Below, piece by piece: positions 1 to 64,000 of a stretch of DNA of 64,000 nucleotides. The notes under the pieces are model-generated. The model worked only from the letters and a program-made list of their open reading frames with translations, was not told the DNA's origin and did not search any database. Source of the DNA: Hydrotalea flava (GTDB lineage: Bacteria; Bacteroidota; Bacteroidia; Chitinophagales; Chitinophagaceae); NCBI RefSeq assembly GCF_001623405.1, contig NZ_LUHG01000039.1, positions 62,001 to 126,000 of the forward strand, given 5' to 3'. The number at the start of each line of letters is the position of its first letter. Positions within the stretch are counted from its first letter, which is position 1. The translations under genes were made by a program, and so were the position numbers.

Positions 1-1
1 A

Positions 2-193
2 ACAGGCATAATGCTTGCAGTTGAAATGACGTCAGATTTTCAAATGGTTCTACCTTTAATTTTTACCTGTTTTATTGCATCCACAATGACCACTATTTTA
101 GGTAACCAACCTGTTTATTCCATTCTTTTAAAAAGAGTTTTAAACAATCCTGCCAATTCAGATATTATCATTCAACAAAATAAATCTGCCTAA
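2..193 (+). CDS. ClC family chloride channel/antiporter, C-terminal fragment
   Basis: This is the last 63 codons of a gene that enters from the left edge. The fragment matches the C-terminal membrane helices of ClC chloride channels and Cl-/H+ antiporters. It has an AVEMTSDFQMVLPL stretch like the VLELT-NYQLLLPL helix of the family. It also has QPVYSILLKRVL, which aligns with the helix R segment that carries the central chloride-coordinating tyrosine (KPLYSAILARTL in the E. coli protein, from memory). The protein ends soon after helix R, so it has no C-terminal CBS pair. The upstream part is outside the window, so channel versus antiporter (the gating and proton glutamates) cannot be judged. 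Confidence 0.75.
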   Translation, partial: TGIMLAVEMTSDFQMVLPLIFTCFIASTMTTILGNQPVYSILLKRVLNNPANSDIIIQQNKSA

Positions 194-291
194 TGTACAT
201 TTTGCAATTTTCAGTCAACAAAGTGAACAAACTGCCTTTTATCGTTATTATTAAAGTGTACAATAATTAATTTATACAGAAAAGTTTCATT

Positions 292-770
292 ATGGCTACT
301 CCATCTTTTACATTAATTGATGCACTTCGTAAAACAGCAGAAAAATTACAAAATGGCGCATCCTATACCTGGGGCAATCATGGTATTTGCAACTGTGGTA
401 ATTTATTGCAAGTTGTAACAAAATTGAGTAAAGAAGAGATTTTAACCTATGCCCATACCGGATTGGGTGAGTGGACCGAACTGGCAGAAGAATATTGTAA
501 CGTTACCAATACACCGTTAATTTATTGCTGAAAAAATTACAAGAGTTGGGCTTAACCCCAACCGATATTCATAATATAGAATACTTAGAAGAACGTGCTG
601 TATTAAATTGTTTACCGAGTGGTTTTAGGTGGCTCAAAAAAAGCAATAGGCCCGATGTAATTGTTTACCTGCAAACTTTTGCTAATGTATTGGAAGAGCA
701 ACTAACCGACCAAATAAATATTTCAGCAATATGGCTATTATCGCCAGAAGAAACTTATGCCATTTATTAA
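292..770 (+). pseudogene. Conserved Bacteroidota protein of unknown function, split by a -1 frameshift
   Basis: Two overlapping reading frames together give one protein of about 160 residues. The first (292-531) begins MATPSFTLIDALRKTAEKL and has a Cys pair in GICNCGNL. It stops at TGA 529-531. The second (from about 525 to 770) resumes in the -1 frame with LLKKLQELGLTPTDIHNIEYLE and ends near ANVLEEQLTDQ. From memory, Bacteroidota have a family of about 160 residues whose members read straight through this junction (WGH-G-CNCG, then YC-T-, then a G[FL]-DI-HLE-LS segment). That makes a one-base loss near 523-530 the simplest explanation. No function is known to me. A real two-gene overlap with a TTG start at 525, or a sequencing error, are the alternatives. 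Confidence 0.6.
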
Positions 771-826
771 AAGAAAGAAATACCAATCAATAATTTACTG
801 TTATTTTGTGGGCATATCTTTTCTAA

Positions 827-2050
827 ATGGCAAAAGACAAAAAGCAGGCAGCACTTGGTTTTATTTTTATCACTTTATTGATTGATGTTACCGGATTTGG
901 AATCATTATTCCGGTATTACCTAAGCTAATTGAACAACTCATTCATGGCAATTTAAGTCAGGCATCCAATTATGGTGGCTGGTTATTGTTTGTATATGCA
1001 GTGATGCAGTTTGTTTGTGCACCCATTCTGGGTAATTTAAGTGATAGATATGGCAGGCGTCCGATATTACTATTTTCTTTATTTGGTTTTGGAATGGATT
1101 ACCTGCTACAAGGTTTTGCGCCTAATATATTCTGGTTATTTGTGGGCAGGTTTATTGCAGGCATAACCGGGGGTAGTTTTACCACAGCATCTGCTTATAT
1201 TGCCGATATCAGTACCCCTGAAAAAAGAGCGCAAAACTTTGGAATGATTGGTGCAGCATTTGGCTTAGGTTTTATCATAGGACCTGTTTTAGGGGGTATT
1301 TTAGGTCATTACGGACCAAGAGTACCTTTTTTCGCAGCAGCTGTTCTGGCTTTTGTTAACTGGTTATATGGTTACTTTATTCTTCCTGAATCATTGCCTG
1401 CCGAAAACCGCCGAAAATTTGAATGGAAACGCGCCAATCCTCTGGGTTCACTGGTTCAATTAAAAAAATATCCGGTTATTTCCGGTTTGGTTTTCTCCAT
1501 TACATTGTTGTACATTGCCGGCCATGCTGTACAAAGTTGCTGGAGTTATTATACCATGAGTAAGTTTGGCTGGGATGAACGAATGGTTGGCTATTCGCTC
1601 GGGTTCATCGGGTTAATTGTTGGCATTGTACAGGGCGTTTTAATACGTTCCATTATACCCAGATTAGGTCAGGAAAAAAGTATATACATTGGATTAAGTT
1701 TATATGCAATAGGTTTTCTTTTGTTTGCATTTGCCTCAACTACCTGGATGATGTTTGTATTTATGATACCCTATGCGCTGGGTGGTATAGCCGGCCCATC
1801 TATACAAGGTATCATCTCAAACCATGTTCCACCCAACGAGCAAGGCGAATTGCAGGGAGCATTAACCAGTTTAATGAGCGCCACTTCCATTATTGGCCCG
1901 TTAATGATGACACACATCTTCGCTTATTTTACTTCCTCAAAAGCACCGGTACATTTTCCGGGAGCAGCCATGTTATTGGGCGCCTTACTTACTTTTATCA
2001 GTACAGCCTTCGCTTATCGAACACTTAAAGCAGAAAAAACAGACCAATAA
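827..2050 (+). CDS. TCR/Tet-family MFS exporter
   Basis: This 407-residue, 12-helix major facilitator protein resembles class A-C tetracycline/H+ antiporters. The N-terminal segment [16 protein letters not shown] is the typical TetA-like TM1. The loop between TM2 and TM3 has the MFS motif [17 protein letters not shown]4-5 contains [13 protein letters not shown], matching motif C of drug/H+ antiporters. Chromosomal members of this family in Bacteroidota are mostly unassigned exporters, so the sequence does not prove tetracycline resistance. The ATG follows a short intergenic stretch, and the gene appears to be monocistronic. Transport class is secure; substrate is unknown. Confidence 0.85.
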
Positions 2051-2140
2051 AATATTTGTGTTCCCACGGTAACAAATACATTTCTAAAATTTAGATAGAG
2101 CGATTCTTTCATGCACTGAAATTCACTTAAAATAATGCCG

Positions 2141-2171
2141 TCTGTAATTTACATTCTAAGTACTATATTTG
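2141..2171 (+). promoter_or_regulatory. Candidate Bacteroidota promoter of pdhA
   Basis: TATATTTG at 2164-2171 fits the -7 consensus TAnnTTTG. TCTG at 2141-2144, 19 bases upstream, could be a weak -33 box. The box lies about 20 bases before the GTG start of pdhA, which implies a short 5' leader. Confidence 0.5.
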
Positions 2172-2191
2172 CCCCTCAAAATTGAGTAGCA

Positions 2192-3187
2192 GTGGCAACA
2201 AAATTTACGAAAGAAACATACCTATACTGGTACGAATTAATGCAATTGATTCGCCAGTTTGAGTTGAAAGCAGAAGAAATGTATAAAATGGCCGGAAAAA
2301 TCAGAGGTTTTTTTCATGCCTATGTAGGCCAGGAAGCAATTGCAGCCGGCTGTATGACAGCAACTACGCCCGATGATCCATTCATTACCGGATACAGAGA
2401 CCATGGCTGGGCATTAGCAAAAGGAGTATCACCCAATGCCTGTATGGCGGAATTATATGGAAAAGCTACCGGTTGTTCTAAAGGAAAAGGCGGCAGTATG
2501 CACTTTTTTAGTGTTGAACATAAATTTTATGGGGGTCATGGCATTGTAGGTGCACAAATTGCTACCGGTGCAGGTCTGGCCTTTGCTGAACAATACCGTG
2601 GCACCAATAATGTTGCCTTATGTTTTTTTGGCGATGGCGCTGCCCGTCAGGGAATTTTACATGAAACATTTAATCTGGCTATGCTGTGGAAATTGCCTGT
2701 TATTTTTATTTGCGAAAACAACAACTATGCAATGGGCACTTCTGTTCAACGTACATCAAATGTTGTTGACATTTATAAATTAGCAGATAGTTATGATATG
2801 CCCGGCGATAAAGTAGATGGTATGATTCCGGAAGATGTACACGAAGCCGTAGCCCGTGCCGTAAAACGTGCCCGTGAAGGCGGAGGGCCTACTTTGTTAG
2901 AAATGAAAACATATCGATACAAAGGTCATTCTATTTCTGACCCCCAGAAATACCGTACCAAAGAAGAAGTGGATGAATACAAAAATCAGGACCCCATTCA
3001 CAAGGTTTTACAAACCATCTTAACCAATAAATTTGCTACACAGGAAGAGATTGATGCCATTGATGCTAAAATTGCCCAGGTTGTTGAAGCCTCCGTGCAA
3101 TTTGCTGAAGAAAGTCCATTCCCCGATGATAGTGAAGTTTACAAAGATGTATATGTAAACGACAATTACGTTTTTGATATTGATTAA
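2192..3187 (+). CDS. pdhA: Pyruvate dehydrogenase E1 component, alpha subunit
   Basis: This 331-residue thiamine-diphosphate-dependent E1 alpha subunit decarboxylates pyruvate and passes the acetyl group to the lipoyl domain of E2. The ThDP/Mg motif begins GDGAARQG and ends ENNNYAMGTS. The phosphorylation-loop-like YRYKGHSISDP and the N-terminal RGFFHAYVGQEA are typical of the alpha chain. The start is GTG at 2192, chosen because the protein then begins ATKFTKETYLYWY as in relatives and lies just behind a TAnnTTTG box. The E1 beta and E2 genes are not adjacent. The next gene is 47 bases downstream on the same strand. Confidence 0.95.
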   Translation: MATKFTKETYLYWYELMQLIRQFELKAEEMYKMAGKIRGFFHAYVGQEAIAAGCMTATTPDDPFITGYRDHGWALAKGVSPNACMAELYGKATGCSKGKGGSMHFFSVEHKFYGGHGIVGAQIATGAGLAFAEQYRGTNNVALCFFGDGAARQGILHETFNLAMLWKLPVIFICENNNYAMGTSVQRTSNVVDIYKLADSYDMPGDKVDGMIPEDVHEAVARAVKRAREGGGPTLLEMKTYRYKGHSISDPQKYRTKEEVDEYKNQDPIHKVLQTILTNKFATQEEIDAIDAKIAQVVEASVQFAEESPFPDDSEVYKDVYVNDNYVFDID

Positions 3188-3234
3188 TTAAAACAATAAC
3201 ACAATACAACTTAACACTTAAACCCACTATTGTA

Positions 3235-3924
3235 ATGAGTGAACATACACACCAACACGTTGAAAAAGACCCATTATTAAAAGCTGAATATTTTTGGAAT
3301 AAATATTCAAAACAAATTACCATTGCCGTTATTGCAATTATTGTTGTGGCTGGTGGATGGTATGGATACAATCAATACATTGTTAAACCCAAAGAAGAAA
3401 AAGCAGCAGAAGCTATTTATAAAGCACAGGAATATTTTGCACAGGATTCTTCTAATCTGGTATTAAACGGTGACGGATTTAACAAAGGTGTTCTTTATAT
3501 CATTAAAAACTATGATGGTACAAAATCGGCCAATTTAGCTAAATATTATGCAGGTATCAGTTACCTTAAATTAGGCAATTTCGCAAATGCTGTAAAATAC
3601 CTGAAAGAATTTTCAACCGATGCTCCTCAAATTCAGATGACTGCCTATGGCGCATTGGCTGATGCTGAAGCTGAATTAGGAAAAAATGATGATGCCATTC
3701 AAGATTATAAAAAAGCCGGAACCACTTTCCCTAAAGATGCCTTCTCCTCTTCTGAATACCTGTTCCGCGCAGGTTTATTAAGCGAAACATTAGGTAAAAC
3801 CAAAGATGCCATTGAATTGTATAAAGAAATCAAATCAAAATACCCGCAAACCGATAAAGGCCTTCAGGCCGATAAATACATTTATAGATTAAGCATCGAA
3901 AAAAACGATTTAAGCGTAAAATAA
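3235..3924 (+). CDS. Membrane-anchored tetratricopeptide repeat protein (YfgM-like)
   Basis: The protein has 229 residues. It begins with a short charged, His-rich segment and then one transmembrane helix (about residues 30-50, IAVIAIIVVAGGWYGY). The rest is helical with TPR-type repeats: YYAGISYLKLGNFANAVKYL, ADAEAELGKNDDAIQDYKKA and AGLLSETLGKTKDAIELYKE. This matches the TPR_21/YfgM architecture, in which a single-pass anchor holds a periplasmic TPR domain. Those proteins help chaperone or scaffold envelope proteins, but no specific role can be read here. Its stop codon overlaps the ribH start (TAATG), so the two are translationally coupled. Confidence 0.8.
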   Translation: MSEHTHQHVEKDPLLKAEYFWNKYSKQITIAVIAIIVVAGGWYGYNQYIVKPKEEKAAEAIYKAQEYFAQDSSNLVLNGDGFNKGVLYIIKNYDGTKSANLAKYYAGISYLKLGNFANAVKYLKEFSTDAPQIQMTAYGALADAEAELGKNDDAIQDYKKAGTTFPKDAFSSSEYLFRAGLLSETLGKTKDAIELYKEIKSKYPQTDKGLQADKYIYRLSIEKNDLSVK

Positions 3925-4430
3925 TGACTGGAAAAGGAAATACTACATTACATAAAGGCATCCCCGTAATAAAGGATGCCTTTGTATTATTGGTTAAAAC
4001 CGAATGGAATGCTCCTATTGTTGATGCATTGGAAAAAGGTTGTATCAAAATTTTAAAAGCCAATCATATTGGTTATAAAGTGATGACTGTACCTGGTGCC
4101 ATTGAAATTCCATTTGCTATTCAACAACACTTCGACTTTACTGTTAATATACCCGATGCTTATATTGCATTGGGAACGGTAATAAGAGGCGATACACCAC
4201 ACTTCGATTATGTTTGCAAGTATGTAACCGAAGGTATATTGCAACTAAATTTGAGTTTAGCAAAACCGGTAATTTTCGGTGTACTAACAGTTGAAAATGA
4301 ACAACAGGCCAAAGAAAGAATTGGCGGAATACATGGCCACAAAGGAGAAGAAGCGGCCATTACAGCCATTAAAATGATTGATATAAACAGAAAAATTCAA
4401 AGCCAGCAATTTGAATTTGATTCAAAATAA
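3924..4430 (+). CDS. ribH: 6,7-dimethyl-8-ribityllumazine synthase
   Basis: Lumazine synthase condenses 5-amino-6-ribitylamino-uracil with dihydroxybutanone phosphate in the penultimate step of riboflavin synthesis. Recognisable family blocks are the N-terminal TEWNAPIVDALEKGC, the substrate-binding GAIEIPFAIQQ, and GTVIRGDTPHFDYVC with the catalytic histidine. The length of 168 residues is normal for the family. The ATG overlaps the TAA of the TPR gene by one base. No other rib gene is in the window, and no FMN riboswitch is visible upstream, so expression probably follows the preceding gene. Confidence 0.95.
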   Translation: MTGKGNTTLHKGIPVIKDAFVLLVKTEWNAPIVDALEKGCIKILKANHIGYKVMTVPGAIEIPFAIQQHFDFTVNIPDAYIALGTVIRGDTPHFDYVCKYVTEGILQLNLSLAKPVIFGVLTVENEQQAKERIGGIHGHKGEEAAITAIKMIDINRKIQSQQFEFDSK

Positions 4431-4436
4431 GAAGAA

Positions 4437-5156
4437 ATGAATGTGCAATTGTTTATACCATGTTTTATTGACCAGTTGTACCCGCAGGTTGGTTTCAATA
4501 TGGTAAAAGTACTGCAAAAAGCAGGATGCACGGTTCATTACAATACCAACCAAACCTGTTGCGGCCAACCGGCTTTTAATGCCGGATTTTGGGGCGAATC
4601 AAAAGAAGTTTGTTCAAAATTTATCAAAGATTTTTCAGGAGATGAATTTGTTGTTGCACCCAGCGCCAGTTGTATTGGCTTTGTAAAAAATTACTATCCC
4701 AAACTATTTGAAAACACTTCTATGCACAACGAGGTAAAATCATTAACTGAAAAAGTGTATGAGTTTAGTGATTTTTTGGTAAATATTGTAAAGATAGAAT
4801 CTTTTGGTGCCAGTCTTCCTGCAAAAGCAACGTATCACGACAGTTGTGCAGCCCTTCGGGAATGTGGATTGAAACAGGAACCCAGAAAATTATTGCAGCA
4901 GGTAGCCGGATTAGAATTGGTTGAAATGAATGATGTAGAAACCTGTTGCGGATTTGGCGGAACCTTTGCCGTAAAATTTGAACCCATCAGCGCAGCTATG
5001 GGCGATCAAAAAATAAGCAATGCACTTGCTACAGAAGCTGAATACATTATTAGCACCGATATGAGTTGCCTAATGCACCTACAAGGCATAATTAACTATC
5101 AGCAAAAACCCATTCAGGTAATGCATTTGGCCGATGTGCTGGCAAGCGGTTGGTAA
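4437..5156 (+). CDS. CCG-domain (Fe-S)-binding protein, LutA/YkgE-like
   Basis: This 239-residue protein has two cysteine-rich CCG domains: TCCGQPAFNAG in the first half and ETCCGFGGTFAVKF in the second, each with further partner cysteines (PCF, DSCAALREC). These domains bind Fe-S clusters in heterodisulfide reductase HdrB, GlpC and LutA/YkgE. The size and order fit LutA, part of the LutABC L-lactate oxidation complex. LutB and LutC are not neighbours here, so lactate use is only a family-based guess. It starts 6 bases after ribH and is probably in the same transcript. Confidence 0.85.
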   Translation: MNVQLFIPCFIDQLYPQVGFNMVKVLQKAGCTVHYNTNQTCCGQPAFNAGFWGESKEVCSKFIKDFSGDEFVVAPSASCIGFVKNYYPKLFENTSMHNEVKSLTEKVYEFSDFLVNIVKIESFGASLPAKATYHDSCAALRECGLKQEPRKLLQQVAGLELVEMNDVETCCGFGGTFAVKFEPISAAMGDQKISNALATEAEYIISTDMSCLMHLQGIINYQQKPIQVMHLADVLASGW

Positions 5157-5181
5157 ACTTAGTCAGTTAAAAAATGATATT

Positions 5182-5601
5182 ATGCAATACTGGTTAGTAA
5201 AATCAGAACCTTTTAAATACAGTTGGGAACAATTTGAAAAAGACGGACAAACATTTTGGGACGGCGTGCGCAATTATGGCGCCCGTAACAATTTAAAAGC
5301 CATGAAAAAAGGCGATTTAGTGCTTTGGTACCATAGTAATGAAGGCTTGGAAATTGTAGGAATTGCACAGGTAACTAAAGAATATTATCAGGACCCCACT
5401 ACTGCTGAACCTGCATGGGTAGTGGTTGATTTAAAACCCTTTCAAAAACTTAAAAAACCGGTTTCACTTGCACAGGTAAAAGCAGATGAACGTTTAACAA
5501 ATATGGATTTGGTTCGCTTGGGTAGACTTTCCGTTCAAACCGTAAAACCGGAAGAATGGAAGGTCATTATGCAATTAAGTGAAACCAAACTAAAAAAATA
5601 A
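5182..5601 (+). CDS. EVE domain protein
   Basis: This is a 139-residue stand-alone EVE domain, a PUA-like fold linked to binding of modified bases in RNA or DNA. The family's opening YWLVKSEP is present, followed by W-GVRNYGARNN, MKKGDLVLWYHS and the C-terminal LKKPVSLAQVKAD. The ATG at 5182 is preferred over an upstream in-frame start at 5134, because the domain begins right at MQYWLVKSEP and the longer start would overlap the previous gene. The biological role is not known for free-standing EVE proteins. Confidence 0.9.
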   Translation: MQYWLVKSEPFKYSWEQFEKDGQTFWDGVRNYGARNNLKAMKKGDLVLWYHSNEGLEIVGIAQVTKEYYQDPTTAEPAWVVVDLKPFQKLKKPVSLAQVKADERLTNMDLVRLGRLSVQTVKPEEWKVIMQLSETKLKK

Positions 5602-5627
5602 CGGTATCGCATTTACATTTATTCATA

Positions 5628-6326
5628 ATGCTTAAACCTAATATTGTTGTATTAACCGGAGCCGGTGTTAGTGCCGAAAGTGGATTAAAAACCTTCAGAG
5701 ATGCTGATGGGCTTTGGAATGGTTATGATATCAACGAAGTAGCCACACCACAGGGGTTTGCAAAAAATCCAGCGCTTGTGCTCAATTTTTATAACCAGCG
5801 AAGAAAAGATGTGGCCAATGCACAACCCAATGCTGCACACTATTTCCTTGCATCGTTGCAAGAACAATATTCCGTTCAGATTATTACGCAAAATATTGAT
5901 GATTTACACGAACGAGCCGGAAGTAAAAATGTATTACACCTGCATGGCGAAATTTTTAAAATGCGAAGCATTGCCAACCCCTTCCTAATCTACCCCATTC
6001 ATAGCGATATTCATTTGGGTGATCTTGCACCAGATGGAACACAACTCAGGCCATTTATTGTTTGGTTTAATGAAGAAGTACCCTTACTGGAAAAAGCGGC
6101 AGAATGGGTTGCCGCAGCAGATATATTGATCATTATTGGCACTTCCTTACAAGTATACCCGGCAGCAGGATTAATCAACTTTGTTTTGCCCGATACACCT
6201 ATTGTAATTATTGATAAAAATATACCCCCTTTCCCTTCAAAAAAGAATATCATTACAATTGAGCAGCCTGCTACCAGAGGTGTTGAAAGTTTGCCGGCCA
6301 TCCTTGAGGCACTTAGCGATTCCTAA
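5628..6326 (+). CDS. cobB: NAD-dependent protein deacylase (sirtuin), zinc site absent
   Basis: Sirtuins remove acyl groups from lysine using NAD+. The Rossmann motif GAGVSAESGLKTFRD, the TQNIDDLHERAG block, the catalytic histidine in LHGEIFK and the GTSLQVYPAAGL motif are all present. FYNQRR has the Tyr-x-x-Arg pair that marks class III (SIRT5/CobB) enzymes acting on succinyl or malonyl lysine. The whole 232-residue protein contains no cysteine, so the usual four-Cys zinc module between the catalytic His and RPFIVWFNE is replaced by a short segment. The gene name is by family. It lies 26 bases after the EVE gene. Confidence 0.9.
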   Translation: MLKPNIVVLTGAGVSAESGLKTFRDADGLWNGYDINEVATPQGFAKNPALVLNFYNQRRKDVANAQPNAAHYFLASLQEQYSVQIITQNIDDLHERAGSKNVLHLHGEIFKMRSIANPFLIYPIHSDIHLGDLAPDGTQLRPFIVWFNEEVPLLEKAAEWVAAADILIIIGTSLQVYPAAGLINFVLPDTPIVIIDKNIPPFPSKKNIITIEQPATRGVESLPAILEALSDS

Positions 6327-6492
6327 GTATGTTTTGTCAGGTTAAATTGTTAAAAACTGTTGGTAACAGTATACAAACATAAAATTGCTTGTAACATTGC
6401 ATGTAACATCCGTTCGATATCAATTTTTTATTTGAACAATTTTGAAAAATACATTATCAATACTAACATTCTGATTATCTAAGGCATCATCC

Positions 6493-7818
6493 ATGAAAAA
6501 AATCATTCTCAGCATCATACTGTTTGTATTTGTTACCGGAAATCTGCTTGCACAAAGAAAAGCAACAGCATCTTTACTAGAGTTAGAACACTTTATTCAG
6601 CAAAATAAACAATTGGTAACAGATACAACCAACCCATTCTTATCGATGTTAGAAAAAGGACGCATCCAATATTTTAAACCATTATACAAAGCTTTTGCAC
6701 TAAAAAATGAATTAGTTGATACGCATGGTTTACCGGCCTATAACGAAGATGTAGCGCAGGCTTTGGCATTTGCAGGTGATTATCAGTCGGCTTTGTATTA
6801 TCAAGAACAAGCTTCTGAACCGCTGCCCGACAGCTATATTGACACGGTTACAAAAAAGGTGGAAGCATTGAACAATCTTCAAATGGTTCCTGCCATTCCA
6901 TTTATTTTAAAGCAAGCAGGAAATCGTTCCATTGTTTTAATAAATGAATCGCATAGCAAACCACAGCACAGAGCTTTTGCCATTGTATTGTTAGAAGGAT
7001 TATATCAGCAGGGTTTTAGATACTTAGCTATGGAAACTTTAAATCCTTATAAAAATGCATCTTTAAAACAACTTACCGTACAAACAGGATATTATACTTC
7101 CGAGCCGGTTTGTGGTGAATTGGTGAGAAAAGCATTGCAAATGGGATTTACATTATTGCCTTATGAGGATGAGAATGCCAACCGGCTCAGCAACAATCAG
7201 CGTGATTCAATGCAAGCCGTTCATTTAGCACATTTTATGAAAAAACATCCATCTGAAAAAATTGTAGTGTTGGCCGGGTATGAACACACAGCTCAATTGG
7301 CATGGGATCGTGAAAGTATTCCCATGGCAGTGTATTTGCGCTATTTATCCGGTATAAAACCTTTGAGTATTGACCAGACTGAAATGACCGAGGGTAGTAA
7401 TTCTGATTATGGCCGCTTGTATTATGCAGCATTCGTTCATCAACACAATATTAAACAAACGGTAATCCCTTTGCGTAACAATATACCGGTACAATTGTTA
7501 GATTCGGGAGTGTATGATATGTATGTTGTACACCCACCTACCAAATACCAGGATGGCAGACCTGCCTGGTATAATTTTAATAACACCAGAAAAGAGATAC
7601 CTGTTTCACCCGCATACAAAACACTCTTCTTTGTTCAGGCATTTTATAAAAACGAATGGGGCGAAAAAGAAGAGGGAATTTATATACCTGCAGACCAAAC
7701 TTTTGTAAATGCAGAAAATGGTTTTTACTACCTGTATTTATATCCGGGAAAATACCAAATTGTATACCGCGATAAAGCCTACGCAATATTGGGCACCAAA
7801 GAAATTGCAGTACAGTAG
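6493..7818 (+). CDS. Secreted protein, possibly ChaN/EreA (Tiki-like) superfamily
   Basis: The protein has 441 residues with a clear signal peptide (MKKIILSIILFVFVTGNLLAQ). No full-length family is recognised. The central part contains INESHSKPQHRAFAIVLL, then AMETL, and later VVLAGYEHTAQLA. The order E-x-H, then an acidic ME, then a G-x-x-H block recalls the ChaN / erythromycin-esterase / TraB-Tiki fold, which includes haem-binding and hydrolase members. That link is inferred from motif order only. The first 150 residues are helical and may be repeats. An uncharacterised envelope protein is the safe reading. Confidence 0.6.
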   Translation: MKKIILSIILFVFVTGNLLAQRKATASLLELEHFIQQNKQLVTDTTNPFLSMLEKGRIQYFKPLYKAFALKNELVDTHGLPAYNEDVAQALAFAGDYQSALYYQEQASEPLPDSYIDTVTKKVEALNNLQMVPAIPFILKQAGNRSIVLINESHSKPQHRAFAIVLLEGLYQQGFRYLAMETLNPYKNASLKQLTVQTGYYTSEPVCGELVRKALQMGFTLLPYEDENANRLSNNQRDSMQAVHLAHFMKKHPSEKIVVLAGYEHTAQLAWDRESIPMAVYLRYLSGIKPLSIDQTEMTEGSNSDYGRLYYAAFVHQHNIKQTVIPLRNNIPVQLLDSGVYDMYVVHPPTKYQDGRPAWYNFNNTRKEIPVSPAYKTLFFVQAFYKNEWGEKEEGIYIPADQTFVNAENGFYYLYLYPGKYQIVYRDKAYAILGTKEIAVQ

Positions 7819-7824
7819 TGATAA

Positions 7825-9057
7825 TTATCTAAAAAAGATATATCCAATAATAATGGCTGCTATCACACCAATAAAATCAGCCAGCATGCCGGCCCAAATT
7901 GCATAACGTACTTTTTTAATACCCACACTTCCAAAATACAGGGCTATGATGTAAAAAGTAGTATCTGCTGATCCCTGAAAGGTAGATGCCATTCTGCCCA
8001 CAAAAGAATCAGCACCATGCGTTTGCATTACATCCAACATTAATCCACGTGCACCACTGCCGCTAAATGGCTTCATAATGGCAACGGGCAAAGCAGGAGT
8101 AAAATCGGCATTAATGCCCAATAATTGAATGCCGTGTGTTAACACATCTACCACATAACCTAAGGCACCACTATCTCTAAATACCCGTATTGCAACCAAC
8201 ATACCCACTAAATATGGAATAATTTTCAACACCACATCAAAACCATTTTTTGCGCCATCAATAAAAGCATCAAATACATTTATTTTTTTCCATAAGCCTC
8301 CAATAATAATCAGTACAACAATCAGCATTAACAATAAATTACCCGATACCTTACTAAAAACGGCTTTATCGGGCGCAGATAATCCATTTACCCAAAACAA
8401 TAATGCTCCCATTATGGCCAGCAGGCAAGCCAGCCACGTTACCAAAACCATATCCCATTTTAGTTTTTGCCAAAACCCAACAATAATAATAGACGCCATT
8501 GTTGCAACAACTGTAGCCAATACACAAGGTATAAATACACTGGCCGGTTCATGCGAACCTGCCGCCAAACGATAGGTAAGAATAGATAAAGGAATAATGG
8601 TTAATCCGCTGGTATGTAGCACCAAAAACATAATTTGTGCATTGGTGGCTTTTTCTTTTACCGGGTTTAGCGTTTGCAAACTTTCCATTGCTTTTAACCC
8701 AAAAGGAGTTGCAGCATTATCTAAACCCAACATATTGGCAGAAAAATTCATCACCATCTCGCCCATTGCCGGATGCCCATCCGGCACTTCAGGAAATAAG
8801 CGCTTCATAAACGGATTTAATATTTTCGATAAAAAACGGATAGCGCCTGCCCTTTCTGCAATATTCATCAATCCTAAAAAAAACACCATGGTTCCTGCCA
8901 AAGGAAATGCCACATCAATTACAGAACCTTTGGCAGTATCAAACATTCCATCCACCAATGTTTTAAAAATTTCGGTATCATGTAAAAAAATAAATCTATA
9001 CAATGCAATTACAAATGCAATCAGAAAAAAAGCAATCCATACAATATTCAACGCCAT
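7825..9057 (-). CDS. Fused SpmA-SpmB nucleoside-recognition (Gate) membrane protein
   Basis: This 410-residue polytopic membrane protein carries two Gate/nucleoside-recognition domains in tandem. The first half holds GEMVMNFSANMLGLDNAATPFG, the SpmA hallmark. The second half holds PYLVGMLVAIRVFRDSGA and KPFSGSGARGLMLDV, the SpmB hallmark. In Bacillus these are two spore-maturation proteins. The fusion is common in non-sporulating Gram-negatives, where its function is unknown, though the fold is related to nucleoside transporters. It converges with the preceding plus-strand gene with only 6 bases between them. Confidence 0.88.
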   Translation of the reverse strand: MALNIVWIAFFLIAFVIALYRFIFLHDTEIFKTLVDGMFDTAKGSVIDVAFPLAGTMVFFLGLMNIAERAGAIRFLSKILNPFMKRLFPEVPDGHPAMGEMVMNFSANMLGLDNAATPFGLKAMESLQTLNPVKEKATNAQIMFLVLHTSGLTIIPLSILTYRLAAGSHEPASVFIPCVLATVVATMASIIIVGFWQKLKWDMVLVTWLACLLAIMGALLFWVNGLSAPDKAVFSKVSGNLLLMLIVVLIIIGGLWKKINVFDAFIDGAKNGFDVVLKIIPYLVGMLVAIRVFRDSGALGYVVDVLTHGIQLLGINADFTPALPVAIMKPFSGSGARGLMLDVMQTHGADSFVGRMASTFQGSADTTFYIIALYFGSVGIKKVRYAIWAGMLADFIGVIAAIIIGYIFFR

Positions 9058-9195
9058 TTTATAAAGGTTTTAATACAATCAATGAATGTAAAGCCTGATT
9101 TTACAGTTAAACTGTGCTATTATCCCAACTTTTTATCAGAATTTCAAATACTTGTCTAAAATAGGCTCTTCCAAATTTTCATTGAAAATAAGCAT

Positions 9196-9225
9196 TCTGT
9201 AAATATGAATAAGACCTTACTTTTG
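9196..9225 (+). promoter_or_regulatory. Candidate promoter of ychF
   Basis: TACTTTTG (9218-9225) matches TAnnTTTG. TCTG at 9196-9199, 18 bases upstream, is the same weak -33-like tetramer seen before pdhA. The ychF ATG is about 77 bases downstream. The rest of the 245-base gap shows no ORF or hairpin I can defend. Confidence 0.4.
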
Positions 9226-9302
9226 CGGCTTAATAGAACAAATTACTTTGCTGTAATTAAACCTGTTCGGGAGCAGTTACAGTTATACTAAAACAAAAAA
9301 CA

Positions 9303-10406
9303 ATGGCTTTACAAGCAGGAATTGTAGGATTACCCAACGTAGGAAAATCAACTTTATTTAATGCCGTTACCAACAGTGCCAAGGCGCAGGCCAGCAATTA
9401 TCGGTTTTGCACCATTGAACCCAATGTAGGTTTGGTAGATGTACCCGATGAACGTTTACAACATTTGGCCGCTTTGGTAAATCCCAATAGAATTGTACCC
9501 ACACAGGTAGAAATAGTAGATATTGCAGGTTTGGTAAAAGGCGCCAGTAAAGGAGAAGGCCTAGGTAATAAATTTTTAGGCAATATTCGCGAAGTAGATG
9601 CGATTATACACGTTATCCGTTGTTTTGAAGATGAAAATGTTTTGAGAGAAGAAGGCGCCATTAACCCTGTTTCAGATAAAGAAATTATAGATACAGAACT
9701 ACAATTAAAAGATTTAGAAAGTGTAGAGAAAAAAATTCAGAAAACGGAAAAGTTGGCTCGTGTAGGTTCCGAAACCAAAGCGCAGGCAGAATTAAAAACG
9801 CTTTTACAATGTAAAGCACATTTGGAACAAGGCAAAAGCATACGTTCATTACAACTTTCAAAAGAAGAAAAAACAGCTATTGATGATTTGTTTCTTTTAA
9901 CCGATAAACCGGTATTGTATGTAGCCAATGTAGATGAAGCCAGTATGCACACCGGTAACAAATACTCTGACATTTTGCTGAAAGCAGCCAATGAAGAGGG
10001 TGCTCAGATGATTATTATGAATAATGCAATTGAAGCCGACATTGCAGCCATGGAATCGGCAGATGACCGCCAGTTATTTATGGAAGAATACCATATGAAA
10101 GAACCTGCTTTAAACAGATTAATTCAAAGTGTATATAAACTTTTAAATCTGGAAACTTATTTTACGGTAGGCGTGCAAGAAGTAAGAGCATGGACCATAC
10201 ATGTGGGCTGGAAAGCCCCACAGGCCGCCGGAGTAATACACAGCGATTTTGAAAAAGGGTTTATTAAAGCTGAAGTAATTGCATATGAAGATTTTATAAA
10301 ATACGGCAGCGAAGCAGCCTGTCGCGATAATGGCAAACTAAGAATTGAAGGCAAAGAATACATTGTTAAAGATGGTGATATTATGCACTTCCGGTTTAAT
10401 GTATAA
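9303..10406 (+). CDS. ychF: Redox-regulated ATPase/GTPase YchF (OLA1)
   Basis: This 367-residue Obg-family P-loop NTPase binds ribosomes and prefers ATP. Walker A is GLPNVGKSTLFNAVT at residues 8-22. The switch region begins NYRFCTIEPNVG, G3 is DIAGLVKGAS, and an unusual G4 around NVDEAS is typical of YchF. A coiled-coil insert (about residues 125-190) and the C-terminal TGS domain ending in EYIVKDGDIMHFRFNV complete the family architecture. It stands alone on the plus strand. Confidence 0.97.
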   Translation: MALQAGIVGLPNVGKSTLFNAVTNSAKAQASNYRFCTIEPNVGLVDVPDERLQHLAALVNPNRIVPTQVEIVDIAGLVKGASKGEGLGNKFLGNIREVDAIIHVIRCFEDENVLREEGAINPVSDKEIIDTELQLKDLESVEKKIQKTEKLARVGSETKAQAELKTLLQCKAHLEQGKSIRSLQLSKEEKTAIDDLFLLTDKPVLYVANVDEASMHTGNKYSDILLKAANEEGAQMIIMNNAIEADIAAMESADDRQLFMEEYHMKEPALNRLIQSVYKLLNLETYFTVGVQEVRAWTIHVGWKAPQAAGVIHSDFEKGFIKAEVIAYEDFIKYGSEAACRDNGKLRIEGKEYIVKDGDIMHFRFNV

Positions 10407-10488
10407 CCCATCAATCAAATACAAATACAGCTTCTAAATGCTTTCTTAAAATGAAAGTATTTGTTGTGATGTTTAGTACATTTGAATA

Positions 10489-11631
10489 ATGCAAACCAAT
10501 ATTTCAATTTGGGAAAAAGATAGTTTTTTTGCACCACAGGATATTATTATTGTGGGCGGTGGTTTAATGGGATTATGGAGTGCCATTACTTTGAAAGAAA
10601 AAAAACATTCCCTTCGCATTACCATACTTGAAAAAAATATTACTCCCTTAGGTGCCTCTACCAGAAATGCAGGTTTTGCCTGCTTTGGCAGTCCAACCGA
10701 ATTATTGCATGATGCGCAAACATTAGGCGAATCGACCATGTTATCCATTACAGAAAAACGTTTTAAGGGAATAGAAAAAATTACACACTACTTTCCAAAA
10801 CATGAAATTGAATATGACCCCTGTGGTGGTTATGAATGCATTACTAATGCTCAATTTAAGCCCGATACAATTCATGATAGTATTGCCTATCTCAACCAAT
10901 TACTTGCCCCAATTACCGGAACAAAGCATACTTTCATTAGAAATGATGCTGCACTGTCAACATTAGGCTTACAACATTTTGATGCCCTGATTCAAAATAA
11001 AATGGAAGCCGGATTACACAGCGGAAAATTAGTACAAGCATTACAAATGGAAGCCGTAAGTATGGGCGTACAAATACTAAGTGGTATTGAAGTAACGAAT
11101 TGTTTGCAACAAAACAACGGCGTGCAGTTGCACACCCATCAAAAAATTGTATTTACTGCTGAGAAGGTTTTGTTGTGTACCAATGCATTTTCAAATACCA
11201 TTGCAACAGGACATACCATTCCCGTAAAAGCCGGAAGAGGACAAATTATACTCACCTCACCCATACAAAATTTACCATTGCACGGTACTTTTCATTTTGA
11301 TGCCGGATTTTATTACTGGCGCAATTTGGGCAACCGTATTTTACTCGGAGGTGCCAGAAATAAGGCTTTTGAAGAAGAAACAACTACCTCACTTACTACT
11401 TCTGCTACCATACAAACTGCTTTGGAAGATTTTTTGAAAACACATTTGCACCCTTCCATTCATTATACCATTGAACAAAGATGGAGTGGTATTATGGGCT
11501 TTACCGTCAACCATTTACCCTACATTCATTTTATAGAACCCAATATTTTAGCTGCTATTGCCTGCAATGGTATGGGAGTTGCTTTAACACCCATCATTGC
11601 AGAAGAGGTTGCTGATAGGTTCATACAATGA
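10489..11631 (+). CDS. FAD-dependent oxidoreductase, DAO family
   Basis: This 380-residue flavoprotein of the D-amino-acid oxidase / glycine oxidase group has a dinucleotide-binding motif DIIIVGGGLMGLWSAI near the N-terminus, then TRNAGFACFG, which matches the STRNAGG substrate-side motif. A C-terminal FAD contact region reads CNGMGVALTPIIAEEVAD. It probably oxidises an amine or amino acid, but nothing here fixes the substrate. The signal-less N-terminus suggests a cytoplasmic enzyme. The glutaminyl cyclase gene follows about 50 bases later and may be co-transcribed. Confidence 0.85.
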   Translation: MQTNISIWEKDSFFAPQDIIIVGGGLMGLWSAITLKEKKHSLRITILEKNITPLGASTRNAGFACFGSPTELLHDAQTLGESTMLSITEKRFKGIEKITHYFPKHEIEYDPCGGYECITNAQFKPDTIHDSIAYLNQLLAPITGTKHTFIRNDAALSTLGLQHFDALIQNKMEAGLHSGKLVQALQMEAVSMGVQILSGIEVTNCLQQNNGVQLHTHQKIVFTAEKVLLCTNAFSNTIATGHTIPVKAGRGQIILTSPIQNLPLHGTFHFDAGFYYWRNLGNRILLGGARNKAFEEETTTSLTTSATIQTALEDFLKTHLHPSIHYTIEQRWSGIMGFTVNHLPYIHFIEPNILAAIACNGMGVALTPIIAEEVADRFIQ

Positions 11632-11680
11632 AACTAATCCATTCAACATACTTTTCTATTCAAAAAACGAAACCATTATA

Positions 11681-12550
11681 ATGAACATTTCAGAAAAAAA
11701 TTTTTTAAAAAAAAATATTCGGTTGATGCGCCCAATCAGTATTGTATTGTTCAGTATTTTGCTGTTTTTTACAGCATGCCATAATAAAAACGAGAAAGAA
11801 AATACCTATCTCACTACTCCTTCCATTCCATCGCTTTCTTATAAAATCATTAGCGTATTGCCGCATGATACTGCTTCCTTTACCGAAGGATTAGAGTTTC
11901 ACAACGGCTATTTGTATGAAAGTACCGGCGACCCTGATTATGCAGGAAGAAGTAAATTGGCAAAAATAAATACTACAACAGGTAAGGATGAACAGAAAAT
12001 TATTTTAGCACCCGCCTATTTTGGAGAAGGCATTACATTATTGAATGGAAAAATTTATCAGCTTACTTATAAAGAACAAAAATGTTTTGTATATGACGCC
12101 GCTACTTTTAAAAAATTAAAAGAATTTACTTATCAGGGTGAAGGCTGGGGTATGACCAATGATGGAAAATATTTAATTATGGATAATGGCAGTAATGAGT
12201 TGATTTATCGCGATCCGGAAACTTTTAATATTGTAAAAACCGTGCCTGTTACCGGTGTTCCAAAAGATTATAACGGACATGATGTTTTCATTAATGAGTT
12301 GGAATATGTAGATGGTTTTATTTATGCCAATTTATATACCATGGATTTTGACCAATTGGTAAAAATTGATCCTGCAACCGGTAAGGTAATGGGTATTTTG
12401 AATTTAAACGGATTGTTGGAACGTTATGCCCCACCTGCCGAAACCTCAAAACGTGATGTACTGAATGGCATTGCATACGATAATGCCAATAAAACATTTT
12501 ATATAACAGGAAAATACTGGCCTAAATTATTTGCCATCCAAATTCAATAA
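11681..12550 (+). CDS. Glutaminyl-peptide cyclotransferase, lipoprotein
   Basis: This is a beta-propeller glutamine cyclotransferase (plant/bacterial type), which converts N-terminal glutamine of exported proteins to pyroglutamate. Family blocks are TEGLEFHNGYLYESTG, YFGEGITLLNGKIYQLTY, GEGWGMTNDGKYLIMDNG and LNGIAYDNANKTFYITGKYWPKLF. The N-terminus has a hydrophobic segment ending FFTAC, a lipobox, so the enzyme is probably anchored in the envelope. The start is ATG 11681, with ATG 11726 (MRPISIVLF) also possible. The longer frame from 11597 would overlap the upstream gene and precede the signal sequence, so it was rejected. Confidence 0.88.
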   Translation: MNISEKNFLKKNIRLMRPISIVLFSILLFFTACHNKNEKENTYLTTPSIPSLSYKIISVLPHDTASFTEGLEFHNGYLYESTGDPDYAGRSKLAKINTTTGKDEQKIILAPAYFGEGITLLNGKIYQLTYKEQKCFVYDAATFKKLKEFTYQGEGWGMTNDGKYLIMDNGSNELIYRDPETFNIVKTVPVTGVPKDYNGHDVFINELEYVDGFIYANLYTMDFDQLVKIDPATGKVMGILNLNGLLERYAPPAETSKRDVLNGIAYDNANKTFYITGKYWPKLFAIQIQ

Positions 12551-12557
12551 CATCATA

Positions 12558-13349
12558 CTACAATCGAATTGGGATATTGCAGCTTTTTAAATATTTTTTT
12601 AAATCGGGTATCCCCATTTCTTTGAAATGAAAAATACTGGCGGCCAGCGCAGCATCTGCATGTGCATGGTTGAACACTGCTTCAAAATGTTGCATGGTGC
12701 CACCACCGCCACTGGCAATTACCGGTATAGGTAATGCAGTACTGAGCTGTTTGGTAATATCCAAAGCAAAACCTTTTTTAGTGCCGTCGTTGTTCATAGA
12801 GGTTAATAAAATTTCGCCGGCACCGGCATTATATGCCTGCTGAGCCCATTCCATACAAAGCATTGCTGTTTTAGTGCGGCCGCCATTCAAATAAACATAC
12901 CATTGTCCATCAGCCTCCTGCTTTGTATCAATTGCCAGCACCACAAACTGACTACCAAATTCATTGGCTAATTGTGTAATTAAATCAGGTTGTTTAAATG
13001 CAGCTGTATTTACTGAAACCTTATCAGCACCATTGTGCAGTAATATGGATGCATCATCAATAGAACTTACTCCACCGCCCACTGTAAATGGTATATTGAT
13101 ATGTTGTGCAATTCGGTTGGCTAATTCTTTAAACGTTTTGCGTTTTTCAACAGTTGCCGTAATGTCTAAAAAAACCAATTCATCAGCTCCCTGTTGTGCA
13201 TAAAAAGCACCAAGCTCAACAGGATCACCGGCATCACGAATCTGCTCAAAATGAATTCCCTTTACGGTGCGGCCATCTTTAATATCTAAACAGGGAATAA
13301 TACGTTTGGTTAAGCCGGATAATATGGGTGGGTTATTTTTTGTTTCCAT
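12558..13349 (-). CDS. hisF: Imidazole glycerol phosphate synthase, cyclase subunit
   Basis: HisF is the (beta-alpha)8 cyclase half of IGP synthase. It takes ammonia from HisH and converts PRFAR to imidazole glycerol phosphate and AICAR. The first catalytic Asp lies in [15 protein letters not shown] and the second in VLAIDTKQ. The phosphate-binding [10 protein letters not shown] and [13 protein letters not shown] loops are present. It has 263 residues, slightly longer than usual because of a short N-terminal extension before GLTKRIIPC. It overlaps hisA by one base (TAATG) and is the last gene of the trp-his operon. hisIE, which usually follows, is absent here. Confidence 0.96.
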
Positions 13350-14074
13350 TAAAATGATGCATTAAAATGAACCAAATCGTTCAATGTTATTTTATTTTCG
13401 TAAATAGCTTTACCTACAATGGCACCGCTGCAACCTATTGCTTTTAAATCAACCAAATCCTGCAATTCACTAACACCCCCACTGGCAATTAACTGCAGGT
13501 TGGGTAATGCTGCAATCAGGTTTTTATATAAATCAATAGCCGGCCCTTGCATTCTGCCATCCTTACTTACATCGGTACAAAAAATTTGCTGTACACCCAA
13601 TGCAAGATAGGTGGCCATAAAATCTTTTACGGGTACATCGGTGGTTTCCAACCATCCATGAATGGCAATGCATCCGTTTTTTACATCTGCCCCCAATAAA
13701 AATTTAGCAACGCCAAATTGCTGTAACCATTCTACAAACAATTCCTTGTTCTTCACTGCTATACTTCCTACAGTAACCAATGCAGCTCCTGATTCTAAAA
13801 CCACTTGTACATCGTGTGTGGATTTAACACCACCGCCAAAATCAATTATTAAACCGGTTTCGGTAGCTATGGTTTCCAGCACTTTCCAGTTGGAAACTTT
13901 ACCCATTTTTGCACCATCCAAATCAACCAGATGTAACCGTTGAATACCGGAAGATTCAAACATTTTGGCAACCTCTAAAGGATTTTCATTATAAATTTTT
14001 TTCTGATCATAATCGCCTTCCGTTAATCGAACGCATTTTCCATCTATAATATCAATGGCGGGAATAATTTGCAT
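13349..14074 (-). CDS. hisA: ProFAR isomerase
   Basis: HisA is the 241-residue (beta-alpha)8 enzyme that opens the ribose of ProFAR to give PRFAR. The catalytic Asp pair sits in [17 protein letters not shown] and [15 protein letters not shown]. The phosphate grippers are IDFGGGVKS and [10 protein letters not shown]. It lies 10 bases after hisH and is fused end to end with hisF (one-base overlap). Its homologue TrpF, which does the same Amadori chemistry on tryptophan intermediates, lies in the same operon. Separate genes show that neither enzyme needs to be bifunctional here. Confidence 0.96.
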
Positions 14075-14084
14075 AGAATGACTT

Positions 14085-14672
14085 TTATAATGCGATGAAA
14101 TTTTTTAAAATCTTTTCCCCAATCTGTGCGCTTTTTTCAGCATGAAACTGTACACCATAAAAATTATTTTTATGGATAGCTGAAGCATAGGGTTGTATGT
14201 AATTGGTTATAGCAATAGCATACTGATTATGTGGAACATAATAGCTGTGTACAAAATAACAATAACTTTCTTCAGGTACATCTCGCATAAGCTGTGATGA
14301 TAAATGATAAATGGTATTCCATCCCACCTGTGGTATTTTAAGCATTGCATCAATTTCAAATTTTTTTACCGGCTCATCAAAAACCCCTAAACATGTTGTA
14401 TTATGCTCTTCCGAATATTTACAAAGCAATTGCATACCTACACATATACCCAATACAGGTTGTTTCAATTTGGGAATTAGAAGATGCAAATTATTTTGCT
14501 GCAAACTTTTCATGGCACTGCTTGCCTCTCCTACTCCGGGGAAAATAATTTTATCTGCACTCAGAATGGTTGCATGATCATTAGAGAGTATGGTTTCAAT
14601 ACCAATTCTTTCCAGCGCATACCGCACACTTTGAATATTGCCTGCATTGTATTCAATAATTACAACTTTCAT
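14085..14672 (-). CDS. hisH: Imidazole glycerol phosphate synthase, glutaminase subunit
   Basis: HisH is the class I glutamine amidotransferase that feeds ammonia to HisF. The nucleophile Cys lies in PVLGICVGMQLL, with the oxyanion PGVGEASSAM nearby. The His-Glu pair is in VQFHAEKSAQIG, where the more usual HPEKS reads HAEKS. The 195-residue length is normal. It follows trpA by 49 bases with no terminator or separate leader between them, so the his genes appear to be read from the trp transcript. Confidence 0.95.
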   Translation of the reverse strand: MKVVIIEYNAGNIQSVRYALERIGIETILSNDHATILSADKIIFPGVGEASSAMKSLQQNNLHLLIPKLKQPVLGICVGMQLLCKYSEEHNTTCLGVFDEPVKKFEIDAMLKIPQVGWNTIYHLSSQLMRDVPEESYCYFVHSYYVPHNQYAIAITNYIQPYASAIHKNNFYGVQFHAEKSAQIGEKILKNFIAL

Positions 14673-14721
14673 GAATGCTAACTATTTATGGTATAAAAAA
14701 CAATTTTCACGCTCAAAAAAA

Positions 14722-15492
14722 CTATTTGATGATGTTTTGTAAAAAGTTTTCTGTGCCGGTTTCAATATCAACTGAACCCGACAAAGCCTTAATATAAGCA
14801 CTACCTATAATGGCACCATTGCAGTACTTACAAGCAGCAATAAATGTTGCATGGTCTTTTATGCCAAATCCAACCATAATTGGATTTTTTAAATGCATTT
14901 GCTGTAAGTTTTGCAAATATTTTTCTACTTCTGCAAAATTTTTATCATTTCCTGTGGTTGCAGATGAACTAACTGCATATAAAAATCCTGAACTTAATGC
15001 ATCTAATTTTTTGATTCTCGTTTCAGAGGTTTCAGGGGTTATTAAAAAAATAAAATCTAAACCATATTTTTTTATCATGGCTCCGTACATGGTTTCAAAT
15101 TCGTATTCCGGTAAATCGGGGAGAATTAATCCATCTACACCCACTTCCACAGCTTTTTGGCAAAAAGCTTCAAAGCCATATTGTAAAATTGGATTCATAT
15201 AACCCATTAAAATAATGGGCACATGAATGGTGTTTCGGCAATCCTTCAATTGTTCAAATAATACCTGAATGGTCATGCCATTTTGAAGTGCAATACTGCT
15301 GCTTTCCTGAATAATGGGGCCATCAGCTAATGGATCACTGTAAGGCATACCCAACTCAATTAAATCTGCACCGTGGTTTTGTAAAGCCTGCATTACTGTT
15401 AAAGTACTATTTAATTCAGGATAGCCGGCCGTACAATACACATTGAGTACATTGTTTGATTTTTTTAAGAATACCTCTGTTATTCTACTCAT
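14722..15492 (-). CDS. trpA: Tryptophan synthase, alpha subunit
   Basis: TrpA cleaves indole-3-glycerol phosphate to indole, which tunnels to TrpB. The catalytic Glu and Asp lie in LIELGMPYSDPLADGPIIQESS. The phosphate site includes VGFGIKD and NGAIIGSAYIKAL. Its 256 residues are normal. Its ATG overlaps the TGA of the acetyltransferase gene by four bases (ATGA), so the acetyltransferase between trpB and trpA is translationally coupled to it. Confidence 0.96.
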   Translation of the reverse strand: MSRITEVFLKKSNNVLNVYCTAGYPELNSTLTVMQALQNHGADLIELGMPYSDPLADGPIIQESSSIALQNGMTIQVLFEQLKDCRNTIHVPIILMGYMNPILQYGFEAFCQKAVEVGVDGLILPDLPEYEFETMYGAMIKKYGLDFIFLITPETSETRIKKLDALSSGFLYAVSSSATTGNDKNFAEVEKYLQNLQQMHLKNPIMVGFGIKDHATFIAACKYCNGAIIGSAYIKALSGSVDIETGTENFLQNIIK

Positions 15493-15944
15493 ATAGAAAA
15501 ATCTTTTTGCATGTATAATTTTATTGGATCGTTTGTGGAAAAAATCATAAAACCTAATTGCTGATACAATTTTTGTGCTCCGGTATTTAAATACAATACT
15601 TCTAATGCTACTTTCTTTTTAAGCGCTGTTGCTTTAATACACTGTTGATTAATTAAGGTTGTACCAATTTTTTTATTCTGAAATAAGGGATGAATGTATA
15701 AACTACTGATGAAAATTTTTTCTGTATCTTCTGCAATTTCTATGGTACCAATGGATTGATTTTGCCATTCAATGATCTGTGTTTGTTCGGGAAGAAAATT
15801 ATCCCGATGAAACTGCTGTTGAATGACTTCATCCCATCCCCATATTGCATGTACATAATCATACAGCACTGTTTTTTTTAATTCATAAAAGAAAGCACTG
15901 TCGTTGATTGTTGCCTGCCTCAGATTCAATTGATGAACATCCAT
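15489..15944 (-). CDS. GNAT-family N-acetyltransferase inside the trp operon
   Basis: This 151-residue GNAT protein has a middle part IFISSLYIHPLFQNKKIGTTLIN that gives the acetyl-CoA-binding motif A (here Q-N-K-K-I-G). The C-terminal motif B is LEVLYLNTGAQKLYQQLGF. The acceptor substrate is unknown. It sits 20 bases after trpB and overlaps trpA by four bases, so it is expressed with the tryptophan genes. That suggests a role near tryptophan or an intermediate, but this is only context. A passenger gene captured between trpB and trpA is the alternative. Confidence 0.88.
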   Translation of the reverse strand: MDVHQLNLRQATINDSAFFYELKKTVLYDYVHAIWGWDEVIQQQFHRDNFLPEQTQIIEWQNQSIGTIEIAEDTEKIFISSLYIHPLFQNKKIGTTLINQQCIKATALKKKVALEVLYLNTGAQKLYQQLGFMIFSTNDPIKLYMQKDFSI

Positions 15945-15964
15945 CCTTTTAATTCTTTAAAAAA

Positions 15965-17179
15965 TTAAGCATTTATTTCCATTGCCTGCATGTAAGTAGA
16001 TAAATCTTTATCCCCTCTCCCACTTAAACAAATCACAATAACATCGGTGGGTTTAAAATGCATTTGATGCAATGCTGCAAAAGCATGTGCAGTTTCCAAT
16101 GCAGGAATAATGCCTTCCAATTTACTTACTTCAAATGCCGCTTTTAAAGCTTCTTCATCTGTTGCACTTAAAAATGTAGCTCTTCCGGTTTTATATAAAT
16201 GAGCATGTAAAGGACCTATTCCAGGATAATCTAATCCGGCTGAAATGCTATGTGGCTCTACCACTTGTCCGTCAATGGTTTGCATCACTAAACTTTTACT
16301 ACCATGCAAGATACCCGGTTTACCCAATTGTGTGGTAGCAGCACTCATGCCACTGTTAATACCATGCCCTGCAGCTTCTACAGCAATTAACTGTACAGCA
16401 GTATCTTCCAGAAAATGATAAAATGCACCCGCTGCATTACTGCCACCTCCTACACAGGCAATAACATGCGTTGGTAATTCGCTTCCGGTTTTTTCTTTTA
16501 ACTGCCATCTTGTTTCTTCACTGATAATGCTTTGGAAACGAGCCACCATGTCAGGATAAGGATGCGGACCAACAACACTGCCAATTACATAATGGGTATC
16601 GTTTGGATGATTAATCCAATCGCGAATGGCTTCATTGGTTGCATCTTTTAATGTTTGGCTGCCACTGGTGGCCGGAACCACTTTTGCACCCAGCATTTGC
16701 ATACGGGCAACGTTAGGGGCCTGACGTTCAATATCTTTTACACCCATATACACAATGCATTCCAAGCCTTTTAAAGCACAAACAGTTGCTGTGGCAACAC
16801 CATGCTGACCGGCGCCCGTTTCGGCAATAATTCTTTTTTTACCAAGGCATTGAGCCAGTAATACCTGCCCAATGGCGTTGTTAATTTTATGAGCACCTGT
16901 ATGGTTTAAATCTTCTCTTTTTAAATAAATGTTTGTTTTGAATTGTGCACTGAGGCGTTCGGCCAAAAATAGTGGCGATGGTCTGCCCACATAATCACGT
17001 AGCAATTGATTGTATTCTTTAACAAAAGATTTTTCCTGCATAATATCTAAATACCTGCTTCGCAATTCTTCCACATTTCTGTGTAACATTTCTGGAATAT
17101 AAGCACCACCAAACATTCCGAAATAACCATTTGCATCGGGATGTGTAAATGACTGGTTTTGTGTTTTTTCAGTTATCAT
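15965..17179 (-). CDS. trpB: Tryptophan synthase, beta subunit
   Basis: TrpB is the PLP enzyme that condenses indole with serine to make tryptophan. The PLP lysine is in [15 protein letters not shown]. Other family blocks are [18 protein letters not shown], the phosphate loop [12 protein letters not shown] and the C-terminal [13 protein letters not shown]. Its 404 residues match TrpB1, the form that pairs with TrpA. It begins 15 bases after trpF ends. Confidence 0.97.
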
Positions 17180-17194
17180 AAAAAAAATTTAGAA

Positions 17195-17833
17195 TTAAAT
17201 ATTAGTAACCTCATTTACAAATTCCTGCACCAAAGCTAAGTTTTTTATACCCGGTGCAATTTCAAAGCGACTGTTAATATCAACCGCAAACAAATCTTTC
17301 GCAACCGGATCCTGCATAAATTCGGCTAATTGGTGTACATCTTCCGGCTGGATGCCACCACTTAAAAAAAATGGTTTTCGAATAGATAAACCTTTCAGCA
17401 TACTCCAATTAAACTTTTTTCCGGTACCTCCATAGCCAACACCTTCTGTATCGAATAAAAACATATCTACTACATCCTGATAATCTTTAATTTTCCAAAG
17501 CACATTATCTTGTTCACTCATTCTAAATGCTTTAACAGTGGTAGCATAGTTGGATAGATTTTCGCAAGTACGTGGACTCTCATCGCCATGTAATTGTACC
17601 AGATACAAACCACAATCATCTACCATTTTTAAAACGGTATCTTCTTTTTCATTCACAAAAACACCGACTTTATTGATATTACCTTTTACTTTTTTAATAT
17701 TGTCGGTAGTATTGGTGTTCAAAACATAACGTGGACTTTTGGGGTAAAAAATAAATCCACAAAAATGTATACCCCAGTCGTTTAACTGACGCACCTGATT
17801 CATATCTGTCATACCACAAACTTTTACCCGCAT
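17195..17833 (-). CDS. trpF: Phosphoribosylanthranilate isomerase
   Basis: TrpF does the Amadori rearrangement of phosphoribosylanthranilate. The general-base cysteine is in VKVCGMTDMNQV at the N-terminus. VQLHGDESP, the catalytic Asp in MFLFDTEGVGYGGTGKKFNW, and FLSGGIQPEDV are all typical. Its 212 residues are normal. The start overlaps the end of trpC by 10 bases. A separate TrpF with its own HisA in the same operon rules out the PriA-type shared isomerase. Confidence 0.95.
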   Translation of the reverse strand: MRVKVCGMTDMNQVRQLNDWGIHFCGFIFYPKSPRYVLNTNTTDNIKKVKGNINKVGVFVNEKEDTVLKMVDDCGLYLVQLHGDESPRTCENLSNYATTVKAFRMSEQDNVLWKIKDYQDVVDMFLFDTEGVGYGGTGKKFNWSMLKGLSIRKPFFLSGGIQPEDVHQLAEFMQDPVAKDLFAVDINSRFEIAPGIKNLALVQEFVNEVTNI

Positions 17834-18615
17834 AATTCAGAGTTTAGCTGATGAACAAATTGTGTAAATGCAATTCCCGGAGATGTATGTTTCATAAAAT
17901 TTTCTCCCATTAAAAATCCTTTAAAACCCGCCAATTTTAATTGTTGAATACTTTCAATACTTGAAATACCACTCTCGGTAATTGCAATTTTATCATCAGG
18001 TATTTTGGCAATTAAATGGAGAGATGTTTGAATGTTTACTTCAAATGTTTTTAAATTTCTGTTGTTTACGCCTACCATATCTACTTCTGCACAAATATGC
18101 TGCAGTTCCTCTGTACCATGAATTTCTAATAACACTTCTAAGCCTAATTGTTTAGCAACGGTTGCCAATTCTTTTACCTGTTGTGGTGTTAAGCAAGCAG
18201 CAATCAGCAAAATAACATCGGCACCAATGGCTTTGGCTTCATAAACCTGATAAGCATCTATCATAAAATCTTTTCTTAAAATAGGAACAGGTTGAATGCG
18301 TGCCTGTTGCAAATCTTTGAACGAGCCACCAAAAAAAGATGCATCTGTTAATACAGATATGCCGGCTGCATATTTTGCATAAGCATTTGTAACTGTTACT
18401 ACATCGGCGGTAACATTGATGATTCCTTTTGAGGGCGATTTACGCTTAAACTCGGCAATAATACCACTGGTATTGCCATTTTGTAAAATTGATTTTAATG
18501 AAATGGTATTGCGATTAAAAAACGGCATTTGTTGTAATTCGGCAATAGCTGTTTGCTGTTTTGCCAAGGCAACTTCGGTTTGTTTTGTTGCGACAATTGT
18601 TTCTAAAATATTCAT
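17824..18615 (-). CDS. trpC: Indole-3-glycerol phosphate synthase
   Basis: TrpC closes the indole ring, giving indole-3-glycerol phosphate. The active-site lysine lies in IIAEFKRKSPSKGII. A second lysine is in PILRKDFMIDAYQVYEA. GVNNRNLKTFEVN and AITESGISS are further family blocks. Its 263 residues are normal and it is not fused to TrpF. It starts about 48 bases after trpD and overlaps trpF at its end. Confidence 0.96.
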   Translation of the reverse strand: MNILETIVATKQTEVALAKQQTAIAELQQMPFFNRNTISLKSILQNGNTSGIIAEFKRKSPSKGIINVTADVVTVTNAYAKYAAGISVLTDASFFGGSFKDLQQARIQPVPILRKDFMIDAYQVYEAKAIGADVILLIAACLTPQQVKELATVAKQLGLEVLLEIHGTEELQHICAEVDMVGVNNRNLKTFEVNIQTSLHLIAKIPDDKIAITESGISSIESIQQLKLAGFKGFLMGENFMKHTSPGIAFTQFVHQLNSELCG

Positions 18616-18663
18616 TGCATTTTATATTATTCCACTAATGATACACATTATTTCTACCTATGA

Positions 18664-19656
18664 TTATTGTAAACGAATGAGTTGTTGTAAAGTTTGGTAA
18701 GCCTTACCACTTTCTAAACTTTCAACTGCTGCAAGATATGCATCGTCATAACTGTTAAATACTTTTGTGGCATACAAAGCCATAGCTGCATTCGCCAGCA
18801 CTACAGCATTTTGAGCCCAGGTGCCCTCCCCTTTCAAAATATTTAAAAATATTTTAGCTGCCTCTTCCACTGAGTTGCCGCCATAAATATCCTGTGGCTG
18901 TACCATCCTTTTTCCCAAATATTCAGGTGTTAAAATTTGTTCGCCATTATTGGTAATTACTTTTGTATCGCCGGTTAAAGAAATTTCATCATAACCATCT
19001 AAAGCATGTATAATGGTAAACGATTTGTTGGTTTGTTGTAACAGATAATTGTAAATTCTGGCCATTTCTAAATTATAAACCCCTACTAATTGGTAAGCAG
19101 GAGAAGCAGGGTTGACCATAGGACCTAACATGTTAAAAAATGTTCTTACGCCAATGCTCTTCCGTAATGGGCCAACCACTTTTAAAGCCGGATGAAATAA
19201 AGGTGCATGCAGAAAACAAATATGAACGGTATCTAATTCTTTTTGCAAAGCGGCCACATCATTTTTAAAACGATAACCCAATTGCTCCATAACATTAGAT
19301 GCACCACTAATAGAAGTTGCACCGTAGTTGCCGTGTTTGGCAACTTTTTGGCCGGCACCTGCTGCAATAAAACAACTAATGGTAGAAATATTGAATGTGT
19401 TTTTCCCATCGCCTCCGGTTCCTACAATATCCAATGTTTGATAATCTTCAAACGGAAGTTGCACACAAAGTTCCAGTAAAGCATCGCCAAAGCCCTGTAA
19501 TTCTTCTATGGTGATGGTACGCATTAAATAAACCGTTACAAATGATGTAATTTCATATTCATTGTACATGCCTTTACTGATGTTCAATAATACCTCTTTT
19601 GCTTTTTCCCTGCTTAACGACTTGTATTCAAACAAGTATTGTAAAATCTTCTTCAT
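18664..19656 (-). CDS. trpD: Anthranilate phosphoribosyltransferase
   Basis: TrpD joins anthranilate to PRPP. The glycine-rich PRPP site GTGGDGKNTFNIST, the KHGNYGATSISGASNVMEQLG block and LGPMVNPA are all present. Its roughly 330 residues are normal. I chose the ATG at 19656 (MKKILQYLFEYKSL). An in-frame ATG five codons upstream (19671) is equally possible because no Shine-Dalgarno decides. It is not fused to TrpG. Confidence 0.95.
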   Translation of the reverse strand: MKKILQYLFEYKSLSREKAKEVLLNISKGMYNEYEITSFVTVYLMRTITIEELQGFGDALLELCVQLPFEDYQTLDIVGTGGDGKNTFNISTISCFIAAGAGQKVAKHGNYGATSISGASNVMEQLGYRFKNDVAALQKELDTVHICFLHAPLFHPALKVVGPLRKSIGVRTFFNMLGPMVNPASPAYQLVGVYNLEMARIYNYLLQQTNKSFTIIHALDGYDEISLTGDTKVITNNGEQILTPEYLGKRMVQPQDIYGGNSVEEAAKIFLNILKGEGTWAQNAVVLANAAMALYATKVFNSYDDAYLAAVESLESGKAYQTLQQLIRLQ

Positions 19657-19716
19657 ATTGTATATTTTCAAAAAATAAGATCTGATTAAAAATCAAGGTA
19701 GTTAGTTCTATTGGTT

Positions 19717-20406
19717 TCATGAATGGATTAACCAATTACGAAGCATTTCCTCACCTAAAGGCGTTAGAATACTTTCCGGATGAAACTGAACACCTTGTAC
19801 ATCATATATTTTATGTTGCATAGCCATAATATTTCCTGCATCATCGGTTGCAGTTATCTCCAGCTCTTCCGGTAAGGTTGCCTTATTAATAATCCAACTA
19901 TGATACCTGCCTGCTTCAACGGTGCGTGGCAAATTTTTAAACCAGCTATTCGGCTTTTGCGTAGCCTGATTGGCAATATGAACCTGTGTAGCTACACCAT
20001 GAAAAACTTTGGTTAAATTGGTAAGTTTTGCGCCAAATGCTTCACCAATAGCCTGATGGCCTAAACATACTCCTAAAATTGATTTTGTTGCAGCATACTT
20101 TTGAATTAAGGGCAATAATAAACCTGCCTCTTCCGGTATGCCGGGACCCGGCGATAAAATAATTTTATCAAATTGTGCTATGGCATCCAATTCAATTTCA
20201 TCGTTTCTACATACCGTTACTTCCTGTTGCAAGATGTACGTTACCATATGCACTAAATTATAAGTGAATGAATCATAATTATCAAACACCAATAATTGAA
20301 TGGGTTTGGCTGACCCCCTATTGAATGTAGTTACGCTGTGTAATGGTTGTACAATTTCTGTATTCATCAATTCAAAATAATTTTGGTTAAAGGATGGTAA
20401 TGGCAT
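19717..20406 (-). CDS. trpG: Anthranilate synthase, glutamine amidotransferase component
   Basis: TrpG supplies ammonia from glutamine to TrpE. It opens with LLVFDNYDSFTYNLVHMV, then has the oxyanion SPGPGIPEEAG, the nucleophile Cys in LGVCLGHQAIGEAFGA, and the His-Glu pair in VQFHPESILTPLG. The longest start (20406) overlaps the end of trpE by 20 bases. An in-frame ATG at 20367 (MNTEIVQPLH) is the other candidate. Both leave a rather long extension before the domain. Confidence 0.94.
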   Translation of the reverse strand: MPLPSFNQNYFELMNTEIVQPLHSVTTFNRGSAKPIQLLVFDNYDSFTYNLVHMVTYILQQEVTVCRNDEIELDAIAQFDKIILSPGPGIPEEAGLLLPLIQKYAATKSILGVCLGHQAIGEAFGAKLTNLTKVFHGVATQVHIANQATQKPNSWFKNLPRTVEAGRYHSWIINKATLPEELEITATDDAGNIMAMQHKIYDVQGVQFHPESILTPLGEEMLRNWLIHS

Positions 20407-21805
20407 ATTCTACGGCTTTTTTCAATGCGCCAAGTTTGTTGTTTACTTCTTGTAATTCGCTTTCCGGATTGCTTGCTGCCACAACGCCAGCACCTGCCTG
20501 ATAAAACAGTGTATTGTTTTTGCTTAAAAAAGTTCTAATCATAATGGCATGATTGCAACTGCCATCAAACCCAATAAAACCAAGTGCACCACCGTAGTAG
20601 CTACGAGATGTTGTTTCCAAATCATCAATTAACCCCATTGCTTTAAATTTTGGTGCACCGCTGAGGGTTCCTGCTGGAAAGGTTTTGGCCAGTAATATAA
20701 ATGGATTTGCACCTTCGGCAATTTTTCCGGTTACTTCACTCACCAAATGAATAACATGACTGTAATAATGTATTTGACGAAAATGGCTTACCGTTACATC
20801 GGTACACAATCTGCTTAAATCATTCCGAGCCAAATCAACCAGCATTACATGTTCTGCATTTTCCTTGGCATCGAGTAATAATTTTTCGGCAGCAATGGCA
20901 TCTACTGCATCATTCCCTGTTCGCTTAAAAGTTCCTGCAATGGGATGTACAACTGCTTTCCCATTTTTAATAATCAATTGTGCCTCGGGTGATGAACCCA
21001 TTAATTTATAATCACCATAATCAAAGAAAAATAAATAGGGAGAAGGATTAATGCTGCGTAATGCCCGATATACATTAAACTCATCGCCAATAAAAGTTTG
21101 CTGAAACCTTCTGCTCAAAACAATTTGAAATACATCGCCTCTTAAACAATGCTGAATGCCGGATTTTACCATAGCAATATATGCTTCATCTGAAATGTTG
21201 GATGTTTCATTGCCTTTAACAGCAAATGGGAAAACCGGGATGTCTTTACTTTTTAGCAAACTTTCTACCCACTCTACTTCCGATTCAATACCTTGTATTT
21301 TATTTTCACACAAAAACAATTCATCATTAAAATGATTGATGATGATGATATATTGATAAAATCGGTAGCGCATTAAAGGTATAACCGGTGCTGTGATAGC
21401 TTCATTTTTAAATGTGATGGTATCAAAAAAAGGTATGGCATCATAGGCTGTGTACCCGAAAAATCCCTGTGCACTTTTTACAGTTTTATTGTTAACCGGC
21501 GCCACTTCAAATCTTTGCATAAAATTCCAAACCACTTCCTGAACCGGTGTTTGGCCGGACAATGGAATTTTTTCAGGCTTTTCACCCGGCAGTTTACATT
21601 CTACCTGCTGATTGGTTGAAATTTCAATACCTGCAATAGCATTGATACAAATAAAACTAAAGCTATTTTCCGCAACATGATGGTCGGTACTTTCCAATAA
21701 AATTGTATCTCTGAATTTATCTCTGAATCTTAAATAAATACCAACCGGTGTGTACACATCGGCCAGTAATTTTTTCACTTCTGTTGTTACCAAAATTTTT
21801 TTCAT
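20387..21805 (-). CDS. trpE: Anthranilate synthase component I
   Basis: TrpE converts chorismate and ammonia to anthranilate, the committed step. The N-terminal LLES motif (DTILLESTDHH, about residues 36-40) forms the tryptophan feedback-inhibition site. The C-terminal chorismate-binding half has GSSPEAQL, PIAGTFKRTG, LLDAKENAEHVMLVDLARND and FPAGTLSGAPK. Its 472 residues are normal. It is the first structural gene of the operon and lies about 70 bases behind an intrinsic terminator and a Trp-rich leader peptide. Enzyme activity and transcription are therefore both likely controlled by tryptophan. Confidence 0.97.
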   Translation of the reverse strand: MKKILVTTEVKKLLADVYTPVGIYLRFRDKFRDTILLESTDHHVAENSFSFICINAIAGIEISTNQQVECKLPGEKPEKIPLSGQTPVQEVVWNFMQRFEVAPVNNKTVKSAQGFFGYTAYDAIPFFDTITFKNEAITAPVIPLMRYRFYQYIIIINHFNDELFLCENKIQGIESEVEWVESLLKSKDIPVFPFAVKGNETSNISDEAYIAMVKSGIQHCLRGDVFQIVLSRRFQQTFIGDEFNVYRALRSINPSPYLFFFDYGDYKLMGSSPEAQLIIKNGKAVVHPIAGTFKRTGNDAVDAIAAEKLLLDAKENAEHVMLVDLARNDLSRLCTDVTVSHFRQIHYYSHVIHLVSEVTGKIAEGANPFILLAKTFPAGTLSGAPKFKAMGLIDDLETTSRSYYGGALGFIGFDGSCNHAIMIRTFLSKNNTLFYQAGAGVVAASNPESELQEVNNKLGALKKAVEYAITIL

Positions 21806-21875
21806 AAAAAAATATCTATTTTATATTAAAGCATTTCAATACTGTTTTCTCTGCATGATTCTATTACCGGATTTT

Positions 21876-21904
21876 AAAAAAAAACCCCAACACAATTGTC
21901 GGGG
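21876..21904 (-). terminator. trp operon attenuator (intrinsic terminator)
   Basis: Read on the minus strand, CCCCGACA (21904-21897), the loop ATTG and TGTTGGGG (21892-21885) form an 8-bp stem with one G-U pair. Nine T (21884-21876) follow directly. It lies between the leader peptide and trpE, where an ordinary terminator would silence the operon. UUGGGG at 21951-21946, inside the leader peptide, can pair with CCCCGA (21904-21899) and would break this hairpin. Confidence 0.9.
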
Positions 21905-21938
21905 CTTGTATAAATGTACATATGCAATGTGCAAGGCA

Positions 21939-21998
21939 TTATAATCCCCAAAAGAGATTTGAATGCCACCACCACATATTGTTGATTGTATTTTTCAT
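21939..21998 (-). CDS. trpL: trp operon leader peptide
   Basis: This is a 19-codon ORF, ATG to TAA, encoding MKNTINNMWWWHSNLFWGL: three Trp codons in tandem plus a fourth six codons later. It sits about 35 bases before the terminator stem and 130 bases before trpE, the layout of a ribosome-mediated attenuator. GGCATT, which overlaps the third UGG and the His codon, is the exact complement of AATGCC just after the stop codon, giving an alternative early hairpin. The fourth UGG is part of the predicted antiterminator strand. A ribosome reaching the stop codon would cover it and let the terminator form. Confidence 0.9.
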   Translation of the reverse strand: MKNTINNMWWWHSNLFWGL

Positions 21999-22038
21999 TG
22001 CTTTGCGAAGATGATACAGAAATTTGAAATCAACAAAA

Positions 22039-24251
22039 TTATTTTACAGCCATTATTGCAGACGCATATTTTGAATATAACCGTTTGCTTACCTGCATTG
22101 TATTACCAATGGGCTGATCCGGAAAATGGAGTTTATTTTCAACCCAGCCCAATTCAAATGCCATGAGTGCCTGATTGAACTTATCCTGATCAAAATTAGT
22201 ATTATCCTGCATATTTTTTTCAACTGTATCAATAAACATTTTCCATCTTTCACGGTAATAGGTTTGCATTAATCCTGCCCAGGCACGATTGGCATAGTCG
22301 GTTAAATGTTTACCGGGCTCGCCCCAAACCGTTAAAATTCTTTTTGCATCTTGGGCATAATATTGTTTTTTCTGAGGAGTGGCCGCCATTTTTTCTGCAT
22401 CTGCAATCCAGCTACCCAACAAACAATTTTGATTGGTTGCCAGAAGTGTATCCATATCACTCAATAATGCTAGCATTTGCTTGCCATACTGTTGAACGGC
22501 ATCGGTATTGTGTTCGTTATAACTTTTGGTAAAACCATCACGGAGCACGGCAAAATAATTTCCGAGCACCTGCCGGCCGGTATTTACTACATCGTACAAA
22601 TAAACCGGAGGTGTATGGGCATTAACAGGAGCCTGCAATAATAAATGCCAGGCTTCTAATAAGCTTTTATTGTTATAATTAATTTGAGGATCAGTTGTCC
22701 AGGTATTGTGTCCTGTAAAAGCAGGACGGGCATTGGTTAAAGTGGCACGGCCTAAACCGGCTCTTTCAGCGTATGTGGTATGTAATAAAATATTCCAGGC
22801 CTTTTCTACCGATTCATTGTTGGCTCCATACCTGCTTTTGGCCCAGTTATTTACCCAATTGGCAACATTTACAGGGCCTGTGCTCCAGGCTTTGTCGAAT
22901 ACATATTGATACATGATGGGGTTAACACCAAACCCTTCTAAAGTTGAGCCCAAACCTTTCATGTTTGCACCTCCCTTCTGAAAAGTATTCTCCATTCTTT
23001 CCTCTATTTCCGAAAGGTTTCCCGACATCATGGTATTGCCGCCAAAATTTTGCCGAGATAGCACCAAATATAAGGTTGCCCATAAAAAGCATCGGTAAAT
23101 TTCCATATTTCGGTATTATCACAGTAATAATCTAACAATGTCATTTTACCTTGCGGAACAGCAGTTAAAAAGGCTTTAATACGTTCATCTGTCCATTGTT
23201 TACGCTGATAATAAAAAATCCAGCTCATTTGTAACCATTCTGCTTTGGGATCGGTTTGCAGCATAGATTCGTAGATGGTATTGGCTACCGAAGCTAGATA
23301 CTTAGGTTCCCAACTGGGTGGGGTAACTTCATTGAAAGGGTCGGCACCATAAATATGGCTGGTGCCCAATAATTTTGTTTGCTCTTCTAAATAAGCTTTT
23401 TGAATGGGTTTAAATAAGGAATCGAAAGGATCTAAAAAATAGCTTTCATATTGTTTGCTAAAATCGCCCCACTCGCCCAATGAATGAATTTTTGCTTTGG
23501 GATAAATGGTAGTCAATGCCTGCGGAACATGCCCTGCAAATGCAGGTAAAACAGGCTTCATACCTAATTCTTTTTCGCGTTGTACAATTTTTTTCTGTAA
23601 GGCTAACTGACTGTTGATCCAATGCATGGGCAATGGCCCTTCCCATCTGTCAATATTGGCCATTCTATGCCAGGGCAAATAAGCCGGGCCGGTAAAAAAA
23701 CCTCTAATTTGCTCATCAGTTAATCCAAACTTTTTCCATACTTTATACCAAATAGCTTCCTGTCCGGTTATGGCCAAAGGCATATTAATGCCATTTAATG
23801 CCATCCAGTCAATAAACCATTGCCAATCTTGCCAACCCCACCAGGGCATGGTATAACCAAATGTGCAGTAATTTAGAAAAAAACGCTCATTACAACGGGC
23901 TTTTAGCCCAATGGCTTTATCTAAAACAGGCATTTTTTGCGGCACGGTTACCCCTTCATTTCTGTACCACGAAACATTGGCTAAGCAGGTATTTTTCAAG
24001 TAATAGTTTAACCCAGCGGCCATAGCATTGACGTTACTGCCTTTAACAATGAGTTGATTATTTTGCCAATTGATAAAAAAAGAATCAATGGCACAATGTT
24101 CAATTTTTTGAAATTGTATAGCAGCGGCATATTGGGGTACTACTCGTTTAGCCAGTGTCTGTGCAGCAACTATATCAGCCGTGCTTTTGTTTTGCTGTGC
24201 ATGTACCTGTAAAAAACAACAAATCAATAATAATGAGAACAACCGTTTCAT
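22039..24251 (-). pseudogene. Alpha-N-acetylglucosaminidase (GH89), one frameshift
   Basis: Two minus-strand frames make up one secreted GH89 enzyme of about 730 residues. The first (24251 down to about 23050) starts with a signal peptide MKRLFSLLLICCFLQVHAQ. It carries the family blocks TMPWWGWQDWQWFIDWMALNG, PLAITGQEAIWY, PAFAGHVP and GADPFNEVTPP, up to YIWCYLG. The second frame resumes with QNFGGNTMMSGNL and runs to 22039. Intact relatives read CYLGNFGGNT through this point (from memory). The break is at an AAAATTTT run near 23043-23050. Everything else appears whole, so the lesion is recent, or it is a homopolymer sequencing error. The enzyme would release N-acetylglucosamine from glycans in the periplasm. 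Confidence 0.88.
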
Positions 24252-24362
24252 ATGTTTCCTTTTTAGAAGTGACTAAAAAATAACACCCAAACCTATAATG
24301 GTATGGCTGTGAAACACAAGCAGGTAATTTTTTTTCAGTAATGAAAAAAGCAGATGTATGTT

Positions 24363-25452
<1,090 letters not shown>

Positions 25453-25687
25453 ATACTTACAAAAATAAGGAATTGAAAAGTTTTGGCAGCAACGAAATAG
25501 GAATGAATGATAAGGAGTATTGCATTTCCTTACATTGTTTGATTTTATTCAAATTTTAATTATCCCGCACGGAGCTTATTCATTGAATATTTTTATCTTT
25601 AATTTCTTTCAATGTGCAACCATTGATACAATATCTAAATGCCCTGCTGTGTAGTAATTGATTATTCAAATCATTAAAACAGACACC

Positions 25688-26179
25688 TTGAAACAGTTAC
25701 TGATTTATTGTTTACCATTGATAATGATATCCTGTTCTAATCATTCATCAGACTATCAGGCAATGCAGGCAAAAATTGACAGTCTTCAAAAGCAAGTGAA
25801 TAAAAGTTACAAACCGGGGTTGGGTGAATTTATGTCGGCCATTCAGGTACATCACGCCAAATTATGGTTTGCCGGCACCAATCAAAACTGGAAATTAGCC
25901 GATTTTGAAATTCATGAAATAATGGAAGCCATAGATGATATTCAGCAATATTGCACAGACAGGCCGGAATCGAAAGAAGTGGTGATGTTACAACCTGCAA
26001 TAGATAGTTTAAATAAAACCATTGCGTCAAAAAACAAATTGGCTTTTAAAAGCAGTTTTATTTTTTTAACACAAACCTGCAATAATTGCCATAAAGAAGT
26101 ACATTATAATTTTAATGAAGTGGTTATTCCTACCACGCCACCCTTTAGCAATCAGTTATTCACCACGCCTAAACCATAA
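25688..26179 (+). CDS. Lipoprotein with C-terminal CxxCH haem motif, cytochrome c'-like
   Basis: The protein has about 163 residues. The N-terminus MKQLLIYCLPLIMISCSNHSS is a signal peptide with a lipobox cysteine. The start would be TTG (25688), since no ATG fits; TTG 25658 adds ten residues. A short coiled segment (MQAKIDSLQKQVNK) is followed by a helical domain with one haem motif, TCNNCHKEVHYNF, near the end. A single CxxCH on the last helix of a four-helix domain is the plan of cytochromes c' and c-556. Haem binding is inferred from the motif; the redox partner is unknown. The stop lies three bases from the 3' end of RNase P RNA. Confidence 0.7.
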   Translation: MKQLLIYCLPLIMISCSNHSSDYQAMQAKIDSLQKQVNKSYKPGLGEFMSAIQVHHAKLWFAGTNQNWKLADFEIHEIMEAIDDIQQYCTDRPESKEVVMLQPAIDSLNKTIASKNKLAFKSSFIFLTQTCNNCHKEVHYNFNEVVIPTTPPFSNQLFTTPKP

Positions 26180-26182
26180 AAA

Positions 26183-26525
26183 GCTACAAACCTCATAAGC
26201 CGGATTCTGTTTCTACACTATCATTTATCTGCGATAAACATTACTGTTTACCTGTTGCTGCCTACCCTGAGCCTTGAACGAGCAGCTCTCAAAACGGCTC
26301 TATATGTGGCATTGCAGCACCCAAGGTTTACCCGTTGCTACCGTTACCGATAACAACCGTGAGCTCTTACCTCACATTTTCACCCTCATCTCGCCTTAGG
26401 CAAGACAGTTATTTTCTGTGGCACTTTCTCTCACCAATTGGTGGCCGGCTGTTCACCGGTGGGTTGCTCTGTACTGTCCGGACTTTCCTCCCTGTTAAAA
26501 CAAGGCGATAGCGCGGGTTTGTAGC
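26183..26525 (-). ncRNA. rnpB: RNase P RNA (M1 RNA, class A)
   Basis: This is the catalytic RNA that trims tRNA 5' leaders. On the minus strand the 5' part has GAGGAAAGTCCGGAC and CAGAGCAACCC, the universal P4/J-region signature. The middle has GTGAGGTAAGAGCTCAC, and the 3' part has GGGTAGGCAGC and AATCCGGCTTATG. The ends are set by the P1 helix: GCTACAAACC (26525-26516) pairs exactly with GGTTTGTAGC (26192-26183). The RNA is about 343 nt. A short T-run follows the 3' end. Confidence 0.95.
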
Positions 26526-26536
26526 CAACTGTAAAG

Positions 26537-27238
26537 TTATTGTAAATTATTTTGTAAGAAAGCTAAACTTAATGCCCATGCTTCTTTTGCCGCTTTTGGA
26601 TGATAACTTGCCCGTTCATTACAATGAAATCCGTGATCGGCATAAGAAAAAATAACTTTCGCATAATCTTTATTGGCGGCTATTAAGGCCTGCTCCACTT
26701 CGTTTCTATGCGCTTCTGTAATATGCTGATCTTTACCACCATAAAAAAAGAGTTGTGGCCCATGTAGTTCATTTACTCTATTGGCAAGTGCATGCATGCC
26801 ACCGCCATAAAAAGAAATGCCTGCTGACAATGGTGCAACCATATTGGCCAATAATGCAACTCTACCACCGAGACAAAAGCCTATGCATGCAATTTTATTG
26901 ATTTGAACATTTTGTTCATTTTGTAACCAATGGTAGGCAGCCAGAATATCGACCGATAATTGTTCGGTGGTTAAAGCCTGAAAATGCGGTGCAATAACAC
27001 TAAAATCATCATAGCCGGTTGCAAAACCAGGTGCGGTTCTATGGTATGATTCCGGAGCAATTACCACATAACCTTCATTAGCCAATCGTTGTGCTACATC
27101 TTTAATATGATGGTTTACACCAAATGCTTCCTGAAACAATAGTATACCGGGTAAACTTTTATTGGTTTCAGGATGTGCAATAAATGCATTCATTTGTGAT
27201 CCATCGCTAACAGGCAATGTAATAGTGTCTGTATACAT
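26537..27238 (-). CDS. Dienelactone hydrolase family protein
   Basis: This 233-residue alpha/beta hydrolase has the catalytic triad of dienelactone hydrolases: nucleophile Cys in IGFCLGGRVAL, Asp in FFYGGKDQHI and His in YADHGFHCNERAS. The N-terminal PGILLFQEAFGVN block is typical. Natural substrates of most chromosomal members are unknown; cleavage of cyclic esters is the founding activity. ATG 27238 (MYTDTITLPV) is used, because the longer frame to 27286 would run into the upstream gene's coding end. The preceding DUF2027 gene ends just before it, so the two may be co-transcribed. Confidence 0.9.
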   Translation of the reverse strand: MYTDTITLPVSDGSQMNAFIAHPETNKSLPGILLFQEAFGVNHHIKDVAQRLANEGYVVIAPESYHRTAPGFATGYDDFSVIAPHFQALTTEQLSVDILAAYHWLQNEQNVQINKIACIGFCLGGRVALLANMVAPLSAGISFYGGGMHALANRVNELHGPQLFFYGGKDQHITEAHRNEVEQALIAANKDYAKVIFSYADHGFHCNERASYHPKAAKEAWALSLAFLQNNLQ

Positions 27239-27248
27239 GTTTCTTAAT

Positions 27249-28283
27249 TTAATATTGAAAATAAATTTCGGTTGCACCATAACCATAACGCGGATGGTAT
27301 TGATTTACAAAAGTTTTTACCTCTTTTCTTGTTTTTAAAATAGCATGAATTTCATCGCGTAATTTACCACTGCCAACACCATGTATAACAATGAGTGAAG
27401 GTTGCCTGTGGGCAATAGCCAAATCATACCATTTTTCAAATTCTTTTAGTTGATACATTAAAATATCAAAATTGTTCATATCCTTCCAATTATCTAACAA
27501 CTTTTCCATGTGCAAGTCAACCTCTGAACGTGGAGATGCCAAATGCTCTTTTATTTTTTTGGCTTCATATATTTTGTAGCCTTGCGCTGCAAGCCCGGTT
27601 AATTCAAATTTTTCAGCTTCCGGTGCATTATCAGGATATGTTTCAAATAACAAATATTCAATTGCAGATTGATTTTTACTTTTCAATTCTTCTATTTTCA
27701 AAAACAATTGTTTTGATTTTATTTTGATTGCAGTTTCAAAATGAGGAGCTTTATTTTTTTGCGGATTGTGTAAACTAAAAGTAAAATGAAAAGATGGCGC
27801 ATCATTTACTGAAGCAAAATCAATATCGTGCAGATAAAAATCATGAAAAGGCAATATAGAATTATTTAATTCGAAGGATGCTGTACCAAAAAAGTGTTGG
27901 CTATACTCAAATTGGTAAGCCACTGCTGTTCTGTTGCGTAAATAAATTTTAAATTTTTCAACTACCTCATCATTAAACTCATCAAACATAAATACGGGTA
28001 ACAATGACAGCCATACACCATCAGCAACTTTTGCTTTATTGGGTATAGGTTTTTCTTTTGGAATTTGATCAATATATTTTTTGGGCACTTCTTTGGGAGC
28101 AGCCTGCTCTTTTTTTTGCTTACTGAACCGATAAAAATAAGGAAAATCAATCTGATCCATATATGCCGGAAATTGAACCCCACGCACCTCTACCAGCACC
28201 ATTTTATCATTAATAATTTCTACCACCTTGCCCGATTCATGGTTATGCAGAATGATAATCTCATCACCTACCTGATATTTCAT
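27249..28283 (-). CDS. DUF2027 protein with C-terminal Smr domain
   Basis: This 344-residue protein has an N-terminal Tudor-like/DUF2027 segment (YQVGDEIIILHNHESGKVVEI), a middle beta-rich domain and a C-terminal Smr domain. The Smr part has the D-x-H motif SEVDLHMEKLLDNW and the HGVGSGKLRDEIHAIL loop, both nuclease-associated in MutS2/SMR proteins. This arrangement is characteristic of Bacteroidota. Smr domains nick DNA or RNA. In MutS2-like context they serve recombination control or rescue of collided ribosomes, but no role has been shown for this architecture that I know of. Confidence 0.85.
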   Translation of the reverse strand: MKYQVGDEIIILHNHESGKVVEIINDKMVLVEVRGVQFPAYMDQIDFPYFYRFSKQKKEQAAPKEVPKKYIDQIPKEKPIPNKAKVADGVWLSLLPVFMFDEFNDEVVEKFKIYLRNRTAVAYQFEYSQHFFGTASFELNNSILPFHDFYLHDIDFASVNDAPSFHFTFSLHNPQKNKAPHFETAIKIKSKQLFLKIEELKSKNQSAIEYLLFETYPDNAPEAEKFELTGLAAQGYKIYEAKKIKEHLASPRSEVDLHMEKLLDNWKDMNNFDILMYQLKEFEKWYDLAIAHRQPSLIVIHGVGSGKLRDEIHAILKTRKEVKTFVNQYHPRYGYGATEIYFQY

Positions 28284-28422
28284 TTATATAATTTAAAAGT
28301 GAATGAAAAAAGCATTTCACATTTAGTTGATGCAAAATATTGTTCAATGTTATTTTAACTATTGTTAACACACTGTAAACACAGTTTGCAAATTTACAAA
28401 TTCTATGTTGCAAGGTTTTGAT

Positions 28423-28454
28423 AAAAAAACCGCCTCGTGTTAAAAAAGCGGTTT
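28423..28454 (-). terminator. Intrinsic terminator upstream of the DUF2027 gene, after smc
   Basis: On the minus strand AAACCGC (28454-28448) pairs with GCGGTTT (28433-28427) around a 14-base loop, followed by a short T-run. It lies 25 bases beyond the smc stop codon and would end the smc transcript. Confidence 0.75.
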
Positions 28455-28478
28455 CAAATACTTTTGTTGAAGGTAAAA

Positions 28479-31400
28479 TTAATTCAGGCTTCTAAAATCA
28501 ACCGGAACCAATTTACTGACACCGGGTTCCTGCATGGTTACACCATAAATTACATCCACCGCACTCATAGTTTGTTTATTGTGGGTAATTAAAATGAATT
28601 GAGAGTTTTCACTAAACTTTTTAATCATTTGCGTAAACTTGGTAACGTTGGCATCATCTAGTGGTGCATCTACTTCATCCATAATACAAAATGGTGCCGG
28701 CTTAATCAAATAAATGGCAAACAACAAAGCTGTTGCGGTTAAGGTTTTCTCACCTCCGCTCAACTGGGTAATGGAGGATGGACGTTTCCCTTTGGGTTTA
28801 GCCATAATTTCAATACCGGTTTCAGCTAAATTTTCTGGATTTTCCAATACCATATCACAGGTATCTTCTTCTGAAAACAGTGCTTTAAATACTTTTTGAA
28901 AGTTATCGCGAACCTTATTAAAAGTATCTAAAAATTGTTGATTGGCGGTAGCCTCTACCTCCTGAATGGTTTGTAATAAACTTTCTTTTGCCTGAACCAG
29001 GTCATTTTTTTGTTCTACAATAAACTCATATCGTTTTTTCATTTCCTGATACGCTTCAATTGCTGTGGGATTGACTTCACCAATATTTTCCATTCGCTTC
29101 CGCATCTTGTCGCTGGTGGCCTGTAACTCTTCCAGCGGCATTTCTGTGGTACGGGATTGCTCTAAAATTTCTTCCAGCGAAATTTTAAATTCCACATTCA
29201 ATCTTTCCTTCATGCCTGCCAATTGCAACTTCAATTCATTCAATTTATCTTTTATTTCAGCCAGCAGGTGTTCCGCCAATTCACGTTGCTTATTTTTCTG
29301 GCGTACACCATTTTCTTTTTCCTGCAATATATTGCGCAAATTGTAATAGGCCTGATCAGCCTCATTCAATTGTTTTTCTTCTGTTTCCTTTTGCTTCATT
29401 AGCAGTATTAGCTCTTCTTCAATGATTTCAACTGCCAGTTTCCCTTCTTCAATTTGTGTAGCGGCTTCTGCCAATTGCCGGGTATTATTTTCTATTTGCT
29501 TTTGCAGATCATTCAACTGATTTTCTTTGAACTGCAATTCCTGTTGAATGGCATTGATTTTACTTTGCTGACGGGTAAGCTGCAGATTAAATTCATTGAA
29601 CTGAATATTAGCAAGATTATAATCCTGCTCTGCCAACTGATAGTCCTGTTCAATCATGGCCATTTCATTGCCCAACGTTTTCAACTGTTCATTCAGTTGC
29701 GCAAGGGTTTGCCTGGTTTCAGCAATGCTATCCTGCTCATCCTGCATACGTTGTTCAATTTCTTCTAGCCGTTGCTGGGTTTGTTGCTGAGTAGCAGTGA
29801 TGTTTTCGATTTTATTTTTAGCAGCAAAAACCTGATTAATTAATTGATTAATTTCATTTTCAGTGGCACGTATGGTTTGTTCTTTCAATTGTTCATTAAA
29901 CCCCACCACTTTTTGATGGTTGTGCTGAATATCTGCTTTCAGTAAATTTACCACTGCTTCCTGCTCCTGAATTTCTTCTTCTAATTTTTCCAAATTTTTT
30001 GCACGCCCAATTTTCTTTCCTTCAAACAAGCCAACGCTACCGCCGGTTAACGTGTATTTACCCTTTACAATTTTGCCCGATTTTTCCAGAATAATGGCAT
30101 CAGAAAATACATCCTGTTCCATTAGAACTTCTGATTCTGCAATAAATACATGGCCAAGTAAATAAGCAGCTAATGGCCGGTATTGATCATCTACTTCAAT
30201 AATGTCCATGGCCGCAATGGTTTGTGCAGGCTGTGCTATGCCGATAGAATAATGTTGAAATTTATCCAACATAAAAAAGTTGGCTTTCCCTTTTTGGTGT
30301 TTATCTAATAAACGTACTGCCTGCAAACCTTCTTCTAAATTATTTACCACAAAATAATTGAGATAAGGCTCCAACACATTTTCTACTGCGGCCCGATAAG
30401 CTTCTTTTACATAAATAATGTCTGATAAAATGGGAGCATGATTATCCCATTCCGGATTTTTATGCAAAAATTTAATGCTTTCAGGGTAACCTTCCATTGA
30501 ATCGATTAAACTCTTTAAAAGGTTGTATTCATTTTTGCGTGCATCTAACTTGCGGCTTTCATCTGCTAACTGATTGCGTAAAACTTCCAGCTCTTGTTGT
30601 GTTTCCAGAATTTGCTGTTTGGTTTTTTCATGTTGTTCCTGCATTTGTTGCAAATGTGTACGCTTTTCAGCCAGGGTTTGTTCTTTTTGGGTTAACTCAA
30701 TGATTAATTGTTGCAATTGTGCTTCCCTATTTTTTTGTTCGGTAGCTAATTGCATTTGCGAACGCTGCAAATTTTGTATAGAAGTATCGGCAATGGCTAC
30801 TTTTTTTTCTGCGTCAAACTGTGACCGTTGTAATTGCTGATATTGCTGGCGTAGTTGATCAACACCGGATCTTTTTTCATCAAATATTTGCCTTTTCAGT
30901 TCCACCTCATATTTCAGGTTTTCTAAATTGGCATGCATATCTGCCAACTTATTTTCTTCATCCTTTATTTGTACTTTACTGAAAGCAAGTGATTCATCAA
31001 TTCCTTTTAACTGGCCTTCCGCATTTTGAAGAAAATGCTTCAAATTGGTTTCTTTTTCTTTTAAAAAAACTAATTTTTGTGAGGCGAGATTTTTATCATT
31101 TTCTTTGGTACGCAACTGTTGCACCAGTTCATTAAACTGGTATTGCATGCTTTGCAATGCCTTTTCTTTTTCTATAAACCCAATTTTTTCCTGCTCTAAT
31201 ACTGCTTCCTGATTGGCTATTTCAGCCTCTAAGCGTATTTTTTTATCGGTTTCAAGTTCCTGCTGTTCCTGTAAATTTTTATAGGTTAAATTAAATCCTT
31301 CCAGCGAAGCCTTAGCCAATTCAACGGCTATGATTTTATATTCTTTTTTTATTTCATAATATTTTTCAGCTTTTTTAGCCTGGCTTTCTAAGGATTTTAG

Positions 31401-32003
31401 CTGGTTATGAATTTCAAAAAGTAAATCTTCAATTCTGGCTAAATCCTGTTCGGTTGCATCTAATTTTGATTTGGCTTCTTTTTTTCTGGTTTTATAAATG
31501 GTAATACCGGCCGCTTGTTCCAACATTCTTCTGCGGCTGTTTTCTTTGTCTTTAATAATATCATCTACCATTCCTAGTTCAATAATAGCATAACTGTCAT
31601 TACTAACACCGGTATCTAAAAACAGGTTATGAATGTCTTTTAAACGGCATGCTACATCATTTAAACGGTATTCACTATCTCCATTTTTATAAAACCTTCT
31701 GGTAACGGTAACGGTGCTAAATTCGGTAGGTAATAAATTTCTGGTATTTTCGAAAGTGAGGCTTACTTCAGCCAAACCGCTGGGGCTGCGGGTTTTAGAG
31801 CCATTGAACACCAATGCATCCAGATTTTCACTACGCAATGAGGAAATTTTCTGTTCACCAATTACCCAACGAATACTATCAATAATATTGCTTTTACCAC
31901 AACCATTGGGCCCGATAATGCCGGTAATTCCTTCATCGAAATTAACGATGGTTTTATCGGCAAAACTTTTGAAACCTTTTATTTCTAATGACTTTAATCG
32001 CAC
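28479..32003 (-). CDS. smc: Chromosome segregation protein SMC
   Basis: This full-length SMC ATPase of 1174 residues compacts and segregates the chromosome with ScpA/ScpB. Walker A is GIIGPNGCGKSNIID at the N-terminus. Two long coiled-coil arms (about residues 170-500 and 670-1000) flank a hinge around residues 520-640 (GYPESIKFLHK to LTGGSVGLFEGKK). The C-terminal head has the signature ITQLSGGEKTLTATALLFA and Walker B PFCIMDEVDAPLDD. ScpA and ScpB are not adjacent. The gene appears monocistronic, with its own terminator. Confidence 0.98.
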   Translation of the reverse strand: MRLKSLEIKGFKSFADKTIVNFDEGITGIIGPNGCGKSNIIDSIRWVIGEQKISSLRSENLDALVFNGSKTRSPSGLAEVSLTFENTRNLLPTEFSTVTVTRRFYKNGDSEYRLNDVACRLKDIHNLFLDTGVSNDSYAIIELGMVDDIIKDKENSRRRMLEQAAGITIYKTRKKEAKSKLDATEQDLARIEDLLFEIHNQLKSLESQAKKAEKYYEIKKEYKIIAVELAKASLEGFNLTYKNLQEQQELETDKKIRLEAEIANQEAVLEQEKIGFIEKEKALQSMQYQFNELVQQLRTKENDKNLASQKLVFLKEKETNLKHFLQNAEGQLKGIDESLAFSKVQIKDEENKLADMHANLENLKYEVELKRQIFDEKRSGVDQLRQQYQQLQRSQFDAEKKVAIADTSIQNLQRSQMQLATEQKNREAQLQQLIIELTQKEQTLAEKRTHLQQMQEQHEKTKQQILETQQELEVLRNQLADESRKLDARKNEYNLLKSLIDSMEGYPESIKFLHKNPEWDNHAPILSDIIYVKEAYRAAVENVLEPYLNYFVVNNLEEGLQAVRLLDKHQKGKANFFMLDKFQHYSIGIAQPAQTIAAMDIIEVDDQYRPLAAYLLGHVFIAESEVLMEQDVFSDAIILEKSGKIVKGKYTLTGGSVGLFEGKKIGRAKNLEKLEEEIQEQEAVVNLLKADIQHNHQKVVGFNEQLKEQTIRATENEINQLINQVFAAKNKIENITATQQQTQQRLEEIEQRMQDEQDSIAETRQTLAQLNEQLKTLGNEMAMIEQDYQLAEQDYNLANIQFNEFNLQLTRQQSKINAIQQELQFKENQLNDLQKQIENNTRQLAEAATQIEEGKLAVEIIEEELILLMKQKETEEKQLNEADQAYYNLRNILQEKENGVRQKNKQRELAEHLLAEIKDKLNELKLQLAGMKERLNVEFKISLEEILEQSRTTEMPLEELQATSDKMRKRMENIGEVNPTAIEAYQEMKKRYEFIVEQKNDLVQAKESLLQTIQEVEATANQQFLDTFNKVRDNFQKVFKALFSEEDTCDMVLENPENLAETGIEIMAKPKGKRPSSITQLSGGEKTLTATALLFAIYLIKPAPFCIMDEVDAPLDDANVTKFTQMIKKFSENSQFILITHNKQTMSAVDVIYGVTMQEPGVSKLVPVDFRSLN

Positions 32004-32218
32004 AGTTCTACAGTTTTTTAGTACCTGCGAACATAGCTAAAAACCTTTAAAATTGTATGCTTTGGAATATTTTGTGGAGAACTGGGGTTAAAATGAGGAA
32101 AAATAAAAAGATATGCTTCTAAAATGCAGTTCTGTAACAGATTTTGCACAAAAAAACCTTACTTTTCGCGTTGAATGCTCGAAGGAAGGTTAAAGCTATT
32201 TTAGTATAATGTTCTATT

Positions 32219-32638
32219 TTACCACTTGTCAACTTCTTCTGTATCGGTATTATTTACCTCAGCTATTGTTGTTTCAATTGAAGTAGTTGCTATTTCAATA
32301 GGGGCAACTTGTGCTTCTTCTACAACTGAAACAACAACATTTTGTTCTGCCGGTTCATATCCTTCTGATTCGGAATATTCGTGATTAAAAGCATCAAAAT
32401 CAAAATCGGGCATTAAATCTGTTTTAACAAAATCAACCGCTTCGCCCAATGCTTTAATAAATTTGTTGAAGTCTTCTTTATACAAGAATATTTTATGCCT
32501 GTCGTAGCCATTATCATCAAACCTTTTTCTGCTTTCGGTAATCGTTAAATAATAATCGTTGCCTTTTGTAGCTCTTACATCAAAAAAATAGGTTCTTCTT
32601 TTTCCGGCCCTGATACGTTTACTATAAACGCTTTCCAT
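32219..32638 (-). CDS. DUF3276 / PUR-domain nucleic-acid-binding protein
   Basis: This is a small protein of 139 residues. The N-terminal 85 residues form a PUR-like domain: SKRIRAGKRRTYFFDVRATKG, YYLTITESRKRFDD and HKIFLYKEDFNKFIKAL. PUR domains bind single-stranded DNA or RNA, and the Borrelia relative BpuR is a translational/transcriptional regulator. The tail is acidic and of low complexity. The ATG at 32638 is chosen over an in-frame start at 32707, because a strong promoter box (32705-32734) would place the transcript start downstream of 32707. Confidence 0.88.
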   Translation of the reverse strand: MESVYSKRIRAGKRRTYFFDVRATKGNDYYLTITESRKRFDDNGYDRHKIFLYKEDFNKFIKALGEAVDFVKTDLMPDFDFDAFNHEYSESEGYEPAEQNVVVSVVEEAQVAPIEIATTSIETTIAEVNNTDTEEVDKW

Positions 32639-32704
32639 TTTTTTTTCGTTATTCTCGTACGCCACAGTTGTAAAGATTTTGGTTACTGAATTATTTGTGC
32701 TTGG

Positions 32705-32734
32705 CAAATATAGTATTGTTTATGAATTACCAAA
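32705..32734 (-). promoter_or_regulatory. Promoter of the DUF3276 gene (best Bacteroidota consensus in the window)
   Basis: On the minus strand TTTG (32734-32731), an 18-base spacer and TATATTTG (32712-32705) match both the -33 and -7 boxes of Bacteroidota sigma-ABfr promoters. It sets the coding start to ATG 32638. Confidence 0.75.
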
Positions 32735-32755
32735 ACTTTATACCTGAAAGCTTTT

Positions 32756-34615
32756 TTAAGCTTCAAAAGCAGTTGCATTTTTTTCCAATACCTGTATGCG
32801 GTACAATTCTGCGTAATAACCATTTAATTGCATCAGGCTTTCATGGGTGCCTTCTTCGGTAATTTCACCATCTTCTAACACTACAATTTTATCGAATCTG
32901 AATGTTGAGAAAATACGATGGGTAATAATAATGCCGGTTTTATCTTTTAAAAAATTATACAGATTGGTTACAATTTCGTTTTCTGTTTTTGCATCAACGG
33001 CGCTTAAACAGTCGTCAAATACAATTACTTCGGGCTGTTTTATTAAGGCTCTGGCAATGGATATTCGTTGCTTTTGGCCACCGCTTAAAGTAACGCCCCG
33101 CTCTCCTACCAATGTTTCATAATGTTTATCAAAACTCATAATTTCATTGTGTATGCTGGCGTTTTTTGCTGCCTGCTCAACCTGGGCTTTATCAATAGGC
33201 CCTTGCTGACCGAATGCAATATTATTGGCAATGGTATCACTAAACAGAAATACATCCTGCGGAATATAACTGATTTCTTTTCTAAGAATTCTCAGTGGAA
33301 TATCCTGAATATCGTGCCCACCAATGGTAATATTGCCTTTATCGGGGTTATAAAAATGCAATAATAATTGTGCAACGGTTGATTTACCGCTACCGGTTCG
33401 TCCCAGTAACAATACTTTTTGGCCGGCCTGTACGGTTAAATTAAAATTAGATAATGCCTGTATGCCTGTGTTGGGATATGTAAAACTGATTTGATTGAAA
33501 TGAATATCACCCGAAACATGCACCGGTTTTAAATTCGGTTTATCTTGTATTTCCGGTGTAGTGTTTAAAAACTCATTGATTCTTTTTTGTGAAGCAGCAG
33601 CCCGTTGAATCATACTGGCTGTCCAGCCAATTGCACTTACCGGAAACGTAAGCATGTTAATATAAATTACAAACTCTAAAATGGTTCCTGCACTTACATT
33701 GTATTGTTGATGAATGAGATACCATCCGCCAATGGCAATGGTTAATAAAGTACTGATGCCAATTAACAGCGTCATGGATGGGAAATAGATGGCTTCTACC
33801 TTCGCCAGTCCAATGGCATTTTTTTTGTATTCCTCGCTGTTCTTATCAAAAAAATGCAACATCGATTTTTCCTGAACAAATGATTTAATAACCCGAATAC
33901 CGGAATACGATTCCTGCGCAGCGGTAGTTAAATCGGATAATAGTGCCTGAATTTTTTCGCTTTTCCGGTTAATGATGGTATTTACATAATAAATGGTAAT
34001 AGCCAAAATGGGCAATGGCGATAATACATACAATGTTAAATGCCAATTGGTTTGAAACATAAAGAACAGGCAGAAACCAATGGTAGCGGCCAAATTAATA
34101 AAATACATCACTGCCGGGCCGGCATACATTCTTACCCTGCTTACATCTTCAGTAATACGGTTCATTAAATCGCCGGTACTATGCGTTTTATAAAAAGCAG
34201 CGTCTAATTGTTGATAATGGGTAAATATTTCATTTTTTTGATCAAACTCTATATGACGGCTCATTACTATAATGGTTTGCCGCATTAAAAACATAAAGAA
34301 ACCACCTATTAATGCCAGTAAAAACAAAACCACTGCACTGATGAAGATATTGGTTGAAAAACTGTTGTTTTCTGCCTGAATAACTTTAATAAAATGTTGC
34401 ACCAAAAAATCGTAATTGGCAATCCGTTTATTTTCATGTATAGTATTAGCTGCAGTTTGTTGTAGAATCAGATGCTCAGCCTGATCTACCACATAACCGG
34501 AAACCTGAGGAGCCAGGATTCGAAAATAGTTAGACAGAATAATGAAAAGTATACCTAACAGAAATCTGGTTTTATACTTCCAGAAATATTTATTTATTAC
34601 AGATAATTGTTTCAT
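32756..34615 (-). CDS. MdlA-like ABC half-transporter (permease + ATPase)
   Basis: This is a type IV (MsbA-like) ABC exporter half of about 620 residues. Six membrane helices (residues 15-310) precede an ATPase with Walker A LLGRTGSGKSTVAQLLL, Q-loop SYIPQDVFLFSDT, signature TLSGGQKQRISIARALI and Walker B VIVFDDCLSAVD. The residue after Walker B is Asp where the catalytic Glu is normal. This is typical of the degenerate half of heterodimers such as TM287 or MdlA. The C-terminus YYAELYRIQVLE also resembles MdlA. No second half-transporter adjoins. Substrate is unknown. The start is set at ATG 34615 (MKQLSVINKYF); 34624 is possible. Confidence 0.88.
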   Translation of the reverse strand: MKQLSVINKYFWKYKTRFLLGILFIILSNYFRILAPQVSGYVVDQAEHLILQQTAANTIHENKRIANYDFLVQHFIKVIQAENNSFSTNIFISAVVLFLLALIGGFFMFLMRQTIIVMSRHIEFDQKNEIFTHYQQLDAAFYKTHSTGDLMNRITEDVSRVRMYAGPAVMYFINLAATIGFCLFFMFQTNWHLTLYVLSPLPILAITIYYVNTIINRKSEKIQALLSDLTTAAQESYSGIRVIKSFVQEKSMLHFFDKNSEEYKKNAIGLAKVEAIYFPSMTLLIGISTLLTIAIGGWYLIHQQYNVSAGTILEFVIYINMLTFPVSAIGWTASMIQRAAASQKRINEFLNTTPEIQDKPNLKPVHVSGDIHFNQISFTYPNTGIQALSNFNLTVQAGQKVLLLGRTGSGKSTVAQLLLHFYNPDKGNITIGGHDIQDIPLRILRKEISYIPQDVFLFSDTIANNIAFGQQGPIDKAQVEQAAKNASIHNEIMSFDKHYETLVGERGVTLSGGQKQRISIARALIKQPEVIVFDDCLSAVDAKTENEIVTNLYNFLKDKTGIIITHRIFSTFRFDKIVVLEDGEITEEGTHESLMQLNGYYAELYRIQVLEKNATAFEA

Positions 34616-34671
34616 GAACCGCAAAGATAAGAAAAGCGGTTTGTACCATTTTTTTCTGCGGAACCCCTTTT

Positions 34672-35109
34672 TTAAGTGGATTGTATGTAACTGTGCAGTT
34701 GTTCGATGGTTTCTTTTTGATCGTGAATGGTTTCATAAATTACGTCATTAATCGAAACAATACCGCATAAACTATCTGTTTGATCGAACACCGGCAAATA
34801 GCGGATATTATTATCGCTCATAATGTGCATACAACTTTCAATAGAAGTTTCGGGGGTAATATGCGGCAATCCTGTACTCATAATTTCTGCAACAGTGGTT
34901 TGTTCAGAATGTTTACCGGCTAAAATTACTTTACGGGCATAATCACGTTCGGTAAGTAAGCCAATGTATTGTTTTTGTTCATTTTGAACTACTACAGAGC
35001 CAATGTTTTTGTCGGCCATTAATTTTAAAGCATCAAAAACCAATGTGTTAGCAGGTACGCCTATCACAGCAGTACCTTTTCTGTTTAAAATATCTTTTAC
35101 TTTTTTCAT
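34672..35109 (-). CDS. Tandem CBS domain protein
   Basis: This is a 145-residue protein made only of two CBS domains: MKKVKDILNRKGTAVIGVPANT with LLTERDYARKVIL, and then VAEIMSTGLPHITPETSIESCM with GIVSINDVIYETI. CBS pairs bind adenine nucleotides and act as energy sensors; free-standing ones bind other enzymes. ATG 35109 is used, because the domain begins at MKKVKDIL and the extension to 35235 is a non-conserved hydrophobic stretch reaching up to the tRNA gene. The partner is unknown. Confidence 0.9.
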   Translation of the reverse strand: MKKVKDILNRKGTAVIGVPANTLVFDALKLMADKNIGSVVVQNEQKQYIGLLTERDYARKVILAGKHSEQTTVAEIMSTGLPHITPETSIESCMHIMSDNNIRYLPVFDQTDSLCGIVSINDVIYETIHDQKETIEQLHSYIQST

Positions 35110-35237
35110 ATTTAGAAGCAGTTTAGCAGTTACAAAAGCCAATGAAAAATACAATTTAAAAAGGATATTGCAAAATAAGAAGCAGATAAAGTATAATTTT
35201 TTTGGAAGATAAACAGCCGCACCTTTATTTTGCACCC

Positions 35238-35322
35238 GGAGAGATGGCAGAGCGGTTTAATGCGGCGGTCTTGAAAACCGTTGACTGTAACAGGTCCGGG
35301 GGTTCGAATCCCTCTCTCTCCG
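35238..35322 (+). tRNA. tRNA-Ser (anticodon UGA)
   Basis: The acceptor strands GGAGAGA (35238-35244) and TCTCTCC (35315-35321) pair perfectly, with discriminator G at 35322. The anticodon loop CTTGAAA within GCGGT/ACCGT holds TGA. The T-arm is GGGGG-TTCGAAT-CCCTC. A long variable arm, as in all tRNA-Ser, lies between. The CCA end is not encoded. A terminator follows within 10 bases, so it is a single-gene transcript. Confidence 0.97.
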
Positions 35323-35330
35323 CTCTCAAT

Positions 35331-35362
35331 AAAAAAACTCCTGAAAATTCAGGAGTTTTTTT
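35331..35362 (+). terminator. Intrinsic terminator after tRNA-Ser
   Basis: A near-perfect palindrome: seven A, CTCCTGAA (35338-35345), a two-base loop, then TTCAGGAG (35348-35355) and seven T. It can act on both strands, but on the plus strand it ends the tRNA transcript eight bases past the discriminator. Confidence 0.92.
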
Positions 35363-35449
35363 AGAAATACAAATATTTATTGCGATTTGATAAGTTAATT
35401 TTATTTATAACTGTAATTATAATTTTTAAAAAAAACTAATTCATTAATT

Positions 35450-37462
35450 TCACTCATTTTGCTGCACTTTCTTATTATGGTGTGTAATGTACCGGGTAGT
35501 TTCATAAATGGCTTGCATCCATAACTGCATATCTTTTTGAATAGAATCGGTAATTGCATCTTTAGGAATCGGTACATTATTTTCCATCGAAAATATTTTA
35601 ATTTTCTCCGGTTTTCCAATGGGTTGGGTTACAAAATATTGATGTTTTAATAATCCCAATTGTTGTTGTTCTCCTTCAAAAATAAATGCCATGTTTTGGG
35701 TAGTATCTTTCACATGCAATAAGTCTCTGCCCATACCGGTATTGGTATATGGAATATTGGCAATTCCTGCCAATACAGGCAATACATCTACCTGCGAAGC
35801 AATCATACTATGCTTTGCAGGTTGTACTAATTTTGGAGCGTATATAATAAAAGGAACATGATTTTTGGTAAGCCCCTGTGCTGTATATGCTTTGGGAAAT
35901 AAAGCATCTGCATTTCCAACCAATCCATGATCGCCAATAAATGCAATGATGGTATTATTAAAATAGGGTTCCTTTTGTATGGTTTCAATAAAATGCTGCA
36001 CGTTAAAATCAAAATAACGAAAGGCATTGAGTTCATCGTTCGAGGTAAATCCATATTTCAATAATGTATCATTGGGTACCGTTACCTTTTTAAAAGTTTG
36101 CAAATCTTCCGGAGCTATAGAATAAGGCCGGTGATTATCAGCAGTTTGTATCACAGCAAAAAATGGCCGGGTTTGTTTTACCAGTACCTTATTGGCTTCG
36201 GTAAATAAATTGTGATCGCTGATGCCCCAAACATCTAACCGTGGTGCGGTATAATCTTTCTCTTCATAAATATGCAAACTATCTATATTATTTTCCAACA
36301 AGCCTTTTATATTGGCCCAACTGGTACTGCCACCAATAAAATAATAATGGCCGTAGTTTTTGAATGAATTGATAATGGTTTGCTGATCAACAATTTGCGG
36401 ATTACGACTGGCCGTTTTATTTTGTTCAACATCGGTTAATCCGGTAATAGTGGTCCAAACACCACGTGCCGTTCCGAAACCGGGTGTAAACATATGATCA
36501 AAGAAAATACTTTTTGCTGCCATTTGATCAATAAATGGTGTGCTATTTAACGGATTGCCAAACAACGAACTTTTATAAGCACTAAAACTTTCTGAAATAA
36601 CTAAAATAATATTGGGATGTGTGGTTGCAGACAAACTGGAATCGGGTACAATATGCCTGGTATAATTTAAATGATTGGCATCCGGATGGGTAATGCCTAA
36701 ATAGTTGGCCATTAAAGGATAATATTTCTTTGCCTTTTCCACATCATAAGTAGATTGCCGAAAAGCCAGCGTACTGAAAAAACTTTGAAATGGATTTAAA
36801 GCGGCCTGCGCATTAAAATCGCTGTTCAACGAAAATGCATCACTCCAACGCAGTGGAAACTGATCAAATTTCCCAAAAATTCCAAAGCCAAATAGTAGAA
36901 AATACAGGATGGAAAATAAACCTCTCCGTTTTTTGTAGGGCTCCTGCATATCAGCAGACTGTGCAATGAGCCTATGCGTATATTTTACCAAAAAAAAACT
37001 GAGCCATATAAAAAGAATCATTCCCAATACAATCCAAATAACATGATAGGTTTCCCACAACATGCCGAGTGAAATGCGTGTATTATGTAAAAAATCGAGT
37101 GCCTGTGCATTTAAGCGCACATCTAAATAAGCAAAATGTCCATAATCAAATGCATAAAACAAGGTAAACAGCACAATAGCTACGAACCATAAAATATAGG
37201 CAACTGTTTTCCCCAATTTTTTTCGGAAAGGATGCAAGGGCTTAATGGCGCCCAATATTAACATCAGTATGGCCATAATACCTACATCCCTGGCATCAAA
37301 CCGAAAACCCATCCACAATACAAACAAAAAAGATTTCCATGAAAAAGCACCTGTATTGAATAAGCAGAAAGTAAAAATTCGGGCAATACTCATCAGCAGG
37401 AAGAAAGTAGCAGACAATATGAGTATCCAGCGCTGTAGGCGCGACAGTAGATTTTTTTGCAT
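35450..37462 (-). CDS. LTA synthase-like / phosphoglycerol transferase family membrane sulfatase-fold protein
   Basis: The protein has 670 residues. Five membrane helices (about 1-190) precede an extracytoplasmic alkaline-phosphatase/sulfatase domain. The metal and nucleophile region reads ILVISESFSAYKSS and then FGTARGVWTTITGL, with a Thr nucleophile candidate; the later metal site is AFIGDHGLVGNA. Family relatives include LtaS and OpgB, which move phosphoglycerol onto polymers or glucans, and phosphoethanolamine transferases. Since Bacteroidota lack lipoteichoic acid, envelope lipid or glycan modification is more likely. It is a single gene between tRNA-Ser and the NlpC/P60 gene. Confidence 0.88.
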   Translation of the reverse strand: MQKNLLSRLQRWILILSATFFLLMSIARIFTFCLFNTGAFSWKSFLFVLWMGFRFDARDVGIMAILMLILGAIKPLHPFRKKLGKTVAYILWFVAIVLFTLFYAFDYGHFAYLDVRLNAQALDFLHNTRISLGMLWETYHVIWIVLGMILFIWLSFFLVKYTHRLIAQSADMQEPYKKRRGLFSILYFLLFGFGIFGKFDQFPLRWSDAFSLNSDFNAQAALNPFQSFFSTLAFRQSTYDVEKAKKYYPLMANYLGITHPDANHLNYTRHIVPDSSLSATTHPNIILVISESFSAYKSSLFGNPLNSTPFIDQMAAKSIFFDHMFTPGFGTARGVWTTITGLTDVEQNKTASRNPQIVDQQTIINSFKNYGHYYFIGGSTSWANIKGLLENNIDSLHIYEEKDYTAPRLDVWGISDHNLFTEANKVLVKQTRPFFAVIQTADNHRPYSIAPEDLQTFKKVTVPNDTLLKYGFTSNDELNAFRYFDFNVQHFIETIQKEPYFNNTIIAFIGDHGLVGNADALFPKAYTAQGLTKNHVPFIIYAPKLVQPAKHSMIASQVDVLPVLAGIANIPYTNTGMGRDLLHVKDTTQNMAFIFEGEQQQLGLLKHQYFVTQPIGKPEKIKIFSMENNVPIPKDAITDSIQKDMQLWMQAIYETTRYITHHNKKVQQNE

Positions 37463-37570
37463 AGTAAGAGGCGTACAGTACAGTTAATAAAAAACAAACA
37501 AGCTGTAAAAATAATGTATTTCACATTAAGCGGGGCGCAGCTGAAAAAGAATAGCGAATAAATAATCGGT

Positions 37571-38278
37571 TTATCGAACTCTCCCGGCACCCCGGTAAGC
37601 CCTTTTCCAGTATGGATCATTCAAATCGCTGATGGTAACGCCACCGCTTGTAGAAGCATTGGCAAATTTATTATTGGCTACATAAACACCTACATGTGAA
37701 ATGGCTCTGCTTCTTCTACCACCGGTATGAAAAAATACCAAATCACCTTCTTGCAACGAATCATCGGGTATTTTAGAACAGCTATTATATTGTTCCTGCG
37801 CTGTACGGGGTAAATTCACTCCATAAACATCCCGCATTACAATATAGGTAAAAGCAGAACAATCAATACATGCTTTTGTACTGCCGCCTAAGCAATAATT
37901 GGTACCCCACCATTCGTCAATTTTTTGTAGCAAAAGAATATCGGTTAACTTTTCAACCGTTGCATCCATTATAATGGCATATTTCATTTGCAGCCAGTTG
38001 GCTTTTTCGATACTTACCCAGCTATTGGGATTATTTTCATTGGCAGCAGCACGATTCAAGGTGTTAATTTTTGTAGTAGCTGTTTTATGGCGGGAATTTA
38101 CAACTGAACCGGGGGCAATTTCTATTCCATCAATAAATTCAGGGTTTCCCGATTTTACCGATTTGGAAGTAGTGGTTAATGAATTATCGTGGGCTGTAAT
38201 TTTCCGCAAAGTTTTACAACCGGTTACAGCTAAAACTATTCCCGCAATAAAAAAAATTGTTATACAACGCTTTGCCAT
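37571..38278 (-). CDS. NlpC/P60 (C40) peptidoglycan endopeptidase, lipoprotein
   Basis: The protein has 235 residues from ATG 38278. The signal MAKRCITIFFIAGIVLAVTGC is a lipobox, so the protein is outer-membrane or inner-membrane anchored. The C-terminal cell-wall cysteine peptidase has Cys in KACIDCSAFTYIVM, His in RAISHVGVYVANN and the third polar residue soon after. C40 enzymes cut D-Glu-diaminopimelate bonds. The frame extends to 38326, but the extra 16 residues precede the signal peptide. The gene is divergent from dnaE with about 160 bases between. Confidence 0.9.
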   Translation of the reverse strand: MAKRCITIFFIAGIVLAVTGCKTLRKITAHDNSLTTTSKSVKSGNPEFIDGIEIAPGSVVNSRHKTATTKINTLNRAAANENNPNSWVSIEKANWLQMKYAIIMDATVEKLTDILLLQKIDEWWGTNYCLGGSTKACIDCSAFTYIVMRDVYGVNLPRTAQEQYNSCSKIPDDSLQEGDLVFFHTGGRRSRAISHVGVYVANNKFANASTSGGVTISDLNDPYWKRAYRGAGRVR

Positions 38279-38399
38279 AGCTTGCAAAATAAACAACCCT
38301 TTTTTAAGCTGCCAAAACCTGCACAACTTTTATCCATTCAACTTTATAACACCGAAATTGTGGATAAATTTTTCAACTTCATCTGCCTGCCGAAAGCAG

Positions 38400-38407
38400 T
38401 ACCTTTG
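38400..38407 (+). promoter_or_regulatory. Candidate promoter -7 box of dnaE
   Basis: TACCTTTG fits TAnnTTTG. The implied transcript start is near 38414, which makes the TTG codon at 38412 unusable and supports ATG 38439 as the dnaE start. No convincing -33 box is seen. Confidence 0.5.
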
Positions 38408-38438
38408 ACTTTTGAATGGTTTCAAATTTTCAACAATC

Positions 38439-41400
38439 ATGCCTAAATTTTCACATCTACATGTTCACTCGCAATATTCCTTACTCGATGGGGCAGCTTC
38501 CATCGGTTCACTTTACAAAAAAGCGGCCGCTAATAACATGCCGGCTGTGGCTTTAACTGACCATGGAAATATGTTTGGCGTATTTGATTTTGTGAATCAG
38601 GCCTGGAAAAACACAAAAGTAGTTGGTAAAGATGCCAATGGTAAAGATATATTAGAACCTGTTATTAAGCCCATTGTGGGTTGCGAATTTTATGTGGTAG
38701 AAAACAGGCATATTAAAACTTTCACTAAAGAATTAAAAGACCAGCGCTACCATCAGGTATTGCTGGCTAAAAATAAACAAGGCTACCAAAACCTCATTAA
38801 ATTAACCTCATTGGGATTTATTGAAGGCATGTATAGCAAGTATCCCAGAATTGACAAAGAATTAATTCTGCAATACCATGAAGGCCTCATTGCCACCACC
38901 TGCTGCATTGGCGCTTATGTGCCACAAACCATTTTAAAAGGCGATACTGCCAAAGCTGAACAGGAATTTAAATGGTGGTTAGATATTTTTGGCGAGGATT
39001 ATTATATTGAATTACAACGCCACAACATTAAAGAACAGGAAATCATCAACCATACCCTTTTACAGTTTTCCAAAAAATACAATGTTCCGGTAATAGCTAC
39101 AAACGATAGCCACTATACTGAACGTGACGACTACAATGCACATGATATTTTATTGTGCGTAAATACCGGTGAAAAACAATCTACACCGGGTTTTGATGAT
39201 TTTGTAAATGATGAAGTGCAGATCAAAAACCGGCGTTTTAAATTTCCGAACGATCAGTTTTATTTTAAAACACCGGAAGAAATGGCTACCCTGTTTGCCG
39301 ACATTCCGGAAGCCATTGACAATACCAATGCCATTGTAGATAAAATTGAAGTACTCAATTTAAAAAAAGATATTTTACTGCCGGCCTTCCCTATTCCGAC
39401 TTCTTTTAAAATTCATGATGATGATAATTTGAACCAGTGGGAATATTTAAAACACCTTACTTATGAAGGAGCCAAACAACGTTATGGCGAAATGAATGCC
39501 ACAACCCAAGAACGTATTGACTTTGAATTGTTTACCATTAAAACCATGGGCTTTGCAGGCTACTTTTTAATTGTAAGCGATTTTATTAAGGCAGGCAGGC
39601 ACATGAAAGTGTTTGTAGGCCCGGGCCGCGGTTCTGCCGCCGGTTCGGTGGTGGCTTATTGTATTGGCATTACCAATATTGACCCCATTAAATACAATTT
39701 ATTGTTCGAGCGGTTTTTAAACCCCGATCGTAAATCAATGCCCGATATTGATACCGACTTTGATGATGATGGCCGTCAGAAAGTAATTGATTATGTGGTT
39801 GAGAAATATGGAAAAAATCAAGTGGCACAAATTATTACCTATGGTACCATGGCTGCCAAAAGCAGCATTAAAGATGTTGCCCGGGTAATGGATTTGCCGC
39901 TGGCCGAAGCCAATATGCTGGCTAAATTGGTGCCCGATAAACCCGGAACCGAATTAAGAAGAGTTTTACATGCACCCATCACCGCCAAAGAGGGCGAAAA
40001 ATCATTAGAAGAAAAAGAAGGATATACTCAGGAAGATATTGAGAACATTAAAAAACTCAGGGAAATTTATGCCGGAGATGATATTCGTTCCCAGGTTTTA
40101 AAAGAAGCTGACAGACTTGAAGGCAGCATCCGCAATACCGGTGTGCATGCTGCAGGCATCATCATTGCCCCAAAAGATTTAACGGAACTGATTCCTGTTG
40201 CTACTGCAAAAGATTCTTCTTTATGGTTAACACAAATTGAAGGCAGTAGTATTGAAGAAGCCGGTGTAATTAAAATGGACTTTCTGGGCTTAAAAACGCT
40301 TTCGATTCTTAAAACCGCACTTGAATTAATCAAACAAAATCATCAAATAGAAATTGATTTAGATACCATTCCATTAGATGATGAAAAAACTTTTCAATTA
40401 TATCAGAAAGGTGAAACCAATGGCACATTCCAGTTTGAAAGTGTTGGCATGCAAAAATACCTGCGTGAATTAAAGCCCGATCAGTTTGATGATTTAATTG
40501 CCATGAACGCATTATACCGCCCAGGCCCTATTGCTTATATTCCCAGCTTTATTGCCCGTAAACAAGGGCGGGAACAAGTGGTATACGATATTCCGGAAGC
40601 AGAACTATATCTGAAAGATACTTATGGCATTACCGTTTATCAGGAACAGGTTATGTTATTGAGCCAGAGTTTGGCAGGTTTTAGCAAAGGCGATGCCGAT
40701 GTGTTGCGAAAAGCAATGGGTAAAAAACAAAAAAGTGTGTTGGATAAAATGAAAGCGCAGTTTATTGAGGGCGGTAAAGCCAAAGGACATTCAGCAGATG
40801 CTTTGGAAAAAATATGGACTGACTGGGAGGCCTTTGCGCAGTATGCTTTCAATAAATCGCACAGTACCTGTTATGCTTATGTGGCGTATCAAACTGCCTA
40901 TTTAAAGGCACATTATCCGGGAGAATACATGTCGGCTGTTCTCAACCATGCAGGAAGTATTGATAAAATTACTTTTTTTATGGAAGAGTGTAAGCGAATG
41001 GGTATCAAAGTTTTGGGGCCGGATATTAACGAATCGTTGAAAGGCTTTGCCGTGAATAAAAAAGGAGAAATTCGTTTTGGATTGGGTGGCATTAAAGGCG
41101 TAGGTGATGCCGCTATTGAAAACATTATTGAAGAGCGCAATAAAAACGGACAGTTTAAAGATATTTTTGATTTTATTAGAAGGGTCAATCAACGTTCTGT
41201 CAATAAAAAATCGATGGAAAGTTTGGCATATAGCGGTGCGTTCGACTGTTTTCCACAAATGAATCGGGCACAATTTTTTGCCAAAAGCGATGGAGATAAA
41301 ATTAGCAATCTGGAAAAAATTATTAATTACGGTGCTGCCAGTGGACAAATAAAAAGTGGTACTGCCAATACTTTGTTTGGAGAACTGCCTGTTGCTATGG

Positions 41401-42116
41401 AAATTCCGGTACCCAAAATAGCTGAATGTGAAGAGTGGTCTTTAACAGAAAAATTAAACTATGAAAAAGAAGTAACGGGTATGTTCATGAGTGGACATCC
41501 ATTAGATCATTACCGGTTTGAATTGCAACATTATCAAATTATTGAAATTGCAGAGTTTAATGAAGTAAAAATGGATACCAACCTCATAAAACAAGCTGCC
41601 AATTTAACGGTACGTATAGCAGGTTTAATTGTAGATGTTCAACACAGGGTAACCAAAACAGGCAAAAATTTTGGCTCATTTATCATTGAAGATTTTTCAG
41701 GAAAAACAGAATTCACCCTTTGGAGTGAAGATTATGTAAAATTTCAAAACTATTTGGAAAAGGGCCAGAAAGTATTTCTCTCAGGCAATTTCAGGCAACG
41801 TTATAAAAGTGAGGAAAATTTTGAATTTAAAATTAACCAGCTCTATCTGTTAGAAACCCTGAAAGAACGAACTACCCGTATGCTCGAAATCAATATGGAG
41901 CCAGTTGACCTAACGAAAGAATGGATTAATTTTTTTGCCGAAAATGTAAAAGCATATCCGGGAAAAACACTTTTAAAATTCAACATAATTGATAACGCTG
42001 AAAACCTGAAAATTAGTTTATACAACAATGAAGTGAGTATTTTACTGAATGATGATTTGATTCAGTTTTTACAAAACCATCCGGAAGTACAGGTAAATGT
42101 GCATTTGCAAAATTAA
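38439..42116 (+). CDS. dnaE: DNA polymerase III subunit alpha
   Basis: This 1225-residue replicative polymerase begins with the PHP domain (FSHLHVHSQYSLLDGA). Its central palm has the catalytic Asp set PDIDTDFDDDGRQKVIDYV. The fingers hold NTGVHAAGIIIAP and MNALYRPGPI. A tandem HhH region is around GLGGIKGVGDAAIENI. A C-terminal OB fold reads VRIAGLIVDVQHRVTKTGKN. It lacks the proofreading exonuclease of PolC, so this is the DnaE1 type. Start ATG 38439 fits both the domain edge and the promoter. Confidence 0.98.
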   Translation: MPKFSHLHVHSQYSLLDGAASIGSLYKKAAANNMPAVALTDHGNMFGVFDFVNQAWKNTKVVGKDANGKDILEPVIKPIVGCEFYVVENRHIKTFTKELKDQRYHQVLLAKNKQGYQNLIKLTSLGFIEGMYSKYPRIDKELILQYHEGLIATTCCIGAYVPQTILKGDTAKAEQEFKWWLDIFGEDYYIELQRHNIKEQEIINHTLLQFSKKYNVPVIATNDSHYTERDDYNAHDILLCVNTGEKQSTPGFDDFVNDEVQIKNRRFKFPNDQFYFKTPEEMATLFADIPEAIDNTNAIVDKIEVLNLKKDILLPAFPIPTSFKIHDDDNLNQWEYLKHLTYEGAKQRYGEMNATTQERIDFELFTIKTMGFAGYFLIVSDFIKAGRHMKVFVGPGRGSAAGSVVAYCIGITNIDPIKYNLLFERFLNPDRKSMPDIDTDFDDDGRQKVIDYVVEKYGKNQVAQIITYGTMAAKSSIKDVARVMDLPLAEANMLAKLVPDKPGTELRRVLHAPITAKEGEKSLEEKEGYTQEDIENIKKLREIYAGDDIRSQVLKEADRLEGSIRNTGVHAAGIIIAPKDLTELIPVATAKDSSLWLTQIEGSSIEEAGVIKMDFLGLKTLSILKTALELIKQNHQIEIDLDTIPLDDEKTFQLYQKGETNGTFQFESVGMQKYLRELKPDQFDDLIAMNALYRPGPIAYIPSFIARKQGREQVVYDIPEAELYLKDTYGITVYQEQVMLLSQSLAGFSKGDADVLRKAMGKKQKSVLDKMKAQFIEGGKAKGHSADALEKIWTDWEAFAQYAFNKSHSTCYAYVAYQTAYLKAHYPGEYMSAVLNHAGSIDKITFFMEECKRMGIKVLGPDINESLKGFAVNKKGEIRFGLGGIKGVGDAAIENIIEERNKNGQFKDIFDFIRRVNQRSVNKKSMESLAYSGAFDCFPQMNRAQFFAKSDGDKISNLEKIINYGAASGQIKSGTANTLFGELPVAMEIPVPKIAECEEWSLTEKLNYEKEVTGMFMSGHPLDHYRFELQHYQIIEIAEFNEVKMDTNLIKQAANLTVRIAGLIVDVQHRVTKTGKNFGSFIIEDFSGKTEFTLWSEDYVKFQNYLEKGQKVFLSGNFRQRYKSEENFEFKINQLYLLETLKERTTRMLEINMEPVDLTKEWINFFAENVKAYPGKTLLKFNIIDNAENLKISLYNNEVSILLNDDLIQFLQNHPEVQVNVHLQN

Positions 42117-42138
42117 TGGCAGAATCAGCAACTGACGA

Positions 42139-42159
42139 TTTGCCCCCTATTAGGGCAAA
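42139..42159 (+). terminator. Hairpin downstream of dnaE
   Basis: TTTGCCC (42139-42145) pairs with GGGCAAA (42153-42159) around a 7-base loop. A second small stem, CTGAAA/TTTCAG, follows at 42164-42182. There is no T-run, so termination is uncertain. It lies 20 bases after the dnaE stop. Confidence 0.4.
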
Positions 42160-42246
42160 ATGGCTGAAAACAAACGTTTCAGTCATCACAAAGTCATAAT
42201 TAACAGTGGTGTATAACTGGTTTCAAACATATTGTAAGTTTGGATT

Positions 42247-42254
42247 TATTTTTG
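42247..42254 (+). promoter_or_regulatory. Candidate promoter -7 box of trxA
   Basis: TATTTTTG matches TAnnTTTG about 43 bases before the trxA ATG. The -33 region is not clear. Confidence 0.4.
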
Positions 42255-42296
42255 CGACAAATCTAGAAATTATTCATAACCATAAAAAATTGTACA

Positions 42297-42614
42297 ATGG
42301 CTTTAGAAATTACAGATGCGAACTTTCAAACAGAAGTTTTGGCAAGCGATAAATTAACTATGATTGATTTTTGGGCAGAATGGTGTGGCCCTTGTCGCGC
42401 TATTGGTCCGGTTGTAGAAGAGCTGGCAAAAGAGTATGAAGGCGTGGTTAAAGTGGGCAAATTAAATGTTGACCATAATCCGCAGGTAAGTTTAAACTAT
42501 GGCATTACCAGCATCCCCGCTATCCTGTTTATTAAAAATGGAGAAGTAGTTGATAAATTAGTGGGGGCACAACCCAAAGCCAATTTTGTGAAAAAAATTG
42601 AAACGCATAAGTAA
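42297..42614 (+). CDS. trxA: Thioredoxin
   Basis: This 105-residue classical thioredoxin is a general protein disulfide reductase. The active site WCGPC is at residues 29-33 (DFWAEWCGPCRAI), and the cis-proline loop is TSIPAILF. There is no signal peptide, so it is cytoplasmic. It has its own promoter candidate and a bidirectional terminator right after it. Thioredoxin reductase is not adjacent. Confidence 0.97.
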   Translation: MALEITDANFQTEVLASDKLTMIDFWAEWCGPCRAIGPVVEELAKEYEGVVKVGKLNVDHNPQVSLNYGITSIPAILFIKNGEVVDKLVGAQPKANFVKKIETHK

Positions 42615-42633
42615 AATAGATTGACTTAATTTC

Positions 42634-42674
42634 AATGAGGCCGTTCCAACAACAATGGAGGTGGCCTCATTCTT
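42634..42674. terminator. Bidirectional terminator between trxA and the nucleoside symporter
   Basis: AATGAGGCC (42634-42642) pairs exactly with GGCCTCATT (42663-42671) around a 20-base loop. CTTTT follows on the plus strand. It lies between the converging trxA and MFS gene and can serve both. Confidence 0.8.
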
Positions 42675-43931
42675 TTAATGTTGCATTTGCAATACTTCTT
42701 CCGGCCTGTGTTTATGTCGAAACAGCAGCAAAAACAATACTGCAATAATAATGGCATATACAGAAAACGACATCCAGATACCATACCAATCAAGGCTTTT
42801 ATCGCTATGGGTAAAAAATCGGGAGATGGCATAACCACTAATACGGCTGCCCAATAAGGCACCTACTCCATTGGTCATCATCATAAAAATTCCCTGTGCG
42901 CTGGCACGTATTTGTGGTTGTATCTGCGTATCTACAAACAAAGAACCGGTTATATTGAAAAAATCGAAAGCCATTCCATAAACAATGCAGGAAAGAATAA
43001 TCATCCACAATCCATTACTAGGATTGCCATATGCAAACAAGCCAAAACGCAATACCCAGGCTAACATACTCAACAACATCACTATCTTAATTCCAAACTT
43101 TCTAAGAAAAAAAGGAATGGCCAAAATAAACAAGGTTTCAGAAATTTGAGAAATAGACATAATAATAGCCGGAAATTTTACGGCGATGGTATTTTTGTAG
43201 GCATCAATCTTTGCAAAATCATGCAGAAAAGTATCACCGTAAGCATTCGTTAATTGCTGGGCAGCACCCAAAAGCATAGCAAAAATAAAAAACAGTGCCA
43301 TTTTGTATTGTCCAAACAGAGAAAAGGCCTTTAACCCCATCATGTCGGCAAATGATTTTTTCTCACCGGTTTTTGCCTGCGGCGGACATTTGGGTAAAGT
43401 AAATGCATATACACCAAACAGTAATGATGCGATAGCAGCCACATAAAATTGACTGGCAGAAGTTTCAATATGCAATAAACTTACAATCCACATGGCTACA
43501 ATAAAACCAATGGTACCCCATACTCTGATGGGAGGAAAATCTTCAATAATATTTTTCCCGTTTTTAATTAATGCAGTATACGAAACCGTATTGGCCAGTG
43601 CTAAAGTTGGCATATAAAAAACCATATACAATAACAGTACCCAGAAAAAAGTATCGGGATCATTTACCGTGGGTAAATAAAACAATATTGCAGCACCTGC
43701 TAAATGACAAAAAGCCAACAATTTTTCGGCATTTATATATCTGTCGGCAATAATTCCCATAATAGCCGGCATAAAAATGGCAGACATGCCCATAGTTGAA
43801 AAAATTTTACCAAAATCTTCTCCCGTCCATTGTTTGTTTTGAAACCAATAAGCACCCACAGTAATTAACCAGGAACCCCAAATAAAAAACTCTAAAAAAC
43901 TAAGCAAAATCAATCTAAACTTAATATTCAT
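42675..43931 (-). CDS. Nucleoside:H+ symporter family MFS transporter (NupG/XapB-like)
   Basis: This 418-residue protein has 12 membrane helices. The N-terminus RLILLSFLEFFIWGSWLITVGAYW and the VSYTALIKNGKNIIEDFPPIRVWGTIGFI block are typical of the NHS family (NupG, XapB), which imports nucleosides with protons. Bacteroidota members have few tests, so the precise nucleoside is unknown. ATG 43931 (MNIKFRLIL) is used. The frame to 43994 adds residues unlike the family. It converges with trxA. Confidence 0.88.
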   Translation of the reverse strand: MNIKFRLILLSFLEFFIWGSWLITVGAYWFQNKQWTGEDFGKIFSTMGMSAIFMPAIMGIIADRYINAEKLLAFCHLAGAAILFYLPTVNDPDTFFWVLLLYMVFYMPTLALANTVSYTALIKNGKNIIEDFPPIRVWGTIGFIVAMWIVSLLHIETSASQFYVAAIASLLFGVYAFTLPKCPPQAKTGEKKSFADMMGLKAFSLFGQYKMALFFIFAMLLGAAQQLTNAYGDTFLHDFAKIDAYKNTIAVKFPAIIMSISQISETLFILAIPFFLRKFGIKIVMLLSMLAWVLRFGLFAYGNPSNGLWMIILSCIVYGMAFDFFNITGSLFVDTQIQPQIRASAQGIFMMMTNGVGALLGSRISGYAISRFFTHSDKSLDWYGIWMSFSVYAIIIAVLFLLLFRHKHRPEEVLQMQH

Positions 43932-44116
43932 TGCATTTGTTTTTCTTCTTGCATAAAATAGATGGCAGTATTTTAAAACGCCAGGTAACTCCATTCAGAG
44001 CAAGCAAGGTTAATAATAATTTAAAACGGAAGATAGTAATTTTTGGTTATTGCTTAACATTCCCTTCATGTAAACAATTATAATGGTAGTTTTGCCTGTC
44101 AAAAAAAAAATAGAAG

Positions 44117-45295
44117 ATGAAAGCAACTGTATATAACTCCTCAGATATGCTGATTCAAACAGCCGATAAAAATTTACAACCCATTGCCAAAAAAATATTT
44201 GCCAATCAGCGTATCAGTTTTGAAGAAGGTGTACAATTATTTGAAAAAGGCTCTTTACCATTTTTAGGTGCATTGGCCAACTTTGTACGAGAACAAAAGC
44301 ATGGTGATAAAACTTATTTCAATCGTAATTTTCATATCGAGCCTACCAATGTTTGTGTGTTCAGTTGTAAATTCTGTGCCTATTCGCGTTTATATGCACA
44401 CCGCGAAGAAGGCTGGGAACTGAGCATTGAACAAATGCTGGATATTGTGAAAAGCTATGATGGCAAACCGGTTACTGAAGTGCATATTGTGGGTGGTGTT
44501 CATCCTAAAATGGATTTACAGTTTTTTACCGCGCTGTTAAAAGCCATTAAAGCACATCGCCCCGATTTACACATTAAAGCATTTACTCCCGTTGAGTTGG
44601 ATTATATGTTTAGAAAAGCCAAAGTTTCTGTTGAAGAAGGCATGCGCATAGCACATGAAGCAGGTTTAGACTCATTACCCGGTGGCGGTGCTGAAATTTT
44701 TCATCCGGAAATACGTACCCAAATTTGTGCAGACAAAGTAGATGCAGATGGCTGGTTACACATTCATAAAGCGGCACATCAATTAGGCATGCATACCAAT
44801 GCCACCATGTTGTATGGCCATATTGAAAAATACTGGCACCGGATTGACCACATGGAACGTTTGCGTCAATTGCAGGATGAAACCGGCGGGTTTAACACAT
44901 TTATTCCTTTAAAATTCAGGAATAAAGACAATGACATGAGCCATGTGCCGGAATCAACCATTGTGGAAGATTTAAAAATGTATGCAGTAGCAAGGCTGTA
45001 TTTAGATAATTTCCCGCATATGAAAGCCTATTGGCCTATGTTGGGCAGAAAGAATGCACAACTTACAATTCAGTTTGGTGTGAATGATATTGACGGCACC
45101 ATTGATGATTCTACCAAAATTTATTCAATGGCGGGAAGTGAAGAACAAAATCCAAGCATGTCAACCGCCGATTTAGTGACCCTGATTAAACAGGTAAACC
45201 GCCAACCCGTAGAAAGAGATACACTGTACCATGAAATAAGAGATTACAGCAATTTAAGTTACGATGCTATTGTTGCCAATCCATTATTGAATTAA
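44117..45295 (+). CDS. mqnE: Aminofutalosine synthase (radical SAM), menaquinone synthesis
   Basis: MqnE adds a SAM-derived adenosyl radical to 3-enolpyruvyl-benzoate and gives aminofutalosine in the futalosine route to menaquinone. The 4Fe-4S site is C80-x3-C84-x2-C87 (NVCVFSCKFCAYSR). The long block VHPKMDLQFFTALLKAIKAH, the SLPGGGAEIF block and IPLKFRNKDNDMSH favour MqnE over MqnC. It implies that this organism makes menaquinone by futalosine rather than by the o-succinylbenzoate route. Other mqn genes are not adjacent. Confidence 0.93.
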   Translation: MKATVYNSSDMLIQTADKNLQPIAKKIFANQRISFEEGVQLFEKGSLPFLGALANFVREQKHGDKTYFNRNFHIEPTNVCVFSCKFCAYSRLYAHREEGWELSIEQMLDIVKSYDGKPVTEVHIVGGVHPKMDLQFFTALLKAIKAHRPDLHIKAFTPVELDYMFRKAKVSVEEGMRIAHEAGLDSLPGGGAEIFHPEIRTQICADKVDADGWLHIHKAAHQLGMHTNATMLYGHIEKYWHRIDHMERLRQLQDETGGFNTFIPLKFRNKDNDMSHVPESTIVEDLKMYAVARLYLDNFPHMKAYWPMLGRKNAQLTIQFGVNDIDGTIDDSTKIYSMAGSEEQNPSMSTADLVTLIKQVNRQPVERDTLYHEIRDYSNLSYDAIVANPLLN

Positions 45296-45324
45296 TCTAT
45301 TCAGTTCAATCATGTGTTAGCACA

Positions 45325-46761
45325 TCAACATTCACTTAAACCCAATGGAATATTTACAGCAAGACCACCATCGGAGGTTTCTTTGTATTTGCTGTTCATA
45401 TCTAAAGCCGTATCCCACATGGTTTTAATTACTTTGTCTAAACTTACTTTGGCAAAATCGGGAGCACTTTGCAAAGCTAATTGCGATGCGGTAATGGCCT
45501 TAATGGCACCCATGGTATTGCGTTCAATACAGGGTATTTGTACCAACCCGCCAATGGGGTCGCAGGTTAAACCCAAATGATGCTCCATGGCAATTTCTGC
45601 AGCCATTAATGCCTGTCGCTGGCTACCTCCCATACATTCAGTTAAAGCAGCGGCTGCCATGGCACTGCTTACACCAATTTCGGCCTGACAGCCACCCATT
45701 GCCGCAGAAATAGTAGCCCCTTTTTTAAAAATTGAACCAATTTCAGAGGCCGTTAACAGAAAACGAATAATTTTATCCGTTTCATTCCCATTACAAAAAC
45801 AAATAAAATATTGTAATACGGCAGGAATTACACCCGCAGCGCCATTGGTTGGTGCAGTTACCACCCTTCCAAACGATGCATTTTCTTCATTTACGGCCAA
45901 AGCAAAACAACTCACCCAATCTAATGTATATTGAAAACAATTGCCCCCTGCCTGTATTTTACTGAGCCAGGTAGCATAATCCGGAGCAACCGTACCACCC
46001 ATTAATTTTTTATTCAGCTCAAATGCCCTGCGTTTTACTTTTAACCCACCGGGCAATTCGCCCTGTGTATGGCACCCTCTGTAAATACAATCCCGCATGG
46101 TTTCCCAAATATGTAAAACACCTTCGCGAGTGGCCTCTTCACTGCGCCACGCCAGTTCATTTTCCATCACCACATCACTAATGCTAAGCCCTTTCATGCA
46201 CCAACGCAATAAATCGTTCGCAGTATTAACCGGAAAAGGTAATTCAACAGAATGGTAGGTTGTTGCCTGTTGCACTCCTTCCTGAACAATAAAACCACCA
46301 CCTATAGAATAATAGGTAGCACATATTTGCTGCCCATCTTTCAATGTTATCAAGAAAGAAAGTCCGTTGGGGTGAAAAGGCAAATTTTCCTGTTTCAGAA
46401 AAATAATATCCGTTGCAGGACGAAAAGGAACTGCTTTTTCACTGCCTAAATATAGGGTGCTATGTGCTTGAATATGAGCCACTTTGGGTAGAATGGTATT
46501 CACATCAATTGTTTCAGGATTTTCGCCGCAAAGGCCCATCATCACTGCAATATCAGTACCGTGCCCATGCCCTGTTTTGGCTAATGAACCATACAGTAAC
46601 ACCTGTATTTTTTGCACTATCTGTAATTGATGAGCACTTTGTAAATTACTAACGCATTGCAAAGCTGCTTTCCATGGGCCTAAAGTATGCGAACTGGAAG
46701 GCCCCACGCCTATTTTAAAAATATCAAAAAATGATATAGACTCATGTACCTGATTTACCAT
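45325..46761 (-). CDS. sdaA: L-serine ammonia-lyase, single-chain iron-sulfur type
   Basis: SdaA deaminates L-serine to pyruvate. The 478 residues carry both the beta domain ([19 protein letters not shown]) and the alpha domain ([16 protein letters not shown]). Cluster cysteines are in [26 protein letters not shown] and GLTCDPIGG. The family opening SSSHTxGP is intact. The gene converges with mqnE with about 30 bases between them. No leader or riboswitch is visible. Confidence 0.96.
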
Positions 46762-46816
46762 AATGCAAAGTTAGGCACCGGCTTCATGTAATGTTACAGG
46801 ATTTGTATATTTGGAA

Positions 46817-48082
46817 ATGCTTCAAAAAATGTTTACTTTTTTTATCGTCGCAATATTATTTGCCTGCAATACCCCTAAAAAAATGATGCAGAATAAACTT
46901 CCAGTTAATTTCATAGAAACTTTGATGCAACAACATCCCAGTCAATTTTCAGCCATATTACAAAACCGGCAAGCATATAATATTCAGATTATTTACACTC
47001 AAATTAACCGCGATAAAAACAATCAACCCATTTTTAAAGAATTCCATTTTAATACCTCTAATAACAATTATTTTTATCCGGCCAGCACGGTAAAAATGCC
47101 CATTGCTTTTTTGGCATTGGAAAAATTAAATTCACTCAATATTCCCGAAATAAATGCCAACACTACGCTGATTACAGATAGCAGTGCGCCCCAACAAAGT
47201 TTTGTTTTTACACAGCCTACAGCCATAGATAGCCGGCCTACCATTGCCAATTACATCAAACAAATTTTTTTGGTAAGCGACAATGATGCATTTAATCGCC
47301 TTTATGAATTTTTAGGGCAAAATACCATCCTAAATCAACTCAAACAAAAAGGTTATCCTAATGCCATTATACGCCATCGGCTACAGGTAAGTTTAACGGA
47401 TGAACAAAACCGCCAAACCAATGCCTGCGCTTTTTACGACACTTCAGGCAAACAATTATGGCATCAACCGGCGCAATATAACGATGACCCATTGCCGAAC
47501 CTGAAAGTGTTTTTAGGAAAGGGTTATTATAGCAATGGAAAGTTGCTTAACCAGCCCTTCAATTTTTCAGAAAAAAATAGGGTGTATTTACAAGATTTAA
47601 CCCATATGCTTCGCTCCGTTATTTTTCCGGAATCCGTTCCGCCGCAAAACAAGTTTAACCTAACAACCGCCGACAGAAAATTTCTATTACACTGGATGAG
47701 TGCCTACCCCCACGAAAGCAATTATCCCAATTATGATACCGCAACTTACTGGGATGCTTATTGCAAATTTTTAATGTATGGTTCTGAAAAAGGGGCATTA
47801 CCTCAAAACATCCGAATTTTTAATAAGGTAGGCGATGCTTATGGTTTTTTAACCGACGTGTCCTATATCATCGACACAAAAAACAAAGTTGAATTCATGT
47901 TGAGTGCCACCATTTCCTGCAATACAGATGGCATTTACAACGATGATCAATATGATTATAATTCCATCGGCTATCCATTCATGAAAAATATCGGACAACT
48001 GATTTACCAATATGAGTTAACCAGAAAACGAACCTATCTGCCGGATTTATCAGAATTTATATTCGATTACCAAAAACAGTAA
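46817..48082 (+). CDS. Beta-lactamase/DD-peptidase-fold lipoprotein (class A-like serine hydrolase)
   Basis: The protein has 421 residues. The N-terminus MLQKMFTFFIVAILFACN ends in a lipobox. The catalytic Ser-x-x-Lys is in YPASTVKMPIAF, the SDN element in LVSDNDAFNRL, and a KTG-like NKVGDAYGF completes the fold. The long central insert and the lack of a clear class A omega-loop Glu make a true beta-lactamase uncertain. It may be a peptidoglycan-related hydrolase or an unassigned beta-lactamase2-family protein. ATG 46817 is used; a TTG two codons upstream adds nothing. Confidence 0.8.
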   Translation: MLQKMFTFFIVAILFACNTPKKMMQNKLPVNFIETLMQQHPSQFSAILQNRQAYNIQIIYTQINRDKNNQPIFKEFHFNTSNNNYFYPASTVKMPIAFLALEKLNSLNIPEINANTTLITDSSAPQQSFVFTQPTAIDSRPTIANYIKQIFLVSDNDAFNRLYEFLGQNTILNQLKQKGYPNAIIRHRLQVSLTDEQNRQTNACAFYDTSGKQLWHQPAQYNDDPLPNLKVFLGKGYYSNGKLLNQPFNFSEKNRVYLQDLTHMLRSVIFPESVPPQNKFNLTTADRKFLLHWMSAYPHESNYPNYDTATYWDAYCKFLMYGSEKGALPQNIRIFNKVGDAYGFLTDVSYIIDTKNKVEFMLSATISCNTDGIYNDDQYDYNSIGYPFMKNIGQLIYQYELTRKRTYLPDLSEFIFDYQKQ

Positions 48083-48177
48083 ATTTTATTTAGTTTTTAC
48101 AGTTTCTGCTGAAAATTCTCTAACAAACCTGTTCAGTAATTAAGTACATTTGGTGCCATTTAAAAAGCAATTGAATC

Positions 48178-49374
48178 ATGAGTACCAATTTATCTACTTT
48201 ACTACTGCGTTTTAGCGAACCGGAAACACTCAAAATGGCCAAATTAGGCCGCGAACTAAGGGCAAAAGGCATTGATGTAATTGACCTGAGCCTCGGCGAA
48301 CCCGATTTTGATACCCCCCAACATATAAAAGATGCGGCCATTAAAGCCATTAACGACAACTGGAGCCATTACACACCTGTTGCCGGATTTGCCGATTTAA
48401 AAGAAGCCGTTTGCACCAAATTAAAACGCGATAACCATTTAGATTATCAACCCGAAAACATCATCACCTCTACCGGAGCCAAACAAAGTTTGGCCAATGC
48501 CATCCTTGCTTTAGTGGATGAAGGCGATGAAGTAATAATACCTACACCTTATTGGGTAACTTACTCAGAATTGGTAAAAATTGCACGTGGTCATGTTGTG
48601 GAAATAAGAACCACTGTTGAAAATCATTTTAAAATTACGCCACAGCAATTAGAAGCAGCCATTACCTCCAATACCCGTGTATTCATGTTTTCATCACCCT
48701 GTAACCCATCCGGTGCCGTATACACGAAAGATGAACTGGCTGCATTGGTAAAAATATTTGAAAAGCATCCTAAAATAACCATTTTATCTGACGAAATTTA
48801 CGAATATATTAATTTCATTGGTCAACATGAAAGTATTGCGCAATTCCCTTCTATTAAAGAAAGAGTTGTTGTTATAAACGGATTAAGTAAAGGCTTTGCC
48901 ATGACGGGCTGGCGCTTGGGTTATATTGCAGCCAATACAGATATTGTAAAAGCCTGCGAAAAATTGCAAGGCCAATTTACCAGTGGCACCTGCTCTATCA
49001 CTCAAAAAGCAGCTGTAGCAGCACTTACCGGCGATTTGGCACCTTCACGTGCCATGACTGCCGAATTTGCCCGCCGCAGAGAAAAAACATTAGCATTGGT
49101 AAAGAGCATTCCGGGTTTTAAATGTTTTGAACCACAGGGCGCATTTTACGTATTTCCTGATGTAAGTGCTTATTATGGTAAAAAGAATGGCACTGAAACC
49201 ATTGCCAATGCAGCCGATTTAAGCATGTTTTTACTAAACACAGCACATGTTTCATCCGTAATGGGCGATGCTTTTGGTGAACCCAACTGTATTCGATTCT
49301 CTTTTGCCAACAGCATGGAAAATATTGAAAAGGCCTGGGCAAGAATTAAAGATGCACTTGCAACTTTGCAATAA
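48178..49374 (+). CDS. Pyridoxal-phosphate aspartate aminotransferase (type I, AspC/AatA-like)
   Basis: This 398-residue fold-type-I aminotransferase has the PLP lysine in INGLSKGFAMTGWRLGY, FSSPCNPSGAVYTKDEL as the cofactor-pocket Asn-Pro-x-Gly block, and DEIYEYINF as the PLP-ring Asp/Tyr. The N-terminus GLSLGEPDFDTPQHI is typical of the Ib aspartate aminotransferases. It interconverts aspartate with oxaloacetate and may accept prephenate. It stands alone, followed by an unusual inverted-repeat gap. Confidence 0.92.
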   Translation: MSTNLSTLLLRFSEPETLKMAKLGRELRAKGIDVIDLSLGEPDFDTPQHIKDAAIKAINDNWSHYTPVAGFADLKEAVCTKLKRDNHLDYQPENIITSTGAKQSLANAILALVDEGDEVIIPTPYWVTYSELVKIARGHVVEIRTTVENHFKITPQQLEAAITSNTRVFMFSSPCNPSGAVYTKDELAALVKIFEKHPKITILSDEIYEYINFIGQHESIAQFPSIKERVVVINGLSKGFAMTGWRLGYIAANTDIVKACEKLQGQFTSGTCSITQKAAVAALTGDLAPSRAMTAEFARRREKTLALVKSIPGFKCFEPQGAFYVFPDVSAYYGKKNGTETIANAADLSMFLLNTAHVSSVMGDAFGEPNCIRFSFANSMENIEKAWARIKDALATLQ

Positions 49375-49384
49375 ACTAATTACC

Positions 49385-49492
49385 AACGGGATGGTATTGT
49401 TGTACCCGGCATTATACCATTGTGCAGCTTCGTTGCGTCGCACACTTCTACGTTCTGTTCAGTATGCAGCCACTACAAAATACCATCCCGTT
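49385..49492. repeat. Long inverted repeat with a competing inner arm
   Basis: AACGGGATGGTATT (49385-49398) is the exact complement of AATACCATCCCGTT (49479-49492), with an 80-base spacer. Inside, ATACCAT at 49414-49420 can also pair with ATGGTAT (49391-49397), so the left arm has two alternative partners. The spacer holds GTGCAGCTTCGTTGCG. There is no ORF, T-run or second copy that I noticed. It fills the gap between the convergent aminotransferase and ypdA genes. It could be a dispersed palindromic repeat, an unusual terminator or a structured RNA. Confidence 0.6.
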
Positions 49493-49503
49493 TATTAATG
49501 CTA

Positions 49504-50493
49504 TTATGTATTTTTTGCGGCAATATGATTCAAAATTTTAACCGCATGTTCCCGCGAATTTTCAATAAATAACCGGTGTGTATTCAATCCGCCACAAACC
49601 ACTCCTGCCAAATAAATGCCGGGTATATTGGTTTCGTGTGTGTTTTCATCATAAGATGGTTTCTTTACCCCATCATCCGACAATTGAATACCCATTTGCT
49701 GCAGGAATGAGAAATCGGGCTGATAACCCGTAGCTGCAATCACCCATTGGTTGGGAATGGTAACCGCACCATCCGGCGTTTGAATATGTACCTGATGTGG
49801 TTCTATAGCCGTAATAACAGAATTAAAATATGCCCTGATAGAGCCTTCTTCAATTCTGTTGATGATATCCGGTCGTACCCAATATTTTACCCTTTCACCA
49901 ATCTGGCTTTCCCGAATTACCATGGTAACGTTTGCGCCCTTACGCCATGTTTCTAATGCAGCATCAACTGCCGAATTATTGGCACCTACCACAATCACCT
50001 GCTGAAAAGCATAAAAATGAGGATCTTTATAATAATGCGTAACTTTTGGTAAATCTTCCCCCGGTACGTTTAATAAAAAAGGAATATCATAAAACCCCGT
50101 TGCAATAACAATATTGTAACTGTGATAAGTAGCCTTTGGAGTTTTTACCTCAAAAACAGGTTTATTTCTTTCCTGTAACGGCTTGGCAGACAATACTTTT
50201 TCAAACAAATGAATATTGAGTTGTTCTTTAATGGCCACTCGCCTATAGTATTCCAAAGCTTCATTACGGGTAGGCTTTGACGCAATGCTCACAAATGGCA
50301 CTCCCCCAATTTCTAACTTTTCAGAAGTTGAGAAGAATGTCATATTCATGGGATAATGGTACAATGAATTCACCAGACATCCTTTTTCAAGAATTACATA
50401 ATTTAATTGATGTGTTTTTGCTTCTAATGCACAAGCCAAACCAATGGGTCCGCCACCAATAATGATTACATCGAGTATTTCAGATTCGTTCAT
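49504..50493 (-). CDS. ypdA: YpdA-family FAD/NADPH oxidoreductase (bacillithiol disulfide reductase-like)
   Basis: This 329-residue thioredoxin-reductase-like flavoprotein has the FAD motif DVIIIGGGPIGLACALEA, the NADPH motif VIVVGANNSAVDAALETW and a C-terminal FAD contact GIYLAGVVCGGLNT. It has no CxxC redox pair, which is typical of YpdA/Bdr. That enzyme reduces bacillithiol disulfide in Firmicutes. It suggests that this organism uses bacillithiol or a related thiol; the biosynthetic bsh genes are not in the window. Start 50493 is the only good one. Confidence 0.9.
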   Translation of the reverse strand: MNESEILDVIIIGGGPIGLACALEAKTHQLNYVILEKGCLVNSLYHYPMNMTFFSTSEKLEIGGVPFVSIASKPTRNEALEYYRRVAIKEQLNIHLFEKVLSAKPLQERNKPVFEVKTPKATYHSYNIVIATGFYDIPFLLNVPGEDLPKVTHYYKDPHFYAFQQVIVVGANNSAVDAALETWRKGANVTMVIRESQIGERVKYWVRPDIINRIEEGSIRAYFNSVITAIEPHQVHIQTPDGAVTIPNQWVIAATGYQPDFSFLQQMGIQLSDDGVKKPSYDENTHETNIPGIYLAGVVCGGLNTHRLFIENSREHAVKILNHIAAKNT

Positions 50494-50541
50494 CTCAAAT
50501 ATTTAATACGAATTAGGATCAATTCATTTATTCAACAAAAG

Positions 50542-52128
50542 TTACTTATGAATTTCACTGCTAAAGTGAAAAATAATATCCGGGTTATTGGTTATTTCCG
50601 TATTTAAAAACCATTCACTTTGGGCTAAATATACCGGATGTCCGTCTTTATCTTCTGCGGTATTTTGTTGCTTAAATCGTAAAAAGTCTTCTAACTTTTT
50701 AGCATTCGTGCTGGTAAGCCAGCAGGCTTTATAAAATGGCAACGACCTGAACTCAACCGCAGCGCCATATTCCTGCAATAACCGGTATTGAATCACCTCA
50801 AACTGCAACTCACCAACGCATCCAATAATCTTTTTGGTTCCCCCAAATTGAGAAAATAACTGCGCAACACCTTCATCGGTTAACTGCTGAATGCCTTTCT
50901 CCAATTGTTTGGCTTTCATGGGGTCTTTATTCACCAATTCCTTGAATATTTCCGGAGAAAATGTGGGTATACCCAGAAAATAAAAGTTGGCTCCCTCTGT
51001 AAGTGTATCACCAATTTTAAAATTTCCGGTATCAAACAAACCCACCACATCACCAGGATAAGCATCTTCAATCACATCTTTACTTCTTGCCAAAAATGAA
51101 TAGGGATTATTAAAGCGAATATCTTTATTCAACCGAACATGATGGTAATATTTACTACGTTCAAATTTACCACTGCAAACTCTCAAAAAAGCTATTCGAT
51201 CTCTATGACGAGGATCTAAATTGGCATGTATTTTAAAAATGAATCCACTAAATGTACTATCATCCGGAGCTACCGATCCTTTTGAGGTAGCCCTGTTTCT
51301 AGGAGTAGGTGCAATATGAATAAAAGTATTCAACATTTCCTGCACCCCAAAATTATTCACAGCACTACCAAAGAATAAGGGAGCTACTTTTCCTGCCAAA
51401 TAATCATCAATCACCAAATTGCCATGTACACCTTCAATCAGTTCCACATCCTCTCTTAATTGTGCAGCATCGCGTTCACCAATTTTATTGTCAACTATTG
51501 GGCTATTCAAATCATCAATTTGTAATACATCTTCATCATCTGCTTTGGTACCGGCAGTAAATAACAATAAATTTTTATTGGTAATATTGTATACCCCTTT
51601 AAAATCTTTCCCACTATTAATAGGCCATGTCATGGGGTGTAAAGCAATATTCAATTCTTTTTCAATTTCTTCCAACAAATCAAAACGATTTTTGCCATCT
51701 CTGTCCATTTTATTGATGAACACTATAACGGGTGTATCACGCATTCTGCAAACCTCCATCAACCTTCGGGTTTGCTCTTCTACCCCATTTACACTATCAA
51801 TAACCAATACCACACTATCCACTGCAGTTAAAGTTCGGTAAGTATCTTCTGCAAAATCTTTATGGCCGGGTGTATCTAATAAATTAATTAAATAACCTTC
51901 ATATTCAAAGGTCATTACACTGGTAGCTACAGAAATTCCACGCTGGCGCTCAATTTCCATAAAATCGCTGGTAGCGTGTTTTTTTATTTTATTGCTTTTT
52001 ACTGCCCCTGCTGTTTGAATGGCACCACCAAATAACAGTAATTTTTCAGTAAGTGTTGTTTTTCCGGCATCGGGGTGAGATATAATGGCAAATGTTTTCC
52101 TGCGTTCTATTTCCTGCTGATAATTCAT
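50542..52128 (-). CDS. prfC: Peptide chain release factor 3
   Basis: RF3 is the 528-residue GTPase that recycles RF1/RF2 from the ribosome. G1 is [19 protein letters not shown], the switch II G3 is [19 protein letters not shown]4 is [18 protein letters not shown]. Domain II-III blocks include [18 protein letters not shown] and [13 protein letters not shown]. It fits the usual length. A TACCTTTG box upstream suggests its own promoter. Confidence 0.97.
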
Positions 52129-52171
52129 GCTTTGGTATCTATTACTTTAAATTTTTCACTTATAAAAAGCG

Positions 52172-52201
52172 CAAAGGTACAAAATTGCAGGGTTTATCAG
52201 G
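52172..52201 (-). promoter_or_regulatory. Candidate promoter of prfC
   Basis: TACCTTTG on the minus strand (52179-52172) fits TAnnTTTG and lies 44 bases before the prfC start. The 18-spaced CCTG (52201-52198) is only a weak -33 box. The rest of the AT-rich gap to 52403 shows no gene on either strand. Confidence 0.5.
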
Positions 52202-52403
52202 TAAAATGAAGGATAGAGCTGCTAAACAGCCTCAAAATATATTATTTAAATATTACATATTTATTGAATAAAAAATTTAATATTACCATTTTGTTCAACA
52301 AATATTATGTTATTGTTACCCGAAAATGATATAATTATTAATTCACTTGAACTACCATTAAAACTTTTAATGCATAAATAGTTTTGCTCAAAATCAAAAC
52401 TAC

Positions 52404-52643
52404 ATGAGCAAAGCTTTATTCAAAAAAATTACATTGTTTGCCCTCGTTACAGTTTTAATTACTTATTATACCATTGCAGGACGAGTCATTGTAATGTACA
52501 ACAAGACTTTTGTGGACTGTGGTTACAGACAAATACAAACAGAAGGTATTTGTTATATCAACAACAAACATTTGTTGAAGAGTTGTGAGACCAGCAATTC
52601 AACTCTGGCAGGGCTTTTTAGTATCCATAAAACCAACAAATAA
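52404..52643 (+). CDS. Small single-pass membrane or secreted protein, unknown
   Basis: A 79-residue ORF with a start at ATG 52404. Residues 8-25 are hydrophobic (ITLFALVTVLITYY), followed by a polar part with three cysteines (DCGYR, GICY, KSCE). No family is recognised. It stands alone between divergent prfC and the convergent GNAT gene, in low-GC sequence. The hydrophobic N-terminus and Cys spacing favour a real short exported protein, but a chance ORF is possible. Confidence 0.4.
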   Translation: MSKALFKKITLFALVTVLITYYTIAGRVIVMYNKTFVDCGYRQIQTEGICYINNKHLLKSCETSNSTLAGLFSIHKTNK

Positions 52644-52708
52644 ATGTTATCTTTCTATCTACTTTCATGCAACAAGTGCGCGGTTGGAAATAATAAAAGG
52701 AATGTCTT

Positions 52709-53317
52709 CTACATAACTTTACACAATTCTTGCAACCTTTGTTTCACCCCTTCCATCCATTCATTTCTTAAGATACTCAATACCATTGAATCTCTCCTTC
52801 TCCCGTTTGCACTCAATGCATTATTACGCAAAACCCCTTCCGTAATAAATCCTGTTTTTTTCATGGCTGCAATGCTTCTTACATTTAACGCATCAGCCCT
52901 GGCTTCTACCCTTTCAAACATTATCGTTTCAAAAGCAAATGAAAGCAGTAAATATTTACAGTGCAAATTCAAACCCGTTCCCTGAAATTTTTTTCCATAC
53001 CAGGTATACCCCAATTGCATAGTTGCATGGGCGCTTTGAATATCATAAAATCGGGTGCATCCTGCGTATTCCTGCCACTTTTTATCGTACACAATAAACG
53101 GATAGGAAATACCTGTTTTTCTATCCATCAAAGCCTTATTGATGTATTGTTTAAGCAAATCATCACCGGCAGCAGACTGAATAGAATATCGCCATAATTC
53201 CGGCTCATGCTGCGAAAAAACACGCAGGTTTCCATCATCATCTGCTTGCAAACTACGCAATTGTACGCGTTCATCTTCTAATACAATTTCTTCCAAAAAT
53301 GGGAATAGCGAAGGCAT
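52709..53317 (-). CDS. RimJ/RimL-like GNAT N-acetyltransferase
   Basis: A 202-residue acetyltransferase of the RimJ/RimL (Acetyltransf_3) type. It opens VLEDERVQLRSLQADDDGNL. Motif A/B is YTWYGKKFQGTGLNLHCKYLLLSFAFE, with the loop G-x-G reduced to FQGTG; ALNVRSIAAMKKTGF is the usual C-terminal NxxSxxxxxKxGF block. Possible targets are protein N-termini or small amines. It diverges from glmS with 82 bases between. Confidence 0.88.
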   Translation of the reverse strand: MPSLFPFLEEIVLEDERVQLRSLQADDDGNLRVFSQHEPELWRYSIQSAAGDDLLKQYINKALMDRKTGISYPFIVYDKKWQEYAGCTRFYDIQSAHATMQLGYTWYGKKFQGTGLNLHCKYLLLSFAFETIMFERVEARADALNVRSIAAMKKTGFITEGVLRNNALSANGRRRDSMVLSILRNEWMEGVKQRLQELCKVM

Positions 53318-53399
53318 ATAATAGAGCTTTTATGCATGAACTTACAAATTTTTCGGCTAAAATTTAGGATATTGCACACTCATCTTAAATTCGATTATT

Positions 53400-55238
53400 A
53401 TGTGTGGAATTGTTGGTTATATTGGAAAAAGAGAAGCTTATCCGGTTATTATTAAAGGCTTAAAACGTTTGGAATACAGAGGCTACGACAGTGCAGGTGT
53501 TGCATTGGTAAATAATGGCGCTTTAAATGTGTACAAGAAGAAAGGAAAAGTAGCTGAACTGGAAGAAGAAGCACTTGGCAAAAATGTACATGCACATATT
53601 GGCATAGGGCACACCCGTTGGGCTACACATGGCGAACCCAGCGATAGAAACGCACATCCGCATGTCAGCAACATTGGTCATCTGGCCATGATTCATAATG
53701 GTATTATTGAAAATTACGTTGCTATAAAAAATGATTTACTGAAAAAAGGCTATCACTTTACCAGTGATACAGACACGGAAGTATTACTGAATTTTATAGA
53801 AGACATTCAAAAAAACAATGCTTGCAGCCTGGAAGAAGCCGTTCGCATTGCATTAAAAAGAGTTGTAGGCGCCTATTGTATTTTATTGGTAGATAAAAAC
53901 GATCCTGAAACTATCATAGCTGCCAGAAAGGGCAGTCCGTTGGTAATTGGCATAGGTAAAGGGGAGCATTTTTTAGCCAGTGATGCCTCTCCAATTATTG
54001 AATATACCAAAGAAGTGGTGTATGTAAACGATTATGAAATTGCCATTGTTAAGGCCGATGAACTCACTTTAAAAAACTTAGGCAACGAGAAACAAACCCC
54101 TTTCATAACGCAATTGGATATGGATTTAGCTGCCATAGAAAAAGGCGGTTATGAACATTTTATGCTGAAAGAAATTTACGAACAGCCTGAAACCATTCAC
54201 GATTGCTTACGTGGCCGTTTGTTACCCGATGTTGGAAAAATTATGATGAGTGGTATCGAAAACCATATTGAAGCACTTACACAGGCGCAACGAATCATTA
54301 TTGTGGCTTGTGGTACCAGTTGGCATGCCGGTTTAATTGCAGAATATATGATTGAAGAATTATGTCGCATCCCGGTAGAAGTTGAATATGCCAGTGAATT
54401 CAGATACAGAAACCCTATCATACACCAGGGAGATGTTATTGTTGCCATTTCACAAAGTGGCGAAACAGCCGACACATTGGTGGCATTAGAAAATGCAAAA
54501 GAAAAAGGTGCTTTTATTTTTGGAGTTGTGAATGTAGTTGGCAGTAGTATTGCCCGGTTAAGCCATGCAGGTGCCTATACCCATGCAGGCCCTGAAATTG
54601 GCGTAGCCAGTACCAAAGCATTTACCGGTCAGTTAGCCGTATTGGCAATGATGGCTTTCAAAATAGGTTTGGCCAAAGGCACATTATCTCATGAACGTTA
54701 TAAAGCACTCATGCATGAATTAGAAGCCATTCCGGAAAAAGTAAAAGAAATTTTAAAAGATACTACGCATATTCAACGTATTGCAGAAAAATATAAAAAT
54801 GCGCACGACTTTTTATTTCTTGGCCGGGGATACAACTTCCCCGTTGCATTGGAAGGCGCTTTAAAACTGAAAGAAATTTCTTATATACATGCCGAAGGAT
54901 ATCCGGCAGCCGAAATGAAACACGGCCCTATTGCCCTGGTAGATAATACCTTACCCGTAGTATTTGTAGCTACAAAAGACAGATACTATGAAAAAGTAAT
55001 TAGTAATGTACAGGAAATTAAAGCACGCAAAGGCATTATCATTGCTGTTGTAAGTGAGGGCGATACAGTATTACCCGGAATGGCAGATGATATTATGTTT
55101 GTTCCCAATTCCGATGAAATTGTAGCACCTTTATTAAGTGTTATACCACTTCAATTGCTTAGTTATTATGTAGGGGTTGCAAAAGGATATGATGTAGATA
55201 AACCACGCAACTTAGCCAAGAGTGTTACCGTTGAATAA
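53400..55238 (+). CDS. glmS: Glutamine-fructose-6-phosphate aminotransferase (isomerising)
   Basis: GlmS makes glucosamine-6-phosphate, the entry to UDP-GlcNAc and peptidoglycan. The N-terminal glutaminase has catalytic Cys2 (MCGIVGYIGKR) and the RWATHGEP block. The two SIS domains have ISQSGETADTL and ASTKAFTGQ. The C-terminus ends KPRNLAKSVTVE, with the invariant lysine loop. Its 612 residues are normal. No glmS ribozyme is visible in the 82-base leader; that system is a Firmicutes feature. DUF4954 starts only three bases after it. Confidence 0.98.
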   Translation: MCGIVGYIGKREAYPVIIKGLKRLEYRGYDSAGVALVNNGALNVYKKKGKVAELEEEALGKNVHAHIGIGHTRWATHGEPSDRNAHPHVSNIGHLAMIHNGIIENYVAIKNDLLKKGYHFTSDTDTEVLLNFIEDIQKNNACSLEEAVRIALKRVVGAYCILLVDKNDPETIIAARKGSPLVIGIGKGEHFLASDASPIIEYTKEVVYVNDYEIAIVKADELTLKNLGNEKQTPFITQLDMDLAAIEKGGYEHFMLKEIYEQPETIHDCLRGRLLPDVGKIMMSGIENHIEALTQAQRIIIVACGTSWHAGLIAEYMIEELCRIPVEVEYASEFRYRNPIIHQGDVIVAISQSGETADTLVALENAKEKGAFIFGVVNVVGSSIARLSHAGAYTHAGPEIGVASTKAFTGQLAVLAMMAFKIGLAKGTLSHERYKALMHELEAIPEKVKEILKDTTHIQRIAEKYKNAHDFLFLGRGYNFPVALEGALKLKEISYIHAEGYPAAEMKHGPIALVDNTLPVVFVATKDRYYEKVISNVQEIKARKGIIIAVVSEGDTVLPGMADDIMFVPNSDEIVAPLLSVIPLQLLSYYVGVAKGYDVDKPRNLAKSVTVE

Positions 55239-55241
55239 TGA

Positions 55242-57500
55242 ATGAACTTAAAATTAAAACAAATGCCTGAAAATAATATTCAAAAAATACCCATGCCACA
55301 ATTGGGATACAATTTTATTCCTTTGCAGTTTTTGCCAAAAGGTAAAGATGAATATTATTTAAGAGATACCCAGAACAGAAGCGGTATACAATACAGGCGC
55401 TTAACGGCATATGAAATTGAAGCTTTGGTTAAAAACAGAAATACCAGTGACGACTGGAATAATATTCTGGTATCCGATGCATTCAATCCTGAATTGGTAA
55501 AAAATTGTAAATTTTTTGGGCTGGTTAGAATTGGTAAATTAGAACCGGTTTGCCTTAACTTTAGTGATTTAACCATTCCTGTAGGTTTATACAACTCCAT
55601 CATCATTAGTTGCGATATTGGTGATAATGTAGTAATTGACAATGTAAATTATCTTTCGCATTTCATTATTGGCAATGAATGTATTTTGGCCAATATTAAT
55701 GAAATGGTAACTACCAACCATGCTAAGTTTGGAAATGGTATTGTAAAAGAAGGGGAAGACGAGGCCATTAGAATTTGGATGGAAATTTGCAACGAAAATG
55801 GCGGCAGAAGCGTAATTCCATTCAATGGCATGTTACCCGGCGATGCATATTTATGGAGCAAATACAGAGACGATTCTATTTTGCTGCAACAATTTAAAAA
55901 TTTTACTGAAAAGCAGTTTAACCAAAAAAGAGGATACTACGGAAAAATTGGCAACAGAACTGTTATTAAAAACTGTGCAATTTTAAAAGATGTTTGGATT
56001 GGTGAAGATGCCTATATTAAAGGAGCAAATAAATTAAAAAATTTAACCATTAATTCCGGTAAAGAAGGGCAAACGCAAATTGGTGAGGGTTGTGAACTGG
56101 TAAACGGCATTATTGGTTATGGATGCAGAATATTTTATGGTGTTAAGGCGGTAAGATTTATTATGGCTTCGCATTCCCAATTAAAGTATGGTGCAAGATT
56201 AATTAACTCCTATTTGGGCAATAATGCTACTATTTCCTGCTGCGAGGTACTGAATTCACTTATTTTTCCCGCACATGAACAACACCATAATAATTCATTT
56301 TTATGTGCGGCACTTTTAATGGGACAAAGCAATATTGCAGCGGGTGCCACCATTGGTTCAAACCATAACTCCAGAGGTGCAGATGGCGAAATGGTGATGG
56401 GCCGGGGCTTTTGGCCGGGTTTATGCGTTAGCCTGAAGCACAATTCAAAATTTGCCAGTTATACCATTTTAGCCAAAGGCGATTATCCGGCTGAATTAAA
56501 CATCACTTTACCATTTTCATTGGTAAGTATGAATAATGAAAAGAATCAACTTGTTATTATGCCGGGCTATTGGTTTATGTACAACATGTATGCATTGGCA
56601 CGTAATAGCTGGAAATATATTGACAGAGATAAAAGGCAGGAAAAAATTCAATACCTAGAATACGATTTTTTGGCCCCCGATACCGTCAATGAGATGTTTC
56701 AGGCATTAGAAATATTAGCATACATTACCGGAAAAGCTTATTTCAATAAAGAAGCGAATAACAGCCAAAATGATACAACAGCCTGTATTGCAAAAGGCAA
56801 GTGTTTATTAGAACAAAGAGATTTGAATACTATTGAACAATTAGAAATTGTATTACCCGGCGTAGAGAATACCAAACGCAAAACCGTTGTAATAAAAGTT
56901 TGTCAGGCGTACGATTTATACAAAAAGATGATAGCCTACTATGGAGCCAATCATCTTTTAGGATGGATAACATCCAACCAAATCGATAGCATTGCAAGCT
57001 TAAAAAAATCATTCACAATCACGAAAAGAAATGAGTGGATCAATGTAGGCGGGCAATTGATGGAAAATGCAACTGTTGAACAATTATTAACCCACATTAA
57101 AAAAGGCATTATCAAAAACTGGGAAGAGGTACATGATTTTTATCAATTGCAAGGCCAAAAATATCCTTTTGAAAAAACCATGCATGCATTGGCCTCCCTT
57201 ACGGAACTGTATAATATTGACTGGAAGAAAGTGGATGATTCATTTTTATTGCAATTATTCAATGAAACGCTCAAAACAAAAACCTGGATTACTGAACAAA
57301 TATATCTTTCACGAAAAAAAGATTATATCAATCCTTATCGAAAAATGGTGTATGGTTCCGATGCTGAAATGGAAGCCGTAATGGGTAAGCTATCGGATAA
57401 TACTTTCATTAATCAACAAAATAAAGAACTGAAAACCTTTAAAAAGAAGTTGCAACAATTAACAGAGCAACTGCATTTATCAGAAAAAGCTAAAAAATAA
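55242..57500 (+). CDS. DUF4954 protein with left-handed beta-helix repeats
   Basis: This 752-residue protein of a Bacteroidota/Spirochaetes family is annotated DUF4954 (from memory). Residues 120-420 carry hexapeptide-like turns (IGDNVVIDNVNYLS, IGNECILANINEM, IGEDAYIKGANKL, IGSNHNSRGADGE) of the acyltransferase/nucleotidyltransferase beta-helix type. The rest is helical and ends in a coiled coil. Its start is three bases after glmS, so it is likely co-expressed. A role in amino-sugar or sugar-nucleotide metabolism is an inference from that. ATG 55263 (MPENNIQ) is an alternative start. Confidence 0.82.
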   Translation: MNLKLKQMPENNIQKIPMPQLGYNFIPLQFLPKGKDEYYLRDTQNRSGIQYRRLTAYEIEALVKNRNTSDDWNNILVSDAFNPELVKNCKFFGLVRIGKLEPVCLNFSDLTIPVGLYNSIIISCDIGDNVVIDNVNYLSHFIIGNECILANINEMVTTNHAKFGNGIVKEGEDEAIRIWMEICNENGGRSVIPFNGMLPGDAYLWSKYRDDSILLQQFKNFTEKQFNQKRGYYGKIGNRTVIKNCAILKDVWIGEDAYIKGANKLKNLTINSGKEGQTQIGEGCELVNGIIGYGCRIFYGVKAVRFIMASHSQLKYGARLINSYLGNNATISCCEVLNSLIFPAHEQHHNNSFLCAALLMGQSNIAAGATIGSNHNSRGADGEMVMGRGFWPGLCVSLKHNSKFASYTILAKGDYPAELNITLPFSLVSMNNEKNQLVIMPGYWFMYNMYALARNSWKYIDRDKRQEKIQYLEYDFLAPDTVNEMFQALEILAYITGKAYFNKEANNSQNDTTACIAKGKCLLEQRDLNTIEQLEIVLPGVENTKRKTVVIKVCQAYDLYKKMIAYYGANHLLGWITSNQIDSIASLKKSFTITKRNEWINVGGQLMENATVEQLLTHIKKGIIKNWEEVHDFYQLQGQKYPFEKTMHALASLTELYNIDWKKVDDSFLLQLFNETLKTKTWITEQIYLSRKKDYINPYRKMVYGSDAEMEAVMGKLSDNTFINQQNKELKTFKKKLQQLTEQLHLSEKAKK

Positions 57501-57586
57501 AGGGGTAAGAAAATTTAAACCACTACCCCAGCAGATAAGCTTCAATCTAATTTGTTGGTTATATTCGTAGTTCGTAAAACTATACT

Positions 57587-58240
57587 ATGGGCTCCATTTT
57601 TTTTTCAAAGAAGGGTTTAATTGCTTTATTATCGTTTACCCTTTTAATTACATTTATTTTTTACTATTTTTTTGCCATTAAAATTGACAAGGAATACAGC
57701 AAATTAATTGATAACGAAGCCCGCTTTAATGGCATTAGTCAAAATATATTGCAATCATCCAATGCAAATTGGTCATTATTCCTGCAAACTTCATTGAGCA
57801 ATACACCTAAACATACAAATGAAAACTGGCAGCAGGTTATTGCACAAAACAATGCCCGTTTCGATAGTATTTCTAATCAAAACCTGTTACACCAAAATGA
57901 CGGATTCATTTTAGACAGTTTAAAAATAGCCAGAAAAAAGTACAATACACTTATTGCTTATTATTACAATCACCTGCCACAAAACAAAGATTCTGTTCAA
58001 TTGATTATTGAAAGTGTTTTAAATCCGGCATTTCAACAATACCAACAATTTTTAAACAATTTTTTGAAAGCACACAACGATGACATGTTGGAAATGAGTA
58101 ATCAATTTACTTTCAAAAATTTGTTCAAAAGCAAATTGTATTTATTAATTGGCTTAATACCTGTTTTTTTGCTTATTTTTCTTGCAATGATAGTATTCAT
58201 TTATGTTTTAGTAATTAATTATGAAATTATTAAAATTTAA
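57587..58240 (+). CDS. Two-TM protein with a periplasmic helical domain, sensor-like, no output domain
   Basis: A 217-residue protein with a TM helix at about 9-30 (LIALLSFTLLITFIFYYFF), a helical region at about 31-185 and a second TM at about 188-210 (LLIGLIPVFLLIFLAMIVF). Only ten residues follow. This is the layout of the sensory half of chemoreceptors and histidine kinases (4HB_MCP/CHASE3-like), but no kinase, HAMP or methyl-accepting domain is present. It could be a stand-alone input module or a remnant. No family is recognised. It lies between DUF4954 and rlmH. Confidence 0.65.
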   Translation: MGSIFFSKKGLIALLSFTLLITFIFYYFFAIKIDKEYSKLIDNEARFNGISQNILQSSNANWSLFLQTSLSNTPKHTNENWQQVIAQNNARFDSISNQNLLHQNDGFILDSLKIARKKYNTLIAYYYNHLPQNKDSVQLIIESVLNPAFQQYQQFLNNFLKAHNDDMLEMSNQFTFKNLFKSKLYLLIGLIPVFLLIFLAMIVFIYVLVINYEIIKI

Positions 58241-58309
58241 AAAGTACCTGATGTTATCAATCAATTAGCAACAACTAATGGTAATATATCCGGTTTTAAA
58301 CAGTATAAC

Positions 58310-58783
58310 ATGAAAATTCAATTCTGGTCGGTAGGTAAACCACATGAAACATTTGTGCAAACCGGCATTGAAGATTTTACCCAACGCATTCAAAACTATT
58401 TTTCTGTTGAATGGGTGATCATAAAACCGGTAAAAAATGCAGCCACACTGTCAGTATCTGAATTAAAAAAAGAAGAAGCCGCCAAGCTTCTTAATATTTT
58501 ACAAAAAGATGATTATCTGATTTTGTTGGATGAAAGAGGGAAACAATTTACCTCCGTTGCATTGGCCGAATTTTTGCAACAAAGAGCCAATGCAGGTCAT
58601 AAAAAAATTATTTTTTTAATTGGGGGCGCATTTGGTGTGGATGATGTAATTTTAAAACGTGCTGATTTTGTGTGGAGCCTGTCAAAATTAGTTTTTCCGC
58701 ACATGTTGGTACGGCTAATTTTAGCAGAACAGGTATACCGGGCATGTACTATTTTAAAAAACGAAAAATATCATCACCTTTAA
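58310..58783 (+). CDS. rlmH: 23S rRNA (pseudouridine1915-N3)-methyltransferase RlmH
   Basis: A 157-residue SPOUT methyltransferase that methylates pseudouridine 1915 in helix 69. LILLDERGKQFTSVALAEFL and the trefoil-knot SAM-binding FLIGGAFGVDD block are conserved, with the C-terminal VRLILAEQVYRACTILKNEKYHH. Its length is normal. It precedes the rhomboid gene by 20 bases. Confidence 0.97.
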   Translation: MKIQFWSVGKPHETFVQTGIEDFTQRIQNYFSVEWVIIKPVKNAATLSVSELKKEEAAKLLNILQKDDYLILLDERGKQFTSVALAEFLQQRANAGHKKIIFLIGGAFGVDDVILKRADFVWSLSKLVFPHMLVRLILAEQVYRACTILKNEKYHHL

Positions 58784-58803
58784 ATAGCTGCTAAATCATC
58801 TGT

Positions 58804-59442
58804 ATGATTTCAATTACCTTCATCATCATTGCGGTTACTTGTATTGTTTCGTTCATTGCGTTTACAAATGATGCGCTGATGGACGAACTCATCTTCTACC
58901 CTCCGGCCATTACCCGGCAGCACCAATGGTATCGGTTTATTACCTGCGGTTTTATTCATGCAAATATTATGCACCTGGCTTTTAACATGTATGCATTTTA
59001 TATGTTTGGTGAAGCAATAGAAAGTTTTTTTGTGACCATTTTTGGAGATAGAGGCAAACCCTTGTTTTTGATATTGTATATCAGTTCATTGGTGGTATGT
59101 TTATTACCTACCTATTTTAAAAATACAGATAACAATTCATACAGAAGTTTGGGTGCATCGGGTGCTGTATCGGCAGTAGTGTTTGCTTTTGTATTTTTAG
59201 CGCCTACACAACCATTGGGTTTAATCTTTATTCCTATTGAATTTCCGGCATTTATATTTGGCGTAATTTATCTTGGCATATCAGCCTATTTATCAAAAAA
59301 AGGTGGCAGTCGAATTAACCATTCCGCCCATTTTTGGGGAGCCATTTATGGGATTGTATTTTTGATTATTACCACCAGATTTCTTAGCCCATTTAATCCT
59401 GTAAATCATTTTATTAATGAAGTTACCGGCTATTTCAGATAG
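58804..59442 (+). CDS. Rhomboid-family intramembrane serine protease
   Basis: A 212-residue polytopic protein. The catalytic Ser is in SLGASGAVSAVVFAF and the His in INHSAHFWGAIYGI. The L1-loop HxxxN-like MHLAFNMYAFYMFG is also present. The dyad is intact, so it is probably active. Substrates are unknown. It converges with tilS and overlaps its end by 13 bases. Confidence 0.93.
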   Translation: MISITFIIIAVTCIVSFIAFTNDALMDELIFYPPAITRQHQWYRFITCGFIHANIMHLAFNMYAFYMFGEAIESFFVTIFGDRGKPLFLILYISSLVVCLLPTYFKNTDNNSYRSLGASGAVSAVVFAFVFLAPTQPLGLIFIPIEFPAFIFGVIYLGISAYLSKKGGSRINHSAHFWGAIYGIVFLIITTRFLSPFNPVNHFINEVTGYFR

Positions 59443-60779
59443 GTAATTTTAATGCAGTTGTTTGATGTAGTAAACAAACGAAAACGATTATCGGCACGGT
59501 ATCCAATTACCCAAATAATTTTTTTATTCATTTCTAATACCCAAACAGCCTCCTTTTCAGGGACAGATAACTTTAAATCTATTAAAAACCGACTGATTTT
59601 CTTTTTGTGTTGCATGCCAAAAGGATAAAAATAATCGCCTGTTTTCCATTTCCTTAAAATCAGCGGAAACTGAATGGCAGCCGCATCTACTACAATACTT
59701 TCCGGCGAAAGTTGGAGGTTTTTGGGTTGCTTCATATGCTCAAAATGCAATTTCCCGTTCGCAAAAGCTACATGATTGATAAAAGCAGGTATAACAATAA
59801 AATCTGCTGCTAATACTGTTAATGATTGTATAAGCAACCAGTTTCTGTTCCTGATAAACCGATGGGTTGGAGTTTGCAGGATACTTCCATTCTGTGCATC
59901 CAGTATTTTTTCAACTTCTACTATTTGTTGCGGCGTGCATCCAAAGGGCTTACACAATTCCCATAAAATGGTTTGAAAAGGAATTGTTTTTTTTAATAAG
60001 GCAATGGGAATTTGATATCCATCTTTATTGGGTATCAATAATTTTTTTCGATGTAAATCGATAGCCTGCTGATATAAACCGGTAGCTTCTGAAAAACGCC
60101 GAATGTTCTCAATAAGCACTGTTTCAATATTGGGAAATTGTTGTTGTAGTATAGGAAGGAGTTGCAGCCTGATAAAATTTCGGGTATAATGATCGCTTGC
60201 ATTGGATGAATCTTCCACCCAACGAATATGATTTTGCTGCGCATAGGCCAAAATATCTTTTTTAAAAGCAAATAAAAGTGGTCGGATAATTTTAGTATTT
60301 TTAGATGGAATACCCTGTAAGCCTTCAATGCCCGTACCTCTGAAAAAATGATGTAGTAATGTTTCAATGTTATCATTAGCATGGTGTGCAGTTACAATAA
60401 CAGCATTGAGTTTTTCAGAAAAAAATGAATGGCTTAATAATTCATAAAACCATTGGTAACGTAGCTGCCTTGCTGCAAGTTGTATAGAAACTTTTTCAGT
60501 TGCTGCAAATTTTACGGTATCTACCCTGTTCAAAAAAAATTTTGTTTGGTAGTGATGAGTGGCTTCCTGCACTATGCGTTCATCTCTATAACTTTCTTCT
60601 CCTCTTAACTGAAAATTTACATGTGCCACTGCTAATGTAAAACCCATTTTATGCAGTAAATCAAGCAATACCATACTATCAACTCCACCACTCACTGCCA
60701 ACAATATGGTGCAGTTTTGTGGGTGCAGATAGGAAAATTTTTTTTCCCATTCTTGCTGAAATGCATGCAGTAAATCCAT
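59430..60779 (-). CDS. tilS: tRNA(Ile)-lysidine synthetase
   Basis: TilS converts C34 of tRNA-Ile(CAU) to lysidine. The PP-loop SGGVDSMVLLDLL is at residues 30-42. The FNRG-like TAHHANDNIETLLHHFFRGTGIEGL is normal. The length is 449 residues from ATG 60779 (MDLLHAFQQ); the frame's ATG at 60788 adds three residues. The C-terminal TilS domain has KWKTGDYFYPFGMQHKKKISRFLIDLK. The last 13 bases overlap the rhomboid gene. Confidence 0.95.
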   Translation of the reverse strand: MDLLHAFQQEWEKKFSYLHPQNCTILLAVSGGVDSMVLLDLLHKMGFTLAVAHVNFQLRGEESYRDERIVQEATHHYQTKFFLNRVDTVKFAATEKVSIQLAARQLRYQWFYELLSHSFFSEKLNAVIVTAHHANDNIETLLHHFFRGTGIEGLQGIPSKNTKIIRPLLFAFKKDILAYAQQNHIRWVEDSSNASDHYTRNFIRLQLLPILQQQFPNIETVLIENIRRFSEATGLYQQAIDLHRKKLLIPNKDGYQIPIALLKKTIPFQTILWELCKPFGCTPQQIVEVEKILDAQNGSILQTPTHRFIRNRNWLLIQSLTVLAADFIVIPAFINHVAFANGKLHFEHMKQPKNLQLSPESIVVDAAAIQFPLILRKWKTGDYFYPFGMQHKKKISRFLIDLKLSVPEKEAVWVLEMNKKIIWVIGYRADNRFRLFTTSNNCIKITYLK

Positions 60780-60816
60780 AAATATCAATTAATGCCTCCA
60801 TACATTGAAAAGCATG

Positions 60817-62478
60817 CTATGCTTTTTTCATTTCTTTTGCCCAGGTATCTTTAAGACCAACCGTGCGGTTAAATATGAGCTTTTGCGGGTAGGAATCTTT
60901 ATCGAGACAAAAATATCCTTTACGCATAAACTGATAACGCTCTGCAATGTTTGCATTCTGTAAAGCGGGCTCAGCAAATACTGTATGCATCACTTCTAAA
61001 GATTTGGGATTGAAATAATCTTTAAAATTGCCTTCGGCAGCATCCACATTTTCCACGGTAAATAACCGATCGTACAACCTTACTTCTATGGGTACAGCAT
61101 GCGCTACACTTACCCAATGCAAGGTACCTTTTACATGAATACCGCTGGTATCGTTGCCGCTTTTACTTTCCGGCAAATAAGTACATTTTAATTCAGTTAC
61201 ATTTCCGGCGGCATCTTTTATTACTTCGTTGCACTGAATTATATAGGCGCTCTTTAACCGTACCATTTGTCCGGGTGCTAACCTGAAATATTTTTTGGGT
61301 GGCTGTTCCATAAAATCTTCCCGTTCAATATACAATTCGCGACTAAAGGGCATGGTGCGAAGTCCGGCATTGGGATCTTCAGGATTATTTTCAGTTTCAA
61401 CCCATTCGGTTTCATCAGCAAAATTGGTAATGGTAATTTTCAAAGGATCAAAAACAACCATTCTGCGAAGCGCTACTTTGTTTAAACGCTCCCGTACATA
61501 AAATTCCAACAAACCAATGTCTACCAGGTTCTCTCTTTTGGCAACACCAATGCCATCGCAAAAATCGCGAATGCTTTCAGGTAAATATCCTCTGCGGCGC
61601 ATGGCACTGATGGTTGGCATACGGGGGTCATCCCAACCGGCTACTAATTTTTCATTTACCAATTGCAATAATTTTCTTTTACTCATTACCGTGTAAGAAA
61701 GATTACGGCGAGCAAATTCGTATTGATGTGACGGGTAAATACCTAATTGCGCAATAAACCAATCATATAACTCCCTATGCGGAACAAACTCTAATGTACA
61801 AATGGAATGTGTTATATTTTCAATGCTATCACTTTGTCCGTGTGCAAAATCATACATAGGATAAATACACCATTTATCTCCTGTACGATGGTGGTGTGCA
61901 TGTTTAATGCGATACATTAAAGGGTCACGCATGAGCATATTGGGATGTGCCATATCTATTTTAGCACGCAAAACCTTTTCGCCATCCTGATATTTTCCAT
62001 TGCGCATTGCTTCAAAAAGTTGCAGATTTTCTTCTACACTTCTGTTGCGATACGGGCTGTTTATGCCCGGTTGTGTAGGGGTTCCTTTTTGTGCAGCAAT
62101 TTGCTCACTGGTGCTGTCGTCTACATAAGCCAATCCTTTTTGAATTAACTGAACAGCAAATCCATACAATGTTTCAAAGTAATCGCTGGCATACAATTCA
62201 TGTTTCCACTCAAAGCCCAGCCACCGAATATCTGCTTTAATGCTTTCTACATATTCCGTATCTTCTGTTATCGGATTGGTATCATCAAATCGTAAGTTGG
62301 TGTATCCGCCATATTTTTTTGTAAGTCCAAAATTCAGGCAAATACTGGTTGCATGCCCCATATGCAAATAGCCATTGGGCTCAGGAGGAAATCGGGTAAT
62401 AATTTGTTTGTATTTACCCGATGCCAAATCTGCTTCAATAATCTCTTCCAGAAAATTTAAACTTTTTTCTTCGCTCAT
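60817..62478 (-). CDS. glnS: Glutaminyl-tRNA synthetase
   Basis: A 553-residue class I aminoacyl-tRNA synthetase charging tRNA-Gln. The HIGH-type motif is PPEPNGYLHMGHATS, and the KMSKS-type motif is VMSKRKLLQL. The C-terminal anticodon-binding beta-barrels hold KGTLHWVSVAHAVPIEVRLYD. It implies direct charging of tRNA-Gln. ATG 62478 (MSEEKSLNFLE) is used; the frame's extra residues to 62517 are not conserved. It lies 38 bases upstream of tilS in the same direction. Confidence 0.97.
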   Translation of the reverse strand: MSEEKSLNFLEEIIEADLASGKYKQIITRFPPEPNGYLHMGHATSICLNFGLTKKYGGYTNLRFDDTNPITEDTEYVESIKADIRWLGFEWKHELYASDYFETLYGFAVQLIQKGLAYVDDSTSEQIAAQKGTPTQPGINSPYRNRSVEENLQLFEAMRNGKYQDGEKVLRAKIDMAHPNMLMRDPLMYRIKHAHHHRTGDKWCIYPMYDFAHGQSDSIENITHSICTLEFVPHRELYDWFIAQLGIYPSHQYEFARRNLSYTVMSKRKLLQLVNEKLVAGWDDPRMPTISAMRRRGYLPESIRDFCDGIGVAKRENLVDIGLLEFYVRERLNKVALRRMVVFDPLKITITNFADETEWVETENNPEDPNAGLRTMPFSRELYIEREDFMEQPPKKYFRLAPGQMVRLKSAYIIQCNEVIKDAAGNVTELKCTYLPESKSGNDTSGIHVKGTLHWVSVAHAVPIEVRLYDRLFTVENVDAAEGNFKDYFNPKSLEVMHTVFAEPALQNANIAERYQFMRKGYFCLDKDSYPQKLIFNRTVGLKDTWAKEMKKA

Positions 62479-62691
62479 ACCTCTGTTGGTTGTAGTGGAC
62501 AAATGTACGTTATACACGTATATAAAACTTGCTGCAAGCCTTTGTTCAATGATTTATACCCATTGAATGCATTATAGAAAATTCGCTTTAAAGCACTTTT
62601 AACCTATTATATTAAAATTGTTAAAACCATATCTAAAAGCAGCAGAAAGCCTATTTTGCAATTCTAATAAGAAACTGCGTATTACAAATTG

Positions 62692-64000
62692 ATGAATCAG
62701 CACAAATATATTTTTTTGCTTTTTGTTTTGTTTTTCCTGCAGCAAACTACTATTGATGCACAAAGCGGTGTTTGTTCCTTAAAAGGGCAAACCCCTGCCA
62801 GCGCTTTCCCGGTTTGTGGAGTTAAAACATTTACACAAGGCTCTGTTGGTATTTGCGGCAATACACCCATACCCGTACCACCTTGTAATAATGCATTTAT
62901 AGCCACCAATAAAAACCCTTATTGGTATAAATTTACCTGTTATCAGTCGGGCACACTGGGCTTTTTAATTACACCCAATACATTAAGTGATGATTATGAC
63001 TGGCAAATATTTGATATTACAGGTGTTGACCCCAATACTGTATTTACCGATGCTTCGCTTTTTGTAGCCTGCAACTGGTCGGGTGTTGGCGGTTTAACAG
63101 GCACTTCCGATACCGCATCAGCAGCCAATCAATGTGCTTCGCCCACCACCTACGCACAAGGCGGAGTTTCGCCCTTTAGTAAACCACCCAATATTATTGC
63201 AGGGCATATCTATTTGTTATTGGTAAGCCATTATACTGACAGCCAAAGCGGATATAGTTTATCATTTTCTGGTGGTACAGCCAGTATTACAGATCCAAAC
63301 ATTCCTACTTATATAAAAGCTTCAGGTATTTGTGGTGGCAAAGAAGTGTATATTAAATTAAATAAAACGGTTCAATGTACTTCTATTGCTGCCGATGGCA
63401 GTGATTTTACACTTTCTCCGGCTGCCACTGTACAATCTGCCTTAGGTGTTGGTTGTAATAATGGCTTTGATACAGATTCCATTATTGTTCAGTTAAATTC
63501 ACCGCTTTCTCCTAATATTTACAGTATTCAACAATTGATGGGTTCTGATGGAAATACGCTGTTAGATAACTGCTTCAATGCGGTACCGTTGGGTACTCAA
63601 TCTTCTTTTACCATTACTTCGCAACAATTGGTAAAAGCCGATTTTGCTTATGCCATTCATTATGGTTGCCACTCAGATACCGTTCAATATACTTTACAGG
63701 CGCAAAATGCTACAGATTGGTTATGGACTTTTGATAATGTAACGACCAGTACCGATGCAAATCCGGCAATTATTTATCCGAGTCTGGGGCAAAAGCAAAT
63801 TAAATTGGTGGCATCTAACAGCGTTTGTGCAGACAGTATTTTTAAAACCATTGTATTGGATAATTATCCGCCAAAAGCATTTTTTATAGCACCCGATTAT
63901 ATTTGCCCCAATGATGCCGTAAACTTTACAGATTCAAGTGTGGGGTTGATTACAAAATGGTATTGGGATTTTGGCAACGGACAAACAAGTGGATTACAAA
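62692..64000 (+). CDS. Secreted PKD-domain protein, gliding/T9SS-type, N-terminal part
   Basis: An ORF of 436 codons open at the right edge. It starts at ATG 62692 with a signal peptide (MNQHKYIFLLFVLFFLQQTT, cleaved near IDAQS). A Cys-rich lectin-like region follows, with PASAFPVCG, YWYKFTCYQSGTLGF and NPYWYKF. The first PKD-like domain reads WLWTFDNVTTSTDANPAI and ends VASNSVCADS. The second begins at FFIAPDYICPNDAVNFTD and runs WYWDFGNGQT out of the window. This is the plan of large gliding-motility/adhesin proteins of Bacteroidota, many with a T9SS C-terminal sorting domain, not visible here. Confidence 0.85.
   Translation, partial: MNQHKYIFLLFVLFFLQQTTIDAQSGVCSLKGQTPASAFPVCGVKTFTQGSVGICGNTPIPVPPCNNAFIATNKNPYWYKFTCYQSGTLGFLITPNTLSDDYDWQIFDITGVDPNTVFTDASLFVACNWSGVGGLTGTSDTASAANQCASPTTYAQGGVSPFSKPPNIIAGHIYLLLVSHYTDSQSGYSLSFSGGTASITDPNIPTYIKASGICGGKEVYIKLNKTVQCTSIAADGSDFTLSPAATVQSALGVGCNNGFDTDSIIVQLNSPLSPNIYSIQQLMGSDGNTLLDNCFNAVPLGTQSSFTITSQQLVKADFAYAIHYGCHSDTVQYTLQAQNATDWLWTFDNVTTSTDANPAIIYPSLGQKQIKLVASNSVCADSIFKTIVLDNYPPKAFFIAPDYICPNDAVNFTDSSVGLITKWYWDFGNGQTSGLQ

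Follow-up and report, generated by a model that had tools for sequence, protein, structure and literature searches.

A Predicted Ribosome-Mediated Attenuator with Tandem Trp Codons ahead of the trp Operon of Hydrotalea flava

Results

A Tandem-Trp Leader ORF and a Terminator Precede trpE

The window, by which we mean the whole 64 kb stretch of Hydrotalea flava DNA analyzed here, carries on its minus strand a trp operon in which trpE is followed by trpG, trpD, trpC, trpF, trpB, a GNAT acetyltransferase gene, trpA, hisH, and hisA. TrpG, TrpD, TrpC, TrpB, TrpA, HisH, and HisA each score above an NCBIfam cut-off. TrpE is assigned from its best hit, TIGR00564, at 388.5 bits, which is under that model's cut-off of 517.7, and TrpF is likewise a best hit under the strict cut-off. 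The acetyltransferase gene lies inside the operon, between trpB and trpA, at 15944..15489.

Upstream of trpE, the 19-codon minus-strand ORF, strong GC stem, and nine T that an earlier note on this DNA had described are all found directly in the sequence (Table 1). The window has, upstream of its trp genes, the Trp-codon leader ORF and terminator expected of the Bacteroidota family RF01692 (Bacteroid-trp). The terminator, AAGCCCCGACA-ATTG-TGTTGGGGTTT (21907..21882, minus strand), has 11 pairs and an energy of -15.1 kcal/mol, and 70 nt separate the T-run from trpE. On the same strand, GGCATT (21967..21962) and TTGGGG (21951..21946) lie inside the leader ORF, and AATGCC (21940..21935) begins with the AA of the stop codon.

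Table 1. Elements of the trp Leader Region and the Basis on which Each Was Placed

Feature	Position	Strand	Basis
Putative Bacteroidota sigma-A promoter, -33-type TTTTG	22038..22034	minus	sequence; family consensus TTTG at about the matching place
-7-type box CATCTTCG, 7 nt before the leader AUG	22013..22006	minus	weak match to TAnnTTTG, 4/6
Leader ORF MKNTINNMWWWHSNLFWGL*, 19 codons plus stop	21998..21939	minus	sequence
Three tandem Trp codons	21974..21966	minus	within leader ORF MKNTINNMWWWHSNLFWGL
Strand 1: Trp-Trp-Trp-His codons and flanks; partner, post-stop RNA	21979..21962	minus	fold, consensus fold, alignment
Apex arm AAUCUCU; partner, GGGGAUU of strand 2 (ribosome-free fold)	21959..21953	minus	fold, consensus fold
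Strand 2 (antiterminator arm) UUGGGG, within the ORF, with the fourth Trp codon	21951..21946	minus	anchored loci, masked folds
Stem 1 hairpin, 3' side, beginning at the stop codon	21940..21920	minus	fold, consensus fold, alignment
Strand 3: terminator 5' arm AAGCCCCGACA	21907..21897	minus	hairpin and duplex computation, covariation
Strand 4: terminator 3' arm	21892..21882	minus	hairpin computation, consensus fold
Nine-T run	21884..21876	minus	sequence
trpE, first gene of the regulated operon	21805..20387	minus	TIGR00564 best hit

This arrangement is more than chance, because it is unique in a scan of the window, folds below its shuffles, and is conserved in relatives. When both strands of the 64 kb were scanned for an ORF of 8-40 codons with three identical residues in a row and a hairpin plus T-run no more than 140 nt downstream, the leader was the sole match listed (two start codons of one ORF). 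The fold energy of the 127-nt leader is 4.1 sd below its own shuffles, 0 of 200 being as low.

The Leader Is Conserved in Relatives

As the earlier note predicted, and in place of the lack of conservation that it named as grounds against an attenuator, the leader is found in relatives: 146 of 167 genomes have a short ORF with WW or WWW no more than 600 nt before trpE. These are 103 of 106 in the window's family, Chitinophagaceae, and 43 of 61 outside it; the other 18 of the 61 have no WW leader within that distance. The longest Trp run is three in 125 of the 146 leaders, two in 20, and four in 1. An ATG opens 143 of the 146 ORFs under a calling rule that prefers ATG, and a strict terminator rule is satisfied downstream of 129, a looser rule finding a hairpin in the other 17. 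Left out before these counts were, from the family, G153 and G085 (cut-off genes), G070 (short upstream), and G004; from the class, G205, G353, G210, G312, G336, G309, G278, G217, G175, G333, and the second trpE of G181; and, from the phylum, G413 plus 33 genomes that lie outside the class and whose E was roughly 1e-81 to 1e-87.

Of the three misses in the family, G164 (L089) and G079 (L095), which belong to one genus, retain the layout of the trp leader but have just one Trp codon in it; in G100, no trp leader was seen upstream of trpE. Outside the family, three of the misses (G275, G242, and G306) have a match to the Rfam family RF01692 at 1.2-1.3 kb upstream of trpE, a gap that leaves room for an intervening gene.

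Of 147 family genomes, 75 contain a leader DNA pattern (TGGTGGTGGCAYNC, 4-14 nt, GGGG) and 3 contain the reversed pattern. A narrower pattern, searched in one genome per species, matched at least 120 stretches. Among the matches listed, 76 of 80 have a same-strand TrpE frame no more than 2.2 kb downstream, at a median distance of 127 nt; L209 and L220 resemble chance matches in coding DNA, and L227 and L249 lie at the end of the available stretch. By record title, the matches listed come from Hydrotalea, Sediminibacterium, Niastella, Niabella, Terrimonas, Flavihumibacter, Filimonas, Cnuella, and Paracnuella, with a few MAGs bearing other titles (Williamsia, Flavobacterium, Chitinophaga pinensis).

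The Leader GGGG Covaries with the Terminator 5' Arm

In the window, strand 2 pairs with the terminator 5' arm at -10.0 kcal/mol, compared with -5.2 for the 3' arm. Across the 146 loci, the leader end forms a duplex of -10.6 kcal/mol with its own 5' arm versus -8.5 with swapped arms, and the duplex is better than shuffles at p 0.05 in 86. We called a locus type I when a G-rich stretch at the ORF end pairs with the terminator 5' arm at -9.5 kcal/mol or better. All 83 such loci are in the window's family, and pairing counts on them are favored because duplex strength partly selected the set. In 81 of the 83, the stretch is GGGG or GAGG, opposite CCCC, CCUC, or CUUC; L023 and L097 are without the GGGG core, so the anchored set numbers 81.

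With 63 of 146 loci outside this 5'-arm rule, we reject the idea that all Bacteroidota share one architecture. Taken together, these 63 pair more strongly with their own terminator loop plus 3' arm than with swapped ones (-11.7 versus -8.9 kcal/mol); singly, the complementary run beats shuffles (p 0.05 or less) in only 26. In 61 loci without CCYCG, own and swapped 5'-arm pairing are little different (-7.0 versus -6.3).

Three results speak for selection on the antiterminator pairing. Each of the three codon registers is used to read the GGGG core (55, 17, and 9 of the 81 anchored loci), giving R-G, S-G-V, or P-G peptides, with L017 and L078 anchored ambiguously; this implies that the RNA, not the peptide, is kept. 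GAGG accompanies CCUC in L051 and L084, and since the other terminator arm of L051 is still GGGG, the CCUC change there matches strand 2 alone. Positions flanking the core pair better with their own terminator than with permuted ones (392 versus 366, sd 7.8, p 0.002). In alignment A1 (75 rows, the type I loci minus duplicates L040, L041, and L068 and minus L023, L097, L059, L093, and L096), the covariation score of the antiterminator was equaled in 1 of 500 shuffles and lies above all six slid controls. Double-change cells number 24 versus 15.3 in shuffles (5/500), and 76.3% of cells are paired versus 74.0% (3/500); pairs with double changes (41/500) and pair types (24/500) are weaker statistics, and all of these shuffle tests treat loci without regard to kinship. 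Breaks are frequent in the outer pairs (26:100 in 44 of 71 rows, 27:99 in 33 of 74, and 28:98 in 25 of 75), and some of them stem from codon-register shifts. The conserved core and the covariation bear out the pairing of UUGGGG with CCCCGA that the earlier note proposed, and the covarying stems that it expected in relatives are found in this 75-row alignment.

Computed Folds Suggest a Kinetic Switch

When no ribosome is present, the leader is predicted to form one long hairpin, with post-stop RNA paired to the Trp-Trp-Trp-His codons and GGGGAUU paired to AAUCUCU; the prediction holds with the terminator left off. The consensus fold of the 75 sequences contains the same two helices in part. In stem 1, 88.8% of 667 cells are paired, compared with 20.6-58.0% in slid controls. 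The letters of its noncoding, post-stop side vary, mostly keeping the pair, and pair 12:47 is broken in 27 of 75 rows. Only one-sided changes are seen, because the Trp codons fix the ORF side, and that invariance makes the shuffle control of stem 1 uninformative. In single-locus shuffle tests, about 40% of 83 loci reach p 0.05. Both the ribosome-free fold and the conservation of stem 1 agree with the earlier pairing of GGCATT with AATGCC. By hiding strand 2, this hairpin would play the part that strands 1:2 have in the classic attenuator.

Folding with and without the leader masked, as the earlier note suggested, gave the two states that its model calls for: the antiterminator with a stalled ribosome, before the 3' arm is made, and the terminator with a ribosome at the stop codon. 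With the RNA masked as by a ribosome stalled at the first Trp codon and the 3' arm absent, the MFE fold contains UUGGGG:CCCCGA (-12.3; matched by 25 of 200 shuffles). Under the same mask, adding the 3' arm makes the terminator the winner (-22.7), and with the ribosome at the stop only the terminator remains (-15.7). Since the terminator is favored at equilibrium even when the ribosome is stalled, antitermination has to be kinetic, and we infer that the switch would work by order of synthesis.

Promoter Spacing Predicts a Nearly Leaderless RNA

The CATCTTCG box is common to the window and three genus mates. The best sigma-A-like box stops 4-11 nt short of the leader AUG in 76 of the 83 type I loci, 46 of which have a gap of exactly 7 nt. 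Among the 7 loci that depart from this is the window, for which the rule picked a box 35 nt away. A box no more than 10 nt from the AUG is present in 75 of 83 type I loci versus 71 of 1660 shuffles of upstream DNA, and in 31 of the other 63 loci.

In Flavobacterium psychrophilum, a sigma-A-type box lies at -12 to -5 relative to the transcription start (PMC9723704). A 7-nt gap would therefore put the start 3 nt before the AUG, predicted at about 22001 in the window. This predicted start is upstream of the leader, not downstream of 21876, where it would have counted against the earlier note's reading. The same spacing predicts a 5' UTR of 0-7 nt in 76 of 83 type I loci. The nearly leaderless RNA is a prediction at the level of the family, because the window's own box at that place is weak and the rule preferred the one 35 nt off. 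Leaderless mRNAs are uncommon in Bacteroidota as far as mapped: 5.5% of F. psychrophilum mRNAs with a mapped start are leaderless (PMC9723704), and about 3.7% of the 5' UTRs of B. thetaiotaomicron are shorter than 10 nt. Bacteroidota mRNAs are described as having no Shine-Dalgarno sequences (PMC7366714).

The Layout Differs from Known trp Leaders

The E. coli trp attenuator has two tandem Trp codons and strands 1 to 4, with a choice of 2:3 versus 3:4 pairing. Tandem Trp codons, four strands, and the 2:3 versus 3:4 logic are common to it and the window. The window differs in its three tandem Trp codons, in a strand 2 that lies in the ORF, and in a 5' UTR predicted to be nearly absent. Leaderless trpL RNAs have been described in other phyla with other promoters: trpL1 of Streptomyces lividans, MFAHSTRNWWWTAHPAAH, is transcribed leaderless (PMC8079986), and the trpL RNA of Sinorhizobium meliloti begins at the AUG (PMC7298713), whereas the start in the window is predicted from promoter spacing.

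Within Bacteroidota, Rfam family RF01692 (Bacteroid-trp), the Bacteroidete tryptophan peptide leader RNA, was listed by Weinberg et al. (2010) (PMC2864571). A Bacteroid-trp element precedes the trp operon of F. psychrophilum, according to the elastase paper on that species (PMC6414381). Leader-peptide attenuation is reported for its amino-acid operons, upstream of which there are "strong clues" for leader peptides; the passages that say so give no layout or family comparison (PMC9723704). The window scores below the cut-offs of both RF01692 (24.6 bits, E 1.1 in 281 nt; cut-off 49) and RF00513, the Trp_leader of Proteobacteria type (20.6 bits; cut-off 41). In genome searches whose strict filters lose some weak matches, RF01692 reached its cut-off in 8 of 198 class genomes and in 0 of 147 family genomes, where the best score was 41.7 in G031. 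Four of the eight (L125, L126, L128, and L147), with a leader no more than 600 nt from trpE, were compared with the window. They are Bacteroidota too and, as in the window, have a WWW leader and a terminator. In these four, it is the terminator loop and 3' arm that pair with the ORF end, which reads UCGUGA with the stop counted in (GUCGUGA in three). In the window, the pairing segment is the GGGG that precedes the stop, and it pairs more strongly with the 5' arm than with the 3' arm. The probable attenuator of the earlier note is one of a known kind; what that note missed was RF01692 itself, the distinct layout, and the promoter that in the family adjoins the AUG.

A covariance model built from the family alignment, R1, reached at least 60 bits in 82 of the 147 family genomes but nowhere outside the family in the class sample (best 42.8); it was trained on most of those family sequences, so only the absence elsewhere is informative. 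Tallies of R1 at E 0.01 (150/198 and 139/147) are not meaningful, consisting in large part of weak hits to ordinary terminators. On a TrpE tree built quickly from 92 rows, 4 changes suffice to explain the type I label (30.7 with shuffled labels), all 42 type I rows fall in one group of 47 (support 100), and well-supported branches force at least 2 type I changes; these numbers are approximate, five rows being mislabeled "none" (duplicates of genomes under another locus). The type I layout likely had one origin with some losses.

His and Ile/Val Leaders

A poly-His short ORF precedes hisG at 18 of 21 loci (L320-L340), including that of the window's own genome, where the leader (L333, G000:C50) reads MNLNNVYMHHHTLPTL. 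At 12 of 17 loci, the stop codon falls within the longest match of the his ORF end to the terminator 5' arm (all or part of GGUAAGC); this match beats shuffles (p 0.05 or less) at 10 of 17, both holding at 8. Searched against Rfam at gathering score, 16 hisG leaders gave no leader family. An Ile/Val-rich short ORF and terminator precede ilvD at 8 of 18 loci (L359, L361, L364, L367, L370, L371, L373, and L374), six of the eight having Gly-Gly near the end and a CCGCCTC-type terminator. No leader was found upstream of ilvB at 18 loci; ilvB follows ilvD. In the window's own genome, an ilv leader was not located, and the DNA before ilvD resembles the end of another gene.

Discussion

These results make it highly likely that the leader is a ribosome-mediated transcription attenuator of the trp operon. 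As the earlier note held, attenuation ahead of trpE is supported by the sequence elements, conservation, covariation, and computed folds, the mutually exclusive antiterminator and the pairing model being products of computation. Translation, stalling, the start site, and the tryptophan response we infer from sequence. In the proposed mechanism, polymerase would start about 3 nt before the leader AUG, and translation of the leader would follow immediately. Under a shortage of charged tRNA-Trp, the ribosome would stall on the three tandem Trp codons and cover strand 1. GGGG, left free, would pair with the 5'-arm CCCC while the 3' arm was still unmade, and polymerase would read into trpE. When Trp is plentiful, the ribosome would reach the stop codon and cover GGGG, the terminator would form, and transcription would end near 21876. 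If no ribosome came, the Trp-His codons would be paired with the RNA beyond the stop, strand 2 would be hidden with its GGGG bound to UCUC, and termination would again follow.

The terminated leader RNA or its peptide might also act in trans, like rnTrpL and peTrpL of S. meliloti, a precedent that is itself leaderless (PMC7298713). Trp excess would indeed yield a short terminated RNA, some 125 nt long and carrying a conserved WWWH core, but the conserved WWWH and N-S/L residues are also explained by the RNA pairings, and the C terminus of the leader peptide shifts register (RGL, SGV, PGL); we consider a role in trans improbable.

It is very unlikely that the leader simply encodes a small protein, ending at a terminator of its own, with trpE driven by a separate downstream promoter. 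A short ORF and terminator could stand alone, and the T-run is 70 nt away from trpE. However, a promoter-like score of 8 or more occurs before the trpE start at 9 of 83 type I loci and before the leader at 82 of 83 (408 of 1660 in shuffled DNA). A protein, moreover, would not need a GGGG core kept in all three codon registers, or a terminator 5' arm that covaries with the leader ORF.

The fourth Trp codon falls exactly in strand 2 in the window and in G132, and the earlier note saw its place in the window as a neat twist on the classic scheme. We very much doubt that it is a functional refinement by which stalling within strand 2 tunes the switch. TGG lies inside strand 2 at these 2 of the 81 anchored loci only; three genus mates (L002, L003, and L004) have CGG in its place, and the U of TGG, standing for C, retains pairing with G. 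A ribosome stalled there would also act in the wrong direction, covering the antiterminator strand and favoring termination. We read the fourth Trp codon as drift and reject it as a design feature.

Direct sensing of tryptophan or tRNA by the leader RNA, with the ORF incidental, is scarcely credible: T-box, riboswitch, or TRAP-like systems control trp genes in Firmicutes, but no T-box or riboswitch family was found in the window at gathering score or in the leader at E up to 10, and the tandem Trp codons are kept across the 146 leaders.

The ribosome-mediated attenuator favored here is known in kind, and its layout is new for Chitinophagaceae as far as the searched literature goes: that literature, supplements and subscription journals aside, contained no description of it. 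Whether the family has an attenuator class of its own, with a near-zero 5' UTR and an antiterminator arm in or across the ORF end, serving trp and his and perhaps ilv, we regard as evenly balanced. If it does, a Bacteroidota ribosome on nearly leaderless RNA would pace polymerase enough to decide termination within about 125 nt, and the near-leaderless start together with the His and Ile/Val leaders would offer a direct test of transcription-translation coupling in this phylum. The analysis extends an RNA family found computationally in 2010 to a large bacterial family that the Rfam model misses, with covariation sufficient to support the mechanism ahead of experiment. It also shows that the antiterminator partner differs by lineage, being the loop plus 3' arm or the 5' arm, around the same Trp codons.

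Finally, three neighbors upstream on the minus strand deserve mention. The nearest, at 24251..22039, is an alpha-N-acetylglucosaminidase (NAGLU) in two overlapping frames (24251..23028 and 23106..22039), which cover profile positions 1-277 and 278-335 of a single domain; the split appears to be a frameshift or sequencing error. Beyond it lies a peptide chain release factor with PCRF and RF-1 domains (25388..24363), whose listed frame opens with GTG and which is likely prfB with its usual programmed frameshift. The bacterial class A RNase P RNA is at 26524..26180.
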